DNA from: Arenibacter sp. F26102
GTDB lineage: Bacteria > Bacteroidota > Bacteroidia > Flavobacteriales > Flavobacteriaceae
Assembly: GCF_023015865.1 (NCBI RefSeq)
Contig: NZ_JALKBC010000010.1
Span: 124,001-188,000 of the forward strand
Direction: 5' to 3'
DNA length: 64,000 nt
The notes beneath the pieces are model-generated. The model ran no database searches, had not been told where the DNA came from, and saw only the letters and a list, made by a program, of their open reading frames with translations. The position numbers and the translations under genes were made by a program. This document shows positions 1 to 64,000 of this stretch, piece by piece (position 1 is the stretch's first letter; each line of letters starts with the position of its first letter).

Positions 1-245
1 ATATAGACATCAATTGAACTGGCATTTTCCAAAGTGACAAGTGGTATTCCCTTTTCAGTTGCTAATTTTTTTGTGCTTTCCGAGGAGGGTACTCCGACTA
101 TTTTTAGTCCGTTTAAAACTAGTTTCCCCAATTCATTAACCATATGGGCTGCAGTAGAACCTGTTCCCAATCCCACAGTCATGCCACTTTTAATATATTT
201 CACTGCTTCTTTGGCAGCTATTAGTTTTTCTTGATCTAGGCTCAT
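1..245 (-). CDS. rpiA: Ribose-5-phosphate isomerase A, N-terminal part (cut by window edge)
   Basis: Minus-strand reading from the ATG at 243-245 gives MSLDQEKLIAAKEAVKYIKS, followed by GMTVGLGTGSTAAHMV and VGVPSSESTKKLATEKGIPL. The GLGTGSTA phosphate-binding loop and the VPSS(E/T)ST motif are hallmarks of RpiA, which interconverts ribose 5-phosphate and ribulose 5-phosphate in the cytoplasm. About 81 residues are present and the rest lies beyond position 1. It follows the PaiB-like gene on the same strand with a gap of about 40 bp, so the two could be cotranscribed. It adds a non-oxidative pentose phosphate step to the zwf, pgl and gnd genes near 21-25 kb. Confidence 0.9.
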   Translation of the reverse strand, partial: MSLDQEKLIAAKEAVKYIKSGMTVGLGTGSTAAHMVNELGKLVLNGLKIVGVPSSESTKKLATEKGIPLVTLENASSIDVY

Positions 246-287
246 GTATCAATATTTTTGAATGCGAATAATAAATACTTTTGGGTT

Positions 288-899
288 TTACTTTTTCATA
301 TGTTTCATGCAACTGGCAATTGCCAAGGAACCAGGCTTATTGGTTTTCTGTAGTTCTTCCAATATTTTTGGATGGTCCTGTTGCCTTGTTTGAGACAATT
401 TATAGGTAGCTTGAATATCGGTAATACTGATTTGGAATCCTACGATACCCTTAATTTGTTTCATGGTATTCTTGGATAGATTATTTATGGAAATGGGATC
501 TGAGGATTCTTTTTCATATTTGTCCACTAATTTATGTAGGGAGGCGAGGACGGCAGCTTCCTCCAATATTTTTATTTTCCCGTATACATGAACAGCAATA
601 TAGTTCCAGGTGGGTACTTCCTCTTCCTTATACCAAGATGAGGAGACATAGCTGTGTGGACCATTAAAGATGGTAAGGACTTCTTCGTCAACCTTAAAGG
701 CCTTCCATTGGGGATTTGCTTTGGAGATATGCCCCACCAGAATATCCTTTCCTTCCTGGTCCAAATCCAACTCTAGGGGGATATGTGTGGCCCAAGGCTT
801 CCCATTGGTTTGGTTCACCAATATTCCAAAACTGTTTTGCTTTATGAATTCCTTTACTTCTGTTAGGCCTTTATTTTTATAATGCGATGGGGTGTACAT
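288..899 (-). CDS. FMN-binding negative transcriptional regulator, PaiB family
   Basis: 203 residues, the usual PaiB length. The N-terminus MYTPSHYKNK, the segment GKPWATHIPLELD, the block GHISKANPQWKAF and the conserved GPHSYVSSSWY and VPTWNYIAVHVYGKI motifs are diagnostic of PaiB-like split-barrel flavoproteins. Bacillus PaiB is described as a negative regulator of sporulation and protease genes; the role in Bacteroidota is not established, and an FMN-dependent enzyme is equally possible. It starts 8 bp after the stop of the exonuclease-fold gene upstream, so the two are likely cotranscribed. Confidence 0.87.
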   Translation of the reverse strand: MYTPSHYKNKGLTEVKEFIKQNSFGILVNQTNGKPWATHIPLELDLDQEGKDILVGHISKANPQWKAFKVDEEVLTIFNGPHSYVSSSWYKEEEVPTWNYIAVHVYGKIKILEEAAVLASLHKLVDKYEKESSDPISINNLSKNTMKQIKGIVGFQISITDIQATYKLSQTRQQDHPKILEELQKTNKPGSLAIASCMKHMKK

Positions 900-907
900 A
901 TCATCAA

Positions 908-1750
908 CTAATTGGCAATGGTCATTAGAATAGGCAAATGGTCCGAAATATGTTTGTTATTGGGCATCCTGTCATCAATATGGGTATAGGATAGGACGTC
1001 AACATTTTGTACAAAAAAGTAGTCTATTCTATTTTCCATAATTCTGTCCTGATCAAATCCATTAAAGGTGCCAATAGGACCATAGAATGGTTTTTGTGAT
1101 ACTTCCATGGCATCTGTAAGGTTATCTTTTAAATATTGAATAGGCTCGGTGTCAGGGGTTAAATTTAAATCGCCCATTACGATTACAGGAAGCTTGGAGG
1201 TATTTATTTCATTTATTTTTTTATAAATGAGTTGTGCGGAGTTGACCCTGGCCTGCATTCCCCGATGATCAAAATGGGTATTGAAGACCCAAAATTGTTT
1301 TTTGGTCTTTATATTTTCAAACAGGGCATAGGTACAGATTCGCTCCAAAGAGGCATCCCATCCTACCGATACTTTTTCGGGTGTTTCGGACAACCAAAAA
1401 GTATTCGTTTTAAGTATTTTGAATTTATCGGTATTATAGAAAATTGCCGAATATTCGCCTTTTTCTTGACCATCATCTCGGCCAACTCCCACATAGGAAT
1501 AGCCGTTTAGGGCAGTATTTAAGTAGTCCACCTGATGGTGCAGTCCCTCCTGGATACCTACAATATCCGCCTCATAATGCCGAATGAGTTTCGCCAATGA
1601 CGCTTTACGGTCGTTCCAATTGTTGATGGTATCTCCAGTATTGTCATACTTAATGTTATAACTGATGATGTTTGTAGTTTGGGATAGTAAGGGTAGTGGA
1701 ATAGCAAAAAGGACCAAACCAATTAGGAGCGTAGTATATAACTTATTCAT
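908..1750 (-). CDS. Secreted endonuclease/exonuclease/phosphatase family protein
   Basis: 280 residues with an N-terminal signal peptide (MNKLYTTLLIGLVLF then IPLPLLSQ), so it is probably periplasmic. The DNase I-like fold motifs are present: YNIKYDN near residue 31, metal-ligand Glu in GIQEG (E68), GDLNLTPD near 193 and the terminal SDHLP (269-273) containing the catalytic His. Family members hydrolyse phosphodiesters or sugar and lipid phosphates; the substrate cannot be told from sequence. The start is supported by the signal peptide. A 19-bp perfect inverted repeat lies 2 bp upstream of the ATG (separate entry). The PaiB-like gene follows 8 bp downstream. Confidence 0.87.
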   Translation of the reverse strand: MNKLYTTLLIGLVLFAIPLPLLSQTTNIISYNIKYDNTGDTINNWNDRKASLAKLIRHYEADIVGIQEGLHHQVDYLNTALNGYSYVGVGRDDGQEKGEYSAIFYNTDKFKILKTNTFWLSETPEKVSVGWDASLERICTYALFENIKTKKQFWVFNTHFDHRGMQARVNSAQLIYKKINEINTSKLPVIVMGDLNLTPDTEPIQYLKDNLTDAMEVSQKPFYGPIGTFNGFDQDRIMENRIDYFFVQNVDVLSYTHIDDRMPNNKHISDHLPILMTIAN

Positions 1751-1752
1751 TT

Positions 1753-1799
1753 GATATTTATTCTTTTAAAAATTAGGTTGTTTTAAAAGAATAAATATC
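1753..1799. repeat. Long perfect inverted repeat in the leader of the exonuclease-fold gene
   Basis: Arms 1753-1771 and 1781-1799 are exact reverse complements (19 bp, GATATTTATTCTTTTAAAA on the plus strand) with a 9-nt spacer. It sits between the RhlE-type helicase (ends at 1881) and the ATG at 1750. Read on the minus strand no U-tract follows, so it is not a standard intrinsic terminator. It could be an RNA hairpin in the leader that covers the start region, an mRNA end-stabilising hairpin, or an operator. Confidence 0.8.
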
Positions 1800-1880
1800 T
1801 TGAATTTTTTAAATACCTGCTAATTATCGGGGATTTATATCAATAATCAATATGGCCAAAAACCGATTAATTTTTAAATA

Positions 1881-3155
1881 TTAATCCCTTTTTGGTCTGT
1901 TATTGCCATTCCTATTATGGTTGTTATTTCTACCGCCCCTTGGATTGGAATGACCTGTTCTTGGTTTTTGCCTATTATTGTGATGTTTTTTTTCTACCAA
2001 AGGCACCTCTTCGGATCCATCATCCACAAACGGATGGTCCTTTATTACGGGAACCTGCTGGTTTATAAGTTTTTGTATATCCTTTAGATAAGGTCTTTCT
2101 TCTGCATCGCAGAAGGATAGCGCAATACCACTGGCACTGGCCCTACCTGTTCTACCTATACGATGTACATAAGTTTCCGGAACATTGGGCAAGTCGTAAT
2201 TGATGACCAAGGCAAGTTCCTCAACATCTATTCCCCTAGCGGCTATGTCCGTTGCAATTAGCACCTTTAATTCACCATCCTTAAAATCGCCCAATGCTTT
2301 TTGTCTAGCATTTTGTGACTTATTTCCGTGAATGGCATCGGCCTTAATATCGGCCTTGGCCAATTGTTTTACAATTTTATTGGCGCCATGCTTGGTCCGT
2401 GAAAAAACAAGGGCAGAATCATTGGGCTCCCTTTCCAAAAGATGAATCAATAAGTTTGGTTTATTTTTTTTGGTGACAAAATAAACACCTTGTTCTACTT
2501 TTTCGGCTGTGGCCTGTTGAGGTTTAATGGTAACACGGTCAAAATCGCCCAAGATCTTTTTGGATAGTTCCACAATAGCCGGGGGCATGGTGGCGGAGAA
2601 GAATAGCGATTGTCTATTTGAAGGTAGTTTGGCTATTATCTTTTTTATATCGTGGATAAAGCCCATATCCAACATTTGGTCGGCCTCATCCAAAACGGCG
2701 TACTTAATATCCCTAAGGGAAATAAACCCTTGATTCATTAAATCCAGTAACCTTCCTGGGGTGGCTATAACCACATCAACTCCCTTTCTTAGGGCATCAG
2801 TTTGCCTTCCCTGTTTAATACCTCCAAAAATTACAGTGTTTCTTATTCCTGTAAATCGAGAGTAAGAGGTGAAACTTTCTCCGATCTGGATGGCCAGTTC
2901 CCTTGTAGGGGTAACTACCAAGGTTCTAATTTTTCGTTGTTGTTGATTGTCTTCCCGTTCCATAACCATTTGTTGAATGATGGGGATGGAAAATGCCGCC
3001 GTTTTACCGGTTCCTGTTTGTGCGCAACCCAATAGGTCCTTGCCCTTAAGTAATATGGGAATGGACTGTTCTTGTATTGGAGTTGGATTTGTGTAGCCTT
3101 CTGCCGTTAGGGCTTTTAGGATAGGCTCTATAATACCTAAGTCTTTGAATGTCAT
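1881..3155 (-). CDS. DEAD-box ATP-dependent RNA helicase, RhlE-like
   Basis: 424 residues. The Q motif (FKDLGIIEPILKAL with PTPIQEQSIP), motif I AQTGTGKT (45-52), PTRELAIQ, TPGRLLD, motif II DEAD (156-159), SAT and the C-terminal HRIGRTGRA motif are all present in order, forming a complete two-RecA-domain helicase core. A short basic tail rich in Arg, Gly, His and Asn (about residues 385-424) should bind RNA. Such RhlE/RhlB-type proteins act in ribosome assembly, RNA decay and cold growth. It is monocistronic by spacing. It differs from the longer DeaD-like helicase at 50.6-52.4 kb, which has an additional RNA-binding domain. Confidence 0.93.
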   Translation of the reverse strand: MTFKDLGIIEPILKALTAEGYTNPTPIQEQSIPILLKGKDLLGCAQTGTGKTAAFSIPIIQQMVMEREDNQQQRKIRTLVVTPTRELAIQIGESFTSYSRFTGIRNTVIFGGIKQGRQTDALRKGVDVVIATPGRLLDLMNQGFISLRDIKYAVLDEADQMLDMGFIHDIKKIIAKLPSNRQSLFFSATMPPAIVELSKKILGDFDRVTIKPQQATAEKVEQGVYFVTKKNKPNLLIHLLEREPNDSALVFSRTKHGANKIVKQLAKADIKADAIHGNKSQNARQKALGDFKDGELKVLIATDIAARGIDVEELALVINYDLPNVPETYVHRIGRTGRASASGIALSFCDAEERPYLKDIQKLINQQVPVIKDHPFVDDGSEEVPLVEKKHHNNRQKPRTGHSNPRGGRNNNHNRNGNNRPKRD

Positions 3156-3175
3156 GTAGTATGTAAAATAAGTGG

Positions 3176-3183
3176 CAAAGGTA
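3176..3183 (-). promoter_or_regulatory. Putative -7 element of the RhlE-like helicase gene
   Basis: The minus strand reads TACCTTTG, a full match to the Bacteroidetes TAnnTTTG box, about 20 bp upstream of the ATG at 3155. I see no clear TTTG partner at the expected spacing, so only half of the promoter is supported. Confidence 0.45.
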
Positions 3184-3224
3184 GGGGATTAGTTTGGATA
3201 AACAGTTTAATTCAATAAATAGAC

Positions 3225-4781
3225 CTAGAGTCCAGCGGCTGCGGCCTCTGCACATCGTTCACCGTCCATGGCCGCTGATACTATTCCGCCAGCGTAACCG
3301 CCACCCTCACCACAGGGAAATAGTCCCTTGATTTCTGGATGTTCCAAATTTTCTTTTCTGGGAATGTTTACCGGCGAAGAGGTTCTGGATTCCACTCCCA
3401 CAATATTGGCTTCTCCAGTGTAGTAACCCTTCATTTTTTCTCCAAAGGCGGTGAAACCAGTACGTAGTCTGCCACCAATCAATTTGGGTAAAAGCGAATG
3501 TAAAGGAGCGGATTTTAGACCCGGTTGATATGAAGTCATATTTAGATCGTTGGACAGTTTTCCTTCAACAAAATCAGTTAATCGCTGTGCAGGAGCAGTT
3601 TGGTTCCGTCCTCCTGAGGTAAAAGCCAATCGTTCCAAATCTTTTTGGTATTCCAACCCTTTCAATGCACCAAAGTGTTCATATTTATGAATATCAACAT
3701 CCACATTTATCTCAACAACAATTCCCGAATTGGCAAATAAGTTGTTTCTCTTGGAGGGCGACATACCGTTGACGACCACTTCTCCAGGAGCCGTTGCCGC
3801 GGGAACTATAAACCCACCCGGGCACATGCAAAACGAATATACCCCTCTATCCTTAACCTGTTCCACCAGACTATAGGAAGCAGCCGGAAGCAACTCGTTG
3901 CGTTCTCCGGAACAATGGTATTGAATGCTGTCTATAATATGTTGTGGGTGTTCTACCCTTACCCCCATGGCGAATGACTTGGCTTGTATGGCAATTTTTT
4001 TGTTGTTCAACAAATAGTATATATCCCTTGCGGAATGCCCTGTAGCCAAAATAACTCTGTCCGTGGGCATTTCGGTGCCATCATGCAAAACGATTCCTTT
4101 GATAGCGTTATTGAGAATCTTAAAATCGACTACCTTGGTTTGAAAGTGTATCTCCCCTCCATGTTTAATTATGGTCTCCCTAATATTCTGCACCAGTTTG
4201 GGTAATTTGTTGGTGCCTATATGTGGGTGGGCATCTATTAGGATTTGATCTGTTGCACCGTGAAAAACCAAGTTTTCGAAGATTCTCCGAACATCGCCTC
4301 TTTTAAGGCTTCGGGTGTACAGTTTGCCGTCGGAATAGGTGCCTGCACCCCCTTCTCCAAAACAGTAATTGGAATCTTCGTTTACGATATGATCTCTGTT
4401 AATGGCCTTTAGGTCGCGCCTACGGTCCTTAACATTTTTTCCCCTTTCCAGGACGATGGGTCTATATCCCAATTCTAAACAGCGTAAAGCGGCATACATG
4501 CCTGCAGGTCCAAAACCTATTATATGTATTTTTTTGGCTTTGGAAACATCTTTGTACTCAAAGCTGTACTCATTATTTTTTGGTGCAGGTTGGTTGATGT
4601 AAACTGAAACCTTATAATTGAAATATATGGTAGATTTCCGCGCATCGATAGATTTTCGAAGCACTTTGATCGTTGAAATTTCCTGAATGTGGGTTCCCAA
4701 ATATTTTGCAGCTTTCTTTTTCAGGATATCTTCTACTGATTCTTCCAATAGGGTGGTCCTAAGCTGAATGTTTCTTACCAT
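3225..4781 (-). CDS. FAD-dependent dehydrogenase (uncharacterised, COG2509-type)
   Basis: 518 residues. An N-terminal domain of about 80 residues precedes a Rossmann dinucleotide-binding motif (HIIGFGPAGMYAALR, glycines at 89-94). Next come an FGEGGAGTYSDGKLYTR block, ATGHSARD, and the C-terminal GLFPCGEGGGYAGGIVSAAM segment that completes the FAD site. This arrangement is typical of a widely conserved group of flavoprotein dehydrogenases with no proven substrate. It is probably cytoplasmic, since no signal peptide is seen. The AraC-type regulator ends 75 bp upstream on the same strand. A 22-bp palindrome lies just before the ATG. Confidence 0.87.
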   Translation of the reverse strand: MVRNIQLRTTLLEESVEDILKKKAAKYLGTHIQEISTIKVLRKSIDARKSTIYFNYKVSVYINQPAPKNNEYSFEYKDVSKAKKIHIIGFGPAGMYAALRCLELGYRPIVLERGKNVKDRRRDLKAINRDHIVNEDSNYCFGEGGAGTYSDGKLYTRSLKRGDVRRIFENLVFHGATDQILIDAHPHIGTNKLPKLVQNIRETIIKHGGEIHFQTKVVDFKILNNAIKGIVLHDGTEMPTDRVILATGHSARDIYYLLNNKKIAIQAKSFAMGVRVEHPQHIIDSIQYHCSGERNELLPAASYSLVEQVKDRGVYSFCMCPGGFIVPAATAPGEVVVNGMSPSKRNNLFANSGIVVEINVDVDIHKYEHFGALKGLEYQKDLERLAFTSGGRNQTAPAQRLTDFVEGKLSNDLNMTSYQPGLKSAPLHSLLPKLIGGRLRTGFTAFGEKMKGYYTGEANIVGVESRTSSPVNIPRKENLEHPEIKGLFPCGEGGGYAGGIVSAAMDGERCAEAAAAGL

Positions 4782-4788
4782 AGCGCAA

Positions 4789-4810
4789 AATTACTTTAAT
4801 TAAAGTAATT
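4789..4810. repeat. 22-bp perfect palindrome upstream of the FAD dehydrogenase gene
   Basis: Each half is AATTACTTTAA (or its complement) with no spacer, placed 8-29 bp upstream of the ATG at 4781. It fits a dimeric operator or a leader hairpin. There is no U-tract on the minus strand, so a terminator for the AraC gene is unlikely. Confidence 0.6.
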
Positions 4811-4856
4811 ATTTATTCAAAAAATTATTGGGCAGGCTCCTAGGCCCAATGTTTGG

Positions 4857-5723
4857 TTAAACTTTGTATTCTTTTTTATAGGACATCGGAGTTCTTTTCG
4901 TAATCGCCTTGAACTGTTTGTTGAAATTGGATAAGGTTTGGAATCCGCTCTCATAGCATGCCTGACCAATATTCATTTTTTCTTCGATCAAGAGTTTGCA
5001 GGCATAACCAATCCTAATCTCACTTAAAAATTCCGAAAAGGTTTTATTGGCATGGATTTTAAAATACCTGCTGAACGAGGTAGGCGTCATATTGGCCAAG
5101 GAAGCCACGGTGTCCAACTCTATTTTTCCTCTGAAATTTTTCATTACGTAGGCGTGTACATTATTCATTCTTTCCGTATCACCTTCTTTTAAGGAGTTGG
5201 TATAGCCGGGACTGGCCAATAAGGTAGTTTCCGTTGTGTTGGAAAGGCAGTTTAGTATTTTGAACAATTCCAAAACGCTGTCCATGCCTTCAAGATGTAA
5301 AAGATTGCTTAGCATAACGCGAATGGAGCAGGCTGTTTTGCCGGTAATATCCAGCCCCCGCAGGCTCTTTTGAAACAATTGCCTAAGTTTGATCATTTCT
5401 TCCTTTTGCAAAAGACTGTTGCCTATAAAATCCTCGTGAAAGTATACCACAATTCCCTCTGACCATAAATTCTGCTCTACTGTCATGCCTTCATTGTCAC
5501 TCCGCCACATATGCGGTAAATTGGGACCGGTAAAAGTGATGTCCCCCTCCCTAAAATGTTTTACATGGTCACCAATAAACCGAGTGCCACTGCCTTTTAA
5601 GACCATAAATAATTGATATTCCGGGTGAAAGTGCCATATAGGGTCAAAATTGGGTTGTCGCAAAAGTTTGGCTACAAAGGCGTGGGAGTTTGGAATGGGC
5701 GATTTTTGTAAGGCAGATTTCAC
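4857..5723 (-). CDS. AraC-family transcriptional regulator with N-terminal cupin
   Basis: 288 residues. The N-terminal part (PIWHFHPEYQLFMVLKGSGTR, GDITFTGPNLPHMW) is a cupin ligand-sensing domain. Residues from about 185 to 285 form two AraC-type helix-turn-helix motifs (LDTVASLANMTPTSFSRYFK and NIGQACYESGFQTLSNFNKQFK). It is divergent from the ThuA/propeller gene at 5918 across 194 bp. This suggests that it controls that three-gene sugar operon in response to a carbohydrate ligand; the link is inferred from position only. Confidence 0.9.
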   Translation of the reverse strand: MKSALQKSPIPNSHAFVAKLLRQPNFDPIWHFHPEYQLFMVLKGSGTRFIGDHVKHFREGDITFTGPNLPHMWRSDNEGMTVEQNLWSEGIVVYFHEDFIGNSLLQKEEMIKLRQLFQKSLRGLDITGKTACSIRVMLSNLLHLEGMDSVLELFKILNCLSNTTETTLLASPGYTNSLKEGDTERMNNVHAYVMKNFRGKIELDTVASLANMTPTSFSRYFKIHANKTFSEFLSEIRIGYACKLLIEEKMNIGQACYESGFQTLSNFNKQFKAITKRTPMSYKKEYKV

Positions 5724-5917
5724 TTAGAAATAAGGATTGAATTGATTAAAAAAGAACAACAAGTTTTTAGTATGAAGTCGGTATTTTGTAGTTTTTTATC
5801 TGTAAATATAGGTATAAATCTAATCCTATGATATAATATAGTCAACTTTGGATAACATATAGTATTCTTTATGCCCGTTTAATGGTTATCATTGTTGAAC
5901 ACAAATAAAATTTTATC

Positions 5918-8900
5918 ATGAAAACCATAATGGCACGTCTATTCTGTTGGCTAATAGTTATTCTAACCCTAGCAGCTTGTAATTCTTCCCAGAAGAAAAA
6001 GAAGGACGATCAACCTAGACGAATAGAAATGTTGTTCCTAGGCCATGCCATGGAGCACCATAATTCTAGGGTCTACATGCCTATATTGGCCTCAGCCCTA
6101 ACGCAAAGTGGTATTAATATTACCTATACAGAGGAGGTAGAAGATCTAAATCCGGAAAATTTGGAACTTTATGACGGGGTAATTATTTATGCCAATCATG
6201 AAAGTAGGTTTCCAGAACAGGAAAAGGCATTGCTGGATTATGTTGCCGAAGGTCATGCATTTATCCCTATTCATTGCGCGAGCTTCTGTTTTAACGAGTC
6301 TGAAGAATATGTGGAGTTGGTAGGAGGGCAATTTAAATCACACGGCACGGATACCTTTACGGCCAAAGTTATAGATAAGTCACACCCTATCATGCAGGAC
6401 GTGGAAGAGTTCTCCACATGGGACGAAACCTATGTTCATGATAAGTTGGTCGATGATATTACCGTCTTGATGGAGAGGGTGGAAGGTGAACATCATGAAC
6501 CATGGACTTGGGTAAAGCAATTTGGCAAAGGCAAGGTATTCTATACAGCTTACGGTCACGATGAAAGAACTTGGAGCAAACCCGGATTTCAAAAACTTAT
6601 TAAAGAGGGTATTCTCTGGGCGGTAAGTGACCAAGTTAAAAAGAACTGGGAGGAATTCTCCAAGGACATACCAAGTCTGAGTTATAAGGAAATGGCCAAT
6701 ATCCCCAATTATGAGAAAAGAGATCCTGCCCCCAAATACCAATTGCCTTTGTCACCGGAGGAATCGGCTAAATTAATTCAGGTCCCACCTGGGTTTAAGC
6801 TGGAACTATTTGCTTCCGAGCCAAATATTATTAACCCTATAGCCATGAACTGGGATGAGAAAGGTAGACTTTGGGTGATAGAGACCGTTGACTATCCCAA
6901 TACCGTGCGTGATGACAAAGGCTCCGGAGACGACAGAATAAAAATTTGCGAAGACACGGACGGGGATGGAATAGCCGATAAGTTTACAGTCTTCGCCGAT
7001 AAATTAAATATACCTACCAGTTTTACTTTTGTGAATGGAGGGATTTTGGTTTCCCAAGCGCCATATTTCCTGTTTTTGAAAGATACTGATGGCGATGATA
7101 TAGCAGATGTAAAGGAAATAGCTATTAATGGCTGGGGTGTCTTTGATACCCACGCCGGGCCATCGAACCTTCAGAGGGGAATTGATAATTATATCTACGG
7201 GGTAGTTGGGTATTCAGGGTTTAAAGGGATTATTTCCGGTGAAAATTTTGAATTTGGTCAAGGTATATATCGTTTCAATAAGGACTTTGGGAATTTCGAA
7301 TTTCTGACGAATACGAGTAACAATACTTGGGGTTTGGGGATTACCGAGGATAATTCAATTTTTGCATCCACCGCTAACAATACCCATAGTGTTTTTATGG
7401 GGATACCAAATAAGAGCTTAAAAGATGTGGCAGGGATATCACTTAAGGGAAGTACAAAAATAGATGGCCATTACGCCATGTTGCCTATTACGCAAAATAT
7501 AAGACAGGTTGATGTTTTTGGGGGCTTTACAGCCGCCGCAGGGCACCATTTTTACACTGCCCGAAGCTTTCCACAGCAATATTGGAACGCCTATGCCTTT
7601 GTTTGCGAACCAACGGGCGGGGTAGTTCATATTGCCAAAATTGAAAAAGATGGAGCCGGATATATAGAAAGGGATGGGGGTAATTTAATGGCCAGCTCGG
7701 ATGAATGGGTTTCCCCGGTGGAGGCCAAAGTTGGGCCGGATGGTGCGGTTTGGGTATTGGACTGGTATAATTTTATTATTCAACACAATCCGACCCCTAA
7801 CGCAGATAGTGGAGGATATGATGCCGTTAACGGACTAGGGAATGCCTACGAAAACCCCCTACGTGATAAATCCAAGGGGCGTATTTGGCGCATTTTACCC
7901 AATGATAGTGAGGACAAAGAATCAGTGTCCTTGGATAAGAACGATTCAAAAGGTTTGGTAAAAGCCCTTTCCAATGATAATATGTTTTGGCGAATGACCG
8001 CCCAGCGTTTATTGATTGAAAATGGAAATACCGATGTTGTATCAGATCTTATCAAATTGGTAAGGAATGCCGAAGTGGACGCTTTGGGACTTAATCCTGG
8101 GGCATTACATGGTTTATGGACTTTAGACGGACTTGGTGTTGTTTCTTCCAATGTCGAGGCAATGGAGGCCGTCAAGACTGCCTTAAAGCATAAATCAGGA
8201 GCGATAAGAAAAGCCGCCATTCAGATCTTGCCAAAAAACCAGATTATAGATGCGTTGCTGTTGGAATCCAATTTATTGAAGGACAAAGACCCTGAGGTAC
8301 AATTGGCCGCCCTTTTGTATTTTTCCGAAAGGGAACCTAATGCTGAAATTGGGAGGCAATTGTTTGAGTTGAGTAAGGACGGGCAAGTTGCGGCCGATGA
8401 CTGGTTGGCAAAGGCACTTTACGTGGCCGGTAGTAAACATCATCAAGGATTTATCACTGCATTCATGGCTTCCAAGCCTGATTTTAAAGTTGGATCATCC
8501 ATTACAGATCAAAGACAAGTAATGGAGCTTGACGATTCCAAGTGGGAAACTATGCTCCTTCCGCAGTTAATTGAGGATGCTGGATTGCAGATGGATGGTA
8601 TAATTTGGTTTCGCAAAAATGTTGATGTTCCTTCCAATGTTGCTACCAAGGCGGGTACCATTTCTTTAGGCCCTGTAGACGATTCCGATAAGGTCTATAT
8701 TAATGGTACGCTGGTTGGAGGAACTGAGAAAGATTATCAGGCCAATAGGGTATATCAGATTCCATCCGGGGTCTTGAAAGCCGGTAGTAATTCCATTGCC
8801 GTCCGGGTCGAGGACACTGGTGGCGGGGGTGGAATTTGGGGCAAAAAGGAGCAAATGTTCTTAAAGACTGGCCAATATAAAGTCTCGTTGGCAGGGGATT

Positions 8901-9424
8901 GGAAATATGAAATTGAGTTGGATTTTTCCAAATCTGCCAAGAACCTCTTTGCCGATAAGTCGCTAGCGGAACTCCTGGTAGAAACCTATATCAATAAGGT
9001 TGAATTGGGTGAGGAAAATAGTTCGGTAAGCAGTTCCAATGCCATTGTTGTTAATATCAAGACTATTAAAAACGAAATGAAATACGACATAACCGAATTT
9101 GTGGTAGAAGCGGAAAAAGTTGTAGAGCTGGTTTTTGAGAATACGGATTTTATGCAGCACAACCTTGTTATTACCAAATCTGGTGAAAAGGAGAAAGTGG
9201 GCATGGCCGCCGATAAAATGGCAATGGACCCCAATGGTGCGGAGAAAAATTATGTTCCTGACATGCCTGAAGTGCTTTTCGCCAGTGCTATCATAAACCC
9301 TGAAGAAAAGGTTGTATTAAAATTCATAGCTCCCAAAGAACCAGGAGATTATCCATTTATCTGCACCTTTCCTGGACATTGGCGAATAATGCAAGGAGTT
9401 ATGAAGGTAGTCAAGGCAAAATAG
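5918..9424 (+). CDS. Large multidomain lipoprotein: ThuA + propeller dehydrogenase-like + HEAT + jelly roll + cupredoxin
   Basis: 1168 residues with a lipoprotein signal (lipobox LAAC, Cys21). Domain order by eye: ThuA-like domain (about 35-250, with HAMEHHNSRVY, PIHCASFCF and TYVHDKL); a beta-propeller region resembling PVC-type membrane-bound dehydrogenases (about 285-665, VPPGFKLELFASEPNI, DTDGDGIADKFT); HEAT-like repeats (about 670-820); a galactose-binding-like jelly roll (about 835-985); and a C-terminal plastocyanin/azurin-like domain. The type 1 copper ligands are visible: His1081, Cys1149, His1154 and Met1158. No CxxCH heme motif is present. It likely acts in the periplasm or at the outer membrane on carbohydrate, passing electrons to copper; the substrate is unknown. 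It heads a putative operon with the isomerase and oxidoreductase genes downstream. Confidence 0.85.
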   Translation: MKTIMARLFCWLIVILTLAACNSSQKKKKDDQPRRIEMLFLGHAMEHHNSRVYMPILASALTQSGINITYTEEVEDLNPENLELYDGVIIYANHESRFPEQEKALLDYVAEGHAFIPIHCASFCFNESEEYVELVGGQFKSHGTDTFTAKVIDKSHPIMQDVEEFSTWDETYVHDKLVDDITVLMERVEGEHHEPWTWVKQFGKGKVFYTAYGHDERTWSKPGFQKLIKEGILWAVSDQVKKNWEEFSKDIPSLSYKEMANIPNYEKRDPAPKYQLPLSPEESAKLIQVPPGFKLELFASEPNIINPIAMNWDEKGRLWVIETVDYPNTVRDDKGSGDDRIKICEDTDGDGIADKFTVFADKLNIPTSFTFVNGGILVSQAPYFLFLKDTDGDDIADVKEIAINGWGVFDTHAGPSNLQRGIDNYIYGVVGYSGFKGIISGENFEFGQGIYRFNKDFGNFEFLTNTSNNTWGLGITEDNSIFASTANNTHSVFMGIPNKSLKDVAGISLKGSTKIDGHYAMLPITQNIRQVDVFGGFTAAAGHHFYTARSFPQQYWNAYAFVCEPTGGVVHIAKIEKDGAGYIERDGGNLMASSDEWVSPVEAKVGPDGAVWVLDWYNFIIQHNPTPNADSGGYDAVNGLGNAYENPLRDKSKGRIWRILPNDSEDKESVSLDKNDSKGLVKALSNDNMFWRMTAQRLLIENGNTDVVSDLIKLVRNAEVDALGLNPGALHGLWTLDGLGVVSSNVEAMEAVKTALKHKSGAIRKAAIQILPKNQIIDALLLESNLLKDKDPEVQLAALLYFSEREPNAEIGRQLFELSKDGQVAADDWLAKALYVAGSKHHQGFITAFMASKPDFKVGSSITDQRQVMELDDSKWETMLLPQLIEDAGLQMDGIIWFRKNVDVPSNVATKAGTISLGPVDDSDKVYINGTLVGGTEKDYQANRVYQIPSGVLKAGSNSIAVRVEDTGGGGGIWGKKEQMFLKTGQYKVSLAGDWKYEIELDFSKSAKNLFADKSLAELLVETYINKVELGEENSSVSSSNAIVVNIKTIKNEMKYDITEFVVEAEKVVELVFENTDFMQHNLVITKSGEKEKVGMAADKMAMDPNGAEKNYVPDMPEVLFASAIINPEEKVVLKFIAPKEPGDYPFICTFPGHWRIMQGVMKVVKAK

Positions 9425-9467
9425 ACGGTATAAAAACCTCTATATTTTTAAAGTATATAATTGTAAT

Positions 9468-9489
9468 ATAAGTTATTGGTGTAACTTAT
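9468..9489. repeat. Inverted repeat between the propeller lipoprotein and isomerase genes
   Basis: ATAAGTTA (9468-9475) and TAACTTAT (9482-9489) are exact reverse complements separated by 6 bp, 20 bp before the ATG at 9509. It could be an operator or a weak hairpin; no U-tract follows. The same TAACTTA half-site occurs upstream of the SatD gene, possibly by chance in AT-rich DNA. Confidence 0.4.
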
Positions 9490-9508
9490 TTAAAGTAACT
9501 ATTCTAGA

Positions 9509-10366
9509 ATGATAAAAGATGTAAAATACGGTGTAAGCACTTGGCTTTGGGAATCACCGTTTAATTCACAATCCATTGCCCTGTTCCCTAAAATTAAAAA
9601 ATTGGGGTATGATCTGGTGGAAATCCCAGTAGAAGAGCCGGATTTAATTAATGGGGAAGTGATTAAAAAGGCATTAAAGGACAATGGGCTACAAGCGGTT
9701 GTTTGCGGTGCTTTTGGGCCATCAAAAGATCTGACCCATGAGGATGCCGCAGTACATCAAAATTGCTTCAATTATATTGAAAAATGTTTTCAACTATGTA
9801 ATCTGTGGGAGGTAGAGTTTTTGGCGGGCCCCATGTATGCTGCGGTAGGTAAGGCTAGAATGCTTTCCAAAGAAGAAAGGAAGCGGGAATGGGACCTAGC
9901 GGTGAGCAATGTGGCAAAGGTTTGTGCAATGGCTCAGGATCACGGGGTGTCTATAGCTTTGGAACCGCTAAATCGTTTTGAATCCGATATGGTCAATACC
10001 GCTGAGGACGTTATGCATTTTATAGCGGATGTCAACCATAATAGAGCCAAGGTGTTATTGGATGGATTTCATATGACCATTGAAGAAGGGAATATTGCAC
10101 AGGCTATAAAAACGGTAGGTGACAAATTGATACACGTTCAGGTTTCGGAGAACCATAGGGGAATTCCTGGTACCGGATTAACGCCTTGGGCCGATTTTGC
10201 AGAGGGCTTAAAGGCTATTAATTACAAGGGGGCCATTGTGATAGAAAGCTTTACCCCGGAAATTAAGGAATTGGCTGGAGCCGTGTGTATTTGGAAAAAT
10301 CTGGCCAAGAGCCAGGACCAATTCGCCTCTCAGGGAATCGATTTTTTAAAAAGGACATTTAATTAA
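9509..10366 (+). CDS. Sugar phosphate isomerase/epimerase family protein (AP endonuclease 2-like TIM barrel)
   Basis: 285 residues. Motifs of the D-psicose/D-tagatose 3-epimerase and xylose isomerase-like TIM-barrel superfamily are visible: YGVSTWLWESPF at the start, ALEPLNRFESDMVNT with the catalytic metal-binding Glu, VLLDGFHMTIEE with Asp and His, HVQVSENHRGIPGTG, and VIESFTPEI with the second catalytic Glu. It probably epimerises or isomerises a keto sugar in the cytoplasm. It lies 84 bp after the propeller lipoprotein and 12 bp before the Gfo/Idh/MocA oxidoreductase, consistent with one pathway. Confidence 0.87.
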   Translation: MIKDVKYGVSTWLWESPFNSQSIALFPKIKKLGYDLVEIPVEEPDLINGEVIKKALKDNGLQAVVCGAFGPSKDLTHEDAAVHQNCFNYIEKCFQLCNLWEVEFLAGPMYAAVGKARMLSKEERKREWDLAVSNVAKVCAMAQDHGVSIALEPLNRFESDMVNTAEDVMHFIADVNHNRAKVLLDGFHMTIEEGNIAQAIKTVGDKLIHVQVSENHRGIPGTGLTPWADFAEGLKAINYKGAIVIESFTPEIKELAGAVCIWKNLAKSQDQFASQGIDFLKRTFN

Positions 10367-10378
10367 AATTTAGATAAG

Positions 10379-11512
10379 ATGAGTATTAAGAAAGTAAACA
10401 TCGCTATCGTAGGTTTGGGATTTGGAGCAGAATTTATCCCGATATACCAAAAGCATCCAAACGCCAATCTTGTGGCTATTTCGCAACGAAACGAAGTCAA
10501 GCTAAATGAGTTGGCAGATGCGTTCAATATTGAAAAAAGATATACTTCCTATGATGAACTGTTACAGGACCCGGAAATAGACGCCGTTCATATAAATACG
10601 CCTATTCCGGACCACGGAATTCAATCTATAAAGGCCTTAAAAGCCGGTAAGCATGTTGCTTGTACAGTACCCATGGCAACTACCGTGGCGGAATGTGAGG
10701 AAATTGTGCGCTTAACGGAAGAAACCGGCCTCACTTACATGATGATGGAAACTGTGGTTTATGCCAGGGAATTTTTATTCATGAAGGAGTTGTATGAAAA
10801 TGGTGAATTGGGAAAAGTACAGTTTTTAAAAGCCAGTCACCAACAAGATATGGATGGTTGGCCCAACTACTGGCCTGGTCTGCCTCCAATGCATTATGCA
10901 ACGCATTGTGTAGGGCCAGTTCTAGCCCTTACAAGAGGGGAAGCTGAGTACGTTTCCTGTTTTGGGTCGGGAACTATACGCGAAGAGCTAATACCGCATT
11001 ACAACTCACCATTTGCAGTGGAAACCACTCATATTAAATTTCGGAATTCAGATTTAAGCGCCCAGGTGTATAGGTCTCTTTTTGATGTAGCTAGACAATA
11101 TCGCGAAAGCTTTGAGGTATATGGGTCAAAGAAATCGGTGGAATGGCCCTTGATTGAAGGGAAACCATTGGTGGTGCACACGGCCAAAAAACCGGAACCG
11201 GAAATCCCAGAGGAAATGGAAAGTCCGGATTTTGCAAAATTATTGCCCAAAGAAATACAGCATTTCACTACCAAGGGGGTGTACGACTCGGAGGAGCACC
11301 AACACCTTTCATTTACGCAGGGCGCTGGTCATGGAGGGTCGCATCCACATCTGGTACATGAATTTGTAAATGCCCTGGTTCAGAACAAAGCGCCTTACCC
11401 CAATGCCAAGCAGTCTGCCAATATTACCTGTGTCGGGATTCTGGCTCATGAGTCGGCGCTTAAAGGCGGAGAGATCATTAGGTTGCCCGAATTTACATTT
11501 TACACTAAATAG
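10379..11512 (+). CDS. Gfo/Idh/MocA family NAD(P)-dependent oxidoreductase
   Basis: 377 residues. The N-terminal Rossmann fold has IAIVGLGFGAEFIPIYQKHP (residues 8-27) and HINTPIPDHGIQSIKALKAG, followed by KHVACTVPMATTVAE in place of the usual EKPxA motif of this family (the expected Glu-Lys reads Cys-Thr here, although the lysine of GKHV is close). The C-terminal part has the family's alpha/beta domain, including a GGSHPHLVHEFV segment. Members oxidise or reduce sugars and sugar acids. It is the last gene of the putative operon starting at 5918. The replaced EKP motif may reflect a different catalytic lysine arrangement. Confidence 0.87.
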   Translation: MSIKKVNIAIVGLGFGAEFIPIYQKHPNANLVAISQRNEVKLNELADAFNIEKRYTSYDELLQDPEIDAVHINTPIPDHGIQSIKALKAGKHVACTVPMATTVAECEEIVRLTEETGLTYMMMETVVYAREFLFMKELYENGELGKVQFLKASHQQDMDGWPNYWPGLPPMHYATHCVGPVLALTRGEAEYVSCFGSGTIREELIPHYNSPFAVETTHIKFRNSDLSAQVYRSLFDVARQYRESFEVYGSKKSVEWPLIEGKPLVVHTAKKPEPEIPEEMESPDFAKLLPKEIQHFTTKGVYDSEEHQHLSFTQGAGHGGSHPHLVHEFVNALVQNKAPYPNAKQSANITCVGILAHESALKGGEIIRLPEFTFYTK

Positions 11513-11563
11513 CTTGTTTTTAGAATTTTATAAGCATTATTTAAAGTGATATTTTAAGATGGT

Positions 11564-11759
11564 TAGCGAGTGATTCAATAATTTAGTTTTATGTAAATTA
11601 ACGGTTTAAGTTATTTTTTTTACTAAAAAAGCACCGTCCATATTAAAATATTCGCTAAATTTAACATTCATAAGTAAGACTTAAAAAATGGTTTTTTGCT
11701 TGCTAAAGACACTATTTTTTAACTTTTAAAAGAGGACGTAGGGGTGCGTCCTCTTTTTT
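11564..11759 (+). ncRNA. Candidate small RNA, copy 1 of a three-member tandem family
   Basis: This element has several parts in order. TAGCGAGTGATTCAAT at 11564 is shared with copy 2. An ACGGTTTAAGTTA / AAAAAAGCACCGT dyad lies at 11601-11637. A 26-bp block at 11656-11681 begins TAAATTTAACATTCA and is identical in copy 3. A terminal hairpin at 11728-11757 is followed by T residues. The spacing from the CATAAG motif (11669) to the hairpin is 59 bp, against 55 and 53 bp in the other copies. No open reading frame fits. The real 5' end is unknown. It resembles a small transcript closed by an intrinsic terminator. A known Flavobacteria RNA family could apply, but I cannot test that here. Confidence 0.5.
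11728..11759 (+). terminator. Intrinsic-terminator-like hairpin, copy 1
   Basis: Stem AAAAGAGGACG (11728-11738) pairs with CGTCCTCTTTT (11747-11757) around the 8-nt loop TAGGGGTG, then TT. The A-tract on the 5' side would also make it work on the minus strand. Confidence 0.75.
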
Positions 11760-11837
11760 ATTTTTACTTCCCTTATATATTACTGTAGCTGCAAGTTCAT
11801 TAATGATTTATATTTGAATCCATTTCAATTTCATATC

Positions 11838-11992
11838 TAGCGATTGAGTCAATTTTATATTTCATTAAGAGTCTTTTGCCAGTGGATAAGCCCGTCATTT
11901 GTATTTCATAAGTTAAGACTAATAAAATAAGGTATTAAACAAACCTAGTTTTTATTATTTCAAAGAGGACGTAGGGGTGCGTCCTCTTTTTT
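11838..11992 (+). ncRNA. Candidate small RNA, copy 2 of the tandem family
   Basis: TAGCGATTGAGTCAAT at 11838 matches the copy 1 upstream block. The core TTTCATAAGTTAAGACT is at 11904-11920. The same terminal hairpin follows at 11962-11990. Relative to copy 1 it lacks the roughly 36-nt ACGG...CCGT dyad: the interval from TAGCGA to CATAAG is 69 bp here and 105 bp in copy 1. It is therefore a shorter variant of the same element. No coding potential is seen. Confidence 0.45.
11962..11992 (+). terminator. Intrinsic-terminator-like hairpin, copy 2
   Basis: AAAGAGGACG (11962-11971), loop TAGGGGTG (11972-11979), CGTCCTCTTT (11980-11989), then TTT. Stem and loop are identical to copies 1 and 3. Confidence 0.75.
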
Positions 11993-12050
11993 ATTTTAGG
12001 TATATCCATAACTCTTTGTTGTTGAAAAGGGTCAACTAATTAAAATTTCA

Positions 12051-12067
12051 AGACCTGTCTCAGGTCT
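12051..12067. repeat. Short hairpin in the sRNA-like region
   Basis: AGACCTG (12051-12057) and CAGGTCT (12061-12067) form a 7-bp stem with a 3-nt loop, followed by ATATTTTAT. It may be a weak terminator between copies 2 and 3 or part of the copy 3 leader. Confidence 0.4.
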
Positions 12068-12119
12068 ATATTTTATGTTCGAGTCTGCTTTTATATTATA
12101 GGTTAATTCTTGGTGCCTC

Positions 12120-12143
12120 CCCCTCTGTGAGCCCCTCTGTGAG
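12120..12143 (+). repeat. Perfect 12-bp tandem duplication
   Basis: CCCCTCTGTGAG occurs twice head to tail (12120-12131, 12132-12143), about 55 bp upstream of copy 3. It is GC-rich compared with its surroundings. The G-rich loop TAGGGGTG of the adjacent hairpins could pair partly with the CCCCTC of this repeat. Confidence 0.7.
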
Positions 12144-12198
12144 TACAACAATTCTGGGATTAGGTGTTATAATCCACCTAGTGGCTTTATTCAGATTT

Positions 12199-12348
12199 AC
12201 GGTTTGAGTTAATTTTTTTTCAAAAAAGAACGTTTCGTAGGAGAATAAATGTTAAATTTAACATTCATAAGTAAGACTAGAAAAATAAGTTTTTAAAAGA
12301 AACTATTTTTTACATTTTAAAAGAGGACGTAGGGGTGCGTCCTCTTTT
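12199..12348 (+). ncRNA. Candidate small RNA, copy 3 of the tandem family
   Basis: ACGGTTTGAGTTA with a T-tract and AAAAAAGAACG (12199-12232) matches the copy 1 dyad region. The 26-bp block at 12253-12278 is identical to copy 1, and the A/T-rich linker ACTATTTTTTA is also shared. The element ends in the invariant hairpin at 12319-12348. Preservation of the block and loop while flanking sequence has diverged suggests selection on an RNA. No reading frame is conserved. Confidence 0.5.
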
Positions 12349-12350
12349 CT
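12319..12350 (+). terminator. Intrinsic-terminator-like hairpin, copy 3
   Basis: AAAAGAGGACG (12319-12329), loop TAGGGGTG (12330-12337), CGTCCTCTTTT (12338-12348), then CT. The U-tract is interrupted by C sooner than in copies 1 and 2. Confidence 0.7.
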
Positions 12351-12470
12351 ATTTACAATAATTTCTTCCCTCAGCCCATCCCCGGAATATAACAACTGGG
12401 TAAATTCAATTTCCCTACGATTTTAGATTAATCCACATTTGTATAGTTGGAAAGGAAACAAAACCTTGTT

Positions 12471-12780
12471 ATGCAAAAAATCATATTGGTCATTATAGCA
12501 ATAATCGTTAATCAAATAGCGTCCGGACAGGATGAAAGTAAATTGCAAGATGACGATATATTGATACTTGTAAATCAATGTTGTAACGAAGAAAATATAG
12601 ATCCTAAATCGCTATTGGAAATATCCTTGTTTTGAACGGAGGATGACCATTCCAATGTAGTGGATATAGCTTTGTCGTGGGATCTTTTTGTTAACTTTAA
12701 TCCTAGATAGTTCCGTGTCTCCGATAGTGGAAAAAAAATATGGGATTAATTATGAACGGCCAGTAAATTATTATCAATGA
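12471..12780 (+). pseudogene. Decayed small secreted-protein gene
   Basis: From the ATG at 12471 a signal peptide (MQKIILVIIAIIVNQIASGQ) leads into DESKLQDDDILILVNQCCNE and stops at TGA 12633-12635, giving 54 residues. Reading on in the same frame gives protein-like sequence (TEDDHSNVVDIALSWDLFVN, then FNPR), a TAG at 12708, and SDSGKK. A shift of frame at the run of eight A residues (12731-12738) then gives KYGINYERPVNYYQ, ending in TGA at 12778-12780. That stop overlaps the ATG of the kinase gene as ATGA. Two stops and one frameshift would therefore restore one gene of about 100 codons joined to the kinase operon. The alternative is a genuine 54-residue secreted peptide followed by leader. 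I do not recognise the protein. Confidence 0.5.
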
Positions 12781-14114
12781 TACGATTTATTAAACATTTA
12801 GGCAATGCAGTGTTTATTGGGACATTGATCTATTTCATATTTCTCGCCGTATTCTTTTTTATGGGAAAATTTGATGCGGGTTTCACTTACCAGAGGGCTT
12901 TGGAGGAATATTATGGAAATATGATTTTTGCGGTAATCCTATATATGGTAAATGCCTATTGGATCCAATTCCTTTTAGATAAGTACAAAAATCAGTTTTA
13001 TAGAAGAAAACGCCTTTTAATGGGTATATCCGGAAATATACTGCTCTCCTTGGCAGGAATATTCATTTCCCGTTTAATTCTGCGGGTGGGTATCGAAAAA
13101 ATACCGATTTCTGATTTTATGAATGCTGAGAAACTCGAATATTATAAGGTTTCGCTTTTTCTTGCCATTCTAATTTCATTGATATTCTATTTGGCGTGGT
13201 ATTTTAAGTATCGTCAAGAAAATAAGGTAAAGGAGCAGAAAATAATTGCTGGTACTGCTTCCGCCAAGTTTGACGCTCTTAAGAATCAATTGGACCCCCA
13301 TTTTCTTTTTAACAGTCTAAACGTGCTTACGAGTTTAATTGAGGAGGATCCGGAACAGGCACAGAAATTCACTACCTCACTTTCAAAGGTATATCGTTAT
13401 GTCTTAGAGCAAAAGAACAAGGATTTGGTAACTGTGGACGAGGAGATTGCTTTTGCCAAAACTTATGTTCGATTATTAAAAATGAGGTTTGAGGACAGTA
13501 TAATTTTTGATATCCCAGAAAAGGGAAGTGGGGCCGAAACAAAAATTGTACCCCTGTCCCTTCAGCTTTTGTTGGAAAACGCAGTAAAGCACAACGTGGT
13601 TACTTCGGCCAAGCCTCTGCATATTCGCGTTTATGAAGATGGAGGAATGCTTTGTGTGTCCAATAATTTACAGGAAAAGCAGGTTGTAAAAAAAAGTAGC
13701 GGTGTTGGACTTCGGAATATACAGGAGCGCTATCATATGCTTTCCGACAGGGAAGTTCAAATTCAAAAAACAAATTCAGATTTTACGGTTAAACTCCCGA
13801 TACTGAGTCAGAAAATAGGGATTGTGGAAACTCAGAAAACATTTTTAGAGGATAAGCGCTATCAAAAAGCCAAGGAGAAGGTCGAGGCTATCAAGGGGTT
13901 TTATGGGAATCTTATTTCGTATTGTGTTGTGCTTCCTATCTTGGCTATTGTCAATTACAATACAACCAGTTTTCCATGGGTACTTTTTCCTGCCGTGGGT
14001 TGGGGTTTTGGTATTGCTGTTCATGGCATGGAGGTTTTTGGCTACAATCCATTGTTAGGCAAGAGTTGGGAGGAAAAAGAAATTCAAAAATATATGGATG
14101 ATGAAAGTTTTTAA
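12777..14114 (+). CDS. LytS-type sensor histidine kinase with C-terminal 2TM domain
   Basis: 445 residues. Four N-terminal membrane segments (about 11-30, 49-67, 80-103 and 124-144) precede a His_kinase domain with the phospho-acceptor His175 in LKNQLDPHFLFNSLNVL. The ATP-binding domain has LLLENAVKHN and the GVGLRNIQERY box. Residues from about 360 form an extra domain, KAKEKVEAIKGFY, two hydrophobic segments, then WEEKEIQKYM, which is homologous to the three small proteins encoded next. It would phosphorylate the LytTR regulator at 15196. The signal is unknown. The ATG overlaps the stop of the decayed gene upstream. Confidence 0.9.
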   Translation: MIRFIKHLGNAVFIGTLIYFIFLAVFFFMGKFDAGFTYQRALEEYYGNMIFAVILYMVNAYWIQFLLDKYKNQFYRRKRLLMGISGNILLSLAGIFISRLILRVGIEKIPISDFMNAEKLEYYKVSLFLAILISLIFYLAWYFKYRQENKVKEQKIIAGTASAKFDALKNQLDPHFLFNSLNVLTSLIEEDPEQAQKFTTSLSKVYRYVLEQKNKDLVTVDEEIAFAKTYVRLLKMRFEDSIIFDIPEKGSGAETKIVPLSLQLLLENAVKHNVVTSAKPLHIRVYEDGGMLCVSNNLQEKQVVKKSSGVGLRNIQERYHMLSDREVQIQKTNSDFTVKLPILSQKIGIVETQKTFLEDKRYQKAKEKVEAIKGFYGNLISYCVVLPILAIVNYNTTSFPWVLFPAVGWGFGIAVHGMEVFGYNPLLGKSWEEKEIQKYMDDESF

Positions 14115-14203
14115 GCCACAATCCATCGCTTAAATTCAACAGTTCGTAAATTTTATTTTGAAAAAGTGGAGATGTGTACCGTATTTTGAAATAAATATAA
14201 AAC

Positions 14204-14506
14204 ATGGAAAATTCAGATAAGGAAAACAAATATTACAGGGCGAAGGAGAGAGTGGAAGCTATTAAGAAATTCTATTTGAATCTAGGGTCCTATCTTATTT
14301 TTATAATGTTCCTGGCAGCTATAAATTACTTTACCAATAAATGGCAGTACGCATGGTTTTTGTGGGCGGCTTTTGGTTGGGGGATAGGATTGGTGTTTCA
14401 GGCCGTAAAAGTCTTTGGCTTAAACCCTTTCCTCGGGAAGAATTGGGAGGAAAAGAAAATAAAGGAGTTTATGCGTGAGGATGAACCGCAAAACAGGTGG
14501 AAATGA
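14204..14506 (+). CDS. 2TM domain-containing protein (first of three)
   Basis: 100 residues. The pattern YYRAKERVEAIKKFYLNLGS, two membrane segments, GIGLVFQAVKVFGLNPFLGK and WEEKKIKEF matches the kinase tail almost throughout (GIAVHGMEVFGYNP in the kinase). The 2TM family is common beside histidine kinases in Bacteroidota, and its function is not established. It would sit in the inner membrane with both ends in the cytoplasm. It overlaps the next gene by 10 bp. Closest in sequence to the kinase tail, so a recent duplication of that tail is plausible. Confidence 0.82.
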   Translation: MENSDKENKYYRAKERVEAIKKFYLNLGSYLIFIMFLAAINYFTNKWQYAWFLWAAFGWGIGLVFQAVKVFGLNPFLGKNWEEKKIKEFMREDEPQNRWK

Positions 14507-14835
14507 TGGACAACGACAAAAAGAAAAAAATGCTACGTGCCCAAAAACAGGTAGCGGAACTTAAGGGGTTTTATATTCATTTGGCCGTTTATCTTGCGGT
14601 GAATTTATTGATTACTTCAGTTAAAATTATTGGCAACATGAGTCATGGAGAATCCTTTTTGGAGGCATTCTGGGATTTTGGAGCCTTTGCTGTATGGTTA
14701 TTTTGGGGTATTGGCCTAGTGTTTCACGGTTTAAAGGTCTTTTCCTACAATCCGTTTTTTAATAAGGATTGGGAGGAGAGACAGATTCGTAAGTATATGG
14801 AGAAAGAAAAAAAGGAATCTGAGAGATATAGATAA
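14497..14835 (+). CDS. 2TM domain-containing protein (second of three)
   Basis: 112 residues, with MLRAQKQVAELKGFYIHLAV, two membrane segments, GIGLVFHGLKVFSYNPFF and the terminal WEERQIRKYM box. It keeps the His seen in the kinase tail (VFHG; the kinase has AVHG). The ATG at 14497 overlaps the previous gene; ATG 14506 (MDNDKKKK) is an alternative. Its stop overlaps the next start as TAATG, which implies translational coupling. Confidence 0.82.
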   Translation: MEMMDNDKKKKMLRAQKQVAELKGFYIHLAVYLAVNLLITSVKIIGNMSHGESFLEAFWDFGAFAVWLFWGIGLVFHGLKVFSYNPFFNKDWEERQIRKYMEKEKKESERYR

Positions 14836-15158
14836 TGGGAAAGTACAAATACGATTCTGAAAAGTATATTCGAGCAAAGAGACGGGTGGAGAATCTCAAA
14901 AATTTTTATGCACACATTGCAGTGTACGTTGTTATGAACGTTCTTCTTTTCTCTTTCAAAGTAAATATTATTGACTTTTTTGTAGAGCATGGAGTAAATG
15001 ACCAAGGCTTTTTAAATTGGGTGGAATGGAATATTGTTTTTATTCCGATTATATGGGGGGTCGTTTTGTTGTTAATTGGACTTTTTTACTTCAAAATGAA
15101 ACCTGTGTTTTTTAGAAATTGGGAAGAAAGGCAAATTCGAAAATACATGGAGAAATAG
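14835..15158 (+). CDS. 2TM domain-containing protein (third of three)
   Basis: 107 residues. Same layout: KYIRAKRRVENLKNFYAHIA, two membrane segments, and the terminal WEERQIRKYM box. It is the most diverged member: the VFxxNPF region reads YFKMKPVFF and the His is replaced. The start ATG shares an A with the previous stop. It is followed 37 bp later by the response regulator gene. Confidence 0.8.
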   Translation: MGKYKYDSEKYIRAKRRVENLKNFYAHIAVYVVMNVLLFSFKVNIIDFFVEHGVNDQGFLNWVEWNIVFIPIIWGVVLLLIGLFYFKMKPVFFRNWEERQIRKYMEK

Positions 15159-15195
15159 GGAATCCATAAATGAACCAAGCAATTAACCAACACAG

Positions 15196-15951
15196 ATGAA
15201 CGCAATAATTATTGAAGATGAAAAACCTGCCGCAAGAAGATTGGGGCGATTATTGGCTAATTTGAAGATAGAAGTTTCTGTTATGCTTTATTCTGTGGAG
15301 GAGGCTATTATATGGTTTCGGGAAAATGAACATCCGGAACTTATTTTTTTGGATATTCAGCTTTCGGACGGATTATCGTTTGAGATTTTTGAGGCAATTG
15401 ATATTCAAAGTTCGGTGATTTTTACGACCGCTTATGATGAATATGCATTGCAGGCATTTAAGCTAAATAGTATTGATTATTTGTTAAAACCTATCGATGA
15501 TAGGGAATTGGAAATTGCCGTTAAGAAGTACCTTTCTTTTCAACCTAAAAAGCAGAAGTTGTCGCTCGATTTTGAAGACATAAAAAAGTTGTTGGTCAAC
15601 CCTTTGGAACGGGAATATAAAAAGAGGTTTACCGTTGCTGTTGGGCAGCATTTGAAAATTATTAATGCGGAAGAAATAGAATGTTTTTACAGTGAGAACA
15701 AAGGCACCTATGCTGCCACTATTGAGGGTAGGAATTATTTGTTGGATCTTACCTTGGAAAACTTGGAATCTGAACTTCATCCAAAATATTTTTTCCGGGT
15801 GAGTAGAAAATTCTACATCAACATAAGTCATGTAAAAGATATAGTTTCCTACACCAATTCTAGGTTGGAAATTAAACTAAATCGCTATAATGGTCAAGAA
15901 ATTATTGTAAGTCGCGAAAGGGTAAAAGACTTTAAGTTTTGGTTGGAGTAA
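15196..15951 (+). CDS. LytTR-family response regulator
   Basis: 251 residues. The receiver domain has the acidic pair in IIEDEKPAARR (E7, D8), phospho-acceptor Asp53 in ELIFLDIQLSDG, the Thr in VIFTTAYDEYAL and the Lys in DYLLKPIDD. A LytTR DNA-binding domain occupies about 145-250 (IKIINAEEIECFYSENKGTY type, with the terminal FRVSRKFYINI and VSRERVKDFKFWL). It is the partner of the LytS-like kinase three genes upstream. Targets are unknown; LytTR proteins bind paired direct repeats, so nearby repeats such as 17321-17353 are candidates. Confidence 0.9.
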   Translation: MNAIIIEDEKPAARRLGRLLANLKIEVSVMLYSVEEAIIWFRENEHPELIFLDIQLSDGLSFEIFEAIDIQSSVIFTTAYDEYALQAFKLNSIDYLLKPIDDRELEIAVKKYLSFQPKKQKLSLDFEDIKKLLVNPLEREYKKRFTVAVGQHLKIINAEEIECFYSENKGTYAATIEGRNYLLDLTLENLESELHPKYFFRVSRKFYINISHVKDIVSYTNSRLEIKLNRYNGQEIIVSRERVKDFKFWLE

Positions 15952-16043
15952 AAGTATTTAATTGATTGATTTTAATTTATTTAACCATTAAAAAAATGTG
16001 CTATAGGTTTTTCTTATAGTAGTGTTTTTAGATCAATTTAGGG

Positions 16044-17231
16044 CTATTTATCAACTCTATTGTCGTCGAAGGAGGCAGGTAGTAATTTGGGAATTAATTT
16101 AATGAATATCGGTAACAGAACTGCCCCTCCCGGAAGTATAAAAATTGCCAAAGAGGGAATACTTTTAAAAATATCCACTAGATGATTCTGTACTTTTTTC
16201 TTCTCCTCCGGGCTAAGATCCTTTACTGTGGATTTAGATAACAGGGAGACCAACTCCTTACTTTCCGATAGTTCTTTTTGCAACCGTTTACTGTTTCTGA
16301 GGATCAATTTCTTTACAATTTTAGACATACTATCGTAAAATTGTACTGCCAAATTATGGTCTTTTAAATGGGGTATTTTGTCCACATTTAAATTAAAAAA
16401 TCCCGTAACATGCTGCAGCGAATTTGCAATTTGATTTTGGTCAAAACCAAGGTCTTTTCCAATGCCAAAGATGAACTCGGATTCTGTATAATCCAACGAC
16501 TGATCTTCCCAAACCGTGAGGCAGGCAACATCCAGAAAATACCTATTTTCCGAAGAGGAATATATGTTGATCAAATCATTCCTATAAGAGCCATCAAAAT
16601 TTTGTTTCTCACTCTCAATAAAGGTCAGTGAGGAGGCAAAAAGTTGCGCAAGCTTCTCGTCATTTTTGTTTTTCTCTTTCGAGTTTAAGGTATGATATGT
16701 GATATTTATAGTGATATGCTCCAAGCGTTGTGCATATTCTTTTATTGAATTTTCACCTTCAAGATACCTTTTAAAACTAAGGACATCTATAAACAGCAAG
16801 GAATTGGTGATGATGTTATTGAATGTCTTGCTTATTACATTGTCCTCTAAGTAAATTCTGGAGTTTAAAAGGTTTTCAAGCTTAGAAGAAGTTTTCTTTC
16901 CGGTAAGAAATTTGTTCAAAAATGAAATTCTGTTAATCCCCAAATCTTTATAAAACTTAAAGATATAGCCTAGGAAAGCTTCGAAATTTGGTTCGTTGTT
17001 TTTAAGCTTATAAGTATAATAAAGTGCAGTTATTAAATTGATCTTGGCTTTTTCATCCTCGGACAAGGGAACCTCCCTAATTATAAATGGAGGTATTTCC
17101 AGATTAATCCCATAGACAAATCCGGTACTCTTCAGTAGAGCATACAATTCTTCAAAGGAGTTAAAATAGTCGTTGTTGTCCTTTACCAGATACCCAAACT
17201 TATCGATCCAACCAGTGGCAGAAGGATTCAT
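16044..17231 (-). CDS. LETM1-related protein (biofilm-associated type)
   Basis: 395 residues. The C-terminal segment SIPSLAIFILPGGAVLLPIF followed by KLIPKLLPASF matches the LETM1 signature (Pro-rich membrane segment then LLP(S/A)xF). The rest is a helical cytoplasmic-looking region without obvious motifs. Bacterial homologues in Flavobacteria are usually called LETM1-related biofilm-associated proteins; the mechanism is unknown. In mitochondria LETM1 takes part in cation exchange, but transfer of that role is not justified. It stands alone, convergent with the LytTR gene. Confidence 0.75.
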   Translation of the reverse strand: MNPSATGWIDKFGYLVKDNNDYFNSFEELYALLKSTGFVYGINLEIPPFIIREVPLSEDEKAKINLITALYYTYKLKNNEPNFEAFLGYIFKFYKDLGINRISFLNKFLTGKKTSSKLENLLNSRIYLEDNVISKTFNNIITNSLLFIDVLSFKRYLEGENSIKEYAQRLEHITINITYHTLNSKEKNKNDEKLAQLFASSLTFIESEKQNFDGSYRNDLINIYSSSENRYFLDVACLTVWEDQSLDYTESEFIFGIGKDLGFDQNQIANSLQHVTGFFNLNVDKIPHLKDHNLAVQFYDSMSKIVKKLILRNSKRLQKELSESKELVSLLSKSTVKDLSPEEKKKVQNHLVDIFKSIPSLAIFILPGGAVLLPIFIKLIPKLLPASFDDNRVDK

Positions 17232-17320
17232 ATATCCAAATTTTAGTGGGTAAAATTAAATTAAAATATGGGACTTCATTCTTATTGCAACCGTTTTTTC
17301 GGTAAAAGGCATTTTTAGAT

Positions 17321-17353
17321 ATTAACATATTATTAACATATTATTAACATATA
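17321..17353. repeat. Three 11-bp direct repeats upstream of the DUF4331 genes
   Basis: ATTAACATATT (17321-17331), ATTAACATATT (17332-17342) and ATTAACATATA (17343-17353). The period of one helical turn would place bound proteins on one face of the DNA. They end 67 bp before the ATG at 17420 and could be an operator or promoter-upstream element. Confidence 0.65.
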
Positions 17354-17419
17354 AAACCAAACCCTGATATTTTAAGTTCCGTAGGTAAGGGTGATTTTAA
17401 TCTAAAAATTATCGAAATT

Positions 17420-18100
17420 ATGAAAAAGACAAAATTATTATTAGGGCTTGGCTTCCTTGCAGCGGCAGGAGTTATTTTGATTGCGGCGGATCACATTGAC
17501 GCTCCTTCTTCTATGGGAACTACGGCGGATATCGCCGACTTTTACGGATTTGAGCCTTCCGAGGGGTCGGATAACACCGTTTTTGTAGTGGATCTTCAAA
17601 CCAACGTAGTGCCAGACCTGGCCTATGGAAGCTTCGATGAGACAATTTTAACAGAAATCAATATTGATACTGATGGCGATTTGGTGGAGGATTTGGTTAT
17701 TCAGGCCATACCTAGAGAGGGTAGAATGTATTTCTTTGGCCCGGTAGCACCTTTAAAAACAGGATTGGATAGCGAGGTTTTGATCGACTCTCCCTTGGGG
17801 AGTGTTGAAATTTCTGGATCTACAGCCATTAAGGCAACAACAGCGAATGGTACAACACTATTTGCTGGGCCTAGACAGGATTCGTTCTTCTTCGATTTCT
17901 TTCAATTCAACGCAGTAATCGGTGAGATGGCCCCAGGAGGGTTTAAAACAGCCGAGGAGGCCGTGGATACCTTCGAAGGTAAAAATACCATGTCTATCGT
18001 GGTAGAGGTGCCAAACTCCTTATTGGGAGCGCCTACAGGCCAGAATGCATTGGGGTTGGTGGTTTATAAGACTTGGGTTACAACAAACAAAAAACAATAA
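17420..18100 (+). CDS. DUF4331 family protein, N-terminal-half type
   Basis: 226 residues with an N-terminal signal/membrane segment (residues 4-23). DHIDAPSSMGTTADIADFYG matches the start of DUF4331 proteins (HxDAPxxxxDxxADxxDxYxF). The remaining beta-rich sequence ends at VVYKTWV. Classical members are much longer; the C-terminal motifs of that family appear in the next gene instead. The role is unknown; members are exported. It lies 25 bp before its partner and is probably cotranscribed with it. Confidence 0.78.
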   Translation: MKKTKLLLGLGFLAAAGVILIAADHIDAPSSMGTTADIADFYGFEPSEGSDNTVFVVDLQTNVVPDLAYGSFDETILTEINIDTDGDLVEDLVIQAIPREGRMYFFGPVAPLKTGLDSEVLIDSPLGSVEISGSTAIKATTANGTTLFAGPRQDSFFFDFFQFNAVIGEMAPGGFKTAEEAVDTFEGKNTMSIVVEVPNSLLGAPTGQNALGLVVYKTWVTTNKKQ

Positions 18101-18125
18101 TATTTAACTACTTAAAAGTATAATT

Positions 18126-18893
18126 ATGAAACTAAATACAATTAAATATGCGTTACTGTCAATCTTAGGATTGGCTATATTGACCGCTTGTAATAACGAT
18201 GATGACATGATGGATCCAATAGCAATGGCCATTTGTGATGATGGAATTATGAATGGAACTGAAACTGGAGTTGATTGCGGTGGTTCTTGTGAACCTTGTA
18301 TAATGGCCTTGGATTTCTCTGGGAGTTTTACCCAAGTAGATCACATGGGAAGACCTGGAATAAATACGGTTTTAGGTTATGATATGGAAGGACAACCAAG
18401 TGTTAAGGATGCACAAAATAGAACTATCCCTTCGGAAATGGGAGCCACTTTCCAAGCTGGTTACGAAGCTAGATTGGAGCAATACTATGACGTATATGCC
18501 AATTTGTTGGGTATTGACCCAGAGGCCCTTAATTATGAGAATAATATTTTGGGACTGGATGCAGCCACTTTGACCGGTTATTTGGCATCTGATGTATTGG
18601 AGATTTCTCCAAACTTGCCTACTACTTATTTTAACCCAGGTACAGATTTCGATAATGATGGAAGAATTTTAGTTCCGGATGGGGATGAAGTAGCACTTAC
18701 TGGTAGAACATTGACAGATGATGTCATAGATGTTTCTTTGATACTACTATTTGGAGGAACAGAAGGAGATCGTTTTGACGGTTCTGATAAGGATATGGAC
18801 GGTAATCCTGATACCCCAAGATTAACTTCGGACGGAGTTTCTTTAACGGCAACCGTCTCCGCAAGTTTTCCATACGTGGGAAATCCGGAGTAG
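18126..18893 (+). CDS. DUF4331 family lipoprotein, C-terminal-half type
   Basis: 255 residues with a lipoprotein signal (LAILTAC, Cys22). A Cys-rich linker CDDGIMNGTETGVDCGGSCE (residues 38-57) is of the kind common in Bacteroidota surface proteins. FTQVDHMGRPGINTVL and LTGRTLTDDVIDVSLILLF match the C-terminal half of DUF4331 proteins. Acidic DxDxDG-type stretches (DFDNDGRI, DKDMDGNPDTP) may bind calcium. With the previous gene it makes up a two-polypeptide version of the family. Confidence 0.78.
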   Translation: MKLNTIKYALLSILGLAILTACNNDDDMMDPIAMAICDDGIMNGTETGVDCGGSCEPCIMALDFSGSFTQVDHMGRPGINTVLGYDMEGQPSVKDAQNRTIPSEMGATFQAGYEARLEQYYDVYANLLGIDPEALNYENNILGLDAATLTGYLASDVLEISPNLPTTYFNPGTDFDNDGRILVPDGDEVALTGRTLTDDVIDVSLILLFGGTEGDRFDGSDKDMDGNPDTPRLTSDGVSLTATVSASFPYVGNPE

Positions 18894-18987
18894 GTATTGA
18901 TATATGAAATGAGCCATGATAATTTTTGGCGACTCTGTATAATTACGTGGGCGAAATGTTTTATGGCCAATTACACACCTCTGTCCG

Positions 18988-19007
18988 CCCGTTCCGGTAC
19001 GGACGGG
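18988..19007. repeat. GC-rich hairpin after the DUF4331 pair
   Basis: CCCGT-T-CCG and CGG-ACGGG form an 8-bp stem with one bulged T and a 3-nt loop (GTA), about 95 bp after the stop. No U-tract follows. It could slow RNA decay or be a factor-dependent terminator. A second weak dyad, GGGAG (19077-19081) with CTCCC (19095-19099) and TTATTTT, lies just before the TPR gene. Confidence 0.45.
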
Positions 19008-19142
19008 AATGAAGAAGTCGGGCAGGTCTAACAGAAAAATAAACAATAAAATTTAAGCAGATGAAAAGGAAGATGGGGGAGGATGGTAATAGTTCTCCCT
19101 TATTTTATGATCACCACTTAATCAACACTAAAATCTTTAATA

Positions 19143-20420
19143 ATGAGATATTTACTTTTTATGATGGCCTTAGTTGTAATGGTTTCCTGCACACAGGAAT
19201 CTTACAAGCAAATTACGGATGCTGAAGACTATAATGTCTTTCTAGGTTCCGTGGAATCTAAGAAAACGTCAAAATATTTTGAGCTTTGGAATTCCAAGAT
19301 TCAGCCAGATAGCATGCAGCTAATGAGTTTTGGTATTGTTGCAGGTGAGTACAACCGGTATTTTCAAGAAACGGGAGATATAAAGCAACTTAAAATGGCA
19401 GAAAAGGCCCTTAATAAGGCAGTTGAAATTGCGGCTATTGGTAAATCAGGGTACTATAGGGCTTTGGCCCGTAACTATATTTCCCAGCACAGATTTAAGG
19501 AAGCTTTGGAATTGGCCAATTCCTCCAGGGCCATGGGCAGTGGAGTTGAGGAATCCCAAAAATTACTTTTCGATATTCACATGGAAATAGGTAGTTACGA
19601 AAAGGCCAAACATTATTTGGATAGTATTAAAAATATGTCCGATTTTGATTATTTGATACGGTTGGCCAAATGGAATGATCATAAAGGGGATTTGGAAACG
19701 GCCATCCGTTTTATGGAAAAGGCAAAGGAAAGGGCAGAATCTTCCAAGAATTCCTCTTTGATGTTGTGGTCCTATACCAATTTAGCGGATTATTATGGTC
19801 ATGCCGGAAGAATTCAGGATTCTTATGAGCATTATTTGATGTCACTGAGATTGGATCCACAAAATGCCTATGCCAAGAAAGGAATTGCATGGATAGTATT
19901 TTCATATGAAAAAAATGCAAAGGAAGCATTGCGAATATTGGATTCGGTTACCAAAAATTATCTGTCACCTGATTATTACCTATTGAAGGCCGAGATAGCG
20001 GAGTATATGGGCAATAGGGCAGAAATGACAAATAATCTGGATAATTATGCCATAGAAGTGGCGAACCCGGACTATGGGGCTATGTACAATGTTTACAATG
20101 TTGGCATGTATTTGGAGCTAACAGGGCAGTACAATAAAGCTTTGAAGATAGCGGAAGTTGAAGTTAATAGCAGACCAACGCCAGGATCCTACGACCTTTT
20201 GGCCTATAGTTATTTTAAACTTGGGGAAAAGGATAAGGCCTTGGAGATTGTTGAACAACATATTGAAGGTAAAACCTTTGAGCCGGGAATACTTTTTAGA
20301 ACAGCAGAGATTTATAAGGCACAAGGAGAATATACAAAGGTGAAGGAATTAAAGAATGAATTATTGGGGGCAACCTATGAGCTTGGGCCATCTATGGAGA
20401 GCAAAATCATGAATCTCTGA
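19143..20420 (+). CDS. Tetratricopeptide-repeat lipoprotein
   Basis: 425 residues with a lipoprotein signal (MRYLLFMMALVVMVSC, Cys16). Helical repeats run through most of the chain, e.g. ALARNYISQHRFKEALELAN, WSYTNLADYYGHAGRIQDSY, EVNSRPTPGSYDLLAYSYFK and TAEIYKAQGEYTKVKEL, typical of TPRs. It probably acts as a scaffold in the periplasm. It lies in the same orientation after the DUF4331 pair, with a 249-bp gap that contains hairpins, so it may have its own promoter. Confidence 0.83.
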   Translation: MRYLLFMMALVVMVSCTQESYKQITDAEDYNVFLGSVESKKTSKYFELWNSKIQPDSMQLMSFGIVAGEYNRYFQETGDIKQLKMAEKALNKAVEIAAIGKSGYYRALARNYISQHRFKEALELANSSRAMGSGVEESQKLLFDIHMEIGSYEKAKHYLDSIKNMSDFDYLIRLAKWNDHKGDLETAIRFMEKAKERAESSKNSSLMLWSYTNLADYYGHAGRIQDSYEHYLMSLRLDPQNAYAKKGIAWIVFSYEKNAKEALRILDSVTKNYLSPDYYLLKAEIAEYMGNRAEMTNNLDNYAIEVANPDYGAMYNVYNVGMYLELTGQYNKALKIAEVEVNSRPTPGSYDLLAYSYFKLGEKDKALEIVEQHIEGKTFEPGILFRTAEIYKAQGEYTKVKELKNELLGATYELGPSMESKIMNL

Positions 20421-20504
20421 TTAAGGGAAATTTGGTTGAACTGGCCACATTATTTAAAACGAAAGGTCAGATAAAGGTAATGTGTTTAGTGGTTTTTTAG
20501 GTGC

Positions 20505-20540
20505 GAACACCATGGCAAATATTGTTGTGGTGTTCTTTTT
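20505..20540 (+). terminator. Intrinsic terminator of the TPR lipoprotein gene
   Basis: GAACACCA (20505-20512) pairs with TGGTGTTC (20528-20535), followed by TTTTT (20536-20540). It overlaps by two bases the end of the minus-strand 93-residue gene. Confidence 0.75.
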
Positions 20541-20820
20541 ATTTGATGAGTAGGATAAGTATCCCCAACAGGGCCGCGACGATAGAAATAAAAATAAAGG
20601 TTTTACTTGTACGATCTTTTAGGGCCTTATTTTTAATTCTTTCCTTGATTTTCTTTAATTCAATTTCGGAGATTTTCTTAAACGTAAGTTTTGTTGGGAA
20701 AGGCTCGGAATCCGAATAAATATTATCACGATTATTTTCCTTAAACCGGGCCCGATTGGACGGTTTTAAAGAGCGATTCTGATTCACTCTATTGTTCATG
20801 TCCTGAATGCTTCCGCTCAT
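20539..20820 (-). CDS. Small C-terminally anchored membrane protein, unrecognised
   Basis: 93 residues. A polar, basic N-terminal region (Asn/Arg-rich to about residue 45) is followed by a Lys/Glu-rich helix (KKISEIELKKIKERIKNKAL) and one C-terminal membrane segment (FIFISIVAALLGILILLI). It lies directly downstream of gnd on the same strand. A 46-bp palindrome occupies the leader, ending 5 bp before the ATG. No family recognised. Confidence 0.6.
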   Translation of the reverse strand: MSGSIQDMNNRVNQNRSLKPSNRARFKENNRDNIYSDSEPFPTKLTFKKISEIELKKIKERIKNKALKDRTSKTFIFISIVAALLGILILLIK

Positions 20821-20825
20821 CTTAA

Positions 20826-20871
20826 ATTTTTTGGGCTATTTTTAATGTACATTAAAAATAGCCCAAAAAAT
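20826..20871. repeat. 46-bp perfect palindrome between gnd and the small membrane protein gene
   Basis: Two 23-bp halves, ATTTTTTGGGCTATTTTTAA plus TGT and its exact complement, meet at 20848/20849 with no spacer. On either strand the 3' side is an A-tract, not a U-tract, the reverse of an intrinsic terminator. It fills the space between the gnd stop (20900) and the ATG at 20820, so an RNA hairpin would occlude the initiation region. Confidence 0.85.
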
Positions 20872-20899
20872 CTAGTCTGCAATATCGCAATAAAACCGG

Positions 20900-22312
20900 T
20901 TATTGTTTTTCCCATTCCGTATGGAATATACCTTCCATATCGGTCCTCTCATAGGTGTGCGATCCAAAGTGGTCACGCTGTGCCTGAATAAGGTTTAACG
21001 GCAATCTTCCAGAGGTATAAGCATCAAAATAGGTCAATGAATTGGAAAGACCCGGCAAAGGAATACCATTTTTGGCACCATAGGCCACTAAGTTTCTTGC
21101 TGCTGCAACCGTGGATTGTACCTTGGGAACAAATTGTGGGGATAATAGGAGGTTAGGTAATTGTTTGTCATTGGTAAATGCCGTGGAAATATCTTCCAAC
21201 AATCCGGCACGGATAATACAACCTGCTCTCCAAATTTTTGCGATTACCGAAAGGTCTAGGTCATAGCCGTATTCTTCTGAGGCATCTGCCAATTGATGAA
21301 GTCCTTGTGCATAAGTTGTTATAAAGGCAAAGTAAAGTGCTTCTTCTGCCCATTTAGCCATTTCCTTTTTGTCCATTATTGCCGGCTCTGGCCTGTTGTA
21401 TAGCTTATCTGCTAAAACCCGTTCTTCTTTTAAGGCAGAAATTTCCCTCATGCTTACTGCTATATCTATACTGGGAATAGGTATTCCCAGGTCCATGGCG
21501 TTTTGTGAAGTCCATTTGCCGGTGCCCTTTTGTTTGGCCTTGTCCAATATTTTGTCGACCAATCTGCCATCACCCTTATCATCTTCCTGTTTGAAAATCT
21601 CAGCGGATATTTCTATTAAAAAGGACTGTAGTCGGCCTTTATTCCAGGAATCGAAAGTGGCATGCAGTTCATCATTATTGTATTTTCCTGCTTTTTTTAG
21701 AAGATCGTATATTTCGGAGGTAAGTTGCATTAGGCCATACTCAATTCCGTTATGTACCATTTTTACATAGTTACCGGCAGATTTTGGACCCAAATATGCA
21801 ACACAGGGCTCTCCTTTAAATTTAGCGGAAACAGCTTCAAAAATAGGCTGAACTTCCTTATAGGCTTCCTTGTTTCCACCTGGCATTATACTGGGACCGC
21901 GCCTTGCCCCTTTTGCTCCCCCGGAAACACCGGAACCAAAAAAGTGGATTCCCTTGGCCTGTAGATAAGTTTCCCTACGATCCGTATCGGTAAAAAAGGA
22001 ATTACCTCCATCAATAATAAGGTCGTTCTTGTCCAAATGTGGTAATAAACTCTCTATTACGGAATCCACAATTCTCCCGGCAGGTACCAAAAGCATAATC
22101 TTTCTGGGCTGTGCCAGGGATTTTACAAAATATTGAATATCTGTAGAGGCGTTTACTCTTTTGGTATCTTGTCCTTCTTCAATTAATGCATTTACTTTTT
22201 CATCATCAAGATCGTATCCCATGGCCGAAAAGTTGTTGTCCGCAACGTTCAATATAAAGTTACGTCCCATTACACCTAGGCCAATCAATCCAAAATCGTA
22301 TTTGTTTTCCAT
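20900..22312 (-). CDS. gnd: 6-phosphogluconate dehydrogenase, decarboxylating
   Basis: 470 residues, the full family length. The NADP-binding GLIGLGVMGRNFILN is at the start. DGGNSFFTDTDRR, the catalytic SGVSGGAKGARRGPSIMPGG block, YVKMVHNGIEYGLMQ with the catalytic Lys and His-Asn, GTGKWTSQNAMDLG and the C-terminal FGSHTYERTD segment are all present. It converts 6-phosphogluconate to ribulose 5-phosphate, CO2 and NADPH in the cytoplasm. It is divergent from zwf across 189 bp, so the three oxidative pentose phosphate genes are clustered. Confidence 0.97.
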   Translation of the reverse strand: MENKYDFGLIGLGVMGRNFILNVADNNFSAMGYDLDDEKVNALIEEGQDTKRVNASTDIQYFVKSLAQPRKIMLLVPAGRIVDSVIESLLPHLDKNDLIIDGGNSFFTDTDRRETYLQAKGIHFFGSGVSGGAKGARRGPSIMPGGNKEAYKEVQPIFEAVSAKFKGEPCVAYLGPKSAGNYVKMVHNGIEYGLMQLTSEIYDLLKKAGKYNNDELHATFDSWNKGRLQSFLIEISAEIFKQEDDKGDGRLVDKILDKAKQKGTGKWTSQNAMDLGIPIPSIDIAVSMREISALKEERVLADKLYNRPEPAIMDKKEMAKWAEEALYFAFITTYAQGLHQLADASEEYGYDLDLSVIAKIWRAGCIIRAGLLEDISTAFTNDKQLPNLLLSPQFVPKVQSTVAAARNLVAYGAKNGIPLPGLSNSLTYFDAYTSGRLPLNLIQAQRDHFGSHTYERTDMEGIFHTEWEKQ

Positions 22313-22395
22313 GTTTTTTTCTTAAAGTTATTTAACAAAATAAAGGGGCTTTTGTTAAGTGTCCTTGTTTATAAATGAATAAGCTAAATTAGTTT

Positions 22396-22403
22396 TATCT
22401 TCG
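22396..22403 (+). promoter_or_regulatory. Possible -7 element of zwf
   Basis: TATCTTCG differs at one position from TAnnTTTG and is followed by CA, as common in Flavobacteria. It lies about 100 bp before the zwf ATG. No clear TTTG partner at normal spacing is seen, so support is weak. Confidence 0.3.
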
Positions 22404-22501
22404 CACGATAATTCAAAAATCAAAAATAATCAATTAAACGGTTTTTAGAACCAAAGTTTTAAATTCCCAACAAATTGAACAAAACTTCCAATAAATATAA
22501 T

Positions 22502-24034
22502 ATGAACAAAACAGCAAATCAGATGCTTGTTATTTTCGGGGCATCAGGAGATTTAACTGCTAGAAAGCTGGTACCGGCTTTATTTAATTTGTACAAGGCA
22601 AAACAGCTTCCTGAGAATTTCGTGGTATTGGGGGTGAGCAGAAGTAATATGACCGATGGGGAGTTTCGGCGAAAGGTGGTTTTGGAAAGCACCTACCTTA
22701 AGGAAAAGGTAAAAGATGCCTCTTCGGATTTTATTAATACCCTTGCCGACAAGTTTTTTTATGAGGATCTGGGCGAGGATTATAATAAGGAATACAGTAA
22801 GTTGGCCACCAGGATATCCGATTTAAACAATAAATTCAGTACTGGTGAAAACTATATCTTTTATCTTTCAACCCCTCCAAGTCTATACGAGGTTATTGCA
22901 AAAAACCTCTCCCAACAAGGTTTAAATAATGAAAACAACGGCTGGAAGAGAATCATTGTAGAGAAGCCATTTGGTTACAGTTTGGAAACGGCCAAAAAAC
23001 TTAATATTGGTCTTCAAACCTATTTTAATGAATCACAGATTTATAGAATAGATCATTATCTGGGTAAGGAAACCGTCCAGAATTTATTGGTCACACGTTT
23101 TTCCAATAGTATTTTTGAACCACTTTGGAATAGGAATTACATACACCATATAGAAATTACCAATGCGGAAAGCGTTGGTGTGGAAAAAAGGGGAGGCTAT
23201 TACGACAAATCCGGTGCTCTGCGGGATATGTTTCAAAACCATTTAATGCAGATAGTCTCATTAATTGTAATGGAGCCACCCATTGATGCAAGCGCCCAGG
23301 AAATAAGGAATGAAAAAGTCAAGGCCTTAAAGTCATTGCGAATTATGCGCGATGAGAAAACCTTATACAGTAATACCGTAAGGGGGCAATATCTTTCTTC
23401 TGTTATAGACGGTAAAAAGGTAAAAGGCTATAGGGAAGAAGAAGGTGTGGATCCCAATTCAAAAACTGAGACCTATGCGGCAATCAAATTCTTCGTGGAT
23501 AATTGGAGGTGGAAAGATGTTCCCTTCTATGTACGTACTGCCAAAAGAATGCCAACCAAAGTAACCGAAGTGGTCATACATTTTAAATCGCCACATCACC
23601 AAGTGTTTAAAAATTCTGACATGAACAACAAGGATAACCAGTTGATCATCAGGATTCAGCCAGATGAGGGCATTCTTATTAAATTTGGAGTAAAAGTGCC
23701 TGGTCAGGGCTTTACCGTGGAACGGGCCAATCTGGATTTTTATTATTCCAATTTGGCCGATAACAATGTAATGGACGCCTACGAACGATTATTGTTGGAT
23801 GCCATGCAAGGAGATGCCACGCTTTATGCCAGGGCAGATGAAGTGGAAGCGGCATGGGAATTTGTTGATCCCATATTGGATTATTGGAAAAATGGCACGG
23901 ATGTTAATATCTACGGATATTCTTCAGGGGTTTGGGGTCCAACAAATTCCGACCACCTATTGGAAGGAGACTTGAAATGGAGAAATCCCGGTGAAAACTT
24001 GGCCGATGATCCTGGTTTCTGTGTTATTCGCTAA
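22502..24034 (+). CDS. zwf: Glucose-6-phosphate 1-dehydrogenase
   Basis: 510 residues from the ATG at 22502. An upstream in-frame TTG at 22475 would add nine residues that nearly repeat the true start (MNKTSN versus MNKTAN), but the ATG places the VIFGASGDLTARKL nucleotide-binding motif at the usual distance. The active-site segment RIDHYLGKETVQN, the EKPFG motif and DAMQGDATLYARADEVEAAW are present. It oxidises glucose 6-phosphate to 6-phosphogluconolactone with NADP. The pgl gene follows 25 bp downstream. Confidence 0.97.
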   Translation: MNKTANQMLVIFGASGDLTARKLVPALFNLYKAKQLPENFVVLGVSRSNMTDGEFRRKVVLESTYLKEKVKDASSDFINTLADKFFYEDLGEDYNKEYSKLATRISDLNNKFSTGENYIFYLSTPPSLYEVIAKNLSQQGLNNENNGWKRIIVEKPFGYSLETAKKLNIGLQTYFNESQIYRIDHYLGKETVQNLLVTRFSNSIFEPLWNRNYIHHIEITNAESVGVEKRGGYYDKSGALRDMFQNHLMQIVSLIVMEPPIDASAQEIRNEKVKALKSLRIMRDEKTLYSNTVRGQYLSSVIDGKKVKGYREEEGVDPNSKTETYAAIKFFVDNWRWKDVPFYVRTAKRMPTKVTEVVIHFKSPHHQVFKNSDMNNKDNQLIIRIQPDEGILIKFGVKVPGQGFTVERANLDFYYSNLADNNVMDAYERLLLDAMQGDATLYARADEVEAAWEFVDPILDYWKNGTDVNIYGYSSGVWGPTNSDHLLEGDLKWRNPGENLADDPGFCVIR

Positions 24035-24059
24035 TAATTAATTCATAAAACAGTAATAG

Positions 24060-24770
24060 ATGCAAATAAATATATCCCCTACCAAATTGGAGGTTGCCCA
24101 AATCTTTTCTGAATATTTGGAAGAACAAATAAAGAGTAACAAAACTACCCATATTGCCTTGTCCGGAGGTAGTACGCCCAAGGTGGTATTTGATTATATG
24201 GCGGAATACTATAAAGACGTGGATTGGTCTACGGTTCATTTGTATTGGGGAGATGAACGTTGTGTTCCTCCTACCGATTCTGAAAGTAATTACAAAATGA
24301 CGGTAGAGCATTTATTGTCCAAAATCAATATTCCAAAAGATAATGTTCACCGTGTTCATGGGGAAGACTTACCAGAGTTGGAAGCTGAAAGATACGGCAA
24401 GGTCTTGGAAGGGGAATTGCCAATAGTGAACAACATACCTCAATTTGATATTGTTATCCTTGGTATGGGTGATGACGGACATACAGCATCTATTTTTCCA
24501 CATGAAATAGACCTCTGGGATTCTAAAAATACTTGTGAGGTGGCCGTTCATCCAGATTCGGGACAAAGAAGAATTACCATAACCGGAAAACTGATCAATA
24601 ATGCCAAGACGGTGGCGTTTTTGGTAACTGGGAATAGTAAGGCCGAAAAAGTGAGGACCATAATTACGAAGGAAGAAGGTCATGACAGTTATCCAGCTTC
24701 CTTAGTAATGCCTACCTCTGGTGATTTAATTTGGTTTTTGGACGAGGAGGCCGCTGCTCAAATCAATTAA
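24060..24770 (+). CDS. pgl: 6-phosphogluconolactonase (SOL/DevB type)
   Basis: 236 residues. HIALSGGSTPKVVFDYM, VHLYWGDERCVPPTDSESNY and the central FDIVILGMGDDGHTASIFP segment are the signature motifs of DevB-type lactonases (glucosamine-6-phosphate isomerase fold). It hydrolyses 6-phosphogluconolactone, the step between Zwf and Gnd. It follows zwf closely and is surely cotranscribed. Its 3' end overlaps the end of the convergent thioesterase gene by 4 bp. Confidence 0.96.
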   Translation: MQINISPTKLEVAQIFSEYLEEQIKSNKTTHIALSGGSTPKVVFDYMAEYYKDVDWSTVHLYWGDERCVPPTDSESNYKMTVEHLLSKINIPKDNVHRVHGEDLPELEAERYGKVLEGELPIVNNIPQFDIVILGMGDDGHTASIFPHEIDLWDSKNTCEVAVHPDSGQRRITITGKLINNAKTVAFLVTGNSKAEKVRTIITKEEGHDSYPASLVMPTSGDLIWFLDEEAAAQIN

Positions 24771-25318
24771 GCGGGATTCAGATTGATTTGGACATTTTCG
24801 TTGTCCAAATCCTTCAAATGGTCATTTATTTTAAATTGGGACGATTCAAAAAGACTGCTTCTTGACATTGCCTGTTTTTTTCTTTGAATGCTACGGGTAA
24901 ATCTGCGTACTCCTTGCTCATCCTCAATAATAAGTCCGGGTACCGGAGTACTTCGTCCCTCGGCATCTTTGGCTACCATTGTGAAATAGGAGGAATTGCA
25001 ATGTTTCTTTTTACCTGTGGTAATATTTTCGGATTCTACCCGGACACCAATGACCATGGATGTTCGTCCCGTATAATTAATGGAGGCCTTTAAGGTGATC
25101 AATTCCCCAACTTCAATAGGGTTCAAAAAATCGACCTTGTTCACAGAAGCCGTAACACAATATTTTCTGGAATGCTTTGAAGCGCAGGCAAAAGCTATTT
25201 GGTCCATTAAATTTAATATATGGCCGCCGTGTACCTTACCTCCAAAATTGGAATGTGAGGGTAGCATTAATTCGGTTATGGATAATCTGGATTGTTTGGC
25301 TGTTTTAAATTTGTCCAT
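24767..25318 (-). CDS. Acyl-CoA thioesterase, hot-dog fold
   Basis: 183 residues. The N-terminal MLPSHSNFGGKVHGGHILNL with MDQIAFACASKHS carries the conserved Asn/Gly and the Asp of YciA/ACOT-type hot-dog thioesterases. VNKVDFLNPIEVGELITLKA fits the central beta strands. It would hydrolyse acyl-CoA to free acid in the cytoplasm; chain length preference is unknown. The stop overlaps that of pgl (convergent). The small membrane-protein gene lies 5 bp upstream on the same strand. Confidence 0.9.
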   Translation of the reverse strand: MDKFKTAKQSRLSITELMLPSHSNFGGKVHGGHILNLMDQIAFACASKHSRKYCVTASVNKVDFLNPIEVGELITLKASINYTGRTSMVIGVRVESENITTGKKKHCNSSYFTMVAKDAEGRSTPVPGLIIEDEQGVRRFTRSIQRKKQAMSRSSLFESSQFKINDHLKDLDNENVQINLNPA

Positions 25319-25323
25319 CGTTT

Positions 25324-25680
25324 CTAATTTAAGTGTGGAGAGTTTTCCTTTTCAACGGCAGTGATAAAATATTTGGTATCACCTAACCAAAAAAAGGTGC
25401 GGTAACGTTCTATATAGGTGACTTTTACATAAGATCCCTGATATTCCTTTAACTTGGCTATAACATCGTCCTTTAAGACGGAAAAGGAAAATATCTGTGC
25501 ACCGGATATTCCTTGACTTATCTCACCTTCCCATGTTTTTATAAGTATTCCTTTATGACTTATTTTTATAAGTTCCCCTGAGCGGATACCTTCGCTATAG
25601 GGGACAAAATATACAAATAAAAAATAGGCGGTCATAATTAGGACCAGGCCAAGTAGGGTTAATCCGAGTATTTTTTTCAT
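25324..25680 (-). CDS. Small membrane-anchored protein, unrecognised
   Basis: 118 residues. One N-terminal membrane segment (ILGLTLLGLVLIMTAYFLFV), then a small beta-rich domain (GELIKISHKGILIKTWEGEI, YVKVTYIERYRTFFWLGDTK) ending in YFITAVEKE. I recall homologues in Flavobacteria labelled 6-phosphogluconate dehydrogenase in databases; nothing in this sequence supports that enzyme, and the real gnd is at 20900-22312. It sits between rmuC and the thioesterase gene with gaps of 18 and 5 bp, so the three are likely one transcript. Confidence 0.75.
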   Translation of the reverse strand: MKKILGLTLLGLVLIMTAYFLFVYFVPYSEGIRSGELIKISHKGILIKTWEGEISQGISGAQIFSFSVLKDDVIAKLKEYQGSYVKVTYIERYRTFFWLGDTKYFITAVEKENSPHLN

Positions 25681-25698
25681 ACTATTCGTTTAAGTTAT

Positions 25699-27048
25699 CT
25701 ATAGTAAGGTCAAAGGTTCTTCATTCTCCTCATCATCATCCTGAGCTCTTTTAAGTATGGTTTCGGGAATGGACTTTTTCGCCTTGGCACCCATTTTCTT
25801 TAATTTCTCTATGCTAGTGATTATATTTCCCCTGCCATCAACCAATTTGTTCATGGCTCCTTTGTATTCGGACTTTGCCTCGTCCATCTTTTTGCCCACT
25901 TTCATTAAGTCCCCGACAAAGCCCTCAAATTTATCGTATAATGCGCCGGCCTGCCTTGCAATTTCAATGGCATTTCGTTGTTGTTTTTCATTGTTCCACA
26001 TAGTGTCTATGGTACGTAAGGTAGCCAGCAGGGTGGAAGGGGTTACGATAATTATATTCTGTTCAAATGCCTTGTTGTACAGAGAGTTGTCATTGTTTAT
26101 TGCAATTGCAAATGCAGGTTCTATTGGTACGAACATGAGCACAAAGTCTGGACTCTCCATTTCATAAAGGTCTTCATATTTTTTGGCGGAAAGCTGGTCT
26201 ACATGCCTTCTTAAAGAATTAATATGGTCTTTAAGAAATTTTTCCTTTAACTCATCCTCTGCATTCACGTATCTTTCGTAATCCGTAAGGGAAACCTTGG
26301 AATCCACGATCATCTTTTTTCCATCCGGCAAATGGATGATCACATCGGGCAAAACACGGCTGCCATCCTCTAAGGTAAAACTTTGCTGCACCGTATATTC
26401 CCGATCTTTTTCCAAGCCCGACTTCTCAAGCACACGTTCCAATACCAGTTCCCCCCAATTCCCTTGCATTTTACTATCGCCTTTTAGGGCCTTGGTCAGG
26501 TTTTCGGCTTCCTGCGTTATTTTTAGATTTTGCGTCTGTAAATTGGCCAATTGTTCCTTAAGGGCGGAATGCATACCCACACTTTCTTTCTGACTGTCGT
26601 CTACCTTTTTTTCAAAAAGAATTATTTTTTCTTGTAATGGGGTCAATATATTTTTAATGTTCTCCCTGTTCTGTTCTGTAAATTTGGTACTTTTTTCGTC
26701 TAAAATTTTATTAGCCAAATTTTCGAACTCCTTGGTAAATTTTTCTTGTAGTTTTTCTACTTCCCCCTTTTGCTCCCGATTCTTTAGATCCAAATTTTCC
26801 ATTTCTGCCTGATATCGGACTATTCTATTGCCCAATTGTTCTTTTTCAGATTGCAATTGGGTTTTGTGCTCTTCGGCATCAATAAGCCGCTGTTCCAAAG
26901 TGGTGAGGTTCGTTCTCAATTGCTGTTCGCGTTCCATAAGGGCACTTTGACTGGATTTTGTTTTTAGATTTTGGATGTAATTCCCTAAGAAATAGCCGAC
27001 TGACAAACCAACTAGGACAAGGATTACATATACAAGCAATTCATTCAT
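25699..27048 (-). CDS. rmuC: RmuC-family DNA recombination protein
   Basis: 449 residues from the ATG at 27046-27048 (MNELLVYVILVLVGLSVGYF). A longer frame to 27183 exists but adds a non-homologous extension and buries the N-terminal membrane anchor. A long coiled coil (about 30-190) is followed by the RmuC domain: GNWGELVLERVLEKSGLEKD, DGKKMIVDSKVSLTDYERYV and the FVPIEPAFAIAI block, in the PD-(D/E)xK nuclease-like fold. RmuC limits inverted-repeat rearrangements in E. coli. A near-consensus TATCTTTA box (27069-27076, minus strand) lies about 20 bp upstream of the chosen start and supports it. Confidence 0.92.
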   Translation of the reverse strand: MNELLVYVILVLVGLSVGYFLGNYIQNLKTKSSQSALMEREQQLRTNLTTLEQRLIDAEEHKTQLQSEKEQLGNRIVRYQAEMENLDLKNREQKGEVEKLQEKFTKEFENLANKILDEKSTKFTEQNRENIKNILTPLQEKIILFEKKVDDSQKESVGMHSALKEQLANLQTQNLKITQEAENLTKALKGDSKMQGNWGELVLERVLEKSGLEKDREYTVQQSFTLEDGSRVLPDVIIHLPDGKKMIVDSKVSLTDYERYVNAEDELKEKFLKDHINSLRRHVDQLSAKKYEDLYEMESPDFVLMFVPIEPAFAIAINNDNSLYNKAFEQNIIIVTPSTLLATLRTIDTMWNNEKQQRNAIEIARQAGALYDKFEGFVGDLMKVGKKMDEAKSEYKGAMNKLVDGRGNIITSIEKLKKMGAKAKKSIPETILKRAQDDDEENEEPLTLL

Positions 27049-27112
27049 GTAATTAAGGTTCTTTGCAGTAAAGATAGTGGATTGTGTTAAAAAAAAGTGG
27101 GATTGATTTTCA

Positions 27113-27907
27113 TTACTTATTAACTCTAAAAGAACCCGTTTGGGAATCGAAAGTAATGGTGTTCGAAGGGAACAAATTTTCAAAACTTTTCTTTTCTATC
27201 AATTCACATGGCGATCCAAATGTGCTCCGGTTGCTTTCCAATATTAAAATTTTATCGCACAACTGAATCGCAATTTCAATTTCGTGGGTGGTAAAAAGAA
27301 TCGTCTTATTGGTTTTGTGGGCAATGGATTTTAGTAATTTCAAAATCTGCACCTTATGGTATAGATCCAAATGTGTAGTTGGTTCGTCCAGTAATATTAG
27401 TTGGGTGTCCTGTGCCAAGGCCCTGGCGATCATAACGCGCTGTAATTGGCCATCGCTTAGTTCATAGCATTTTTTAGACTTTAACTCCTCAATCTGAAGC
27501 ATCTCCATTGCTAGGGAAATCTTTTCCTTATCTTCTTGGGTAAGGGTTCCTATCCAATTGGTATATGGCTGCCGCCCTAAACTGATCAGTTCCAGCACCG
27601 TTAAATTTTTGGAGGCGATGGGTTCTGTTAGTACTACACTAATTTCTGATGCCAGCTCCTGGATGGAGTGATGTTCCAAGGGAATATTGTTGAGGGTTAT
27701 GTTGCCGGATAATTTTGGCTGCACGTTACCAAGTGTACGTAATAATGTAGATTTTCCAACCCCATTAATACCTACTATGGCGGCTACTTCCCCCTTAAAC
27801 AAGGAGAAATTAATATCCTGGGCAATGCAGGTCTGTTGCTTTTTGGTAGCATAACCTATACTTAGGTTTTCTATTGTTAGGGCGATATGAGGCGTGCTAG
27901 TTTCTAT
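27113..27907 (-). CDS. btuD: Cobalamin-type ABC transporter ATP-binding protein, start codon uncertain
   Basis: Walker A GINGVGKSTLL, signature LSDGQLQRVMIARALAQ, Walker B LILLDEPTTHLDL and H-loop TTHEIEIA are intact: a FecE/BtuD-type ATPase. The only standard start in frame, TTG at 27800-27802, would remove the first beta strands. The open frame continues upstream as ETSTPHIALTIENLSIGYAT, plainly family sequence, and reaches a stop at 27929-27931 without ATG, GTG or TTG. I set the start provisionally at ATA 27905-27907, one base from ATG, giving 264 residues, the normal length. It lies 100 bp downstream of btuC. It is either an ATA start, a point mutation or a sequence error. Confidence 0.8.
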   Translation of the reverse strand: METSTPHIALTIENLSIGYATKKQQTCIAQDINFSLFKGEVAAIVGINGVGKSTLLRTLGNVQPKLSGNITLNNIPLEHHSIQELASEISVVLTEPIASKNLTVLELISLGRQPYTNWIGTLTQEDKEKISLAMEMLQIEELKSKKCYELSDGQLQRVMIARALAQDTQLILLDEPTTHLDLYHKVQILKLLKSIAHKTNKTILFTTHEIEIAIQLCDKILILESNRSTFGSPCELIEKKSFENLFPSNTITFDSQTGSFRVNK

Positions 27908-28007
27908 TTTAAGATGATTTAGTGGTAGCTAAGTTATTGGTTTTTGCGTTTTTGTTGATTGTTTTAACCAGGTATTCGATTGTTGTTGTCTTAATTTTTG
28001 GTATTAA

Positions 28008-29039
28008 TCAGAAGATCATTTTTCTTTTCCGTATTAGCAACCAAATTACAACCGGCGCTCCAATGATGGAGGTTATGGCGTTGATGGGCAAAACATTGGC
28101 CGAATTTGGCATTTGGGCAATGGTATCGCAAATTAACATTAAAATGGCACCATAAATTAATACGGCGGGAACTAAAACTTTATGATCGGTGGTATTAAAA
28201 ATTTGTCGCGTTAAATGGGGTACGGCCAAGCCTATAAAGGCAATTGGTCCGGCGAAAGCGGTTACCCCACCAGCCAATAACCCAGTAGCGATTATTATGG
28301 TATACCTGGATCGCTTCATGTTTACGCCCAAACTCTTGGCGTAACTTTCCCCCAATAGCAGTGCGTTTAACGATTTTATAGAAAAAATACTCATTATGAT
28401 TCCAATCGCTATTATGGTCAATAACAAGAGTAATTGGTTCCAAGATAAATTACCTATACTACCAAAAGACCAATAGATATATTGCTGTAGTTTTTCGGCC
28501 GTGGAGAAATACGATAGCACACTTACCACCGCAGTGGTAATGCTACCGAACATAAGCCCTATGATAAGCAGGGCCATAGTATCCTTTACCTTGGATGCAA
28601 CTACCATAACGGCCAATAGTACTAGGAAACTGCCGATACTTGCTGCCAAGGCCAGGGAAATATCATTTACCATGGTAAAGGCAAAAAATCCAGAGAAAAT
28701 GGAAGATCCCAAAATCAATAGGGCGGCCCCTAAACTTGCGCCAGAGCTGATGCCTAGGACAAAAGGCCCTGCCAATGGATTTCTGAACAAGGTCTGCATT
28801 AATAAGCCGCTCAATGCCAATCCACTACCTACAAGTATGGCGGTAAAAGCCTTGGGAATCCTATAGTTCCATATGATGTAGCTCCATGAATCCACTTCTG
28901 TAGATTTGCCCATTACCGCATTCAGTGTTTCCTCTAAGGGAATGGAGACTGAGCCTAAGCTGATATTCACCAGAAAGCAAACCGTTAATACCAGTAACAG
29001 AAGTAAAAAATAGGCCCTATATGTTATTGATTTCTGCAC
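28008..29039 (-). CDS. btuC: ABC transporter permease, FecCD/BtuC type
   Basis: 343 residues, about ten membrane segments. The family motifs are present: SLGSVSIPLEET in the N-terminal region, WNYRIPKAFTAILVGSGLAL, GLLMQTLFRNPLAGPFVLGI with SSGASLGAALL, and the cytoplasmic coupling loop GPIAFIGLAVPHLTRQIF. Such permeases carry corrinoids, hemin or ferric siderophores. The B12 riboswitch, btuB and BtuG-like gene next door argue for cobalamin. The gene starts one base after the btuF stop, which implies coupled translation. Confidence 0.9.
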   Translation of the reverse strand: MQKSITYRAYFLLLLLVLTVCFLVNISLGSVSIPLEETLNAVMGKSTEVDSWSYIIWNYRIPKAFTAILVGSGLALSGLLMQTLFRNPLAGPFVLGISSGASLGAALLILGSSIFSGFFAFTMVNDISLALAASIGSFLVLLAVMVVASKVKDTMALLIIGLMFGSITTAVVSVLSYFSTAEKLQQYIYWSFGSIGNLSWNQLLLLLTIIAIGIIMSIFSIKSLNALLLGESYAKSLGVNMKRSRYTIIIATGLLAGGVTAFAGPIAFIGLAVPHLTRQIFNTTDHKVLVPAVLIYGAILMLICDTIAQMPNSANVLPINAITSIIGAPVVIWLLIRKRKMIF

Positions 29040-30185
29040 TTAGTCCAAGGGTTTAAAAAAGGTGGGCGTATAATGGGGCAGCAGTTCTGGGTGAAAGATA
29101 TAGATAAGATCTTTTAGGACCAAATCCGGTCTGTTGGGGGCCAGCTCAAAATAAAGTAACCCTCCTGTTTCTCCTTTGGAGTTGGCATAAGTATACACCT
29201 TATTGTTTCTGAAAGCCGCAAATTGGGCATAATGTCGGTTGGCCTCTTTTAATTCCGAATAATCGCCAAATTGTGATGGAGAGACCCAAAAATCTGCATC
29301 CTTTGCCCGTTCAATAACACTTTCCAAACTAAGGGAAAGACTTCCATTGGAGGCATTGTTGTTCCACAGATAATCTGCATTGGCATCTTCTATAAACCTG
29401 GATGCCCAGCTCTTACCGCCTGGCAAGTACCAGATATCTTTATAAAGAGCTCCACTTAGTACAGTAGGCCTGGTTTTTGCTTTTTTAGCAAGGATCTTTG
29501 CACTATTATAGCTGTCTTCAATGGCGTGGAATATGCTGTCTGCCTTTTTTTCCTTTTGAAAAAATGGTGCGAAAAATTTTATCCATTCGGCTTTGCCCAA
29601 AGGTGTCTCTTCGGTCCAATCTCCATTATAAACAACCGGAATATTGGACCTTTGGATGGTCTCATAGGCCTTATTTTTATTATTAATGCTAAATCCAACA
29701 ACGACTTCGGGATTTATGGCGATGACCATTTCTGAATTTAAAGCCTCGTTATTGCCCAGATCTTTAACCATTCCTTCGTTTATCCTTTTTCTTGTCTGGG
29801 GAGACGAAACGTATTCCGTATCTGGAAATCCTATCAATTTATCAGCTTCTCCCAAAGCTTCCAATGCAGGTATATGGGTGGTGGAGGTAACTACCATTTT
29901 TTCAACTGGAATACCTATTATGGCGTTATAGGCATCCTTGTCCAAGGTAATGCTGGCCAATTTTTCTTTGGGCACTAAAGCGTATGTAAAAGTAGCTTCC
30001 GATCCAGGCCAAGGAGAAGATACCTTTATTATCGTTATATCTGAGGAGGTGCTTTCAATAGTAAAACCCTGGGCATAGTCTATTTTGGTGCTTTGTGACA
30101 AGGCGCTAGGGGAAATAGGAGTTTTTTTAGGCTGTTTGCAAGACCAAAAGGATATAAATAGTAAAAAAAGGAATTTTTTGTTCAA
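29040..30185 (-). CDS. btuF: ABC transporter substrate-binding lipoprotein, BtuF-like
   Basis: 381 residues from the TTG at 30183-30185, which yields a clean lipoprotein signal MNKKFLFLLFISFWSC. The longer frame to TTG 30239 would run through the promoter described next and bury the signal, so the shorter start is preferred. The body is a periplasmic helical-backbone metal-receptor fold (VVTSTTHIPALEALGEADKL, NPEVVVGFS, VLSGALYKDIWYLPGGKSWA). It should hand cobalamin to BtuC. Database names may say iron or cobalamin carrier; the context favours cobalamin. Confidence 0.88.
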   Translation of the reverse strand: MNKKFLFLLFISFWSCKQPKKTPISPSALSQSTKIDYAQGFTIESTSSDITIIKVSSPWPGSEATFTYALVPKEKLASITLDKDAYNAIIGIPVEKMVVTSTTHIPALEALGEADKLIGFPDTEYVSSPQTRKRINEGMVKDLGNNEALNSEMVIAINPEVVVGFSINNKNKAYETIQRSNIPVVYNGDWTEETPLGKAEWIKFFAPFFQKEKKADSIFHAIEDSYNSAKILAKKAKTRPTVLSGALYKDIWYLPGGKSWASRFIEDANADYLWNNNASNGSLSLSLESVIERAKDADFWVSPSQFGDYSELKEANRHYAQFAAFRNNKVYTYANSKGETGGLLYFELAPNRPDLVLKDLIYIFHPELLPHYTPTFFKPLD

Positions 30186-30211
30186 GAGCTTTATGGTTTT
30201 ATTAAAGTGTT

Positions 30212-30240
30212 CAAAAGTAGTATTAATTTCTTGAATCAAA
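30212..30240 (-). promoter_or_regulatory. Promoter of the btuF-btuC-btuD operon
   Basis: On the minus strand TTTG (30237-30240) is followed after 17 bp by TACTTTTG (30212-30219), matching the Flavobacterium TTG-N17-23-TAnnTTTG consensus. The expected start point near 30207 leaves a leader of about 20 nt to the TTG start at 30185. Confidence 0.65.
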
Positions 30241-30311
30241 ATTTATCGAAGCCTAACAAAGGTCATAAATTATTGTAGGGATACTATTTATTTTTGGGCA
30301 AATCCAAACTT

Positions 30312-30446
30312 ATGAGAGGAGATTCCAATACATTAATTTATATCGTTGCCGCTATCATAGTCTTGCATTTTATTGTTGGTTTTCTTTGGTTGGCCTATAA
30401 ACTAAATAGAAAAAAGGACAGTGATACTTCCGAAAAAAAGTATTAG
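30312..30446 (+). CDS. 44-residue single-pass membrane protein, unrecognised
   Basis: ATG at 30312 to TAG at 30444-30446. One membrane segment (TLIYIVAAIIVLHFIVGFLW) is followed by a Lys/Arg/Asp-rich cytoplasmic tail (LNRKKDSDTSEKKY), obeying the positive-inside rule. It lies between the divergent btuF promoter and the cobalamin riboswitch, so it is not itself under the riboswitch unless transcription starts upstream. A small accessory subunit of the transporter is a guess. Confidence 0.5.
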   Translation: MRGDSNTLIYIVAAIIVLHFIVGFLWLAYKLNRKKDSDTSEKKY

Positions 30447-30474
30447 TTTCGCTGCGAATTTTGGTTTTTATTCT

Positions 30475-30655
30475 CTTAGTGTAAGAGGATAGGATTAAAA
30501 GGGAATTCGGTGAGATTCCGAAACTGTTCCCGCAACTGTGAGCTTAGTCCGTGTAAAATGGATGGCTATCATTTCTTCTAATACCACTGCCCTATATTTG
30601 AGGGTGGGAAGGTAAATGATAGTACGCAAGTCAGGAGACCTGCCATATTCATCAC
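30475..30655 (+). promoter_or_regulatory. Cobalamin (adenosylcobalamin-type) riboswitch
   Basis: The core elements are present in order: AAAAGGGAATTCGGTGAGAT with TCCGAA (30497-30522), the conserved CCCGCAACTGTGAGC (30529-30543), CCACTGCC (30584-30591), GGTGGGAAGG (30603-30612), and the B12 box GTCAGGAGACCTGCC (30630-30644). It ends about 40 bp before the btuB ATG, consistent with control of translation initiation, the usual mode in Bacteroidota. Outer boundaries are approximate because P1 was not folded by computation. Confidence 0.95.
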
Positions 30656-30694
30656 TAAATAGAATAGATCTTCGGGCAAAGGGTCTTCTTGAAT

Positions 30695-32539
30695 ATGGAA
30701 AAAAAGAAAATATTTTTATTTTTATTGGGACTTTTGGCCATTGCGCAGGTTTTTGGGCAAAGGGACGGCCTTATTGTTTTGGATGAGGTAGTTTTGAGTG
30801 ATGCCAAACTTTTGCATTTCTCCAAGGGCACGAAAATAAGGGTTCTCAATGATTCCATCCAACAAAAAGGCGGGGCTTCCTTAACTGATTTACTGCGGTA
30901 TAATTCCAGTATTTATTTTAAGGAAAATGGTTATGGAATGGTATCCTCTGCTTCTTTTCGAGGAACCAACGCCCAACAGACTGCGGTAGTTTGGAACGGG
31001 ATAAACATAAATTCACAACTTACAGGCCAAACAGATTTTAATACTTTGATTCCTGGAAATTACGACAATGTAGTAATCAGGAGTGGGGGAGGTAGTGTGC
31101 AATATGGAAGTGGGGCCGTAGGGGGAGCCATTTTGTTGAACGATGATTTTAAGTTCAATGAAAGCTGGAAAAACAATTTTATCACAAGTTACGGAAGTTA
31201 TAATACCAGTAAATTGGCCTTTAACACTTCACTGGGAAAAGAAAAAATATCGTTTCATTTTGGTATTAATCACCTTGCATCGGAAAACGATTATAAATAT
31301 TTGGGAACGGATAGGAGAAATGAGAATGGAGCTTATGACCACATGAATTTAAATGCCAACGTTGGCTTTATTTTGTCCGAAACCCAAATATTAAAAGTGT
31401 ACCACAATACCTTTATTGGAGATAGGGATTTTTCCGGGACATTGACGGCTCCCGCTGATGAAAATTATAAGGATATAAACCATAGGTCCCTGGTGGAGCT
31501 CGGAAGCTTTAATGAACGAAAGGTAGCCAGATTAAAGGTGGGGCATTTGTACGAACGTTATCGTTATTTTCCCAATAAGCAAAGAGAGGAGTTTAGTTTT
31601 GGGCAAGCCAATACCTTTCTTGCCAACTACGATTATAAATATCAATTAAACAAGATTACCTTAAATGGAATAATCGATTTTTCTTCGATTAGGGCCAAAG
31701 GGACCTCTATAGAAAACGCCGATAGAAATTTTATGGCAGGTACTTTTATGTTTTCACATGAACTTTCCGACAGATTAAATTATGGAGTAAACCTTAGAAA
31801 GGAAGCAGTCAGTGATTTTGATAGTCCTTTTCTTTTTTCGTTGAACAGTAGTTATGAAGTAGCCAAAAACTACACTTTAGATATTAGTGCGTCTAAAAAC
31901 CATAGAGTTCCGACCTTTAATGACCTTTATTGGAAAGGAGCCGGGGCCAGTGGTAATTTGGAGGTCATGCCCGAAAGCTCTTGGCAGTTGGAATTAGGCC
32001 AATCCCTAAAAGGAAATAATTATGCCTTGTCGGCAAATGTATACACCATTACAACCGATAATTTGATCCAGTGGCGACCCAATGATCAGGGCATTTGGAT
32101 GGCAATGAATGTTCAGGATGTTTCCCAATACGGATTTGAACTCGGTTTTGATTGGAAAAAGAAATGGGAGAATCAAAATGTGGCTTGGGAAAGTGAATAT
32201 AGCTATACCAGATCAACAGATAACACCACCAATAATCAATTGCTATATGTCCCTGAGCATTTGATAAGGTCAAATTTGGCCTATCAATATAAGAAGCTTG
32301 TGGCCTTTTATCAACACCTTTATAACGGTTCGGTTTACACCACTACAGATAACAGTGATAGTTTGGCAGGTTATGTAGTAGCCAATATGGGGTTGGATTA
32401 TCATTTTCCGAAAATAGCCAAGATCAACTTTATTTTTGGTCTAAAAGTGAACAACATATTTAATAAAAATTATCAGAACGTGGCATACCGACCTATGCCC
32501 AATAGAAATTTTCAACTACAATTAATTACTAAATTTTAA
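30695..32539 (+). CDS. btuB: TonB-dependent cobalamin receptor, BtuB-like
   Basis: 614 residues from ATG 30695; the TTG at 30689 adds only two residues. Signal peptide (FLFLLGLLAIAQVFGQ), plug domain with LTDLLRYNSSIYFKENGYGM, SSASFRGTNAQQTAVVWNGI and SGGGSVQYGSGAVGGAILL, then a 22-stranded type barrel ending in PMPNRNFQLQLITKF with the C-terminal Phe. It imports cobalamin across the outer membrane. The upstream cobalamin riboswitch fixes the substrate with confidence. A BtuG-like lipoprotein follows 14 bp downstream. Confidence 0.93.
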   Translation: MEKKKIFLFLLGLLAIAQVFGQRDGLIVLDEVVLSDAKLLHFSKGTKIRVLNDSIQQKGGASLTDLLRYNSSIYFKENGYGMVSSASFRGTNAQQTAVVWNGININSQLTGQTDFNTLIPGNYDNVVIRSGGGSVQYGSGAVGGAILLNDDFKFNESWKNNFITSYGSYNTSKLAFNTSLGKEKISFHFGINHLASENDYKYLGTDRRNENGAYDHMNLNANVGFILSETQILKVYHNTFIGDRDFSGTLTAPADENYKDINHRSLVELGSFNERKVARLKVGHLYERYRYFPNKQREEFSFGQANTFLANYDYKYQLNKITLNGIIDFSSIRAKGTSIENADRNFMAGTFMFSHELSDRLNYGVNLRKEAVSDFDSPFLFSLNSSYEVAKNYTLDISASKNHRVPTFNDLYWKGAGASGNLEVMPESSWQLELGQSLKGNNYALSANVYTITTDNLIQWRPNDQGIWMAMNVQDVSQYGFELGFDWKKKWENQNVAWESEYSYTRSTDNTTNNQLLYVPEHLIRSNLAYQYKKLVAFYQHLYNGSVYTTTDNSDSLAGYVVANMGLDYHFPKIAKINFIFGLKVNNIFNKNYQNVAYRPMPNRNFQLQLITKF

Positions 32540-32553
32540 ATCAGCTTAAACAA

Positions 32554-33609
32554 ATGAAGATTAGAAATGTATTTTTATCCCTATTGATTATCGGCCTTTC
32601 ATGGTCATGTACCAATGATGATGACGAGAATGAAGAACCTTTGGGTGATTACGAAAATGGAATATTGGTTTCCAACGAAGGTCCCTTTAGCAATGGCTCG
32701 GGAACAGTCTCTTTTATTTCGGACGATCTATCGGTGGTAGAGAATGGAATTTTTAAAAAGACGAATGATGAAGACCTTGGCAACATTGTACAGTCAATCG
32801 GCTTCACGGATGACGAAGCCTTTGTTATAGCCAATGTATCCAATAAGATAAATGTTGTAAACAGGTATACATTTGAAAAAATAGCTAGTATTACGGAAGG
32901 ACTAAACAATCCGAGGTATTTTATAGCGGCAAACGGTAAGGGCTATGTCACCAATTGGGGAGACACCGCAGATGATTCGGATGATTTTGTTGCGATAATA
33001 AATCTGCAAAATTATACCGTAGAGGGAACCATATCCGTAGTATTGGGACCTGAAGCCATTTTGGCAAAGGACAATACGGTTTATGTAGCCCATCAAGGAG
33101 CTTGGGGACAAAATAATAAGGTTTCGGTTATCAATACCACTTCCAATGAGGTGGAAAAAACGCTTACAGTAGGGGATGTGCCCAATTCTATGCAATTGGA
33201 TGGTTCTGGAAACCTTTGGGTATTAGCATCTGGAAAACCATCGTACACCGACGATGAAACCGCTGGAGTACTTTCCAAGATCAACACGGCCACTAATGTA
33301 GTGGATACCAATTTCCAATTTGAAACTACCCAGCATCCGGGGGGATTAAACTTAGACGGAGGAGAATTATATTATAAATTAGGTGATAAGGTATATAAAC
33401 AAAATATGTCCGCCACTAGCTTAAATCTGGATGTAGCATTGGAAGGCGTCAGTTTTTATACTATGGTGGTAGACCAGGGAAGGTTATACGGTACTGATGC
33501 CGGCGATTATGCAAGTAATGGAACACTTACCGTTTATGACCTAAATACTAAATTGGCAATAGAAACCTTAACAGTGGGAATTATTCCTGGTGGGATTTAC
33601 TTCAATTAG
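32554..33609 (+). CDS. Surface beta-propeller lipoprotein, BtuG-like (DUF5074/YncE type)
   Basis: 351 residues with a lipoprotein signal (LLIIGLSWSC, Cys19) followed by an acidic run TNDDDENEEP, the lipoprotein export signal type that sends proteins to the cell surface in Bacteroidota. Repeats such as GILVSNEGPFSNGSGTVSFI, KINVVNRYTFEKIASI, NKVSVINTTSNEVEKTLTVG and GTLTVYDLNTKLAIETLTVG form a propeller. In Bacteroides thetaiotaomicron the DUF5074-type propeller BtuG binds B12 at the surface and pairs with BtuB. Adjacent position here strongly suggests the same job, but residue-level agreement was not checked. Confidence 0.8.
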   Translation: MKIRNVFLSLLIIGLSWSCTNDDDENEEPLGDYENGILVSNEGPFSNGSGTVSFISDDLSVVENGIFKKTNDEDLGNIVQSIGFTDDEAFVIANVSNKINVVNRYTFEKIASITEGLNNPRYFIAANGKGYVTNWGDTADDSDDFVAIINLQNYTVEGTISVVLGPEAILAKDNTVYVAHQGAWGQNNKVSVINTTSNEVEKTLTVGDVPNSMQLDGSGNLWVLASGKPSYTDDETAGVLSKINTATNVVDTNFQFETTQHPGGLNLDGGELYYKLGDKVYKQNMSATSLNLDVALEGVSFYTMVVDQGRLYGTDAGDYASNGTLTVYDLNTKLAIETLTVGIIPGGIYFN

Positions 33610-33691
33610 GTATTATATCTTTGAACTAGGCCACTTGATCGGTATTAAGAATAAAAAAAAGCCTAGGTAATTGCAACCTATAAAAACTGTT

Positions 33692-33740
33692 ACCCCACTT
33701 TTACTTGGTCTCTACCATGTAAAAGAGGGGTTTCTTTTTT
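33692..33740. terminator. Terminator of the btuB operon, usable on both strands
   Basis: CCCCaCTTTTAC (33693-33704) pairs with GTAAAAGaGGGG (33719-33730), with an inner GGT/ACC helix, followed by TTTCTTTTTT (33731-33740). On the minus strand the distal sequence is GTAACAGTTTTTA, so it could also serve the convergent S41 gene. Confidence 0.8.
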
Positions 33741-33790
33741 GGAATTGAACATTTTTTCTGTTCAATAGTATTTTTTAGAATTTGTAAGCC

Positions 33791-35263
33791 TTATTGAAAT
33801 GGAATATCAACAGGTTTGTCCAAATACATGTTGTCTTTTAGGACGGTAAACATTTTGGAGTTGGAAACTTCATTTACCGGCATTTTTACCGTAAAGTCCC
33901 TCTTCGCACTTACACCGGTAATTTCCTGGATAGCCCTGGCAAATAAGGGTTCGTTTATGTCCCCAAGGATTCCTAGGTCGGAAAGGTCTTCCTTTAGAAC
34001 TACATCAGGTGCTAGGCCGGAAGTGTAGTCCGAAAAACCAGCGGAATTCTCATTTCTACCCATGAGCGGCTGCATGGCCCACAAATTGCCAGGATTTATT
34101 TTATTCTCCCTACCTGCCCTGTAAATGTAATCGTTGTCTATATCATCTACCATAGTTACCGAAAATTCATTCTTTCCCCTCGTAGTTTCACCAATATGAA
34201 CAACATTTAAATAAGGGGCCAATCCGTTCATGACCAATTCACTGGCGGAGGCGGAGCTGCCGGTTGCAAGAACATATACGGTATTAAGGTTTAGGCTGTT
34301 CAAGTTTGTACCTTTATCTGTTTTATTGGCAAAATAATCTTCCAGTTGTTCTTTTTTAAGGAGCCCCTGTATTTTATCGTTCCATCTTTGCCTAACATAT
34401 AGTTCATCTGTATTGGTGCCGTATACCATACTGGCCAATAATCTGGAACTGTTTACGGAGCCGCCCGGGTTATAACGTAGGTCAACTACCAATTCTGTAG
34501 CCCCTTCCGTTTTAAATTGTCCGAAGGCAGTATTCAATTGTTCATTATACCCGCTAGTAAAACCGTTGTACATTAAGTAGGCAATTTTTGTCCCGTTGAT
34601 CTCTACGGTCTTGGCCACCAATATGGGGTTTTCTTGCAATCCTTCTTCCTTGGTCAATGTTACTACCTTTTCATTATCCGTAACAACCGTGCCGGAAATA
34701 TCTGCCATTCCAAGAGTATAGGTATCTGAATTTCCAAAAAGTAGACCAACATAATTGGCATCGGTAAGTTGGGTACCGTTTACCCGTGTAAATATTTCCC
34801 CTCTTGCAATATCTTTGGTGGAAGCATTGGAATTTGGAATTATGTATCGTACGTACCCAAAAAGATTGGTGCTACCCTCATTGCGCGCCAATCCATATTC
34901 CAATCCATTACTTTTTGTAACACCTTCCAAGGCATTTACCAAGGTTTTATAATCTTCTTCCACAAAGCTAAACCTGTCAATGGCAGTACTGCTGCCAACA
35001 ACATTGGAGTGCTTGTAACAGGTTTGGTAGAAGAACTCCTCAGGATCGGGATAGGATTCCAAATAGGTAACATAATCCTCGTTGGTGGTAAATCTATTGT
35101 CTCCTAAATTGGGAGCATTTGCCTGCCAGAAATACCATTGGTTTAGGCCTTGCCACATAAAATTCTGCACAGTTGACTCCTTTGGATAGACGAATGCGTC
35201 ATCATCCTTGTCCGAACATGAAAGAATTATGGTAATTAAAAGTAGGCCTAGGATTCTCTTCAT
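33791..35263 (-). CDS. S41 family peptidase, lipoprotein (CTP-like)
   Basis: 490 residues with a lipoprotein signal (LLLITIILSC, Cys16). An N-terminal helical domain precedes a PDZ-like region (GYVRYIIPNSNASTKDIARG, EIFTRVNGTQL) and the S41 catalytic core: ELVVDLRYNPGGSVNSSRLL, the nucleophile motif ATGSSASASELVMNGL and the lysine motif TTRGKNEFSV. The Ser-Lys dyad therefore looks intact. It would cleave C-terminal ends of periplasmic or surface proteins. It is a paralogue of the gene at 35357-36850, 93 bp upstream on the same strand. Confidence 0.9.
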   Translation of the reverse strand: MKRILGLLLITIILSCSDKDDDAFVYPKESTVQNFMWQGLNQWYFWQANAPNLGDNRFTTNEDYVTYLESYPDPEEFFYQTCYKHSNVVGSSTAIDRFSFVEEDYKTLVNALEGVTKSNGLEYGLARNEGSTNLFGYVRYIIPNSNASTKDIARGEIFTRVNGTQLTDANYVGLLFGNSDTYTLGMADISGTVVTDNEKVVTLTKEEGLQENPILVAKTVEINGTKIAYLMYNGFTSGYNEQLNTAFGQFKTEGATELVVDLRYNPGGSVNSSRLLASMVYGTNTDELYVRQRWNDKIQGLLKKEQLEDYFANKTDKGTNLNSLNLNTVYVLATGSSASASELVMNGLAPYLNVVHIGETTRGKNEFSVTMVDDIDNDYIYRAGRENKINPGNLWAMQPLMGRNENSAGFSDYTSGLAPDVVLKEDLSDLGILGDINEPLFARAIQEITGVSAKRDFTVKMPVNEVSNSKMFTVLKDNMYLDKPVDIPFQ

Positions 35264-35356
35264 AATGTAATTGTAATGTTAATAGTGTCGCACATTATAT
35301 CAATTAGCCCAAGTTAATTTTTCTAGGCTTGAGCGATAACCTGTACAGAGCACTGC

Positions 35357-36850
35357 TTATTCTTTAGTTGTCAAGTTCACGGTTTTTTTCATGTCCATAA
35401 ACATATTATCCTTAATCTTGGTGAACATTTTGGAACTACTAACCAATTTAACAGGGATATCCACCGTGAAATCCATTTTTGCGGTAGTTCCTGTAATCTC
35501 GGCAATGGCCTTGGCCAACAAGGGTTCATCCATATTGCCCAATGTTCCTAAATTGGAAAGATCCTCACTCAACAAAATATCAGGTGTAAGTCCGTCCGTA
35601 TACTCGGAAAAACCATTGGCATTTTCATTTCGTCCTATCAACGGTTGAATGGCCCAGTGGTTATCCGGGTTAATATTGTCTTCCCTCTCTGGGTCGTAAA
35701 CATTGCCATTGTCAAAATCGTCTACAAAGGTAACCGAAAATTCATTCTTTCCGGTAGTAGTGGTCCCGATATGGATTACATTTATGTACGGATCTAATCC
35801 ATTCATAACCAATTCGCTTGCCGATGCGCTACTTCCTGTCGCAAGGACATATACCTTGCTTAGGCCTAACGTATTTAAGGGGGTATTGTTGCCCGTTGCG
35901 TCGGCAAAATACTCAATAAGGTCGGTGTCCTTATATTGCGATTGGAGTTTTTCATTATATCTGGCCTTCAGGAAAACACTATTGGTAAATGTACCATAAA
36001 TCATACTGGATAATAATCTGGCAGAATTGACCGATCCACCTGGATTGTACCTTAGATCCAATACAAGATCTGTAACCCCGGCGGACTTAAACTCTCCAAA
36101 CGCATCATTCAACTGTTCGTCAAATTGGTTGGTAAAACCATTATACATTAAATAGCCTATTTTTTTTCCTCCAGTTTCCAATACATTGTTGATATATATC
36201 GGATTCTCGGTTAAATTGGCCTCTTTTGTTAATGTAACCTCTCTATCTGTATTGGTAATAATGTTATTGGAGATATCCGCCATATTTAAGGTATAGGTAT
36301 CACTTTCGCCAAACAAAAGATCTACGTAATTATTCAAGTTAAGGGTAGTGCCATTAACACCGGTAAAAATATCCCCTCTTTGGATATCCTTGGTAGAGGC
36401 ATTGGAATTTGGCACAATGTAGCGAACATATCCATATACATCGTCGCTATTGGCAAATAAACTCAATCCAAATTCTACACCATTACTCTTGGATATTCCG
36501 GCAAAGGATTGTGTCAATTCCTTATAATCATCGGAATAAAAACTAAAGCGGTCTTCTGTGTAAAGCAATTTTTCGTCAAAAAATGTTCCGGGGTCTTCCT
36601 CGGTTTCCAGAAAGGACACGTAATCGTCATAGGAAGCAAAACGGGAATCACCCAAGTCAGCTACATCACTTTGCCAAAAATAGTAGGTGTTCATTGTCTG
36701 CCACATAAAGTTTTGGGCCGTTACATCCAATTCTAGTTCCGTGGTAGGAATTATTTCTTCAATATCCTCTGTAACTAGGGTGTCATCATTCTTACTACAA
36801 CTGCTGAGAAACAAACTCAATCCCAAAAATGCTAATAAATACTTTTTCAT
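35357..36850 (-). CDS. S41 family peptidase, lipoprotein, paralogue of the preceding
   Basis: 497 residues from ATG 36848-36850, which begins the lipoprotein signal MKKYLLAFLGLSLFLSSC (Cys18); the longer frame to 36901 adds an unrelated stretch. PDZ-like region GYVRYIVPNSNASTKDIQRG, DIFTGVNGTTL; catalytic core LVLDLRYNPGGSVNSARLLS, ATGSSASASELVMNGL, and TTTGKNEFSV. The two proteins align along the whole length, so this is a tandem duplication. Retention of both catalytic residues suggests two working enzymes with different substrates. Confidence 0.9.
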   Translation of the reverse strand: MKKYLLAFLGLSLFLSSCSKNDDTLVTEDIEEIIPTTELELDVTAQNFMWQTMNTYYFWQSDVADLGDSRFASYDDYVSFLETEEDPGTFFDEKLLYTEDRFSFYSDDYKELTQSFAGISKSNGVEFGLSLFANSDDVYGYVRYIVPNSNASTKDIQRGDIFTGVNGTTLNLNNYVDLLFGESDTYTLNMADISNNIITNTDREVTLTKEANLTENPIYINNVLETGGKKIGYLMYNGFTNQFDEQLNDAFGEFKSAGVTDLVLDLRYNPGGSVNSARLLSSMIYGTFTNSVFLKARYNEKLQSQYKDTDLIEYFADATGNNTPLNTLGLSKVYVLATGSSASASELVMNGLDPYINVIHIGTTTTGKNEFSVTFVDDFDNGNVYDPEREDNINPDNHWAIQPLIGRNENANGFSEYTDGLTPDILLSEDLSNLGTLGNMDEPLLAKAIAEITGTTAKMDFTVDIPVKLVSSSKMFTKIKDNMFMDMKKTVNLTTKE

Positions 36851-37017
36851 AAATTTAAAATAATTGCAAAAACATAACGCATACTGGCACACAAATATCA
36901 TTCCATTAAAAAAGTGTGAATTAGTTTTGGGGAACGATTTTATTTATATACGGATATATTACCTATTTGGTTTCCATAGGACTAAATTACTTACATTGTA
37001 AAGAAATGGAAACTAAT

Positions 37018-37043
37018 TGTAACAAAATTCGATGTATGTCGTC
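37018..37043 (+). promoter_or_regulatory. Putative ECF sigma-dependent promoter of the sigma factor operon
   Basis: TGTAAC (37018-37023), 16 bp, then CGTC (37040-37043) resembles ECF promoters of the TGAAAC-N16-CGTC type, about 50 bp before the sigma gene ATG. This would allow autoregulation. An 8-bp inverted repeat (GTTTCCAT 36970-36977, ATGGAAAC 37006-37013) just upstream may be a further site. Confidence 0.4.
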
Positions 37044-37091
37044 TTCCCTTTGTAAGCCTTTTGAGGAGGATTATAAAACAACTAAACCAAA

Positions 37092-37601
37092 ATGCAACAA
37101 ACTGAGTTTTTAAATGTGGTTTTACCATTTAAGGATAAACTTTATAGGCTGGCGAAGCGCTTATTGGTCTCTAAAGAAGAAGCTGAGGATGCCACACAAG
37201 AAATCTTATTGAAGTTATGGTCCAAGAATAAGATGATGACCGGCTATAATAATGTGGAGGCCTATGCCATGATGATGACCAAGAATTTTTGCTTGGACCG
37301 ACTTAAATCCAAACAGGCCGGTAACTTAAAATTGGTGCATAGTAATTATAAGGATGAAAATGTGTCCATACAAACCCAGATAGAGGTTAGCGACAGTTTA
37401 AGTTGGATAGAAAAAATTATGGAAGAATTGCCAGAGCAACAAAAAATGGTTTTACAATTACGGGATGTGGAACAATATGAATTTGAGGAAATAGCGGATT
37501 TATTGGGTATGAACACTACTGCCGTTAGGGTAGCATTGTCCAGGGCAAGAAAAACAGTAAGGGAAAAATTAGTACAAAAGCACAATTATGGAATTCAATA
37601 A
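37092..37601 (+). CDS. RNA polymerase sigma factor, ECF subfamily
   Basis: 169 residues. Region 2 (KLYRLAKRLLVSKEEAEDAT, QEILLKLW) and region 4 (LPEQQKMVLQLRDVEQYEFE, EIADLLGMNTTAVRVALSRA with RKTVREKL) are typical of sigma-70 ECF factors; region 3 is absent as expected. It overlaps the next gene by 14 bp. That gene encodes a single-pass membrane protein suited to be its anti-sigma factor. Confidence 0.92.
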   Translation: MQQTEFLNVVLPFKDKLYRLAKRLLVSKEEAEDATQEILLKLWSKNKMMTGYNNVEAYAMMMTKNFCLDRLKSKQAGNLKLVHSNYKDENVSIQTQIEVSDSLSWIEKIMEELPEQQKMVLQLRDVEQYEFEEIADLLGMNTTAVRVALSRARKTVREKLVQKHNYGIQ

Positions 37602-38010
37602 CATAGAAAAATTATTGGAAAGGTATTTCGAGGCAACTACTACGGTTGCCGAGGAGGAAATGTTGAGAGCGTATTTTACAAGGGAGGATATTCCTCCACA
37701 CTTAAAAAGGCATGCTCCAATGTTTCAATATTTTTCCGTTGCCAAAGAAGAGCGGTTCACCAAGCAGGTTCCTCTAAAACCTAGAAATAAAAGTTATATA
37801 AAGTGGATTTCCGTTGCTGCCGTAAGCGTCTTGGTATTTGGTATATATTTTGGAAGAAGCTATCAGGAACAGAGAGAAGCGGAATACGCCTATCAGGAAA
37901 CCAAAAAGGCATTAAGTCTTTTGGCGACCAACCTTGGTAAGGGAACGGAGAAAGTGGCTTATTTAAGGGAATTTGAAGAAACAAAACAAAAAATTTATAA
38001 CAAAAATTAA
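37588..38010 (+). CDS. Putative anti-sigma factor, single-pass membrane protein
   Basis: 140 residues. A cytoplasmic N-terminal half (LLERYFEATTTVAEEEMLRA, YFTREDIPPHLKRHAPMFQY) of the short anti-sigma type, one membrane segment (WISVAAVSVLVFGIYFG, residues about 71-87) and a periplasmic helical tail. Overlap with the ECF gene and topology are the evidence; no zinc-finger motif is seen. It is shorter than FecR-type anti-sigma factors. Confidence 0.68.
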   Translation: MEFNNIEKLLERYFEATTTVAEEEMLRAYFTREDIPPHLKRHAPMFQYFSVAKEERFTKQVPLKPRNKSYIKWISVAAVSVLVFGIYFGRSYQEQREAEYAYQETKKALSLLATNLGKGTEKVAYLREFEETKQKIYNKN

Positions 38011-38020
38011 ATTAAAAGAA

Positions 38021-38569
38021 ATGAAGAAGAATATCATAATAGTATTACTAGCCGTGTTGCCTTTTGTTGGGTTTTCACAATCAATGTTCGACAAGTTTGA
38101 AGATTTGGACAATGTAAGTGCCGTAGTTGTCAATGAAAGCATGTTTAAATTATTGAGCAAGATAAACGTTGAGGTCGATGACAAAGAGGCCCAGGATTTT
38201 ATGGATATAGCACAAAACCTAAAAAACCTAAAGGTATTTATCACCGAGGATAAAAAGGTTTCCGTGGACATGCAAACCACTATGGAGAAGTATTTGAAAT
38301 CCTCCTCACTACAGGAACTTATGAGGGTCAAGGATAAGGATGCCAACGTAAAGTTTTACATCAAGAGTGGCAAGGATGAAGACCATGTAAGTGAATTGCT
38401 CATGTTTGTTACCGGCATTAAAAATGGGAACTTGGAAATCAATGACAGGAAATTTGAAACGGTATTGCTATCGCTGACCGGCGATATCGATTTAAACAAG
38501 ATCGGATCTTTAACCCAAAAGATGAATTTACCTTCAGAACTCAGTAAGGCGGGTAAAAATAAAAAGTAA
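38021..38569 (+). CDS. DUF4252 domain-containing exported protein
   Basis: 182 residues from ATG 38021 (MKKNIIIVLLAVLPFVGFSQ), a clean signal peptide; the longer frame to 37973 would fuse a non-signal extension overlapping the previous gene. Sequence such as SMFDKFEDLDNVSAVVVNES and LNLSL-like helices (SSSLQELMRVKDKDANVKFY) fit the DUF4252 family, which often follows ECF sigma genes in Bacteroidota. Function unknown, perhaps an envelope stress effector. Ten bp separate it from the putative anti-sigma gene. Confidence 0.8.
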   Translation: MKKNIIIVLLAVLPFVGFSQSMFDKFEDLDNVSAVVVNESMFKLLSKINVEVDDKEAQDFMDIAQNLKNLKVFITEDKKVSVDMQTTMEKYLKSSSLQELMRVKDKDANVKFYIKSGKDEDHVSELLMFVTGIKNGNLEINDRKFETVLLSLTGDIDLNKIGSLTQKMNLPSELSKAGKNKK

Positions 38570-38640
38570 ATGGGTTAGGGAAGTGGGATAAGTGAAAAGC
38601 CATTTCCCTTCATTTTGGATTAAAACCTAAACATAAGGAA

Positions 38641-39186
38641 ATGAGAAAAATATTCGGAAAATTGGCCTTGGCTATTTTGTCGGCCATTGTTATGACGGCA
38701 TGTTCGTCTACACAAAGTTTACAGGAGTATTTTGTGGATAATGAGGGCAATCCTAATTTTTTATCCGTTGATCTTCCGGTAAGCTTATTGAATATGGATA
38801 AAGCGGACCTTACGGAGGACCAAAGGGAGGCACTGGGGTCATTAAAAAAACTTAATATTCTGGCCTTTAAGATAACCGCGGATAACCTAACGGAGTTTCA
38901 AAAAGAAAAATCGAATATCAATGCTATTTTAAAAAACAGCAAATTTACGGAGTTGATGAAAATGAATACCAGTTTCGGCAAGGCTTCTGTAAGGTATTTG
39001 GGAGATGATGATGCTATTGATGAGGTAATTATCTACGGGGATAGTGACGAAAAGGGTTTTATGCTGGTTCGGGTGTTGGGCAAAAATATGAACCCTGCCA
39101 AATTGGTCCAATTTATGAAAGCTATGGAAAAATCCGATTATAAGGGAGAAGGCTTGGGCGGCCTAAAGGAATTTATGAAAGGTTAA
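38641..39186 (+). CDS. DUF4252 domain-containing lipoprotein
   Basis: 181 residues with a lipoprotein signal (ALAILSAIVMTAC, Cys21). It resembles the preceding DUF4252 protein in layout: a helical middle (LKKLNILAFKITADNLTEFQ) and a terminal beta-alpha unit (SDEKGFMLVRVLGKNMNPAK, LVQFMKAME). It ends the ECF operon, followed by an intrinsic terminator at 39209. Role unknown. Confidence 0.8.
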   Translation: MRKIFGKLALAILSAIVMTACSSTQSLQEYFVDNEGNPNFLSVDLPVSLLNMDKADLTEDQREALGSLKKLNILAFKITADNLTEFQKEKSNINAILKNSKFTELMKMNTSFGKASVRYLGDDDAIDEVIIYGDSDEKGFMLVRVLGKNMNPAKLVQFMKAMEKSDYKGEGLGGLKEFMKG

Positions 39187-39208
39187 ATAGATGTCCATAT
39201 AACTTAAT

Positions 39209-39243
39209 AAAACCTGTATCGAAATACTTGACACAGGTTTTTT
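39209..39243 (+). terminator. Terminator of the ECF sigma operon
   Basis: AAAACCTGT (39209-39217) pairs with ACAGGTTTT (39233-39241) over a 15-nt loop and is followed by TT. The A-tract on the left side allows function on the minus strand for mscS read-through as well. Confidence 0.75.
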
Positions 39244-39285
39244 GCAAAAGTTTCATTCTGCTGAGGCCGAAATTCATACAGTGCC

Positions 39286-40185
39286 CTAAGCTTTTTCGGA
39301 TTTATCGTCAATCAATACCTGTAGGTTGTTCTTGTTAAAATCCAAAGTACGAATGGGGAAAGGGATATTGATATTTTGGTTATCGAAATTCTCCTTAATA
39401 ATTTTAACGGCCTTATGGGTTGCGGCCAATTTATGTTTATTGTTAGCCATATCTATCCAGAAACGGACAATGAAATTAATGGAACTGTCACCAAATTCGG
39501 TAAAAAAGAATTCCACGTCTTCATCTTCTTTTTGATCAAAATTTTCAGAGATAAGCTTTACCACAAGATCTTCTACCTGTTGAAGACTACTTTCATAACC
39601 TACCCCACATGCAACAGATATCCTACTTCTTTCGGAAATGGAATAATTGGTAAACGAACCATCTATAAAATTTGAATTTGGTATTACAACATAATTATTA
39701 TCGGGCTGCCTAAGAACAATATTCCTTAGATTAATTTCGGATACAAAACCAGAATACCCATCGGATTCAATAAAATCATCAATTTTTAGTTTAGGCATAA
39801 AGGAAAGGATCAAACCTCCAAAGGTATTGTTCAAGGTGCCTTGCAGGGCAAGACCAATGGCCAAACCAATAACACCGGCACCGGCAAGGATACTTGTTAG
39901 CACTTTATTCAGTTCCATAACACCAAGTGCCACGAAAAAGCCAAGTAGCATAATGATTACAAATACAACCTTGCCGATGATTTCCTGTACGGATTTCTGG
40001 TCTACACTTTTCGCCAGTAATTTTCTTAGTATTTTTCTAATTACCCTAGCCAGGATATAGAATAATATCATGACCAAGATGGCCATAATTATATTGGGGA
40101 GTTTTAAAATGATCGCATCCAACCATCCGTCCAGCTTGTTCCAGAGTTTGGTGACCGCGTCTTCTATTGAGAATTTATTTTCCAT
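39286..40185 (-). CDS. mscS: Small-conductance mechanosensitive channel, MscS family
   Basis: 299 residues. Three membrane segments (about 26-47, 70-90 and 95-118), with the pore-lining helix GAGVIGLAIGLALQGTLNNT FGG pattern rich in Gly and Ala, then the beta domain (FIESDGYSGFVSEINLRNIV, NNYVVIPNSNFIDGSFTNYS) and an alpha/beta C-terminal domain. This is the standard MscS architecture for releasing solutes on hypo-osmotic shock. It is transcribed alone. Confidence 0.93.
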   Translation of the reverse strand: MENKFSIEDAVTKLWNKLDGWLDAIILKLPNIIMAILVMILFYILARVIRKILRKLLAKSVDQKSVQEIIGKVVFVIIMLLGFFVALGVMELNKVLTSILAGAGVIGLAIGLALQGTLNNTFGGLILSFMPKLKIDDFIESDGYSGFVSEINLRNIVLRQPDNNYVVIPNSNFIDGSFTNYSISERSRISVACGVGYESSLQQVEDLVVKLISENFDQKEDEDVEFFFTEFGDSSINFIVRFWIDMANNKHKLAATHKAVKIIKENFDNQNINIPFPIRTLDFNKNNLQVLIDDKSEKA

Positions 40186-40730
40186 GGTATAAAATTTTGG
40201 TTAATATCTTTGTTTATCAAGTTATCCGTTAAATGGACTTATTTAATTCCCAACTATTTTAAGTAAATGGCATATTCCTGTTAGACCAGGAAATCGACGA
40301 CCGCGGCCAGGAATTTCAATTCTTGACCAGAATTACTACATAAATGCAAAAGAGGAATCAATGCAGTGATAAGATATGAAAATGTCCGTTGGAGGATGTT
40401 TCCATAAAAATTAATTTTTAACCCAAATAAACTAAAGTTTAATATCGGTACTTTATGTTCCTAGGTAATTGCAATTGTCTTTTATCCATTTTTGACCATT
40501 TCCTTTGATTTTTGAATATAAATTAAATAGGAAATTTTAAGTGTGTTGGAATGTGTAGTTTTTGCATCTAATTGAAATGAGTTAAACATTTTTTGTTTAG
40601 TAATAAAGTCAAGGTAGGGAATTGGGGATATTTGTTTAATCAGTTGGCTCTTAATGGGGTATGGGCAAACCAAACCAGTTATTTTAAAGGGAGTTGTATA
40701 AGAAGACATTGATAATCAAAAATATCCACT
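40186..40730. other. 545-bp intergenic region, no gene seen
   Basis: It separates the divergent mscS and GH3-family genes. It is AT-rich with one GC-rich patch (GACCGCGGCCAGG near 40300). A 75-codon frame on the minus strand (40482-40709) has no protein-like composition and I do not call it. The region presumably holds both promoters; no full TTTG/TAnnTTTG pair was found. Confidence 0.5.
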
Positions 40731-42272
40731 ATGGCAATCCTAGGCAACATTATTAAAGGTGCAATTCACTTAAAGGAAACGTTTTCTGCCGAAAGTGATC
40801 ATTGGAAAGAACAACAGGAAGTCCTTCAGAACATTTTAAATATTTCGAAAAACACGGACTTCGGTCTATACTACAATTTTGAAACCATTTTGAATTCTCA
40901 GGATTTGCCGGGGGAATTTGCTGAAAAAATCCCTTATTTCGATTATAATAAAATAAATGGGGAATGGTGGCATAAATTGCATGAGGGATATGAAAATGTT
41001 ACCTGGCCTGGCCGGCCTTCCTATTTTGCCCTTAGTTCTGGAACCACGGGTAAAAGCAGTAAGCGCATACCTGTAACCGATGATATGATCGAGGCCATAC
41101 GGGCTGCCGGAATTAAGCAGGTCTTTGCATTGAGTAATTTTGATTTACCCGCCGATTTTTTTGAAAAGGAAATTATGATGCTTGGTAGTTCCACCAATTT
41201 GGAGGAACGAAATGAATTTATGGAAGGCGAAATTAGTGGTATAAGTGCGGGAAATATCCCGTTTTGGTTTAGAAGTTATTACAAGCCAGGGGAGGAAATT
41301 GCGAAAATTGAGGATTGGGACCAAAGAGTGGAACACATAGCGGAGAGAGCATCAGACTGGGACATCGGAGCCTTAAGTGGTATACCTTCATGGATAGAAT
41401 TGATGCTCCAAAAGGTTATAGAATATCATGGTCTTAAAAATATCCATGAAATTTGGCCAAATTTAATGGTGTATACTTCCGGGGGGGTTGCCTTTGGACC
41501 ATATGAAAAAAGTTTTAATGCGCTTATGGGGCATCCAATTACAGTCATAGATACCTACTTGGCTTCCGAAGGTTTTATAGCCTGCCAGACTAGGCCAGAA
41601 ACCAAGGCTATGCAATTGATAACCGATAATGGAATCTATTTTGAATTTGTTCCCTTTAAACCGGAATACATTCGGGAAGATGGCTCCCTAAACCCAAGTG
41701 CTCCGGCCAAAGCCTTAAACGAAGTGGAATTAGATCAAGATTATGTCCTTCTCATTAGTACGGTAAGTGGAGCATGGCGCTATTTAATAGGCGATACCAT
41801 TAGTTTTACAAATTTGGAGAAAGCTGAAATAAAGATAACTGGCCGCACAAAATTTTTCTTAAATACGGTGGGTTCCCAGCTCTCTGTAAACAAAATGGAT
41901 GATGCCATGAGATATCTGGAAGAAGCATATTCTACCAAGATTCCGGAATATACCATCTGTGCCAAACGTTGTGATGATGGCGAGTTCTATCATTGTTGGT
42001 ATTTGGGTTCCGATATGGTAAATCCTGATTGTGATTCCCTGTCCAAGTCCTTGGACGAGTTTTTAATGGAAGCCAACAAAAACTATAAGGTAGCTAGGAG
42101 CAAATCCCTAAAAGGAGTGAAGGTAAACGTAGTTTCCACCGATTTCTTTTACGACTGGAATGGTAAGAACAAAAAGAAAGGTGGTCAGGTAAAAATGGAG
42201 CGCGTTATGAATGAAGCAAAATTTGCCGATTGGGAACAATTTATTCAATTGAAAGTCTCCAATGAAGTCTAA
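40731..42272 (+). CDS. GH3 auxin-responsive promoter family protein (acyl-adenylate-forming)
   Basis: 513 residues. The ATP-binding P-loop-like SYFALSSGTTGKSSKRIPVT, the YTSGGVAFGPYEKSF, YLASEGFIACQTRP and WRYLIGDTISFTNLEKAEIK motifs are those of the GH3 superfamily. Plant members conjugate amino acids to acyl acids; bacterial members probably adenylate an acyl acid, with unknown substrate. Cytoplasmic, no signal. The stop overlaps the end of the convergent HELGH gene by 4 bp. Confidence 0.88.
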   Translation: MAILGNIIKGAIHLKETFSAESDHWKEQQEVLQNILNISKNTDFGLYYNFETILNSQDLPGEFAEKIPYFDYNKINGEWWHKLHEGYENVTWPGRPSYFALSSGTTGKSSKRIPVTDDMIEAIRAAGIKQVFALSNFDLPADFFEKEIMMLGSSTNLEERNEFMEGEISGISAGNIPFWFRSYYKPGEEIAKIEDWDQRVEHIAERASDWDIGALSGIPSWIELMLQKVIEYHGLKNIHEIWPNLMVYTSGGVAFGPYEKSFNALMGHPITVIDTYLASEGFIACQTRPETKAMQLITDNGIYFEFVPFKPEYIREDGSLNPSAPAKALNEVELDQDYVLLISTVSGAWRYLIGDTISFTNLEKAEIKITGRTKFFLNTVGSQLSVNKMDDAMRYLEEAYSTKIPEYTICAKRCDDGEFYHCWYLGSDMVNPDCDSLSKSLDEFLMEANKNYKVARSKSLKGVKVNVVSTDFFYDWNGKNKKKGGQVKMERVMNEAKFADWEQFIQLKVSNEV

Positions 42273-42877
42273 CGACTTCGCTCCTCAACCAATATCATTA
42301 TTTCTTCCGGTGATAGGTAATATTTTTTTATTCGATCCTTATAGGAGGCGGTTATATCAGAATGGTTTAAAATAAAATTCTTGGTGGCAAGAATGTATTT
42401 TTCCATGCCTTGTGCCACGGCATAGGTGTCGGCCACACGCTCAGCCTCTACTATAAAACGTTCGGAAAAGAGGTATTTAAACCCAAACGAAATCAAATTT
42501 AATTTGGTCCTATTTTGATAATCCATGATGTGGCCTAATTCATGGCCGATCCAACCTATGAGAATATTGGAAGGGATATCTTTAGTAGCAAATTCTTTAT
42601 CTGAAATCTTAAAAGCCTCACTAATCAAAATCACATAATTCCTATTGCTCCGATTCTTAAAGAAACTTTTAAAAGTTGGTCTTGCCTGCATCGTAGATTT
42701 CTTAATATTCTTTTTAAACTGAATTTCAATATTGCATTCAGATAATTCGGGATAAAATGAGAGAGCTTTTAAGGCTTCACTTTCAATGGACTTAGGAATA
42801 TTGTGTTGTGCAGTCATAAACAATGAGGTAGAAATGGCCAGGATGTATATTATAGTTTTCTTATTTAATAAATTCAT
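42269..42877 (-). CDS. Exported putative zinc metallopeptidase (HELGH)
   Basis: 202 residues with a signal peptide (TIIYILAISTSLFMTAQ). The segment LIGWIGHELGHIMDYQN contains a HExxH zinc-binding motif, and a downstream FIVEAERVADTYAVAQGM supplies a Glu/Asp-rich third ligand region as in M48-like and related minimal metallopeptidases (ExxAD). Total length is short for M48. The substrate is unknown. It is convergent with the GH3 gene. Confidence 0.7.
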   Translation of the reverse strand: MNLLNKKTIIYILAISTSLFMTAQHNIPKSIESEALKALSFYPELSECNIEIQFKKNIKKSTMQARPTFKSFFKNRSNRNYVILISEAFKISDKEFATKDIPSNILIGWIGHELGHIMDYQNRTKLNLISFGFKYLFSERFIVEAERVADTYAVAQGMEKYILATKNFILNHSDITASYKDRIKKYYLSPEEIMILVEERSR

Positions 42878-43206
42878 ATTACAGTATAAAAATATAAATC
42901 AACAAATAGCATTCCAAGTACAAAAATTAACGTAAAATTTAATACTATCGTTATTATAGTACTTATAAGCACTATATATAACTGCAATTTTACAGTTTGG
43001 GAAGAGCTGGGACTATCGGTTAATGTATTGGTGTTGGTAGATAGTAACGTGAATTTTACCCTTCATCACTTTTGCGTGCCCGTAGATTATTGGGAGGTAT
43101 ATTTGATACATTGGGAACTGGAGCACCAAAAAAGAAAAGCAATCTAGAGTATAATTCTGGAACTCTGGATTGCTTTTAAAAACAGATTATTGTAATCTGA
43201 TCTTTT
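42878..43206. other. Intergenic region between purB and the HELGH gene
   Basis: 329 bp. It contains the purB terminator (43135-43177). The plus strand carries an open stretch without ATG (42890-43147) with hydrophobic composition, which I do not call. Nothing else is recognised; the promoter of the HELGH gene must lie at the left end, rich in CAAA motifs, without a clear match. Confidence 0.5.
43135..43177 (-). terminator. Terminator of purB
   Basis: AAAAGCAATC-t-AGAGT (43135-43150) pairs with ACTCT-g-GATTGCTTTT (43162-43177) with one mismatch, and the minus strand continues with CTTTTTT. It is 30 bp beyond the purB stop. The plus strand also ends in T residues. Confidence 0.82.
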
Positions 43207-44550
43207 TTAAATACCTGTGTAGTTACTCGGTGTTATTTGTTTCAATTCCGTTTTTATGGCATCGCTTGTTTCCAAGGTGTCGATAAAATTCGAGATGGAC
43301 TGTTGAGTAATCTTTTCATTGGTCCTGGTTAACCCTTTCAAAGCTTCATACGGATTGGGGTAGGCCTCACGTCTTAGAATGGTCTGAATGGCTTCAGCAA
43401 CTACCGCCCAATTATTCTCCAGGTCTTGTTCAAATTTTTCTTTGTTCAAGAGCAATTTATTTAGTCCTTTTAAGGTAGATTGAAAGGCTATTAGCGTATG
43501 TCCAAAAGGCACACCAACGTTTCTTAGTACCGTACTATCGGTTAAATCCCTCTGTAATCTTGAAATTGGAAGTTTGGCGGACAAATGTTCAAAAATGGCA
43601 TTGGCTATGCCCAGATTTCCTTCCGAGTTTTCAAAATCGATAGGATTTACCTTATGTGGCATTGCTGAGGATCCCACTTCCCCCGCTTTTATTTTCTGCT
43701 TAAAATAGTCCATGGAAACATAGGTCCAAAAATCCCTGTCCAAATCTATAATAATGGTATTTATTCGCTTTAGGCAATCGAATAATGCAGCCATATGGTC
43801 GTAATGCTCAATCTGGGTAGTAGGGAAGGAATGGTGTAAGCCAAGTTTTTCCTGCACAAATTTTTGTCCAAATTCTCTCCAATCAATTTGCGGATAGGCT
43901 ACTTTATGGGCATTATAATTTCCTGTTGCGCCACCAAATTTGGCAGCACTTGGAATGTCGTTAAGTAAATTGAACTGTTCCTCCAAACGCACTGTAAATA
44001 CCTCTATTTCTTTTCCCAATCGAGTCGGAGAAGCAGGTTGTCCGTGGGTCCTGGCCAACATTGGTATAGCCTCCCATTCCTTGACCAGGGCAGTTAACTT
44101 GTTCAATACCTCCAAATATTGGGGGACATAAACCTCGTTCATTGCATCTTTGATGGATAGTGGAATAGCTGTGTTGTTGATATCCTGTGAAGTAAGTCCA
44201 AAATGTATGAATTCCTTATGGGTCTCCAAGCCTAATTTGTCGAACTCTTTTTTAATAAAATACTCAACGGCCTTGACATCATGGTTGGTCACCTTTTCAA
44301 TTTCCTTTATGGCCATGGCATCCTCGGAGTCAAAATCAATATAGATTTTTCTTAAATCATTAAATTTCGAATTGTCAAAATTTGATAGTTGAGGTAGCGG
44401 AACTTCACAAAGTGCAATAAAATATTCAATCTCTACCCGTACTCTATATTTTATAAGCGCCTCCTCAGAAAAATACGAAGCAAGGGAATCTACTTTATTT
44501 CTGTACCTACCGTCAATGGGAGATATGGCGTTTAATTTGTTTAATGACAT
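43207..44550 (-). CDS. purB: Adenylosuccinate lyase
   Basis: 447 residues. The fumarase/aspartase superfamily signature GEVGSSAMPHKVNPIDFENS is present, with the catalytic flexible loop Ser. MLARTHGQPASPTRLGKEI, HFGLTSQDINNTAIPLSI and the start LNAISPIDGRYRNKVDSLAS identify the PurB of the E. coli-like branch (length about 450). It acts twice in purine synthesis, forming AICAR and AMP. It has its own -7 box and terminator. Confidence 0.96.
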   Translation of the reverse strand: MSLNKLNAISPIDGRYRNKVDSLASYFSEEALIKYRVRVEIEYFIALCEVPLPQLSNFDNSKFNDLRKIYIDFDSEDAMAIKEIEKVTNHDVKAVEYFIKKEFDKLGLETHKEFIHFGLTSQDINNTAIPLSIKDAMNEVYVPQYLEVLNKLTALVKEWEAIPMLARTHGQPASPTRLGKEIEVFTVRLEEQFNLLNDIPSAAKFGGATGNYNAHKVAYPQIDWREFGQKFVQEKLGLHHSFPTTQIEHYDHMAALFDCLKRINTIIIDLDRDFWTYVSMDYFKQKIKAGEVGSSAMPHKVNPIDFENSEGNLGIANAIFEHLSAKLPISRLQRDLTDSTVLRNVGVPFGHTLIAFQSTLKGLNKLLLNKEKFEQDLENNWAVVAEAIQTILRREAYPNPYEALKGLTRTNEKITQQSISNFIDTLETSDAIKTELKQITPSNYTGI

Positions 44551-44581
44551 TTTGTAATATTTGATTGATTTTGGAAAAGCG

Positions 44582-44589
44582 CAAAGATA
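44582..44589 (-). promoter_or_regulatory. -7 promoter element of purB
   Basis: The minus strand reads TATCTTTG followed by CG, a full match to TAnnTTTG, about 32 bp before the purB ATG. No TTTG partner is seen at the normal spacing. Confidence 0.5.
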
Positions 44590-44655
44590 GCTATAAGTTA
44601 AGGAGATTAAAAGCTAAGCGAAAGATTGTTCTGTTATTTATTTGTGAGTTGGGAT

Positions 44656-45216
44656 TCACTTTATCTTAGCAAGGGTCATCCTGGCCCTAGCCTTGTAGGC
44701 TGCACTGCCTAAGGGGTAATTCTGCTCTAAAATCATACGCAATTCTGGATGGATCCAGTCGAATTTTCTGCCCAATAACAAAAGGCTTGTCATGGAATAT
44801 GCTTTGGCGGCCACTTTGTGGTCACCAATGAGCCAATCGAAACAAGCCGATGTAATACCCTCCAAATGTTGGTCTTTAACGGTCTCGCAAGTCTTTTTGT
44901 CCTTTGATTGAAAGTAGGATTTCATTAAATACTCACATATTTTTGCGACTGGCCTCACTGCTGGGTCTAAGTGTACCTTACCAATGTTTTCGACAAAATT
45001 ATCCATATACGGAAAAAGATGCGGCAAATGCTCTTTGGCAGTAAATTCCATAATCCAACACGCTTTGCAAGAAACAGGGTCATCTACTTGAAAGGCTATT
45101 TCCATAATTGTAGGAATATTCGAAGGACTATTCAGGATAAGGCTGGACATCTCCTTCCTTTTATGACGTGAATGGTCAACGTAGTCAAGGGCGTTATAGA
45201 GTTCTGAATAAGTCAA
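44656..45216 (-). CDS. HEAT-like helical protein, unrecognised
   Basis: 186 residues, all-helical composition, no signal. Segments such as EIAFQVDDPVSCKACWIMEF, VAKICEYLMKSYFQSKDKKT and AAKAYSMTSLLLLGRKFDWI have the look of ARM/HEAT repeats. It lies between the sirtuin gene (43 bp upstream) and purB, all on the minus strand. Homologues next to purB are sometimes labelled adenylosuccinate lyase by proximity; the sequence gives no support for that. Confidence 0.68.
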   Translation of the reverse strand: MTYSELYNALDYVDHSRHKRKEMSSLILNSPSNIPTIMEIAFQVDDPVSCKACWIMEFTAKEHLPHLFPYMDNFVENIGKVHLDPAVRPVAKICEYLMKSYFQSKDKKTCETVKDQHLEGITSACFDWLIGDHKVAAKAYSMTSLLLLGRKFDWIHPELRMILEQNYPLGSAAYKARARMTLAKIK

Positions 45217-45259
45217 AATACATTTAATTATAATGGTATAACGGCTAATTTCTAAGGTC

Positions 45260-45952
45260 TTAGTCTTTCTTTGTAATTAGGTCCGAAACCAATAAAGGCA
45301 CCCCTTTAGCCGCGCTGGCTTTTATTATGGTTAGCCCGTTGAAATCGGTCTGGTTTATATTGGGTTTTGGGTCTATAAAAAATATGGGGGTATTTCTTGG
45401 TACGTAATGTATTAAACTGGCCGCTGGATAAACCTGCATGGAGGTGCCTATAATGATTAAAATATTGGCTGTTTGGGCAATATTGGCTGCTTTTTCCAAC
45501 AATGGTACCTCTTCGCCAAACCAAACAATATGAGGGCGCAATTGTTTCCCATCTTCCGAAAGGTCACCAATTTTAATATCGGTTTTCCAATCAATTATCT
45601 TATTGGGGTTATGGCTACACCTTGCCTTTAATAACTCTCCGTGTAAATGAATTACCTTGGAGCTGCCCGCACGTTCATGTAAATCATCTACATTTTGGGT
45701 AATGATACTAACATCAAAATGCTCTTCCAAGCGCGCTAACGCTTTATGTGCCTCATTTGGGGATACATTAAATAACTGTCTTCTTCTCTCGTTGTAAAAA
45801 TTGAGTACCAATTCTGGATTTTTTTGAAACCCTTGCGGAGTGGCCACCTCCATAACATCATGACCTTCCCATAGTCCATCCGCATCCCTAAAGGTATTTA
45901 TTCCGCTGTCGGCACTTACCCCTGCACCTGTTAAAACTATTATTTTTTTCAT
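45260..45952 (-). CDS. cobB: Sir2-family NAD-dependent protein deacylase
   Basis: 230 residues from the ATG at 45950-45952, which starts the Rossmann motif MKKIIVLTGAGVSADSGINT; the longer frame to 46258 adds unrelated sequence. FRDADGLWEG, TQNVDDLHERAG with the catalytic HLHGELL, IVWFGEEVP and IIIGTSMQVYPAASL follow in order. The FYNERRRQL segment carries the Y-x-x-R pair of class III sirtuins (desuccinylase/demalonylase type). Only one Cys (in ARCSH) is present, so the four-Cys zinc site is missing. Confidence 0.92.
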   Translation of the reverse strand: MKKIIVLTGAGVSADSGINTFRDADGLWEGHDVMEVATPQGFQKNPELVLNFYNERRRQLFNVSPNEAHKALARLEEHFDVSIITQNVDDLHERAGSSKVIHLHGELLKARCSHNPNKIIDWKTDIKIGDLSEDGKQLRPHIVWFGEEVPLLEKAANIAQTANILIIIGTSMQVYPAASLIHYVPRNTPIFFIDPKPNINQTDFNGLTIIKASAAKGVPLLVSDLITKKD

Positions 45953-46012
45953 TTTTGATGAATAAGCAATTTTTGTAAAATTAAACGATTTCTTTTTTAA
46001 TATCTTAGGATT

Positions 46013-46669
46013 ATGGTTGATCTTAAGTTGTTGGAATATCTTGAAGGATTTATTACCCCGAAGCGTAAATCCCGTTTTTTGGATATTTTGGAAGAACGTA
46101 CAAATTACATTACCGTAGCTATAGAGGATGTCTACCAAATGCACAACACGAGTGCCGTGGTAAGAAGCTGCGATGTTTTTGGGGTACAACAAGCCCATCT
46201 TATAGAAAGTAGGCATGGCAAGAGATTGGACAAGGAAATAGCCATGGGGGCACAGCAATGGGTTGATATTAGTAGGTATAATAATACAACAGATTGTATT
46301 GAAAATTTAAGAGATCGCGGATATAAAATTGTAGCTACAACTCCGCATGGATCAAACAGTTCCCTAAATAATTTTGAATTTACCGCTAAGACTGCACTAT
46401 TTTTTGGCACGGAAAGGGATGGATTGAGTAGGGAAGTATTGGAGCGCGCAGATTCTTTTCTTAAAATACCAATGGTAGGCTTTACGGAAAGTTTAAATAT
46501 ATCAGTTTCTGCGGCTATTATCTTGCATGCCTTGACCAATAAATTAAGGAGAACCGAAATTGTTTGGAGGTTAACGGAAGAAGAGAAACTGGAAAAAAGA
46601 TTGGATTGGACCAAAAAATCAGTGCGAAGTTTAAATGATGTTTTGGCCAGATTTCACGGAACAAAATGA
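46013..46669 (+). CDS. trmH: SpoU-family tRNA/rRNA 2'-O-methyltransferase, TrmH-like
   Basis: 218 residues. N-terminal EYLEGFITPKRKSRFLDILE and AIEDVYQMHNTSAVVRSCDV, then the SPOUT knot motifs FFGTERDGLSREVLERAD and IPMVGFTESLNISVSAAIIL (motif 3 with SLNxSxA). A basic tail (ETxx helix, LDWTKKSVRSL) is as in TrmH, which methylates Gm18 of tRNA. Cytoplasmic. It is divergent from the sirtuin gene across 60 bp. Confidence 0.88.
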   Translation: MVDLKLLEYLEGFITPKRKSRFLDILEERTNYITVAIEDVYQMHNTSAVVRSCDVFGVQQAHLIESRHGKRLDKEIAMGAQQWVDISRYNNTTDCIENLRDRGYKIVATTPHGSNSSLNNFEFTAKTALFFGTERDGLSREVLERADSFLKIPMVGFTESLNISVSAAIILHALTNKLRRTEIVWRLTEEEKLEKRLDWTKKSVRSLNDVLARFHGTK

Positions 46670-46710
46670 TTTTTTCATTATATTTAGAGTAAACCAACAC
46701 ATAAAATTTA

Positions 46711-47238
46711 ATGACAACTTTACTCTATATTGTACTGGGGCTTATTGTTTTAATTGCCATACTTGCCCTCTTGGCGCCAAAGAATTATGATGTTTCACGC
46801 TCTATTGAAATAAATCGGCCAAAGGCAGATGTCTTTGAATATATTAAGTATTTGAAAAAACAACAAGAGTGGTCTCCATGGGCAAAAAAGGACCCCATGA
46901 TGAATAAAAAGTTTACAGGTGTAGATGGAGAGGTAGGGGCTATAAGTTATTGGAACGGAAACAAGGACGTAGGTGAAGGTGAACAGGAAATTACTAAAAT
47001 AGTCGACGGTGAAAGGGTGGAAGGGGAGCTTCGATTTCTTAAACCTTTTAAATCTACCTCGGATTCCTATTTGGATGTTGCCGAATCCGGCAAGGGAAAA
47101 ACAAAAGTAACCTGGGGTTTTAAGGGGAACAATAAATTTCCAATGTCAATAATGATGCTGTTTATGAGTATGGATAAGGCCGTTGGAAAGGATTTTGAAG
47201 AAGGGCTACAAAGTCTGAAATCTATATTGGAGAAATAA
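46711..47238 (+). CDS. SRPBCC family protein with N-terminal membrane segment
   Basis: 175 residues. One hydrophobic N-terminal segment (LLYIVLGLIVLIAILALLA) is followed by a START/polyketide cyclase-like domain: YDVSRSIEINRPKADVFEYI, EWSPWAKKDPMMNKKFTGVD, GKTKVTWGFKGNNKFPMSIM. The family binds hydrophobic ligands; no function is proven. Two genes, this and the VOC protein 7 bp downstream, appear cotranscribed behind trmH. Confidence 0.85.
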   Translation: MTTLLYIVLGLIVLIAILALLAPKNYDVSRSIEINRPKADVFEYIKYLKKQQEWSPWAKKDPMMNKKFTGVDGEVGAISYWNGNKDVGEGEQEITKIVDGERVEGELRFLKPFKSTSDSYLDVAESGKGKTKVTWGFKGNNKFPMSIMMLFMSMDKAVGKDFEEGLQSLKSILEK

Positions 47239-47245
47239 ATAGGTT

Positions 47246-47623
47246 ATGGAAAGCAATATGGTTGGTTGGTTCGAGATTCCGGTTAACGATATGGAGCGGG
47301 CCAAAAAGTTCTATGAATCAGTTTTTAAGATTTCTATTTCCATCCACGAATTGGATGGACTTGTTATGGGCTGGTTTCCCTCAGCATCCGGTAAAACTGG
47401 CGCTATGGGGTCCTTAGTGCAGCATAGCATGTATATTCCTAGTGATACCATGGGCCCAATACTATATTTTTCATGTAAAGATCTTTCCCACGAGCTGGGT
47501 AGGGTAGAAAATTCAGGGGGAACAATTATTCAGGCAAAAAAACAAATAGGTGAAGGTCATGGGTTTATGGCCTTAATAAAAGATACGGAAGGCAATAGGA
47601 TAGCGCTGCATTCACAAAATTAA
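47246..47623 (+). CDS. VOC family protein (glyoxalase/bleomycin resistance fold)
   Basis: 125 residues. VGWFEIPVNDMERAKKFYES at the start and GHGFMALIKDTEGNRIALHS at the end are the paired beta-alpha-beta-beta-beta modules of the vicinal oxygen chelate fold, with the usual metal-ligand Glu region near the end. Substrate unknown. Confidence 0.85.
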   Translation: MESNMVGWFEIPVNDMERAKKFYESVFKISISIHELDGLVMGWFPSASGKTGAMGSLVQHSMYIPSDTMGPILYFSCKDLSHELGRVENSGGTIIQAKKQIGEGHGFMALIKDTEGNRIALHSQN

Positions 47624-47945
47624 CAACTAGATATAGAAAATACTTGCTTCGGCCCTAGCTCCAAATCGCCTTGATTTTTTTCTGTCCTGTTTCGGAAATG
47701 TCGTGCTCGGTCCATTCAATAAAAGAGGTTTCCAACCAGAAGGAACCCAAAACCAGAAAACCTAACGGAGCCTAAAAACAATTTTAGGACAAATTGCCTT
47801 CTATTTAAATTCAAATGTAATTATTACGAAGCACCAAAAAGGAAGTGCACGAAATTAGGGAACATATTTAGAAATTATATTGTAAAAAGGTTAAAATGAC
47901 TGGTGTAGGAGCAAAAGAAATTAGTTTAGGCTATTGTAGTAAATC
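47624..47945. other. 322-bp convergent intergenic region, no gene seen
   Basis: Lies between the VOC gene and the end of the GH13 gene, so both transcripts end here. No terminator hairpin with U-tract, no RNA gene and no protein-like frame was found. The central part (47660-47780) is less AT-rich than the rest. Confidence 0.5.
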
Positions 47946-49640
47946 CTAGTTGATGACCAATTCCAATAATGCGATGTCAAAGTCATTATCCAGTACCGCT
48001 TTACCGTTGGCTACGGTGATGTAGGTTTCTGAAAAAGCATCAAAGAGTTTGGTACCATCTCCAAAATAGTCTTTCACCCAAAGGGACTTTTTACCTTTTG
48101 GCAACTCAAGTCCAACTACCACTTTATCCTTGAAATCGCCCTTAACATAGGTTCTCCCAAAAACATATGGCTGCTTGGAAAGCCTTTGATGAATGCCAGC
48201 CCCAATTGCGGGATGATCGTTTCTGAATTTTCCAAGTTTTTGCCAATAGGCCAGTACTTTTTTGTTAAGGGAAATACTGTCCAAATCCTTCCAATTCATA
48301 AAAGATCTAAGGGTAGCATCTCCCTGGGTCCCTTCAATGGTCAAACTTCTGTTGGTTTCATCCCCATAATAGATTTGAGAGGCTCCAGGAGTCAATAATA
48401 GTATATTCGCCGATCTATATGGATTTAGCCTTTCCTTGTCATAAGGATTAGCATCATCGTGGGAGGTAAGATAGTTGACAACACTTTTGCCATCCAATTT
48501 GGTGTGTAACAAATGACTATATTTATTAAATATGGTTTCATAATCCTTTTTGGCATCATCCTTTAATTCGAAATTTATCAGACTGTGGAACCCATAATCG
48601 AAATAATCTACTTTTTTGTCTCCAAAATCATATTCCCGACCGCCTGATAAGCCATAACCATATACCTCCCCGACCATATAAAAAGGGTTGTCGTCCAATA
48701 CATCCTCAGGATGTTTCTTTTTCCAAGTATTAAAGGCGTAGGAGGCTTCACTGTATAATTCTTTCCAGGACTTTTCGTCCACATGTTTCGCAGTATCTAC
48801 CCTAAAGCCGTCTATTCCAAGGTCATTTACATAGTCTGTGAGCCATTTAATAATATAAAAACGAGGAGCCCTGGGGTATTTTGTACGATTAAAAAAAAAC
48901 TGCAATTCGTCCAGTTCGTTACTTAAGCGCCCCTCTTCCTTCCATTTGGCCAAAAGAGCATCGGGAAGTTCAATGGCATTGTCCGATTCCGTAATAATAT
49001 CTGGTAGGTTCTTGACCAATGTGCAATTGGTTGTTGTTTCGTAATTGGTATATTCACAAACAGGTCCCGTACGCACCCATTCTTTTGGCCATACTGGGTC
49101 CATGTCCGTAACTGGCCCCGTATGGTTAAGCACAATATCCATTAATATTCTGATTCCCTTTTCATGTGCGGTCCTGACCAAGATTTCCAAATCTTTTTTA
49201 GTTCCGAAATTGGGGTCCAGGGCAGTCCAATCCTTTGTCCAATAGCCATGATAGCCGTAAGTGCTTCCTGTTCCTTCGTCCACATTGTCATAGATCTGCT
49301 CCACGACTGGAGTAAACCAAATGGCATTGACGCCCAGATCTGTAAAATATCCTTGGTTTATTTTTTTAGTAATTCCTTGTATATCACCCCCCATAAATCC
49401 CCTGAGCAAGGCAGTTTCCTTAGTTCGGTTCAGAGTAATGTCATTTAGGGTATCACCGTTATAAAAACGATCGGTAAGCAGAAAATATATATTGGCCGCA
49501 TCCCAGTCAAAAGGTGGTTCAAAATGCGGTTTTTTGGAAAGTACAATAGGGGTTTCGCTTTCTTTTACAACTTCATTTTTGTTTTTTTTGCAGGATAAAA
49601 TGATCGACAGAAATACGACAATTAGCAGTCCCCTTTTCAT
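47946..49640 (-). CDS. Alpha-amylase family (GH13) lipoprotein
   Basis: 564 residues from ATG 49638-49640, giving a lipoprotein signal (MKRGLLIVVFLSIILSC, Cys17); an ATG 9 bp upstream is also possible. GH13 regions are clear: DIVLNHTGPVTDMDPVWPKE, nucleophile region GIDGFRVDTAKHVDEKSW, acid/base region YMVGEVYGYG and NYLTSHDDANPYDKERLNP. The catalytic Asp, Glu and Asp are therefore present. It hydrolyses alpha-glucans outside the cytoplasm, probably at the cell surface or in the periplasm. No SusC/SusD pair is nearby, so it is not in a standard glycan locus. Confidence 0.9.
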   Translation of the reverse strand: MKRGLLIVVFLSIILSCKKNKNEVVKESETPIVLSKKPHFEPPFDWDAANIYFLLTDRFYNGDTLNDITLNRTKETALLRGFMGGDIQGITKKINQGYFTDLGVNAIWFTPVVEQIYDNVDEGTGSTYGYHGYWTKDWTALDPNFGTKKDLEILVRTAHEKGIRILMDIVLNHTGPVTDMDPVWPKEWVRTGPVCEYTNYETTTNCTLVKNLPDIITESDNAIELPDALLAKWKEEGRLSNELDELQFFFNRTKYPRAPRFYIIKWLTDYVNDLGIDGFRVDTAKHVDEKSWKELYSEASYAFNTWKKKHPEDVLDDNPFYMVGEVYGYGLSGGREYDFGDKKVDYFDYGFHSLINFELKDDAKKDYETIFNKYSHLLHTKLDGKSVVNYLTSHDDANPYDKERLNPYRSANILLLTPGASQIYYGDETNRSLTIEGTQGDATLRSFMNWKDLDSISLNKKVLAYWQKLGKFRNDHPAIGAGIHQRLSKQPYVFGRTYVKGDFKDKVVVGLELPKGKKSLWVKDYFGDGTKLFDAFSETYITVANGKAVLDNDFDIALLELVIN

Positions 49641-49783
49641 TAACGTCATTTTTGTTTAAAGCTATAAAATGATGACGGGAAAATAAAATATATTTTAACC
49701 TAAACCTCGGTCAGCGAACATTTTAAAATATTAAGTTGGGTTGATGAAGAGGAGGCCAACCCTACGGAAGTAACCACTGAGGG

Positions 49784-50563
49784 TCATCTTTTCCTATTCA
49801 GAACTTTATATTCTTCGTAACAACTGCTAATAGCATCCAGGATTTGAAGGTCATTGGCCGTAGTTATAAAGGATCTGGAATAATTGCAATTATTAAGAAT
49901 GTCCTCAATATCTACTTTTTCCAATTGAAGTAACTCCATTAAGGTCTCCCTGTCAAATTTTGAGGCTAAGAGATCTCTAATTCTATCGTCCTCCTTCATC
50001 TGTCTCAGCTTGCGCATTTGATTGGGTTTTTTGCCGAACAAATTTCGAAGCAAATCCGCGGGATTTAGTATGGCTCCCAGAACTTTGGTGACTGCACTTG
50101 GATTTTTATTGCCGCCTTCATAACCAACAGATAGTCCAGAAATGCTATATTGAAATGCATTGTTGAGGGGTAAGTTCTTTACATCAATTTCCAAATAGCC
50201 AGTTAGGGAGTAGGGTCTAACAATGACCTCTTCCAAAGCGTAGGCCAATTCAGTTAAGGATATTTTTGTTCCCTTAAATTTGAACATATCATTGGTAACT
50301 CTAACTTTTTGGGATTTAAAACCTAAAAAGGAAAAGTAAAGTGTGTCGTTAACTTTCGCAGGAATATCGAACTCTCCCTTTTCATTGGAAATTGTTCCTA
50401 CTACCTGATTCAGGTTTACCACATGCACACTTTCCATAGGCTGGTCGGTTTGGGCATTGAGAATTACTGCTTTTAATTGCTTTACCTCGTCTTCATTTTT
50501 GTCCACTTGTGAATATCCAAAAGAGATAAATAAGATGGATATTGCCAATAAATAATTTTTCAT
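49784..50563 (-). CDS. Exported protein with carboxypeptidase-like regulatory domain
   Basis: 259 residues with a signal peptide (YLLAISILFISFGYSQ). Residues about 30-110 form a CarboxypepD_reg-like beta sandwich: LKAVILNAQTDQPMESVHVV, VGTISNEKGEFDIPA and DTLYFSFLGFKSQKVRVTND. The C-terminal half is helical and charged, with no recognised motif. Such domains are common as N-terminal parts of TonB receptors in Bacteroidota; here it stands alone. Role unknown. Confidence 0.82.
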   Translation of the reverse strand: MKNYLLAISILFISFGYSQVDKNEDEVKQLKAVILNAQTDQPMESVHVVNLNQVVGTISNEKGEFDIPAKVNDTLYFSFLGFKSQKVRVTNDMFKFKGTKISLTELAYALEEVIVRPYSLTGYLEIDVKNLPLNNAFQYSISGLSVGYEGGNKNPSAVTKVLGAILNPADLLRNLFGKKPNQMRKLRQMKEDDRIRDLLASKFDRETLMELLQLEKVDIEDILNNCNYSRSFITTANDLQILDAISSCYEEYKVLNRKR

Positions 50564-50599
50564 TAAATAATTTCGATGATTATAATTGGTAAACTAACT

Positions 50600-50627
50600 A
50601 AAAAAATACGCCGAAGCGTATTTTTTT
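50600..50627 (-). terminator. Terminator of the DeaD-like helicase gene
   Basis: AAAAAATACGC (50601-50611) pairs with GCGTATTTTTT (50616-50626). On the minus strand the loop is the stable tetraloop TTCG, followed by T residues. It lies 14 bp beyond the helicase stop. Confidence 0.85.
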
Positions 50628-50640
50628 AATATAGAATTAA

Positions 50641-52443
50641 CTAATAGGAATCACTTTTTCGTTTAGTCCTTCTTTTTCCAGAACTACTGGAAGAGCCTCC
50701 TTTAGAGTCACTTCTATCCCGTCTTCTTCCTTTGTTTCTGTCATTGTCTCTGGAATAACTTCCACCGCCACTACGGCTTCTGTCGCGCCTTCCTCGGCCA
50801 CCTCCGCCGCCTCCGCCGCCCGGATTTTTGGATACTTCTACGTTGACAAACCTTCCGTCAACCTTAAATTCGGTAAAAGTCTTTAAAATTGCTTCTGTAG
50901 CGGATGCGTCTGTATTAAAGAAAGAAAAGCTTTCCTTTACATCTACTTTAAAGACATCGTCCTTACCTAGATTAACCGTATCCCGTAAGAAATCCTTCAA
51001 AGTCATCCAATCATAACCATCTTTTTCACCAACATTGATGAAATATCTAACATTGCCATCTGCTGGGGTTCGGCTATCATCGTCTCTTGATCTTCCTCTA
51101 TCACCGCGTTCTCCTGATTCTGAAGAGCTTAGGTCTTTGGTTTTGTTGTAATAATTAAAGAATCGGGTAAATTCTACCGAGATTATTTTTTTGATAAGTT
51201 CTTCGCGATCTATACCTTGAAGTACATCATTAATGGCAGGTAAGTAGTTGTCTACCTCCTCGTTAATTTTTGTATCCTTAATTTTATTAGCCAAATGGTA
51301 AAGCTGTATTTCACAGATTTCCATTCCGGTAGGAATTTTCTTGGAAATAAAAGCTTGTTGAATTTTATTTTCGATGGCCTTAATTTTCCTTAGTTCACTT
51401 TTAGTAACGATCACCATGGAAATTCCGGATTTCCCAGCTCTTCCTGTACGTCCACTTCGGTGGGTATAGGTTTCTATTTCATCAGGTAATTGATAATTGA
51501 TTACATGCGTTATATCATCAACATCAATACCACGGGCTGCTACATCGGTTGCAACCAACATCTGTATTTGTTTCTTGCGGAAAGAATTCATAACCAAATC
51601 TCTTTGGTTCTGACTTAAATCCCCGTGAAGTGCACCGGCGTTGTATCCGTCTTCTATCAATTTTTCAGCCACCTTTTGGGTGTCTCTTTTTGTTCTACAG
51701 AAAATAACAGAGAATATGTCAGGATTGGTATCTGCCAGTCTTTTCAGGGCAGGGTAACGATCTCGGCCACCAACCACATAGTATTCGTGTTGTACCGTAC
51801 TTGCGCCTGAATTTTTTGTTCCTACTGTAATTTCTTGAGGACTGTGCATAAATTTCTTGGCAATCACTGAAACCTCTCTGGGCATGGTAGCAGAAAACAA
51901 CCAAGTTGACTTTTCTTTTGGAGTGTTGGAAAGAATATCCTTAATATCCTCCATAAAGCCCATATTCAGCATTTCATCGGCCTCATCAAGGATACAGTAA
52001 TCAATTTTGGAGATATCCACCAAGCCACGACCAATCATGTCTTTCATTCTACCTGGAGTAGCCACAACTATTTGGGCACCCCTTTTTATTTGTCTGGCCT
52101 GATCGGTAATACTGGCGCCACCATAGATTGCAACAACATTAACTCCTTTTTCATACTTGGAATATAGTGTAAGTTCATTGGTGATTTGCAAGCAAAGTTC
52201 CCTGGTAGGAGATAGGATCAACCCTTGGGTGGTCCTGCTTTCGCTATCAATTTTTTGAATAAGTGGAAATCCAAAGGCTGCGGTTTTACCTGTACCTGTT
52301 TGGGCCAAAGCCACTAAATCGGTTTCGCTTTCCAATAAGATAGGAATAGCTTTTTCTTGTACTTCTGAAGGCGATTCAAATCCTAAATCAGAAATAGCAT
52401 TTAATAGGGACTGTTTAAGCCCTAATGCTTCAAATTTTGTCAT
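50641..52443 (-). CDS. DEAD-box RNA helicase, DeaD/CsdA-like
   Basis: 600 residues. Helicase core: FEALGLKQSLLNAISDLGFE, AQTGTGKTAAFGFP, PTRELCLQ, TPGRMKDMI, ILDEADEMLNMGF, SAT and HRSGRTGRAGKSG. Residues about 470-550 form a DbpA-like RNA-binding domain (VRYFINVGEKDGYDWMTLKD, FTEFKVDGRFVNVEVSKN). The tail is rich in Gly, Arg, Ser and Asp (RGRRDRSRSGGGSYSRDN), an RG/RS-rich disordered segment. It likely acts in ribosome assembly and cold adaptation. A terminator follows. Confidence 0.94.
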   Translation of the reverse strand: MTKFEALGLKQSLLNAISDLGFESPSEVQEKAIPILLESETDLVALAQTGTGKTAAFGFPLIQKIDSESRTTQGLILSPTRELCLQITNELTLYSKYEKGVNVVAIYGGASITDQARQIKRGAQIVVATPGRMKDMIGRGLVDISKIDYCILDEADEMLNMGFMEDIKDILSNTPKEKSTWLFSATMPREVSVIAKKFMHSPQEITVGTKNSGASTVQHEYYVVGGRDRYPALKRLADTNPDIFSVIFCRTKRDTQKVAEKLIEDGYNAGALHGDLSQNQRDLVMNSFRKKQIQMLVATDVAARGIDVDDITHVINYQLPDEIETYTHRSGRTGRAGKSGISMVIVTKSELRKIKAIENKIQQAFISKKIPTGMEICEIQLYHLANKIKDTKINEEVDNYLPAINDVLQGIDREELIKKIISVEFTRFFNYYNKTKDLSSSESGERGDRGRSRDDDSRTPADGNVRYFINVGEKDGYDWMTLKDFLRDTVNLGKDDVFKVDVKESFSFFNTDASATEAILKTFTEFKVDGRFVNVEVSKNPGGGGGGGGRGRRDRSRSGGGSYSRDNDRNKGRRRDRSDSKGGSSSSSGKRRTKRKSDSY

Positions 52444-52615
52444 AATATGTTTTTAAATAATCGCAAATATGTATGTTGCATAGAGCGATTATTTTTATAA
52501 CCTATTTAGACTCAGGGCAACACATGCTATACCAGCGGCGTTAATTGAAGCGGCAAAGGTACTGTTAATTTTTCAATTAAAATATTTTATTTTACAACAG
52601 TGTTTTTTTAAGGTT

Positions 52616-53260
52616 TTACGGGGCCAGGGTAAATCCGTATACGGAAATTAGAATTCCGATGGCACCAAAAATCAACATTAGGGCTATGAAGTTTTTTTGT
52701 AATTTTTTGTTGTCACGTATTATGATACATACGGCGCCCAGTACAATACAAATTTGAAAAAATAATTTTCCAAGGTCAAATTTCTTGGTGGCCGAATCGT
52801 ATTCTTGGGTCAGTTTTTCCCATTCATTTATCCCTATGATCTTCCCCATTTCCCCGTCGAGGTCTTGAGACCAATGTTCTCTTGGAACATTGGATGAGCC
52901 TACCAGTATCTCTGTTTTTTCTGCTTCGTATTTTAATACCATGCTTTTGGTCTGGGCTATTTTGGCTTTAAAGTTCTTAATTTTATCCTCGGGTATTATT
53001 CCTGTTTCCGTCAAGGCGTTCAAATAATCCAGTTCACTTTCCTTTAAACTTTGTTTTATACTTTTGGACTGGTACCAATTGGAGTAGTTTACGAATTGGC
53101 TGTGGGCAACCATCATCTCCTCTTCCAGATTATTGTTAACAAGTTCCGCTATGGCTAGTAAGGCCGCAAATAGAGCAATCAGAATACCTCCAATGGTCTC
53201 CGTGCGTTCCAATATTCTAGGAGTTGTTGTTGGTGTTTCCTCGGATTTATTTGATGGCAT
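52616..53260 (-). CDS. DUF4337-like membrane protein
   Basis: 214 residues from ATG 53258-53260 (MPSNKSEETPTTTPRILERT); the longer frame starts inside the rdgB gene. Layout: one membrane segment (IGGILIALFAALLAIAELV), a long periplasmic helical region (about 50-160, YSNWYQSKSIKQSLKESELD), then two C-terminal membrane segments (LFFQICIVLGAVCIII and FIALMLIFGAIGILIS). This fits DUF4337. Function unknown. It overlaps rdgB by 14 bp and is cotranscribed. Confidence 0.72.
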   Translation of the reverse strand: MPSNKSEETPTTTPRILERTETIGGILIALFAALLAIAELVNNNLEEEMMVAHSQFVNYSNWYQSKSIKQSLKESELDYLNALTETGIIPEDKIKNFKAKIAQTKSMVLKYEAEKTEILVGSSNVPREHWSQDLDGEMGKIIGINEWEKLTQEYDSATKKFDLGKLFFQICIVLGAVCIIIRDNKKLQKNFIALMLIFGAIGILISVYGFTLAP

Positions 53261-53837
53261 GATTGTAGTTTTTGAAAAATGCAAGTAATTGTTGTATCGC
53301 TTTTGCCCGGTGACTTATTTCGTTTTTAACCGATAATGGTAATTCTGCAAAAGTTTGGTCATATCCGTTGGGTTTAAAAATGGGGTCGTACCCAAAACCC
53401 CTTTCACCTTTTTTGGTAGTGGTTATTTCACCATCCACAATTCCTTTGAAAAGTAATGTTTCATTGTTTAGATTTAAGGCAATTACGGTTTTAAAATGAG
53501 CCGATCGGTTGGATTGGTTTAGCAGTTGGCTTAATAATTTATCCATATTGTCAACGGCGTTTTTTTGTTCACCGGCATATCTTGCGGAATATACCCCTGG
53601 TGCTCCCTCCAGGGCATCCACTAAAAGTCCGGTGTCATCTGCAAAACATGGGTAGCCATAATTTTCGGTGACAAAATTGGCCTTGATGATTGCATTGCCT
53701 TCCAAAGTGGTTGCGGTTTCCGGAATTTCATCCAAACAACCGATGTCCTCTAAGGACAGTAACTCTATTTCCTTCGGAAATAAAACTTGCACCTCTTTTA
53801 GTTTGTTTCTATTATGTGTAGCAAATACCAATTGCAT
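53247..53837 (-). CDS. rdgB: Non-canonical purine NTP diphosphatase (RdgB/HAM1)
   Basis: 196 residues. FATHNRNKLKEVQVLFP at the start, TTLEGNAIIKANFVTENYGY, CFADDTGLLVDALEGAPGVY with the SARYAGE box, and GERGFGYDPIFKPNGYDQTF with the SHRAKA end are the Ham1 signatures. It hydrolyses dITP and XTP to monophosphates, keeping them out of DNA. The DUF4337 gene follows with an overlap. Confidence 0.95.
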   Translation of the reverse strand: MQLVFATHNRNKLKEVQVLFPKEIELLSLEDIGCLDEIPETATTLEGNAIIKANFVTENYGYPCFADDTGLLVDALEGAPGVYSARYAGEQKNAVDNMDKLLSQLLNQSNRSAHFKTVIALNLNNETLLFKGIVDGEITTTKKGERGFGYDPIFKPNGYDQTFAELPLSVKNEISHRAKAIQQLLAFFKNYNHAIK

Positions 53838-53945
53838 TCAATGTAATTTTTATTGTTGTTTAAATTCCGGGCTGATTATCTTTTGGGCAAATTAATTTAG
53901 AATGTCTAAAAGTAGTAATTTTATTGCCTTATCATTTTATATTTT

Positions 53946-54398
53946 ATGAAGTTAAAAATACCGCCCATTGTAGTCACTTTCCTGTTCGGGTTGTTTATGT
54001 ATCTATTGGCCAAGTATTTGCCGGTGGGTTATTTTGAGTTTTTTGGTAGATATTACTTAATGTTTTTTCTTTGTTTTCTGGCTCTGTTGATTGGGATTGT
54101 TTCATTGTTTCAATTTTTTAGGGCTAAAACCAGTAGAGATCCCCTTGCCCCGGCTAAGACTTCCAGATTGGTTACCAGTGGCTTGTATCAGTATTCCAGA
54201 AATCCGATGTATTTGGCATTATTGCTTCTTCTTTTGGCCTGGGGTTTGTATTTGGGCAATGCCTTTAATACTCTTTTAGCGGCCGGGTTTGTATTTTATA
54301 TGAATACTTTTCAGATTATACCAGAGGAGGAAGTGCTTGCGAATAAATTTGGTAAGGAGTTTCATAAGTATTGTGTAATGGTTCGCCGTTGGTTTTAA
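53946..54398 (+). CDS. Integral-membrane methyltransferase-like protein (isoprenylcysteine carboxylmethyltransferase/PEMT fold)
   Basis: 150 residues with four or five membrane segments. SRLVTSGLYQYSRNPMYLAL, GNAFNTLLAAGFVFYMN and IIPEEEVLANKFGKEFHKYC contain the RxPxY and E(E)xxL(x)xxFGxxY(F)xxY motifs of the ICMT/PEMT family, which methylates lipids or polyprenyl cysteines using SAM. The substrate in bacteria is mostly unknown. Confidence 0.84.
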   Translation: MKLKIPPIVVTFLFGLFMYLLAKYLPVGYFEFFGRYYLMFFLCFLALLIGIVSLFQFFRAKTSRDPLAPAKTSRLVTSGLYQYSRNPMYLALLLLLLAWGLYLGNAFNTLLAAGFVFYMNTFQIIPEEEVLANKFGKEFHKYCVMVRRWF

Positions 54399-54405
54399 TA
54401 AGTTA

Positions 54406-54473
54406 TTTAACTTATAATTAATTATATTAGCATTTTAGCTTATATTTTAATATATTAGCGTTTTAACTTATAT
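54406..54473 (+). repeat. Three 28-bp-spaced direct repeats upstream of the SatD gene
   Basis: TTTAACTTATA (54406-54416), TTTAGCTTATA (54434-54444) and TTTAACTTATA (54462-54472) recur with exactly 28 bp between units. The last two units extend to a 23-bp repeat (54423-54445 and 54451-54473, 21 of 23 identical). The third ends at the base before the ATG. The first overlaps a TAAGTTA/TAACTTA dyad (54400-54415). It looks like an operator array overlapping the translation start. Confidence 0.7.
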
Positions 54474-55085
54474 ATGGTAGCTATAATTACAGGGGATATT
54501 ATTAATTCTGATCGCTATGCGGCCTCGGAATGGATGGGTATTCTAAAACCATATCTAGAACTCCAAGGGGAAACACCCATGGATTGGGAGATTTATAGGG
54601 GCGATGAATTTCAAATAAGAACAACTCCGGAAAGGGCATTGAAAATGGCGATTCGGATTAAGGCTCTCATTAAATCCCTTAATAAGTTGGATGTAAGAAT
54701 GGGCATTGGACTGGGTTCTGAAACCTTCGTAGGTGCTAGTGTGAGCCAATCCAACGGGCAGGCCTATCAACGTTCCGGACGAATTTTTGAAACCCTAAAA
54801 GAACAAAAGCTTAATTTGGCTATAGTAACAGGTGATGATGATAGGGATGAAACCCTAAACCTAATGTTGAAGCTTGCTTTGAATTTTATGGACGATTGGT
54901 CTACTGTTTCTGCACAGATGGTAAGTTTATCGCTGGAAAAACCAAACGTTTCCCAACAAGAAGTTGCGGATCAATTAAATATAAAGCAATCGGCTGTAAG
55001 TCAGCGTTTAAAACGTGCTAGGATGGATTTGGTTTTGGATTTAATGGCGTATTATGAAAGAAATCTAAAACATATTAAAGAATGA
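54474..55085 (+). CDS. SatD-like protein with C-terminal helix-turn-helix
   Basis: 203 residues. The N-terminus MVAIITGDIINSDR, then DWEIYRGDEFQIRTTPERAL and VRMGIGLGSETFVGASVSQS match SatD-family proteins, which include a nucleotide-cyclase-like region (RGDEFQ) of unproven activity. Residues about 159-182 (VSQQEVADQLNIKQSAVSQR) form a helix-turn-helix. With three repeats directly before the gene, autoregulation is likely. It overlaps the DUF3307 gene as ATGA. Confidence 0.82.
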   Translation: MVAIITGDIINSDRYAASEWMGILKPYLELQGETPMDWEIYRGDEFQIRTTPERALKMAIRIKALIKSLNKLDVRMGIGLGSETFVGASVSQSNGQAYQRSGRIFETLKEQKLNLAIVTGDDDRDETLNLMLKLALNFMDDWSTVSAQMVSLSLEKPNVSQQEVADQLNIKQSAVSQRLKRARMDLVLDLMAYYERNLKHIKE

Positions 55086-55780
55086 TATTGTTCACCAAAC
55101 TCTTGTTGGCCCACCTTCTGGGAGATTTTCTTTTTCAACCAACAAAATGGGTAGTGCATAAAGAGGCCAATAGGATAACCTCTAAATACTTGTACCTCCA
55201 CATATTAATTCATTTTGCAGTTACCATGCTGCTCTTGTGGGACTTAAAATTATGGTGGTGGGCTGTAATAATAGCACTGTCACATTATTTTATCGATCTA
55301 TCAAAAATATATGCCAATCCTTATTTTAAGAATAAATCCATTCCATTTTTTATAGACCAGGCATTACATCTTGTTGTACTTTATTGCTGTGCGTTTAATT
55401 CTGATTTATTAGGGAATACTATAGGCCTTTTAAAAGAAATAAATTGGCCGTTGGTTACAGCAGTAGTATTTGTAAGTTATCCAGCCTCTATTGTCATGGC
55501 CAAATTGCTGGAAGGTATGTCAGACAGAATAGAGCTTGATCATAAATCCCTCCCCAATGCAGGAAAGTACATTGGGATAATTGAGCGTTTGTTCGTATTG
55601 GTCTTCATTATTTTAGGAAGATGGGAGGCCATTGGTTTATTGATCACCGCCAAATCGGTTTTTAGGTTTAATGATCTCAAGGAAAGTAATTCCAGAAAAC
55701 TTACGGAATATATTTTGATTGGTACCTTATTGAGTTTTGGACTTGGAATTCTAGCGGGTTTAATTTATCTAAGTACCTAA
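55082..55780 (+). CDS. DUF3307 membrane protein
   Basis: 232 residues, about six membrane segments. FTKLLLAHLLGDFLFQPTKW with HILIHFAVTMLLLWD and ALSHYFIDLSKIY match DUF3307, which pairs with SatD-type genes in many bacteria. The conserved His and Asp at membrane boundaries (AHLLGDF, SHYFIDL) suggest metal or proton chemistry. Function unknown. Start ATG shares four bases with the SatD stop. Confidence 0.85.
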   Translation: MILFTKLLLAHLLGDFLFQPTKWVVHKEANRITSKYLYLHILIHFAVTMLLLWDLKLWWWAVIIALSHYFIDLSKIYANPYFKNKSIPFFIDQALHLVVLYCCAFNSDLLGNTIGLLKEINWPLVTAVVFVSYPASIVMAKLLEGMSDRIELDHKSLPNAGKYIGIIERLFVLVFIILGRWEAIGLLITAKSVFRFNDLKESNSRKLTEYILIGTLLSFGLGILAGLIYLST

Positions 55781-55910
55781 CGGAAGGTAAAATTTATCAA
55801 TTTGTTAATTTTAGAGGTGTATAAAAATCAATTTCTTATATATTGAGGCAAAAATCCAAGGGTCGATTACTTTTCTGCCCAAGAATAGGAAGTTGGATAA
55901 AATTTATTCA

Positions 55911-55918
55911 TACTTTTG
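55911..55918 (+). promoter_or_regulatory. -7 promoter element of the serB-serA fusion gene
   Basis: TACTTTTG matches TAnnTTTG fully, 20 bp before the ATG at 55939, leaving a short leader. A TTG at 55893-55895 is a poor partner (spacing 15 bp). Confidence 0.5.
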
Positions 55919-55938
55919 CCCCTTAAAATTCAGATTCA

Positions 55939-57831
55939 ATGGTTGCGGTAGGCAGAAAATATGTGTTTGATTTTGATAGCACCCTAACTAGGGTAGAGGC
56001 GCTGGACGTTTTAGCGGAAATTACGCTAAAAGGAAGGTCGGATAAGGATGAAATTATTCGGGAAATTCAGAAAATAACTAATTTGGGCATCGATGGGGAT
56101 ATTTCCTTTACCCAATCTTTAGAAAAAAGAATTAAGTTATTAAACGCCCATAAAGACGATTTGGACAATTTGGTCCAACTTCTTCGTCAGAAGATATCCA
56201 AATCAATAGAGTCCAATAAGGAATTTTTTCATAATTATTCAGATGATATTTATGTCATTTCCTGTGGATTTAAAGAGTTTATAGATCCCATAGTGGCTGA
56301 ATACAATATTCCTGCCGATCGAGTTTATGCAAATACATTTAAATTTGACGAGAACGGAAAAATAATTGGATTTGACGAGGATAATGTTTTAGCCTTGCAC
56401 AACGGTAAAATTGCCTGTTTAAAAAACTTGAATCTACAAGGGGAAGTGCAGGTAATTGGAGACGGTTATAGTGACTATGTAATGCGCGAAGCGGGTATTG
56501 CGGATAAATTTTTCGCATACACCGAGAATGTGCATCGAGAAAAGGCTGCGAGAAACGCAGACTATATTACACCTAATTTAGATGAATTTTTATTTGTGAA
56601 CAAGTTGCCAAGAAAGATATCCTACCCAAAGAATAGAATTAAGATTTTATTGTTGGAAAATGTCCATCAAAATGCCTTCGATACCCTTTCTGAGGAAGGG
56701 TTTTCCGTAGAGTTGTTAAAACATAGTTTAACGGAAGAAGAGCTGATCGAAAAAATAAAAGGAGTGCACGTCTTAGGAATACGTTCCAAGACCCAGGTTA
56801 CCAAAAATGTGTTGGAAGCAGCGGACAAGTTAATGGTGGTTGGCGCCTTCTGTATTGGTACTACCCAAATAGACCTGGACGCTTGCAAGAGGAAGGGAGT
56901 CGTTGTATTTAACGCACCTTATAGCAATACAAGGTCCGTTGTTGAACTGGCTATTGGTGAGATTATTATGTTGATGAGGAGTATATTTCCACGTAGTACG
57001 GAAATACATGATGGTCAATGGAATAAAACCGCTGCCAATTCAAAAGAGGTAAGGGGTAAAAATCTTGGAATTGTGGGGTACGGTAATATTGGGAAGCAAT
57101 TGTCTGTACTGGCCGAAGCCTTGGGTATGCGTGTTTACTACTATGACGTAGGGGATCAATTGGCTTTAGGTAACGCCACTAAGTGCAGTACTTTGGAAGA
57201 TTTGTTAAATGTTTCGGATGTAGTTACCTTACATATTGATGATAATAAGGCTAATAAGAATTTTATAGGGGAAAGGGAAATTAATCAAATGAAAGATGGT
57301 GCATTATTTGTAAATCTTTCAAGAGGATTTGTGGTTGATATTGAAGCCTTGGCAAATGCACTGAAAAGTGGAAAACTTGCCGGTGCTGCAATAGACGTTT
57401 TTCCAGAAGAACCAAGAAGTAACGGCGAGTTTTTAACTGAACTTAAAGGCTTGGAAAATGTTATCTTAACCCCGCACATTGGTGGAAGTACAGAGGAAGC
57501 ACAACGCGATATTGCCGATTTTGTTCCTAACAAAATAATGGATTATATAAATTCGGGGAATACTGTTGATGCGGTCAACTTTCCAAATATTAGACTGCCC
57601 AAACAGAACAATGCCCATCGTTTTCTACATATCCATAAAAATGTTCCTGGGGTTATGGCGAAGATCAACGAGGTTTTGGCCCGTTTCGATATGAATATTT
57701 CTGGTCAGTATCTTTCCACGGATAATGAAGTCGGATATGTAATTTCGGATTTGGACAAAGAATATAACAAGGATGTGTTAAAAGCCCTTAAAAAAATAGA
57801 CAATACTATTAAATTCAGGGTTTTGTATTAG
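55939..57831 (+). CDS. serA: SerB-SerA fusion: HAD phosphoserine phosphatase-like domain with D-3-phosphoglycerate dehydrogenase
   Basis: 630 residues. Residues 8-215 form an HAD-IB phosphatase domain: nucleophile motif FDFDSTLTRVEALDVL (Asp11, Asp13), ISCGFKEFI, and VIGDGYSDYVMREAG. Residues about 225-540 are a 3-phosphoglycerate dehydrogenase: nucleotide site GIVGYGNIGKQLSVLAEA, GTTQIDLDACKRKGV, LSRGFVVDIEALANALKSG and LTPHIGGSTEEAQRDIADF. Residues about 555-630 form an ACT domain (HKNVPGVMAKINEVLARFDM), the serine feedback sensor. One protein could supply the first and last steps of serine synthesis; the middle aminotransferase (SerC) is not here. Confidence 0.9.
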   Translation: MVAVGRKYVFDFDSTLTRVEALDVLAEITLKGRSDKDEIIREIQKITNLGIDGDISFTQSLEKRIKLLNAHKDDLDNLVQLLRQKISKSIESNKEFFHNYSDDIYVISCGFKEFIDPIVAEYNIPADRVYANTFKFDENGKIIGFDEDNVLALHNGKIACLKNLNLQGEVQVIGDGYSDYVMREAGIADKFFAYTENVHREKAARNADYITPNLDEFLFVNKLPRKISYPKNRIKILLLENVHQNAFDTLSEEGFSVELLKHSLTEEELIEKIKGVHVLGIRSKTQVTKNVLEAADKLMVVGAFCIGTTQIDLDACKRKGVVVFNAPYSNTRSVVELAIGEIIMLMRSIFPRSTEIHDGQWNKTAANSKEVRGKNLGIVGYGNIGKQLSVLAEALGMRVYYYDVGDQLALGNATKCSTLEDLLNVSDVVTLHIDDNKANKNFIGEREINQMKDGALFVNLSRGFVVDIEALANALKSGKLAGAAIDVFPEEPRSNGEFLTELKGLENVILTPHIGGSTEEAQRDIADFVPNKIMDYINSGNTVDAVNFPNIRLPKQNNAHRFLHIHKNVPGVMAKINEVLARFDMNISGQYLSTDNEVGYVISDLDKEYNKDVLKALKKIDNTIKFRVLY

Positions 57832-57855
57832 AACGAAACTGTTGATCATAACTTT

Positions 57856-57891
57856 AAAACTGCCTGAAATTTACTTTTAGGCAGTTTTTTT
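57856..57891 (+). terminator. Terminator of the serB-serA gene
   Basis: AAAACTGCCT (57856-57865) pairs with AGGCAGTTTT (57879-57888), then TTT. The stem is 10 bp with a 13-nt loop, 25 bp after the stop. Confidence 0.85.
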
Positions 57892-57993
57892 ATGCCTTTT
57901 AATTAAAAGATCTTCAGGAAACTAGACTTGGGGATGGTTAATTAAAAATGTTGTTTAATTAATTTAGGTTTCTTCTTTTTCAATGGCTTTTTC

Positions 57994-58467
57994 CTATTGA
58001 TGGTGGTAGGGTTCGTTTCTTAATATAGTGAAGGCTCTGTACAATTGTTCAACCATAAATAATCGAACCATTTGATGTGAAAATGTCATTTTTGACAAAC
58101 TGATCTTACCACGGGATTTTTGATATACGGCTTCACTAAAACCATAAGGCCCGCCAACAACAAATACGAGTTGCTTTATACCGGAATTCATGTTTTTTTG
58201 GAGGTATTCCGAGAATTCCACAGAGGTTTTTTGTTTGCCGTTTTCATCCAGTAGTACCAGCAGATCTGTTGGGTTAAGTTTATTTAAAATGGCATCCCCC
58301 TCTTTCTCCTTTTGTTGCTTTTCCGATAGATTTTTGGTGTTCTTGATATCGGGGATTATTTCCAATTCAAACTTTATATAGTGCTTTAATCTATTTTGAT
58401 ATTCCTCAATTAATTGATTTAATTGAACACTATCTGTTTTTCCCAGTACTAGTAGTTTTATGGTCAT
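57994..58467 (-). CDS. rlmH: 23S rRNA (pseudouridine1915-N3)-methyltransferase
   Basis: 157 residues, the standard RlmH length. MTIKLLVLGKTDSVQLNQLI at the start; FVVGGPYGFSEAVYQKSRGK and ISLSKMTFSHQMVRLFMVEQ with LYRAFTILRNEPYHHQ at the end are the SPOUT knot and SAM site of the family. It methylates helix 69 of 23S rRNA. The promoter places the start of transcription at or next to the ATG. Confidence 0.96.
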   Translation of the reverse strand: MTIKLLVLGKTDSVQLNQLIEEYQNRLKHYIKFELEIIPDIKNTKNLSEKQQKEKEGDAILNKLNPTDLLVLLDENGKQKTSVEFSEYLQKNMNSGIKQLVFVVGGPYGFSEAVYQKSRGKISLSKMTFSHQMVRLFMVEQLYRAFTILRNEPYHHQ

Positions 58468-58471
58468 AGGG

Positions 58472-58502
58472 CAAATGTAATATGCAATTCTTTAATTCCA
58501 AA
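58472..58502 (-). promoter_or_regulatory. Promoter of rlmH, implying a leaderless transcript
   Basis: On the minus strand TTTG (58499-58502), 19 bp, then TACATTTG (58472-58479): both boxes and the spacing match the Bacteroidetes consensus. The last G of the -7 box lies 4 nt before the A of the rlmH ATG (58467). Confidence 0.68.
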
Positions 58503-58677
58503 AAGAAGCTTCGGGCCATAAAATGGCAAATCCTTGAAAATTACAGTTTTAATGGGGAATAGTATGCAAAGTATCGTCCTGGAGGTCTATATTATTTATA
58601 GCATTTCGTCTTTCATTGAGAAAACAAAGGAGGAATTGGGCAAACATTTTAGTAAATTAGCAAGGAAAAATAATTGC

Positions 58678-59535
58678 ATGATTACAGAAGAACAATTTAG
58701 AACTGAGCTTGATCTTATTATAAATAATGCCATACGGGAAGATGTGGGTGACGGGGACCATAGCTCGCTTGCGTGTATTCCCGCTTCTGCAACGGGCAAA
58801 GCCAAACTATTGGTCAAAGCCAAGGGCATTATAGCGGGGGTAAATTTCGCCAAACAGGTCTTTCAATATGTAGATAGGAACTTAGAGGTGGAAGTGCTTA
58901 TTAATGATGGGGCATCGGTAAAATTTGGGGATATTGTTTTTTATGTATCCGGAAGCTCACAGAGTATTTTAAAAGCAGAAAGATTGGTTTTAAATGCTAT
59001 GCAAAGAATGAGCGCCATTGCCACCAAAACCAACTATTTTGTAAAGCTCCTAGAGGGTACCGACACCAAAATATTGGATACCCGTAAGACTACACCGGGG
59101 ATTAGGGCCCTTGAAAAATGGGCCGTTAAAATTGGTGGTGGTGAAAATCATAGATTTGCGTTGTATGATATGGTTATGTTAAAGGATAATCATATCGATT
59201 TTGCCGGGGGTATAACGAAGGCCATTGAAAAAACACAGAATTATCTAAAGGACAAGAATCTGGATTTAAAGATAATTGTGGAAGCTAGAAATCTAGATGA
59301 GGTAGAGATTATTTTGAAGTCCAACGGAATTTATAGAATCCTGTTGGATAACTTTAGCTTTGAGGATACGCGGAAAGCGGTAAAAATGATCGGTGATCAA
59401 TGTCTAACAGAATCTTCTGGTGGAATAAATGAGGAGACTATAAAGATGTATGCGGAATGTGGGGTGGATTTTATCTCCTCGGGGGCCCTAACACATTCTA
59501 TATACAATATGGACCTTAGTCTTAAAGCGGTATAG
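58678..59535 (+). CDS. nadC: Nicotinate-nucleotide pyrophosphorylase (carboxylating)
   Basis: 285 residues from ATG 58678 (MITEEQFRTELDLIINNAIR); the longer frame to 58534 adds 48 residues of unrelated composition. EDVGDGDHSSLACIPA, MQRMSAIATKTNYFV, DTRKTTPGIRALEKWAVKIG with GGENHRFALYDMVMLKDNHI and the EARNLDE motif identify the quinolinate phosphoribosyltransferase of NAD synthesis. It begins a plus-strand cluster; yihY starts immediately after the stop. Confidence 0.95.
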   Translation: MITEEQFRTELDLIINNAIREDVGDGDHSSLACIPASATGKAKLLVKAKGIIAGVNFAKQVFQYVDRNLEVEVLINDGASVKFGDIVFYVSGSSQSILKAERLVLNAMQRMSAIATKTNYFVKLLEGTDTKILDTRKTTPGIRALEKWAVKIGGGENHRFALYDMVMLKDNHIDFAGGITKAIEKTQNYLKDKNLDLKIIVEARNLDEVEIILKSNGIYRILLDNFSFEDTRKAVKMIGDQCLTESSGGINEETIKMYAECGVDFISSGALTHSIYNMDLSLKAV

Positions 59536-60522
59536 ATGTCCTTGGAAATTGAAAGTAAACTAGAGAAGATACCCATAGTAAATTGGATAGTGGGTTTAAT
59601 GAAAAAAGTTAAGTTACCCGCTTTTGAGGGACTTTCCTTTTACGACCTAATGGAGATGTATTTAATGGGGATTGTGAAGGGGGCCCTATCTACACGAGCA
59701 AGTTCTATTGCCTTTAGTCTGTTTTTGGCCTTGTTCCCATTTTTGATTTTTTTAGTGACTTTAATTCCGTTTATAATTCCCTATATTTCCATTGAAAATT
59801 CCAATTTCGATACGGAATTCTTAATTTTTCTGGAATCATTTTTACCTACTGCCACGGGTGAATATTTTAGTGAAATATACTTGCAGATAAGTGAACAGGA
59901 AAGAGGGGATGTTCTCTCATCGGCCATCGCTTTTATTACTTCAATTTTTTTAATGGCCAACGGGGTGAACGCCATTTTTGGTGGATTTGAAAATTCTTAT
60001 CATGTGAGTCTAAACCGCAATATTTTTAAACAGTATGGTTATGCCTTGATGGTAGGGTTAATGCTGTCTATCCTACTCTTGTTTGGAGCTGTAATATTTG
60101 TTTATTTCGAGGCATATGTGCTAATTGGGCTACACGATATAACCCATAGGGGAATAGAATTGGAGGTAGACGAAAGTGAATTTCTTTTGGTGCAATGGGG
60201 TAAGTTTTTATTTTTAGGAATGCTGGCCTATTTTACAACGGCAATTTTATACTATTTTGGAACCAAAGAGGGAAAGCAGGCCAGATTTTTTTCGGCAGGG
60301 GCTTTGATGACCACTTTACTTTTTATATTGACCTCTTATTTATTCGGCGTATATGTTGAGAAATTTGCCAGATATAACGAATTGTATGGTGCTTTGGGCG
60401 GATTGTTGATATTATTGGTCTTTATTTGGTTAAATTCCAATATCTTGCTACTGGGGTTCGAATTAAATGCCTCATTAAACTCGTTAAGAAAAAAATATGA
60501 AAAACATGATGAAGATGAATAG
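59536..60522 (+). CDS. YihY/BrkB family inner-membrane protein
   Basis: 328 residues with six to seven membrane segments. SFYDLMEMYLMGIVKGALST, RASSIAFSLFLALFPFLIFL, AIAFITSIFLMANGVNAIFG and GALGGLLILLVFIWLNSNIL match YihY/BrkB proteins. Once called ribonuclease BN in error, the family has no proven role. Gene starts right at the nadC stop and overlaps the DUF2147 gene. Confidence 0.88.
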   Translation: MSLEIESKLEKIPIVNWIVGLMKKVKLPAFEGLSFYDLMEMYLMGIVKGALSTRASSIAFSLFLALFPFLIFLVTLIPFIIPYISIENSNFDTEFLIFLESFLPTATGEYFSEIYLQISEQERGDVLSSAIAFITSIFLMANGVNAIFGGFENSYHVSLNRNIFKQYGYALMVGLMLSILLLFGAVIFVYFEAYVLIGLHDITHRGIELEVDESEFLLVQWGKFLFLGMLAYFTTAILYYFGTKEGKQARFFSAGALMTTLLFILTSYLFGVYVEKFARYNELYGALGGLLILLVFIWLNSNILLLGFELNASLNSLRKKYEKHDEDE

Positions 60523-60946
60523 GTGGGCAATGTGTAGTGTTTTTGCGCTTTTTTCAATGTGCTGTTCGGCACAGAGTATTTTTGGAAAATGGAAGACGAT
60601 AGATGATAGGACGGGTAATCCCAAAGCTATTATTAGTATTTATGAGGAAGACGGACTTATGTATGGCCATGTGGTGGAGATTCTGGAGGAAGGCAGGCAA
60701 GATGCCCTATGCGAGAAATGCGATGGTGATAAAAAAGATCAACCAATAGTGGGTATGAAAATTATTGAGGATGTGGAACACATTGGAAATGGGGAATGGA
60801 AAGGCAAAACACTATTTGATCCGGAGCAGGCAATGACCTTTAGGTGCAAGTTGTGGCTTAACCCTGATAATCCGGATGAATTAAAGGTTAGAGGGTATCT
60901 GGCATTCATTTACCGTACACAGACCTGGATAAGGGTGGAAGGCTAG
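60497..60946 (+). CDS. DUF2147 domain-containing exported protein
   Basis: 149 residues with a signal peptide ending CCSAQ. SIFGKWKTIDDRTGNPKAII, VEILEEGRQDALCEKCDGDK, IGNGEWKGKTLFDPEQAMTF and the terminal FIYRTQTWIRVEG match DUF2147, a small lipocalin-like periplasmic domain. Four in-frame ATGs (60497, 60506, 60509, 60515) are possible starts. All overlap the end of yihY. Confidence 0.85.
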   Translation: MKNMMKMNRWAMCSVFALFSMCCSAQSIFGKWKTIDDRTGNPKAIISIYEEDGLMYGHVVEILEEGRQDALCEKCDGDKKDQPIVGMKIIEDVEHIGNGEWKGKTLFDPEQAMTFRCKLWLNPDNPDELKVRGYLAFIYRTQTWIRVEG

Positions 60947-60959
60947 AAGTTGAGGGAAT

Positions 60960-63416
60960 ATGCAGGATTTTATCAATGTTATTTTACCTATTCCTATAGA
61001 AAAACTCTTTACCTATAAGGTTACCGAGGAAGAGGTGAAAGTTTTAAAACCTGGAATGCGGGTTGCCGTTCCTTTTGGAAAGTCGAAAATATATACTGCA
61101 TTGGTGTTCGAAATTCATAACACCGCTCCCACCGTCTACGAGGCCAAAGGGATAGATCAAGTCTTGGACGAATACCCTTTGGTAACTATTATCCAACTTA
61201 AATTTTGGCAATGGTTGGCCCAATATTATATGTGCTCCATAGGGGAAGTTTTTCGCTCTGCAGTACCAAGTGCATTGCTGTTGGAAAGTGAAACTTTGAT
61301 ACTTAAGAACGACGGTGCAATTATTGAGGAAAACGATTTGTTGGATGATGAATTTATGGTTTTTGAGGCACTGCAGCACCAATCAATACTTCGAGTCCAG
61401 GAAATAAGCGATATTCTGGACAAAAAGAATATCATCCCTGTATTAAATAGATTGCTCAAAAAGAATATCATCCTTCTCAAGGAAGAAATGTTTGAGCAAT
61501 ATAAACCAAAATTGGTCCGATATGTTCAATTGGGAATAAACCATAGGTCGGAAGAAAATTTGGAAGTCCTGTTAAATAGCCTGACCAGGGCACCTAAACA
61601 AAGTCAAGTTGTACTCTCTTTGTTCCAATTACAGGCCATGACCAAAAAGCCTGTAAAAGTGAGCGATTTGGAAAAGGCGAGCAATAGTTCCGGTGCGATA
61701 ATTAAAACCTTGATAGATAAAGGTATATTAGAAGAGCATTTTGTACAAACGGATAGGGTGGTGTACGAGGGGGAAGACGATGGCATAACTTTGAAATCCT
61801 TAAATGAATATCAGCTTTCTGCATTTGGGGATATAAAGACATCCTTTAAAGATAAAAAGGTAGTTCTTTTACATGGGGTAACCTCTTCGGGGAAAACAGA
61901 AGTCTATGTTAAGTTAATTGAGGAGTATTTAAGAAATGGTAAGCAAGCGCTCTATTTACTTCCTGAAATTGCACTTACTACCCAATTGATATCTAGATTG
62001 CAGGCCTACTTTGGCGAAAAAGTGGCCGTTTATCATTCTAAATACAATGTGCAGGAGAGGGTGGAGGTCTGGAACAATGTACTGGAAAACAAACCAAAAG
62101 CACAGATTGTAATAGGGGCCAGATCGGCACTGTTTTTACCCTTTAAAGAGTTGGGATTGGTCATAGTGGACGAAGAACATGAAAGTTCTTTTAAGCAATA
62201 TGACCCGGCGCCAAGATATCATGCTCGGGACGGCGCCATTGTTTTAGGAAATCTGCATGGAAGTGATATACTGTTGGGTTCTGCCACTCCTAGCGTTGAA
62301 AGTTTTTATAATGTAAAGACCACCAAATATGGCTACGCCCGGATAGATAGAAGATATGGCGATGTGCTTATGCCGGACATGGAATTGGTTGATATAAAGG
62401 AGCAGTCTCGAAAAAAAAGGATGAAAGGACATTTTTCTGAGCGACTTCTGGAGGAAATTTCAGAAACCTTGGAAAACGGAGAGCAGGTTATTCTATTTCA
62501 AAACCGAAGGGGTTTTGCGCCCATAATGGAGTGTACTACATGTGGTCATGCCCCTCAATGTCCAAATTGCGATGTAAGCTTAACGTATCATCAACATAGA
62601 AAGCAATTACGTTGTCACTACTGTAGCTATCACATTGCCTTGCAGACAAGCTGCCAAGCCTGTGGGAATGCTACTTTGGATACCAAAGGATTCGGAACGG
62701 AACAAGTAGAACAGGAATTGAACAACTTGTTCCCTAAGGCTAATGTGGGAAGAATGGATTTGGATACCACTCGGGGGAAACATGGTTATGAAAAGATCAT
62801 CACCTCTTTTGAACAGCAGGAAATTGACATTCTTGTAGGAACCCAAATGCTGACCAAGGGGTTGGATTTTAGGAATGTAAATCTCGTAGGTATAATGAAT
62901 GCAGATTCATTATTGAACTTTCCCGATTTCAGAGCCCATGAAAGAAGTTTTCAATTACTTACCCAAGTGGCCGGTAGGGCAGGGAGAACCAAGAAAAGAG
63001 GTAAGGTTATTATTCAGAGCTATAATCCAAATCACAGGATATTACAGCAAGTGACGACTAGTGACTATGACGGAATGTTTATGGAACAGATTTATGAACG
63101 TGAACAGTATAAATATCCTCCCATAAACAGAATTATTAAAATTACATTTAAGCATAAGGATTATAACAAACTCAATGATGCCTCGGAATGGTTTGCCAAG
63201 TCGTTAAAAAATATTTTTGGAGAAAACGTATTGGGCCCCGAATATCCGCCTGTGGCACGAATAAGGAATCAGTATATCAAAAACGTAATTATCAAGATAG
63301 GGGGGAATTTCTCTTTGGTCAAAACAAAAAATAGCATTAAAAGAATTGAAAAATCCTTTAATGCTATCTCTTATTACAGAGGTGTTCGGGTAATCTACAA
63401 CGTAGATCACATTTAA
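60960..63416 (+). CDS. priA: Primosomal protein N' (replication restart helicase PriA)
   Basis: 818 residues. N-terminal DNA-binding domain (NVILPIPIEKLFTYKVTEEE), helicase Walker A HGVTSSGKTEVYVKLIEEYL, DEEHESSFKQYDPAPRYHAR, LGSATPSVES, and a zinc-binding region with eight Cys in the pattern CTTCGHAPQCPNC ... CHYC ... CQACG, then TQMLTKGLDFRNVNLVGI and QVAGRAGRTKKRGKV. PriA reloads the replisome at collapsed forks. It starts 13 bp after the DUF2147 stop. Its end faces that of the LytTR gene across 4 bp. Confidence 0.97.
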   Translation: MQDFINVILPIPIEKLFTYKVTEEEVKVLKPGMRVAVPFGKSKIYTALVFEIHNTAPTVYEAKGIDQVLDEYPLVTIIQLKFWQWLAQYYMCSIGEVFRSAVPSALLLESETLILKNDGAIIEENDLLDDEFMVFEALQHQSILRVQEISDILDKKNIIPVLNRLLKKNIILLKEEMFEQYKPKLVRYVQLGINHRSEENLEVLLNSLTRAPKQSQVVLSLFQLQAMTKKPVKVSDLEKASNSSGAIIKTLIDKGILEEHFVQTDRVVYEGEDDGITLKSLNEYQLSAFGDIKTSFKDKKVVLLHGVTSSGKTEVYVKLIEEYLRNGKQALYLLPEIALTTQLISRLQAYFGEKVAVYHSKYNVQERVEVWNNVLENKPKAQIVIGARSALFLPFKELGLVIVDEEHESSFKQYDPAPRYHARDGAIVLGNLHGSDILLGSATPSVESFYNVKTTKYGYARIDRRYGDVLMPDMELVDIKEQSRKKRMKGHFSERLLEEISETLENGEQVILFQNRRGFAPIMECTTCGHAPQCPNCDVSLTYHQHRKQLRCHYCSYHIALQTSCQACGNATLDTKGFGTEQVEQELNNLFPKANVGRMDLDTTRGKHGYEKIITSFEQQEIDILVGTQMLTKGLDFRNVNLVGIMNADSLLNFPDFRAHERSFQLLTQVAGRAGRTKKRGKVIIQSYNPNHRILQQVTTSDYDGMFMEQIYEREQYKYPPINRIIKITFKHKDYNKLNDASEWFAKSLKNIFGENVLGPEYPPVARIRNQYIKNVIIKIGGNFSLVKTKNSIKRIEKSFNAISYYRGVRVIYNVDHI

Positions 63417-63420
63417 TTAC

Positions 63421-64000
63421 CTAAAAATTATTTAGGGCCTCTGCCAATTCAGTCTTCTTATTTCTACTTAAAGGTATTTGTTTTCCGCTAACTTCTACAT
63501 TTTTGCTATTAAACTTCTCCACTTTCTCCAGGTTAACAATATAGGATTTGTGAATTCTTAAAAACTTATCTTCCGGCAACTGTTTTTCAAAAGATTTCAT
63601 TGTTGATAAAATTACGATATTGGCCTCATCCGTAACTAATTTAATATAGTCGCCCAAGGCTTCGATCCATTTTATCTCGTTCAATATTACCTTTCTTTTC
63701 TTCAGGTTGCTCTTAACAAAGATATGTTCTTCATCTTCCGTTACCTTATTGATTTGTTCATATTTAGCAACTGCTCTCTTAACTGAGGCGTCAAAACGTG
63801 ATAAGGTAATAGGTTTGTGAAGGTAATCTGTTACATCGTAATCAAATGCCTTTAGGGCATAATCCGGTTTACCAGTAATCAAAATTACCTGAGGGCTGTT
63901 ATCTAGGGACTCTAATAGGTCGAATCCTGTGATAATTGGCATCTCTACATCTAAGAAAATTAAATCTATTTCATTGTTTTTGATGCCGTTCTTGGCTTCA
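63421..64000 (-). CDS. LytTR-family response regulator, N-terminal part beyond window
   Basis: The frame is open to the window edge. Visible: the phospho-acceptor region IFLDVEMPIITGFDLLE (Asp at about 63949-63951), VILITGKPDYALKAFDYDVT, DYLHKPITLSRFDASVKRAV and the LytTR DNA-binding domain (FVKSNLKKRKVILNEIKWIE, FLRIHKSYIVNL, ISLSRNKKTELAEAL-like end). The ATG at 63942 is internal, not the start. A second LytTR regulator of this window; its kinase would lie to the right or elsewhere. Confidence 0.9.
   Translation of the reverse strand, partial: EAKNGIKNNEIDLIFLDVEMPIITGFDLLESLDNSPQVILITGKPDYALKAFDYDVTDYLHKPITLSRFDASVKRAVAKYEQINKVTEDEEHIFVKSNLKKRKVILNEIKWIEALGDYIKLVTDEANIVILSTMKSFEKQLPEDKFLRIHKSYIVNLEKVEKFNSKNVEVSGKQIPLSRNKKTELAEALNNF

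Follow-up and report, generated by a model that had tools for sequence, protein, structure and literature searches.

A candidate multi-copy small RNA family with a GGGG-loop terminator in Arenibacter and related Flavobacteriaceae

Three tandem hairpins beside a two-component cassette

The stretch of DNA analysed here (the window) comprises 64,000 nucleotides of Arenibacter sp. F26102 (contig NZ_JALKBC010000010.1, positions 124,001 to 188,000). Between positions 11513 and 12776 of the window, the longest open reading frame encodes 62 aa, and this stretch harbours the hairpin GAGGACG-TAGGGGTG-CGTCCTC three times, at 11732, 11965 and 12323. The initial annotation, which had pointed out this repetition, counted from the preceding A run and gave the starts as 11728, 11962 and 12319. 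Cores of the form CATAAGT(T)AAGACT start at 11669, 11907 and 12266, i.e. 59, 55 and 53 bp 5' of the latter starts, exactly as annotated. The identical 26-bp block noticed in copies 1 and 3 was also found, as the 26-mer TAAATTTAACATTCATAAGTAAGACT.

All three elements are located on the forward strand. Copy 1 (11667..11763) begins with TTCATAAGTAAGAC, followed by a first hairpin, P1, and a terminator hairpin, P2 (11728-11757). Copy 2 (11905..11996) begins with TTCATAAGTTAAGAC and contains a weaker P1 and P2 at 11962-11990, and copy 3 (12264..12354) begins again with TTCATAAGTAAGAC, followed by P1 and by P2 at 12319-12348. The outer ends given are estimates, and the P2 loop is GGGG in each copy. 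With covariance model R1, itself built from copy 1 and other copies, copies 1 to 3 score 91.8, 85.7 and 104.7 bits, respectively.

The hairpin repeats as originally described, but its loop does not stand as drawn, as two further pairs (U-G and A-U) fold within it and close a GGGG tetraloop. Nor does copy 2 lack the dyad of copy 1, on which a modular construction of the elements had been proposed; it folds the weaker P1 in the same place as the other copies. All three copies fold better than their shuffled versions (z-scores of -5.4, -4.8 and -4.6). A terminator scan of 11400-12800 yielded 7 sites against 0.8 ± 0.9 in shuffles. Copies 1 and 2 appear in it with their full stem; copy 3 was detected via an inner sub-hairpin only, because its T run is interrupted. 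A duplication of CCCCTCTGTGAG is present at 12120-12143 as annotated; its supposed pairing with the loop was not upheld, since two relatives compared do not show the duplication in the equivalent stretch ahead of their corresponding copy.

Downstream of the copies and codirectional with them lies a gene for a histidine kinase with a C-terminal 2TM domain (12777..14114, forward strand; PF06580 and PF13239). The same cassette contains a LytTR response regulator (15196..15951, forward strand; PF04397 and PF00072), which is a neighbour and not part of the RNA. Three small consecutive genes are located 3' of the kinase at 14204-15158, the first of them encoding a 2TM domain (Pfam). Between copy 3 and the kinase (12447-12635), there is an ORF matching the start of an 84-100-aa protein that looks secreted and that other Arenibacter genomes encode at the corresponding position; in the window, an in-frame stop ends the ORF at 62 aa. 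No Pfam match was obtained for six members of this protein scanned. Elsewhere in the window, a cobalamin riboswitch is present at 30445-30661 (103 bits).

Structure and covariation of the predicted RNA

Common to the accepted copies are a conserved 5' end (TCATAAGTAGG or TTCATAAGTAAGAC), usually P1, and terminator P2 with the GGGG loop. In the 40 Arenibacter copies, ATAAG near the 5' end is invariant and P2 nearly so, and the loop and arms of P1 vary. The copies are 78-108 nt long (about 85); both length and P1 sequence vary freely, and a coding repeat was therefore rejected. Minimum-energy structures were computed for 14 copies taken from several genera; 13 of them contain P1 (the exception being L115), and folding z-scores range from -4.4 to -6.1. 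At least the first 7 nt are unpaired in 11 of these folds; the first L113 copy, L068 and L115 have fewer free nucleotides there.

Comparison of the Arenibacter copies alone reveals modest covariation: double changes occupy 8 cells, where shuffles give 2.9, and the number of further pair types did not exceed that of the shuffles (136/500). In two species (L074 and L079), one basal P2 pair is A-U in place of G-C, both sides having changed, and the U-G pair near the loop has become U-A. A structural alignment of 39 rows, which was fitted to the structure, has 92.7% of its cells paired. Double compensated changes occur in 18 of its 25 pairs, i.e. in 7/13 pairs of P2 and 11/12 pairs of P1, and three P2 pairs never vary. 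It contains 74 double-change cells; shuffles gave 17 ± 3, and none of 500 reached the observed number. When the partner strand was slid by 1-3 columns, pairing fell to 46-63%. An alignment-free count anchored on the loop gave 20 distinct P2 stems in 61 copies, with one stem accounting for 34 of them. For pair counts, we prefer the structural alignment, since the loop-anchored count mixes two loop classes differing by one pair.

Since a GGGG loop was a condition for entry among these 61 rows, model matches are the better guide to how constant GGGG is. All accepted matches that were read have GGGG in the loop or next to it, the loop frame being shifted in L128 and L132. We estimate that the model would still reach a strong homologue without GGGG; copies lacking it would be under-counted, because both the model and the row filter favour it. 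Related genera retain the loop and their stems covary, which supports the earlier proposal that the loop is under selection. By sequence signature, the copies have the appearance of sRNA genes with an intrinsic terminator and a conserved structure with compensatory changes.

Promoter signature

We then compared the regions upstream of 61 copies, 39 from Arenibacter and 22 from other genera, anchored on CATAAG (L066, removed by the stem filter, and L122, L128 and L132 are left out). A box of the type TAnnTTT(A/G) is found at -13 to -6, with T at -9 in 60/61, at -8 in 59/61 and at -7 in 57/61 copies, and A at -12 in 53/61. In the window, these -7 boxes occupy 11656..11663 (TAAATTTA, of the TAnnTTTR type), 11894..11901 (GTCATTTG) and 12253..12260 (TAAATTTA again), all on the forward strand. 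This box corresponds to the -7 consensus described for flavobacteria and Bacteroides (PMC9723704, PMC7366714).

Further upstream, a second element is present, on the same strand, at 11604..11618 (GGTTTAAGTTATTTT), 11842..11856 (GATTGAGTCAATTTT) and 12201..12215 (GGTTTGAGTTAATTT). Among the 61 copies, 46 agree with GATTGAGTCAATTTT at 10 or more of 15 positions, and in 45 of these 46 the best match lies at -66..-64. Agreement at 11 or more positions is seen in 36/61 copies, compared with 3.3% of shuffled upstream stretches. The element is weaker outside Arenibacter (9/22 copies at 11 or more positions). A TTGAGTCAA-like element about 65 nt before the RNA start is probably the site of a regulator, and the fixed distance between the -7 box and the conserved 5' end has the signature of a promoter belonging to the RNA itself.

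Distribution in Arenibacter and other Flavobacteriaceae

The 22-mer of the hairpin has three sites in the 5.44-Mb genome at up to three mismatches, all in this locus, and its reversed control has none. The scattering of the hairpin over the genome as an ordinary terminator, which the initial annotation had named as evidence against its proposal, was thus not observed. All 18 Arenibacter genomes searched carry the sRNA, in 40 copies altogether and 1-6 per genome, and the shared upstream core is present in every one of these copies; a reversed control pattern gave no matches across the same genomes. When named species genomes were scanned for a 20-base hairpin core, each of the 22 stretches returned came from Arenibacter. 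A DNA query of 126 bases found matches in 19 of 100 relatives, namely the 18 Arenibacter genomes and G071 (a 29-base match).

Covariance models extended this range. Model R1, derived from Arenibacter copies, matched 9/299 genomes of the family, seven of them outside Arenibacter. Model R2, for which three opposite-strand artefact rows had been taken out (one such row is present in alignment A6, used for no count), matched 23/397 genomes in 15/237 genera at E ≤ 0.01. After the sequences had been read, G109 and G348 were rejected, leaving 21 genomes in 13 genera including Arenibacter. The search for loop-conserved copies in related Flavobacteriaceae, as suggested at the outset, therefore revealed relatives in 12 further genera. 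Of the loci from this search, 24/26 were accepted, including L122 with CATGAG, and three further matches in G228 and G402 were left out. The weak model matches L133, L134 and L140 were rejected, having neither the GGGG loop nor the CATAAG 5' core. The sequences that R1 added from outside Arenibacter start with CATAAGTAGGTT or a close variant; their terminator stems differ and GGGG is kept.

In a phylum sample, 5/296 genomes matched, of which one (G638) was rejected, and nothing convincing was found outside Flavobacteriaceae. In an order sample, 6/296 matched, and the single one from outside the family (G762; L302, 36.7 bits) is not counted among the accepted matches. These two samples do not prove absence, because the filters were strict and the family spread of the samples is uncertain. 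Searches of 72,556 plasmid records and of 50,697 phage records gave no match.

Genomic neighbourhood

Each of the 18 Arenibacter genomes has at least one sRNA copy that precedes the same kinase gene (PF06580 and 2TM) and points in its direction, an arrangement that supports the annotated tandem multi-copy sRNA locus next to a two-component cassette. After the kinase gene come 2TM genes and, in several of the Arenibacter stretches compared, the LytTR regulator. A Gfo/Idh gene upstream of the sRNA is common to 12/18 genomes. In one genome of another genus (G112, L110), the kinase neighbour is kept, with 59% identity. In other genera, the sRNA is located between a Peptidase_M3 or response-regulator gene and an NT5C gene, between MgtC and acyl-CoA thioesterase genes, or elsewhere (Pfam assignments of neighbours come from one scanned member of each set). 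Flanking genes differ even between copies within one genome. Since adjacency to the kinase is common to two genera and not general, the RNA looks like a gene of its own, and the occurrence of copies beside unrelated genes, in differing relative orientations, likewise argues for a free-standing gene.

These observations bear on the reading of the elements as ordinary intrinsic terminators, or cis-acting leaders, of flanking genes. Such a role would agree with the terminator-like hairpins at the ends of the copies, with the position of copy 1 after the Gfo/Idh gene, and with the kinase downstream in every Arenibacter genome. It is at odds with the three tandem copies, each equipped with a promoter box and 5' core, and with flanks that change between genera and between copies of one genome. 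Furthermore, GGGG is not a usual terminator loop: in 2.0 Mb of a congener (G003), 230 terminator-like hairpins were counted, and the only one with a GGGG loop is the sRNA. Given also the three genome sites only, we rejected the ordinary terminator and regard this whole reading as highly improbable.

In five Arenibacter genomes (L063 in G001, L068 in G005, L076 in G012, L081 in G016 and L084 in G017), a second sRNA copy lies between genes for a 406-aa and a 281/282-aa protein. At L063, the pair consists of a phage-type integrase and RteC; for the remaining four loci, the assignment was made by protein size only. A tRNA gene is located near the second copy in L063 and L084, and from the sequence it looks like the copy in L063-type loci rides a tRNA-inserted integrative element. 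In L067 (G005, 4774-5823), five sRNA copies stand in a row, four of them at 212-bp spacing, which suggests recent tandem expansion.

Both the apparent integrative element, with its integrase and RteC, and the 212-bp unit spacing are what one could expect of a repeat that is mobile or acts at the DNA level, resembling REP or attC sequences and devoid of RNA function. Against this speak the strand-specific layout of promoter and terminator, the compensatory pairs, the small number of copies, their constant position next to the kinase in 18 genomes, and the lack of any match among the plasmid and phage records. We therefore find a purely DNA-level element scarcely plausible.

Search for mRNA targets

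The initial annotation supposed that the G-rich loop pairs with mRNAs. Our target tests were negative or unreplicated, and this part of the proposal was not borne out; a loop of 4 nt in a tight stem is, unaided, a poor seed. ACCCCT was found before 8 of 924 start codons of G003 (permutation mean 3.2, rank 1 of 30), and the enrichment was not replicated in the next 589 starts of this genome (2 occurrences, mean 1.4, rank 5 of 30). The motif precedes none of 56 starts in the window and none of 79 in SusC loci. In an energy scan of the 924 starts, natural seeds performed no better than shuffled ones (6 to 27 of 40 shuffles were as good or better).

As for the 5' end, its 12-mer complement TCTTACTTATGA has 38 sites in the 18 genomes, 24 of them inside the sRNA genes. 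The remaining 14 equal the 14 obtained with a reversed control in the same genomes, i.e. there is no excess. Thirteen of these 14 sites were read, and five of them belong to one secreted-protein gene, with the site within the signal-peptide codons; the recurrence is due to conservation of the protein and to the way in which the sites were picked. At position 1501 of L145 (G004) and L147 (G006), the complement overlaps a possible start codon of ORFs that look like secreted proteins or lipoproteins, which at 2/13 sites read does not exceed chance expectation.

The genome of the window strain has a large set of glycan transporters, with 48 genes above the SusC/RagA cut-off of TIGR04056 (58 match pieces). 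Targeting of SusC mRNAs, considered by analogy with FopS, found no support in silico: the starts of 30 of the 48 SusC genes showed no significant pairing excess (for four query stretches, 22, 147, 110 and 32 of 200 shuffles were as good or better). Neighbouring genes, examined in 9 groups, showed no pairing excess either (21 to 93 of 100 shuffles as good or better). Pairing with the anti-Shine-Dalgarno sequence of 16S rRNA (its letters taken from general knowledge) was also dropped, as it fits the UAGGGGUG form only and not UGGGGA.

The main rival reading is that of an expressed RNA acting on a protein: the GGGG hairpin, present in multiple copies, would sponge or modulate an RNA-binding protein in the manner of CsrB/RsmZ, or an RRM protein of the RbpB type (PMC11697453). 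A constant loop on an exchanged stem is what a protein-bound hairpin would display, a copy number of 1-6 resembles that of a dosage-type sponge, and the outcome of the mRNA target tests points the same way. A hairpin sponge, though, needs no separately conserved 5' end, and it would be unusual for a sponge to carry a single GGGG hairpin on each RNA; sponges of the CsrB/RsmZ type carry several protein-binding motifs per RNA, and here we find one GGGG hairpin per predicted transcript. On this evidence, we consider a protein-binding role rather unlikely.

A proposed model of a trans-acting RNA

We favour a free-standing, multi-copy sRNA family that base-pairs with mRNAs in trans and acts as a small regulon, and put the probability of this explanation at about 0.6. 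The anatomy, the covariation, the promoter boxes at constant spacing, the distribution and the synteny are seen in the sequences; that the RNA is transcribed, that an activator binds and that mRNAs are paired with, as well as the identity of these targets and the sign of their regulation, is what we infer. According to the model, each copy would be an independent intergenic sRNA gene giving an RNA of ~80-105 nt. Transcription would start from a promoter of the Bacteroidota housekeeping type, with TAnnTTTR ending 6 nt before CATAAG, and would probably be assisted by a regulator bound to the TTGAGTCAA-like site ~65-51 nt upstream. The transcript would end at its own intrinsic terminator. The RNA is predicted to consist of a mostly unpaired 5' end (UCAUAAGUAGG or UUCAUAAGUAAGAC), an AU-rich, drifting spacer hairpin, and the GGGG terminator hairpin. 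Its 5' end and GGGG, both constant and exposed, would most likely serve as the seeds acting in trans on mRNAs, with the 5' end pairing with start-codon regions and the GGGG loop with CCCC. We favour base pairing because the unpaired 5' seeds of the Bacteroides sRNAs studied to date (FopS, GibS) bind start regions and the 5' end found here contains a complement of AUG.

A further-reaching version can be offered only tentatively. The RNA might be central to post-transcriptional regulation in one branch of Flavobacteriaceae, with the exposed GGGG tetraloop of the terminator as its constant recognition part and the 5' end as a second contact. The loop might kiss C-rich sites or join RNA copies via G-G contacts, dosage might be set by tandem copies, and the RNA might have spread on integrative elements.

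Comparison with known RNAs

As proposed in the initial annotation, we searched Rfam. Neither the sRNA in the window nor 24 related loci matched an Rfam 15 family at gathering score, and sub-threshold matches, for example L20_leader, align to the terminator and to AT-rich stretches. None of the matches, sub-threshold ones included, was named FopS, whose presence in this Rfam release is uncertain. Among the matches listed in a search of the open-licence literature, no description of the family was found.

Tandem multi-copy sRNAs with loop seeds include Qrr and LhrC, and RepG of Helicobacter has a seed in its terminator loop, which is C/U-rich and binds G runs. The Arenibacter family resembles Qrr and LhrC in its near-identical copies, and all of these in having a hairpin or terminator loop as the candidate recognition part. 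They belong to other phyla, however, and the polarity of the RepG loop is the reverse of that of GGGG, so that we claim no homology.

Other parallels come from the same phylum. In the Bacteroides studies, FopS and GibS are multi-copy paralogous sRNAs whose unpaired 5' seed binds start-codon regions (PMC11697453, PMC7366714). FopS is described there as a 5' single strand with one terminator hairpin, whose seed lies in the 5' part and whose targets include SusC mRNAs, and the studied Bacteroides as devoid of classical sRNA chaperones (PMC11697453). Compared by these descriptions, the Arenibacter family is likewise a multi-copy Bacteroidota sRNA with a conserved 5' end and an intrinsic terminator, and FopS promoters are of the sigma-ABfr type. 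Unlike FopS as so described, it has an additional, covarying hairpin P1 (in 13/14 folds), a constant GGGG terminator loop, and no significant excess of pairing with the 30 SusC starts examined. In Flavobacterium psychrophilum, Rfp18 is predicted to pair with targets through a stem-loop and is described as widely conserved in the genus Flavobacterium (PMC9723704). By description, the Rfp RNAs are similarly independent Flavobacteriaceae RNAs, and TAnnTTTG promoters occur in F. psychrophilum too (PMC9723704). Structured RNAs of Bacteroidetes in Rfam include 6S-flavo, Flavo-1 and Bacteroidales-1 (PMC2864571), none of which gave a gathering-score match in the window or the 24 related loci.

Conclusions

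A multi-copy sRNA is a known kind of regulator; the family itself appears to be new. Flavobacteria are important polysaccharide degraders, and to our knowledge only a small number of their trans-acting sRNAs have been characterized. The family brings a searchable covariance model and clear invariant parts to mutate, and its conserved promoter element should lead to the regulator of the sRNA. Relatives with a single copy suit deletion, and those with tandem copies suit questions of dosage. In this way, the mode of action of an sRNA in Bacteroidota outside the gut becomes directly testable.
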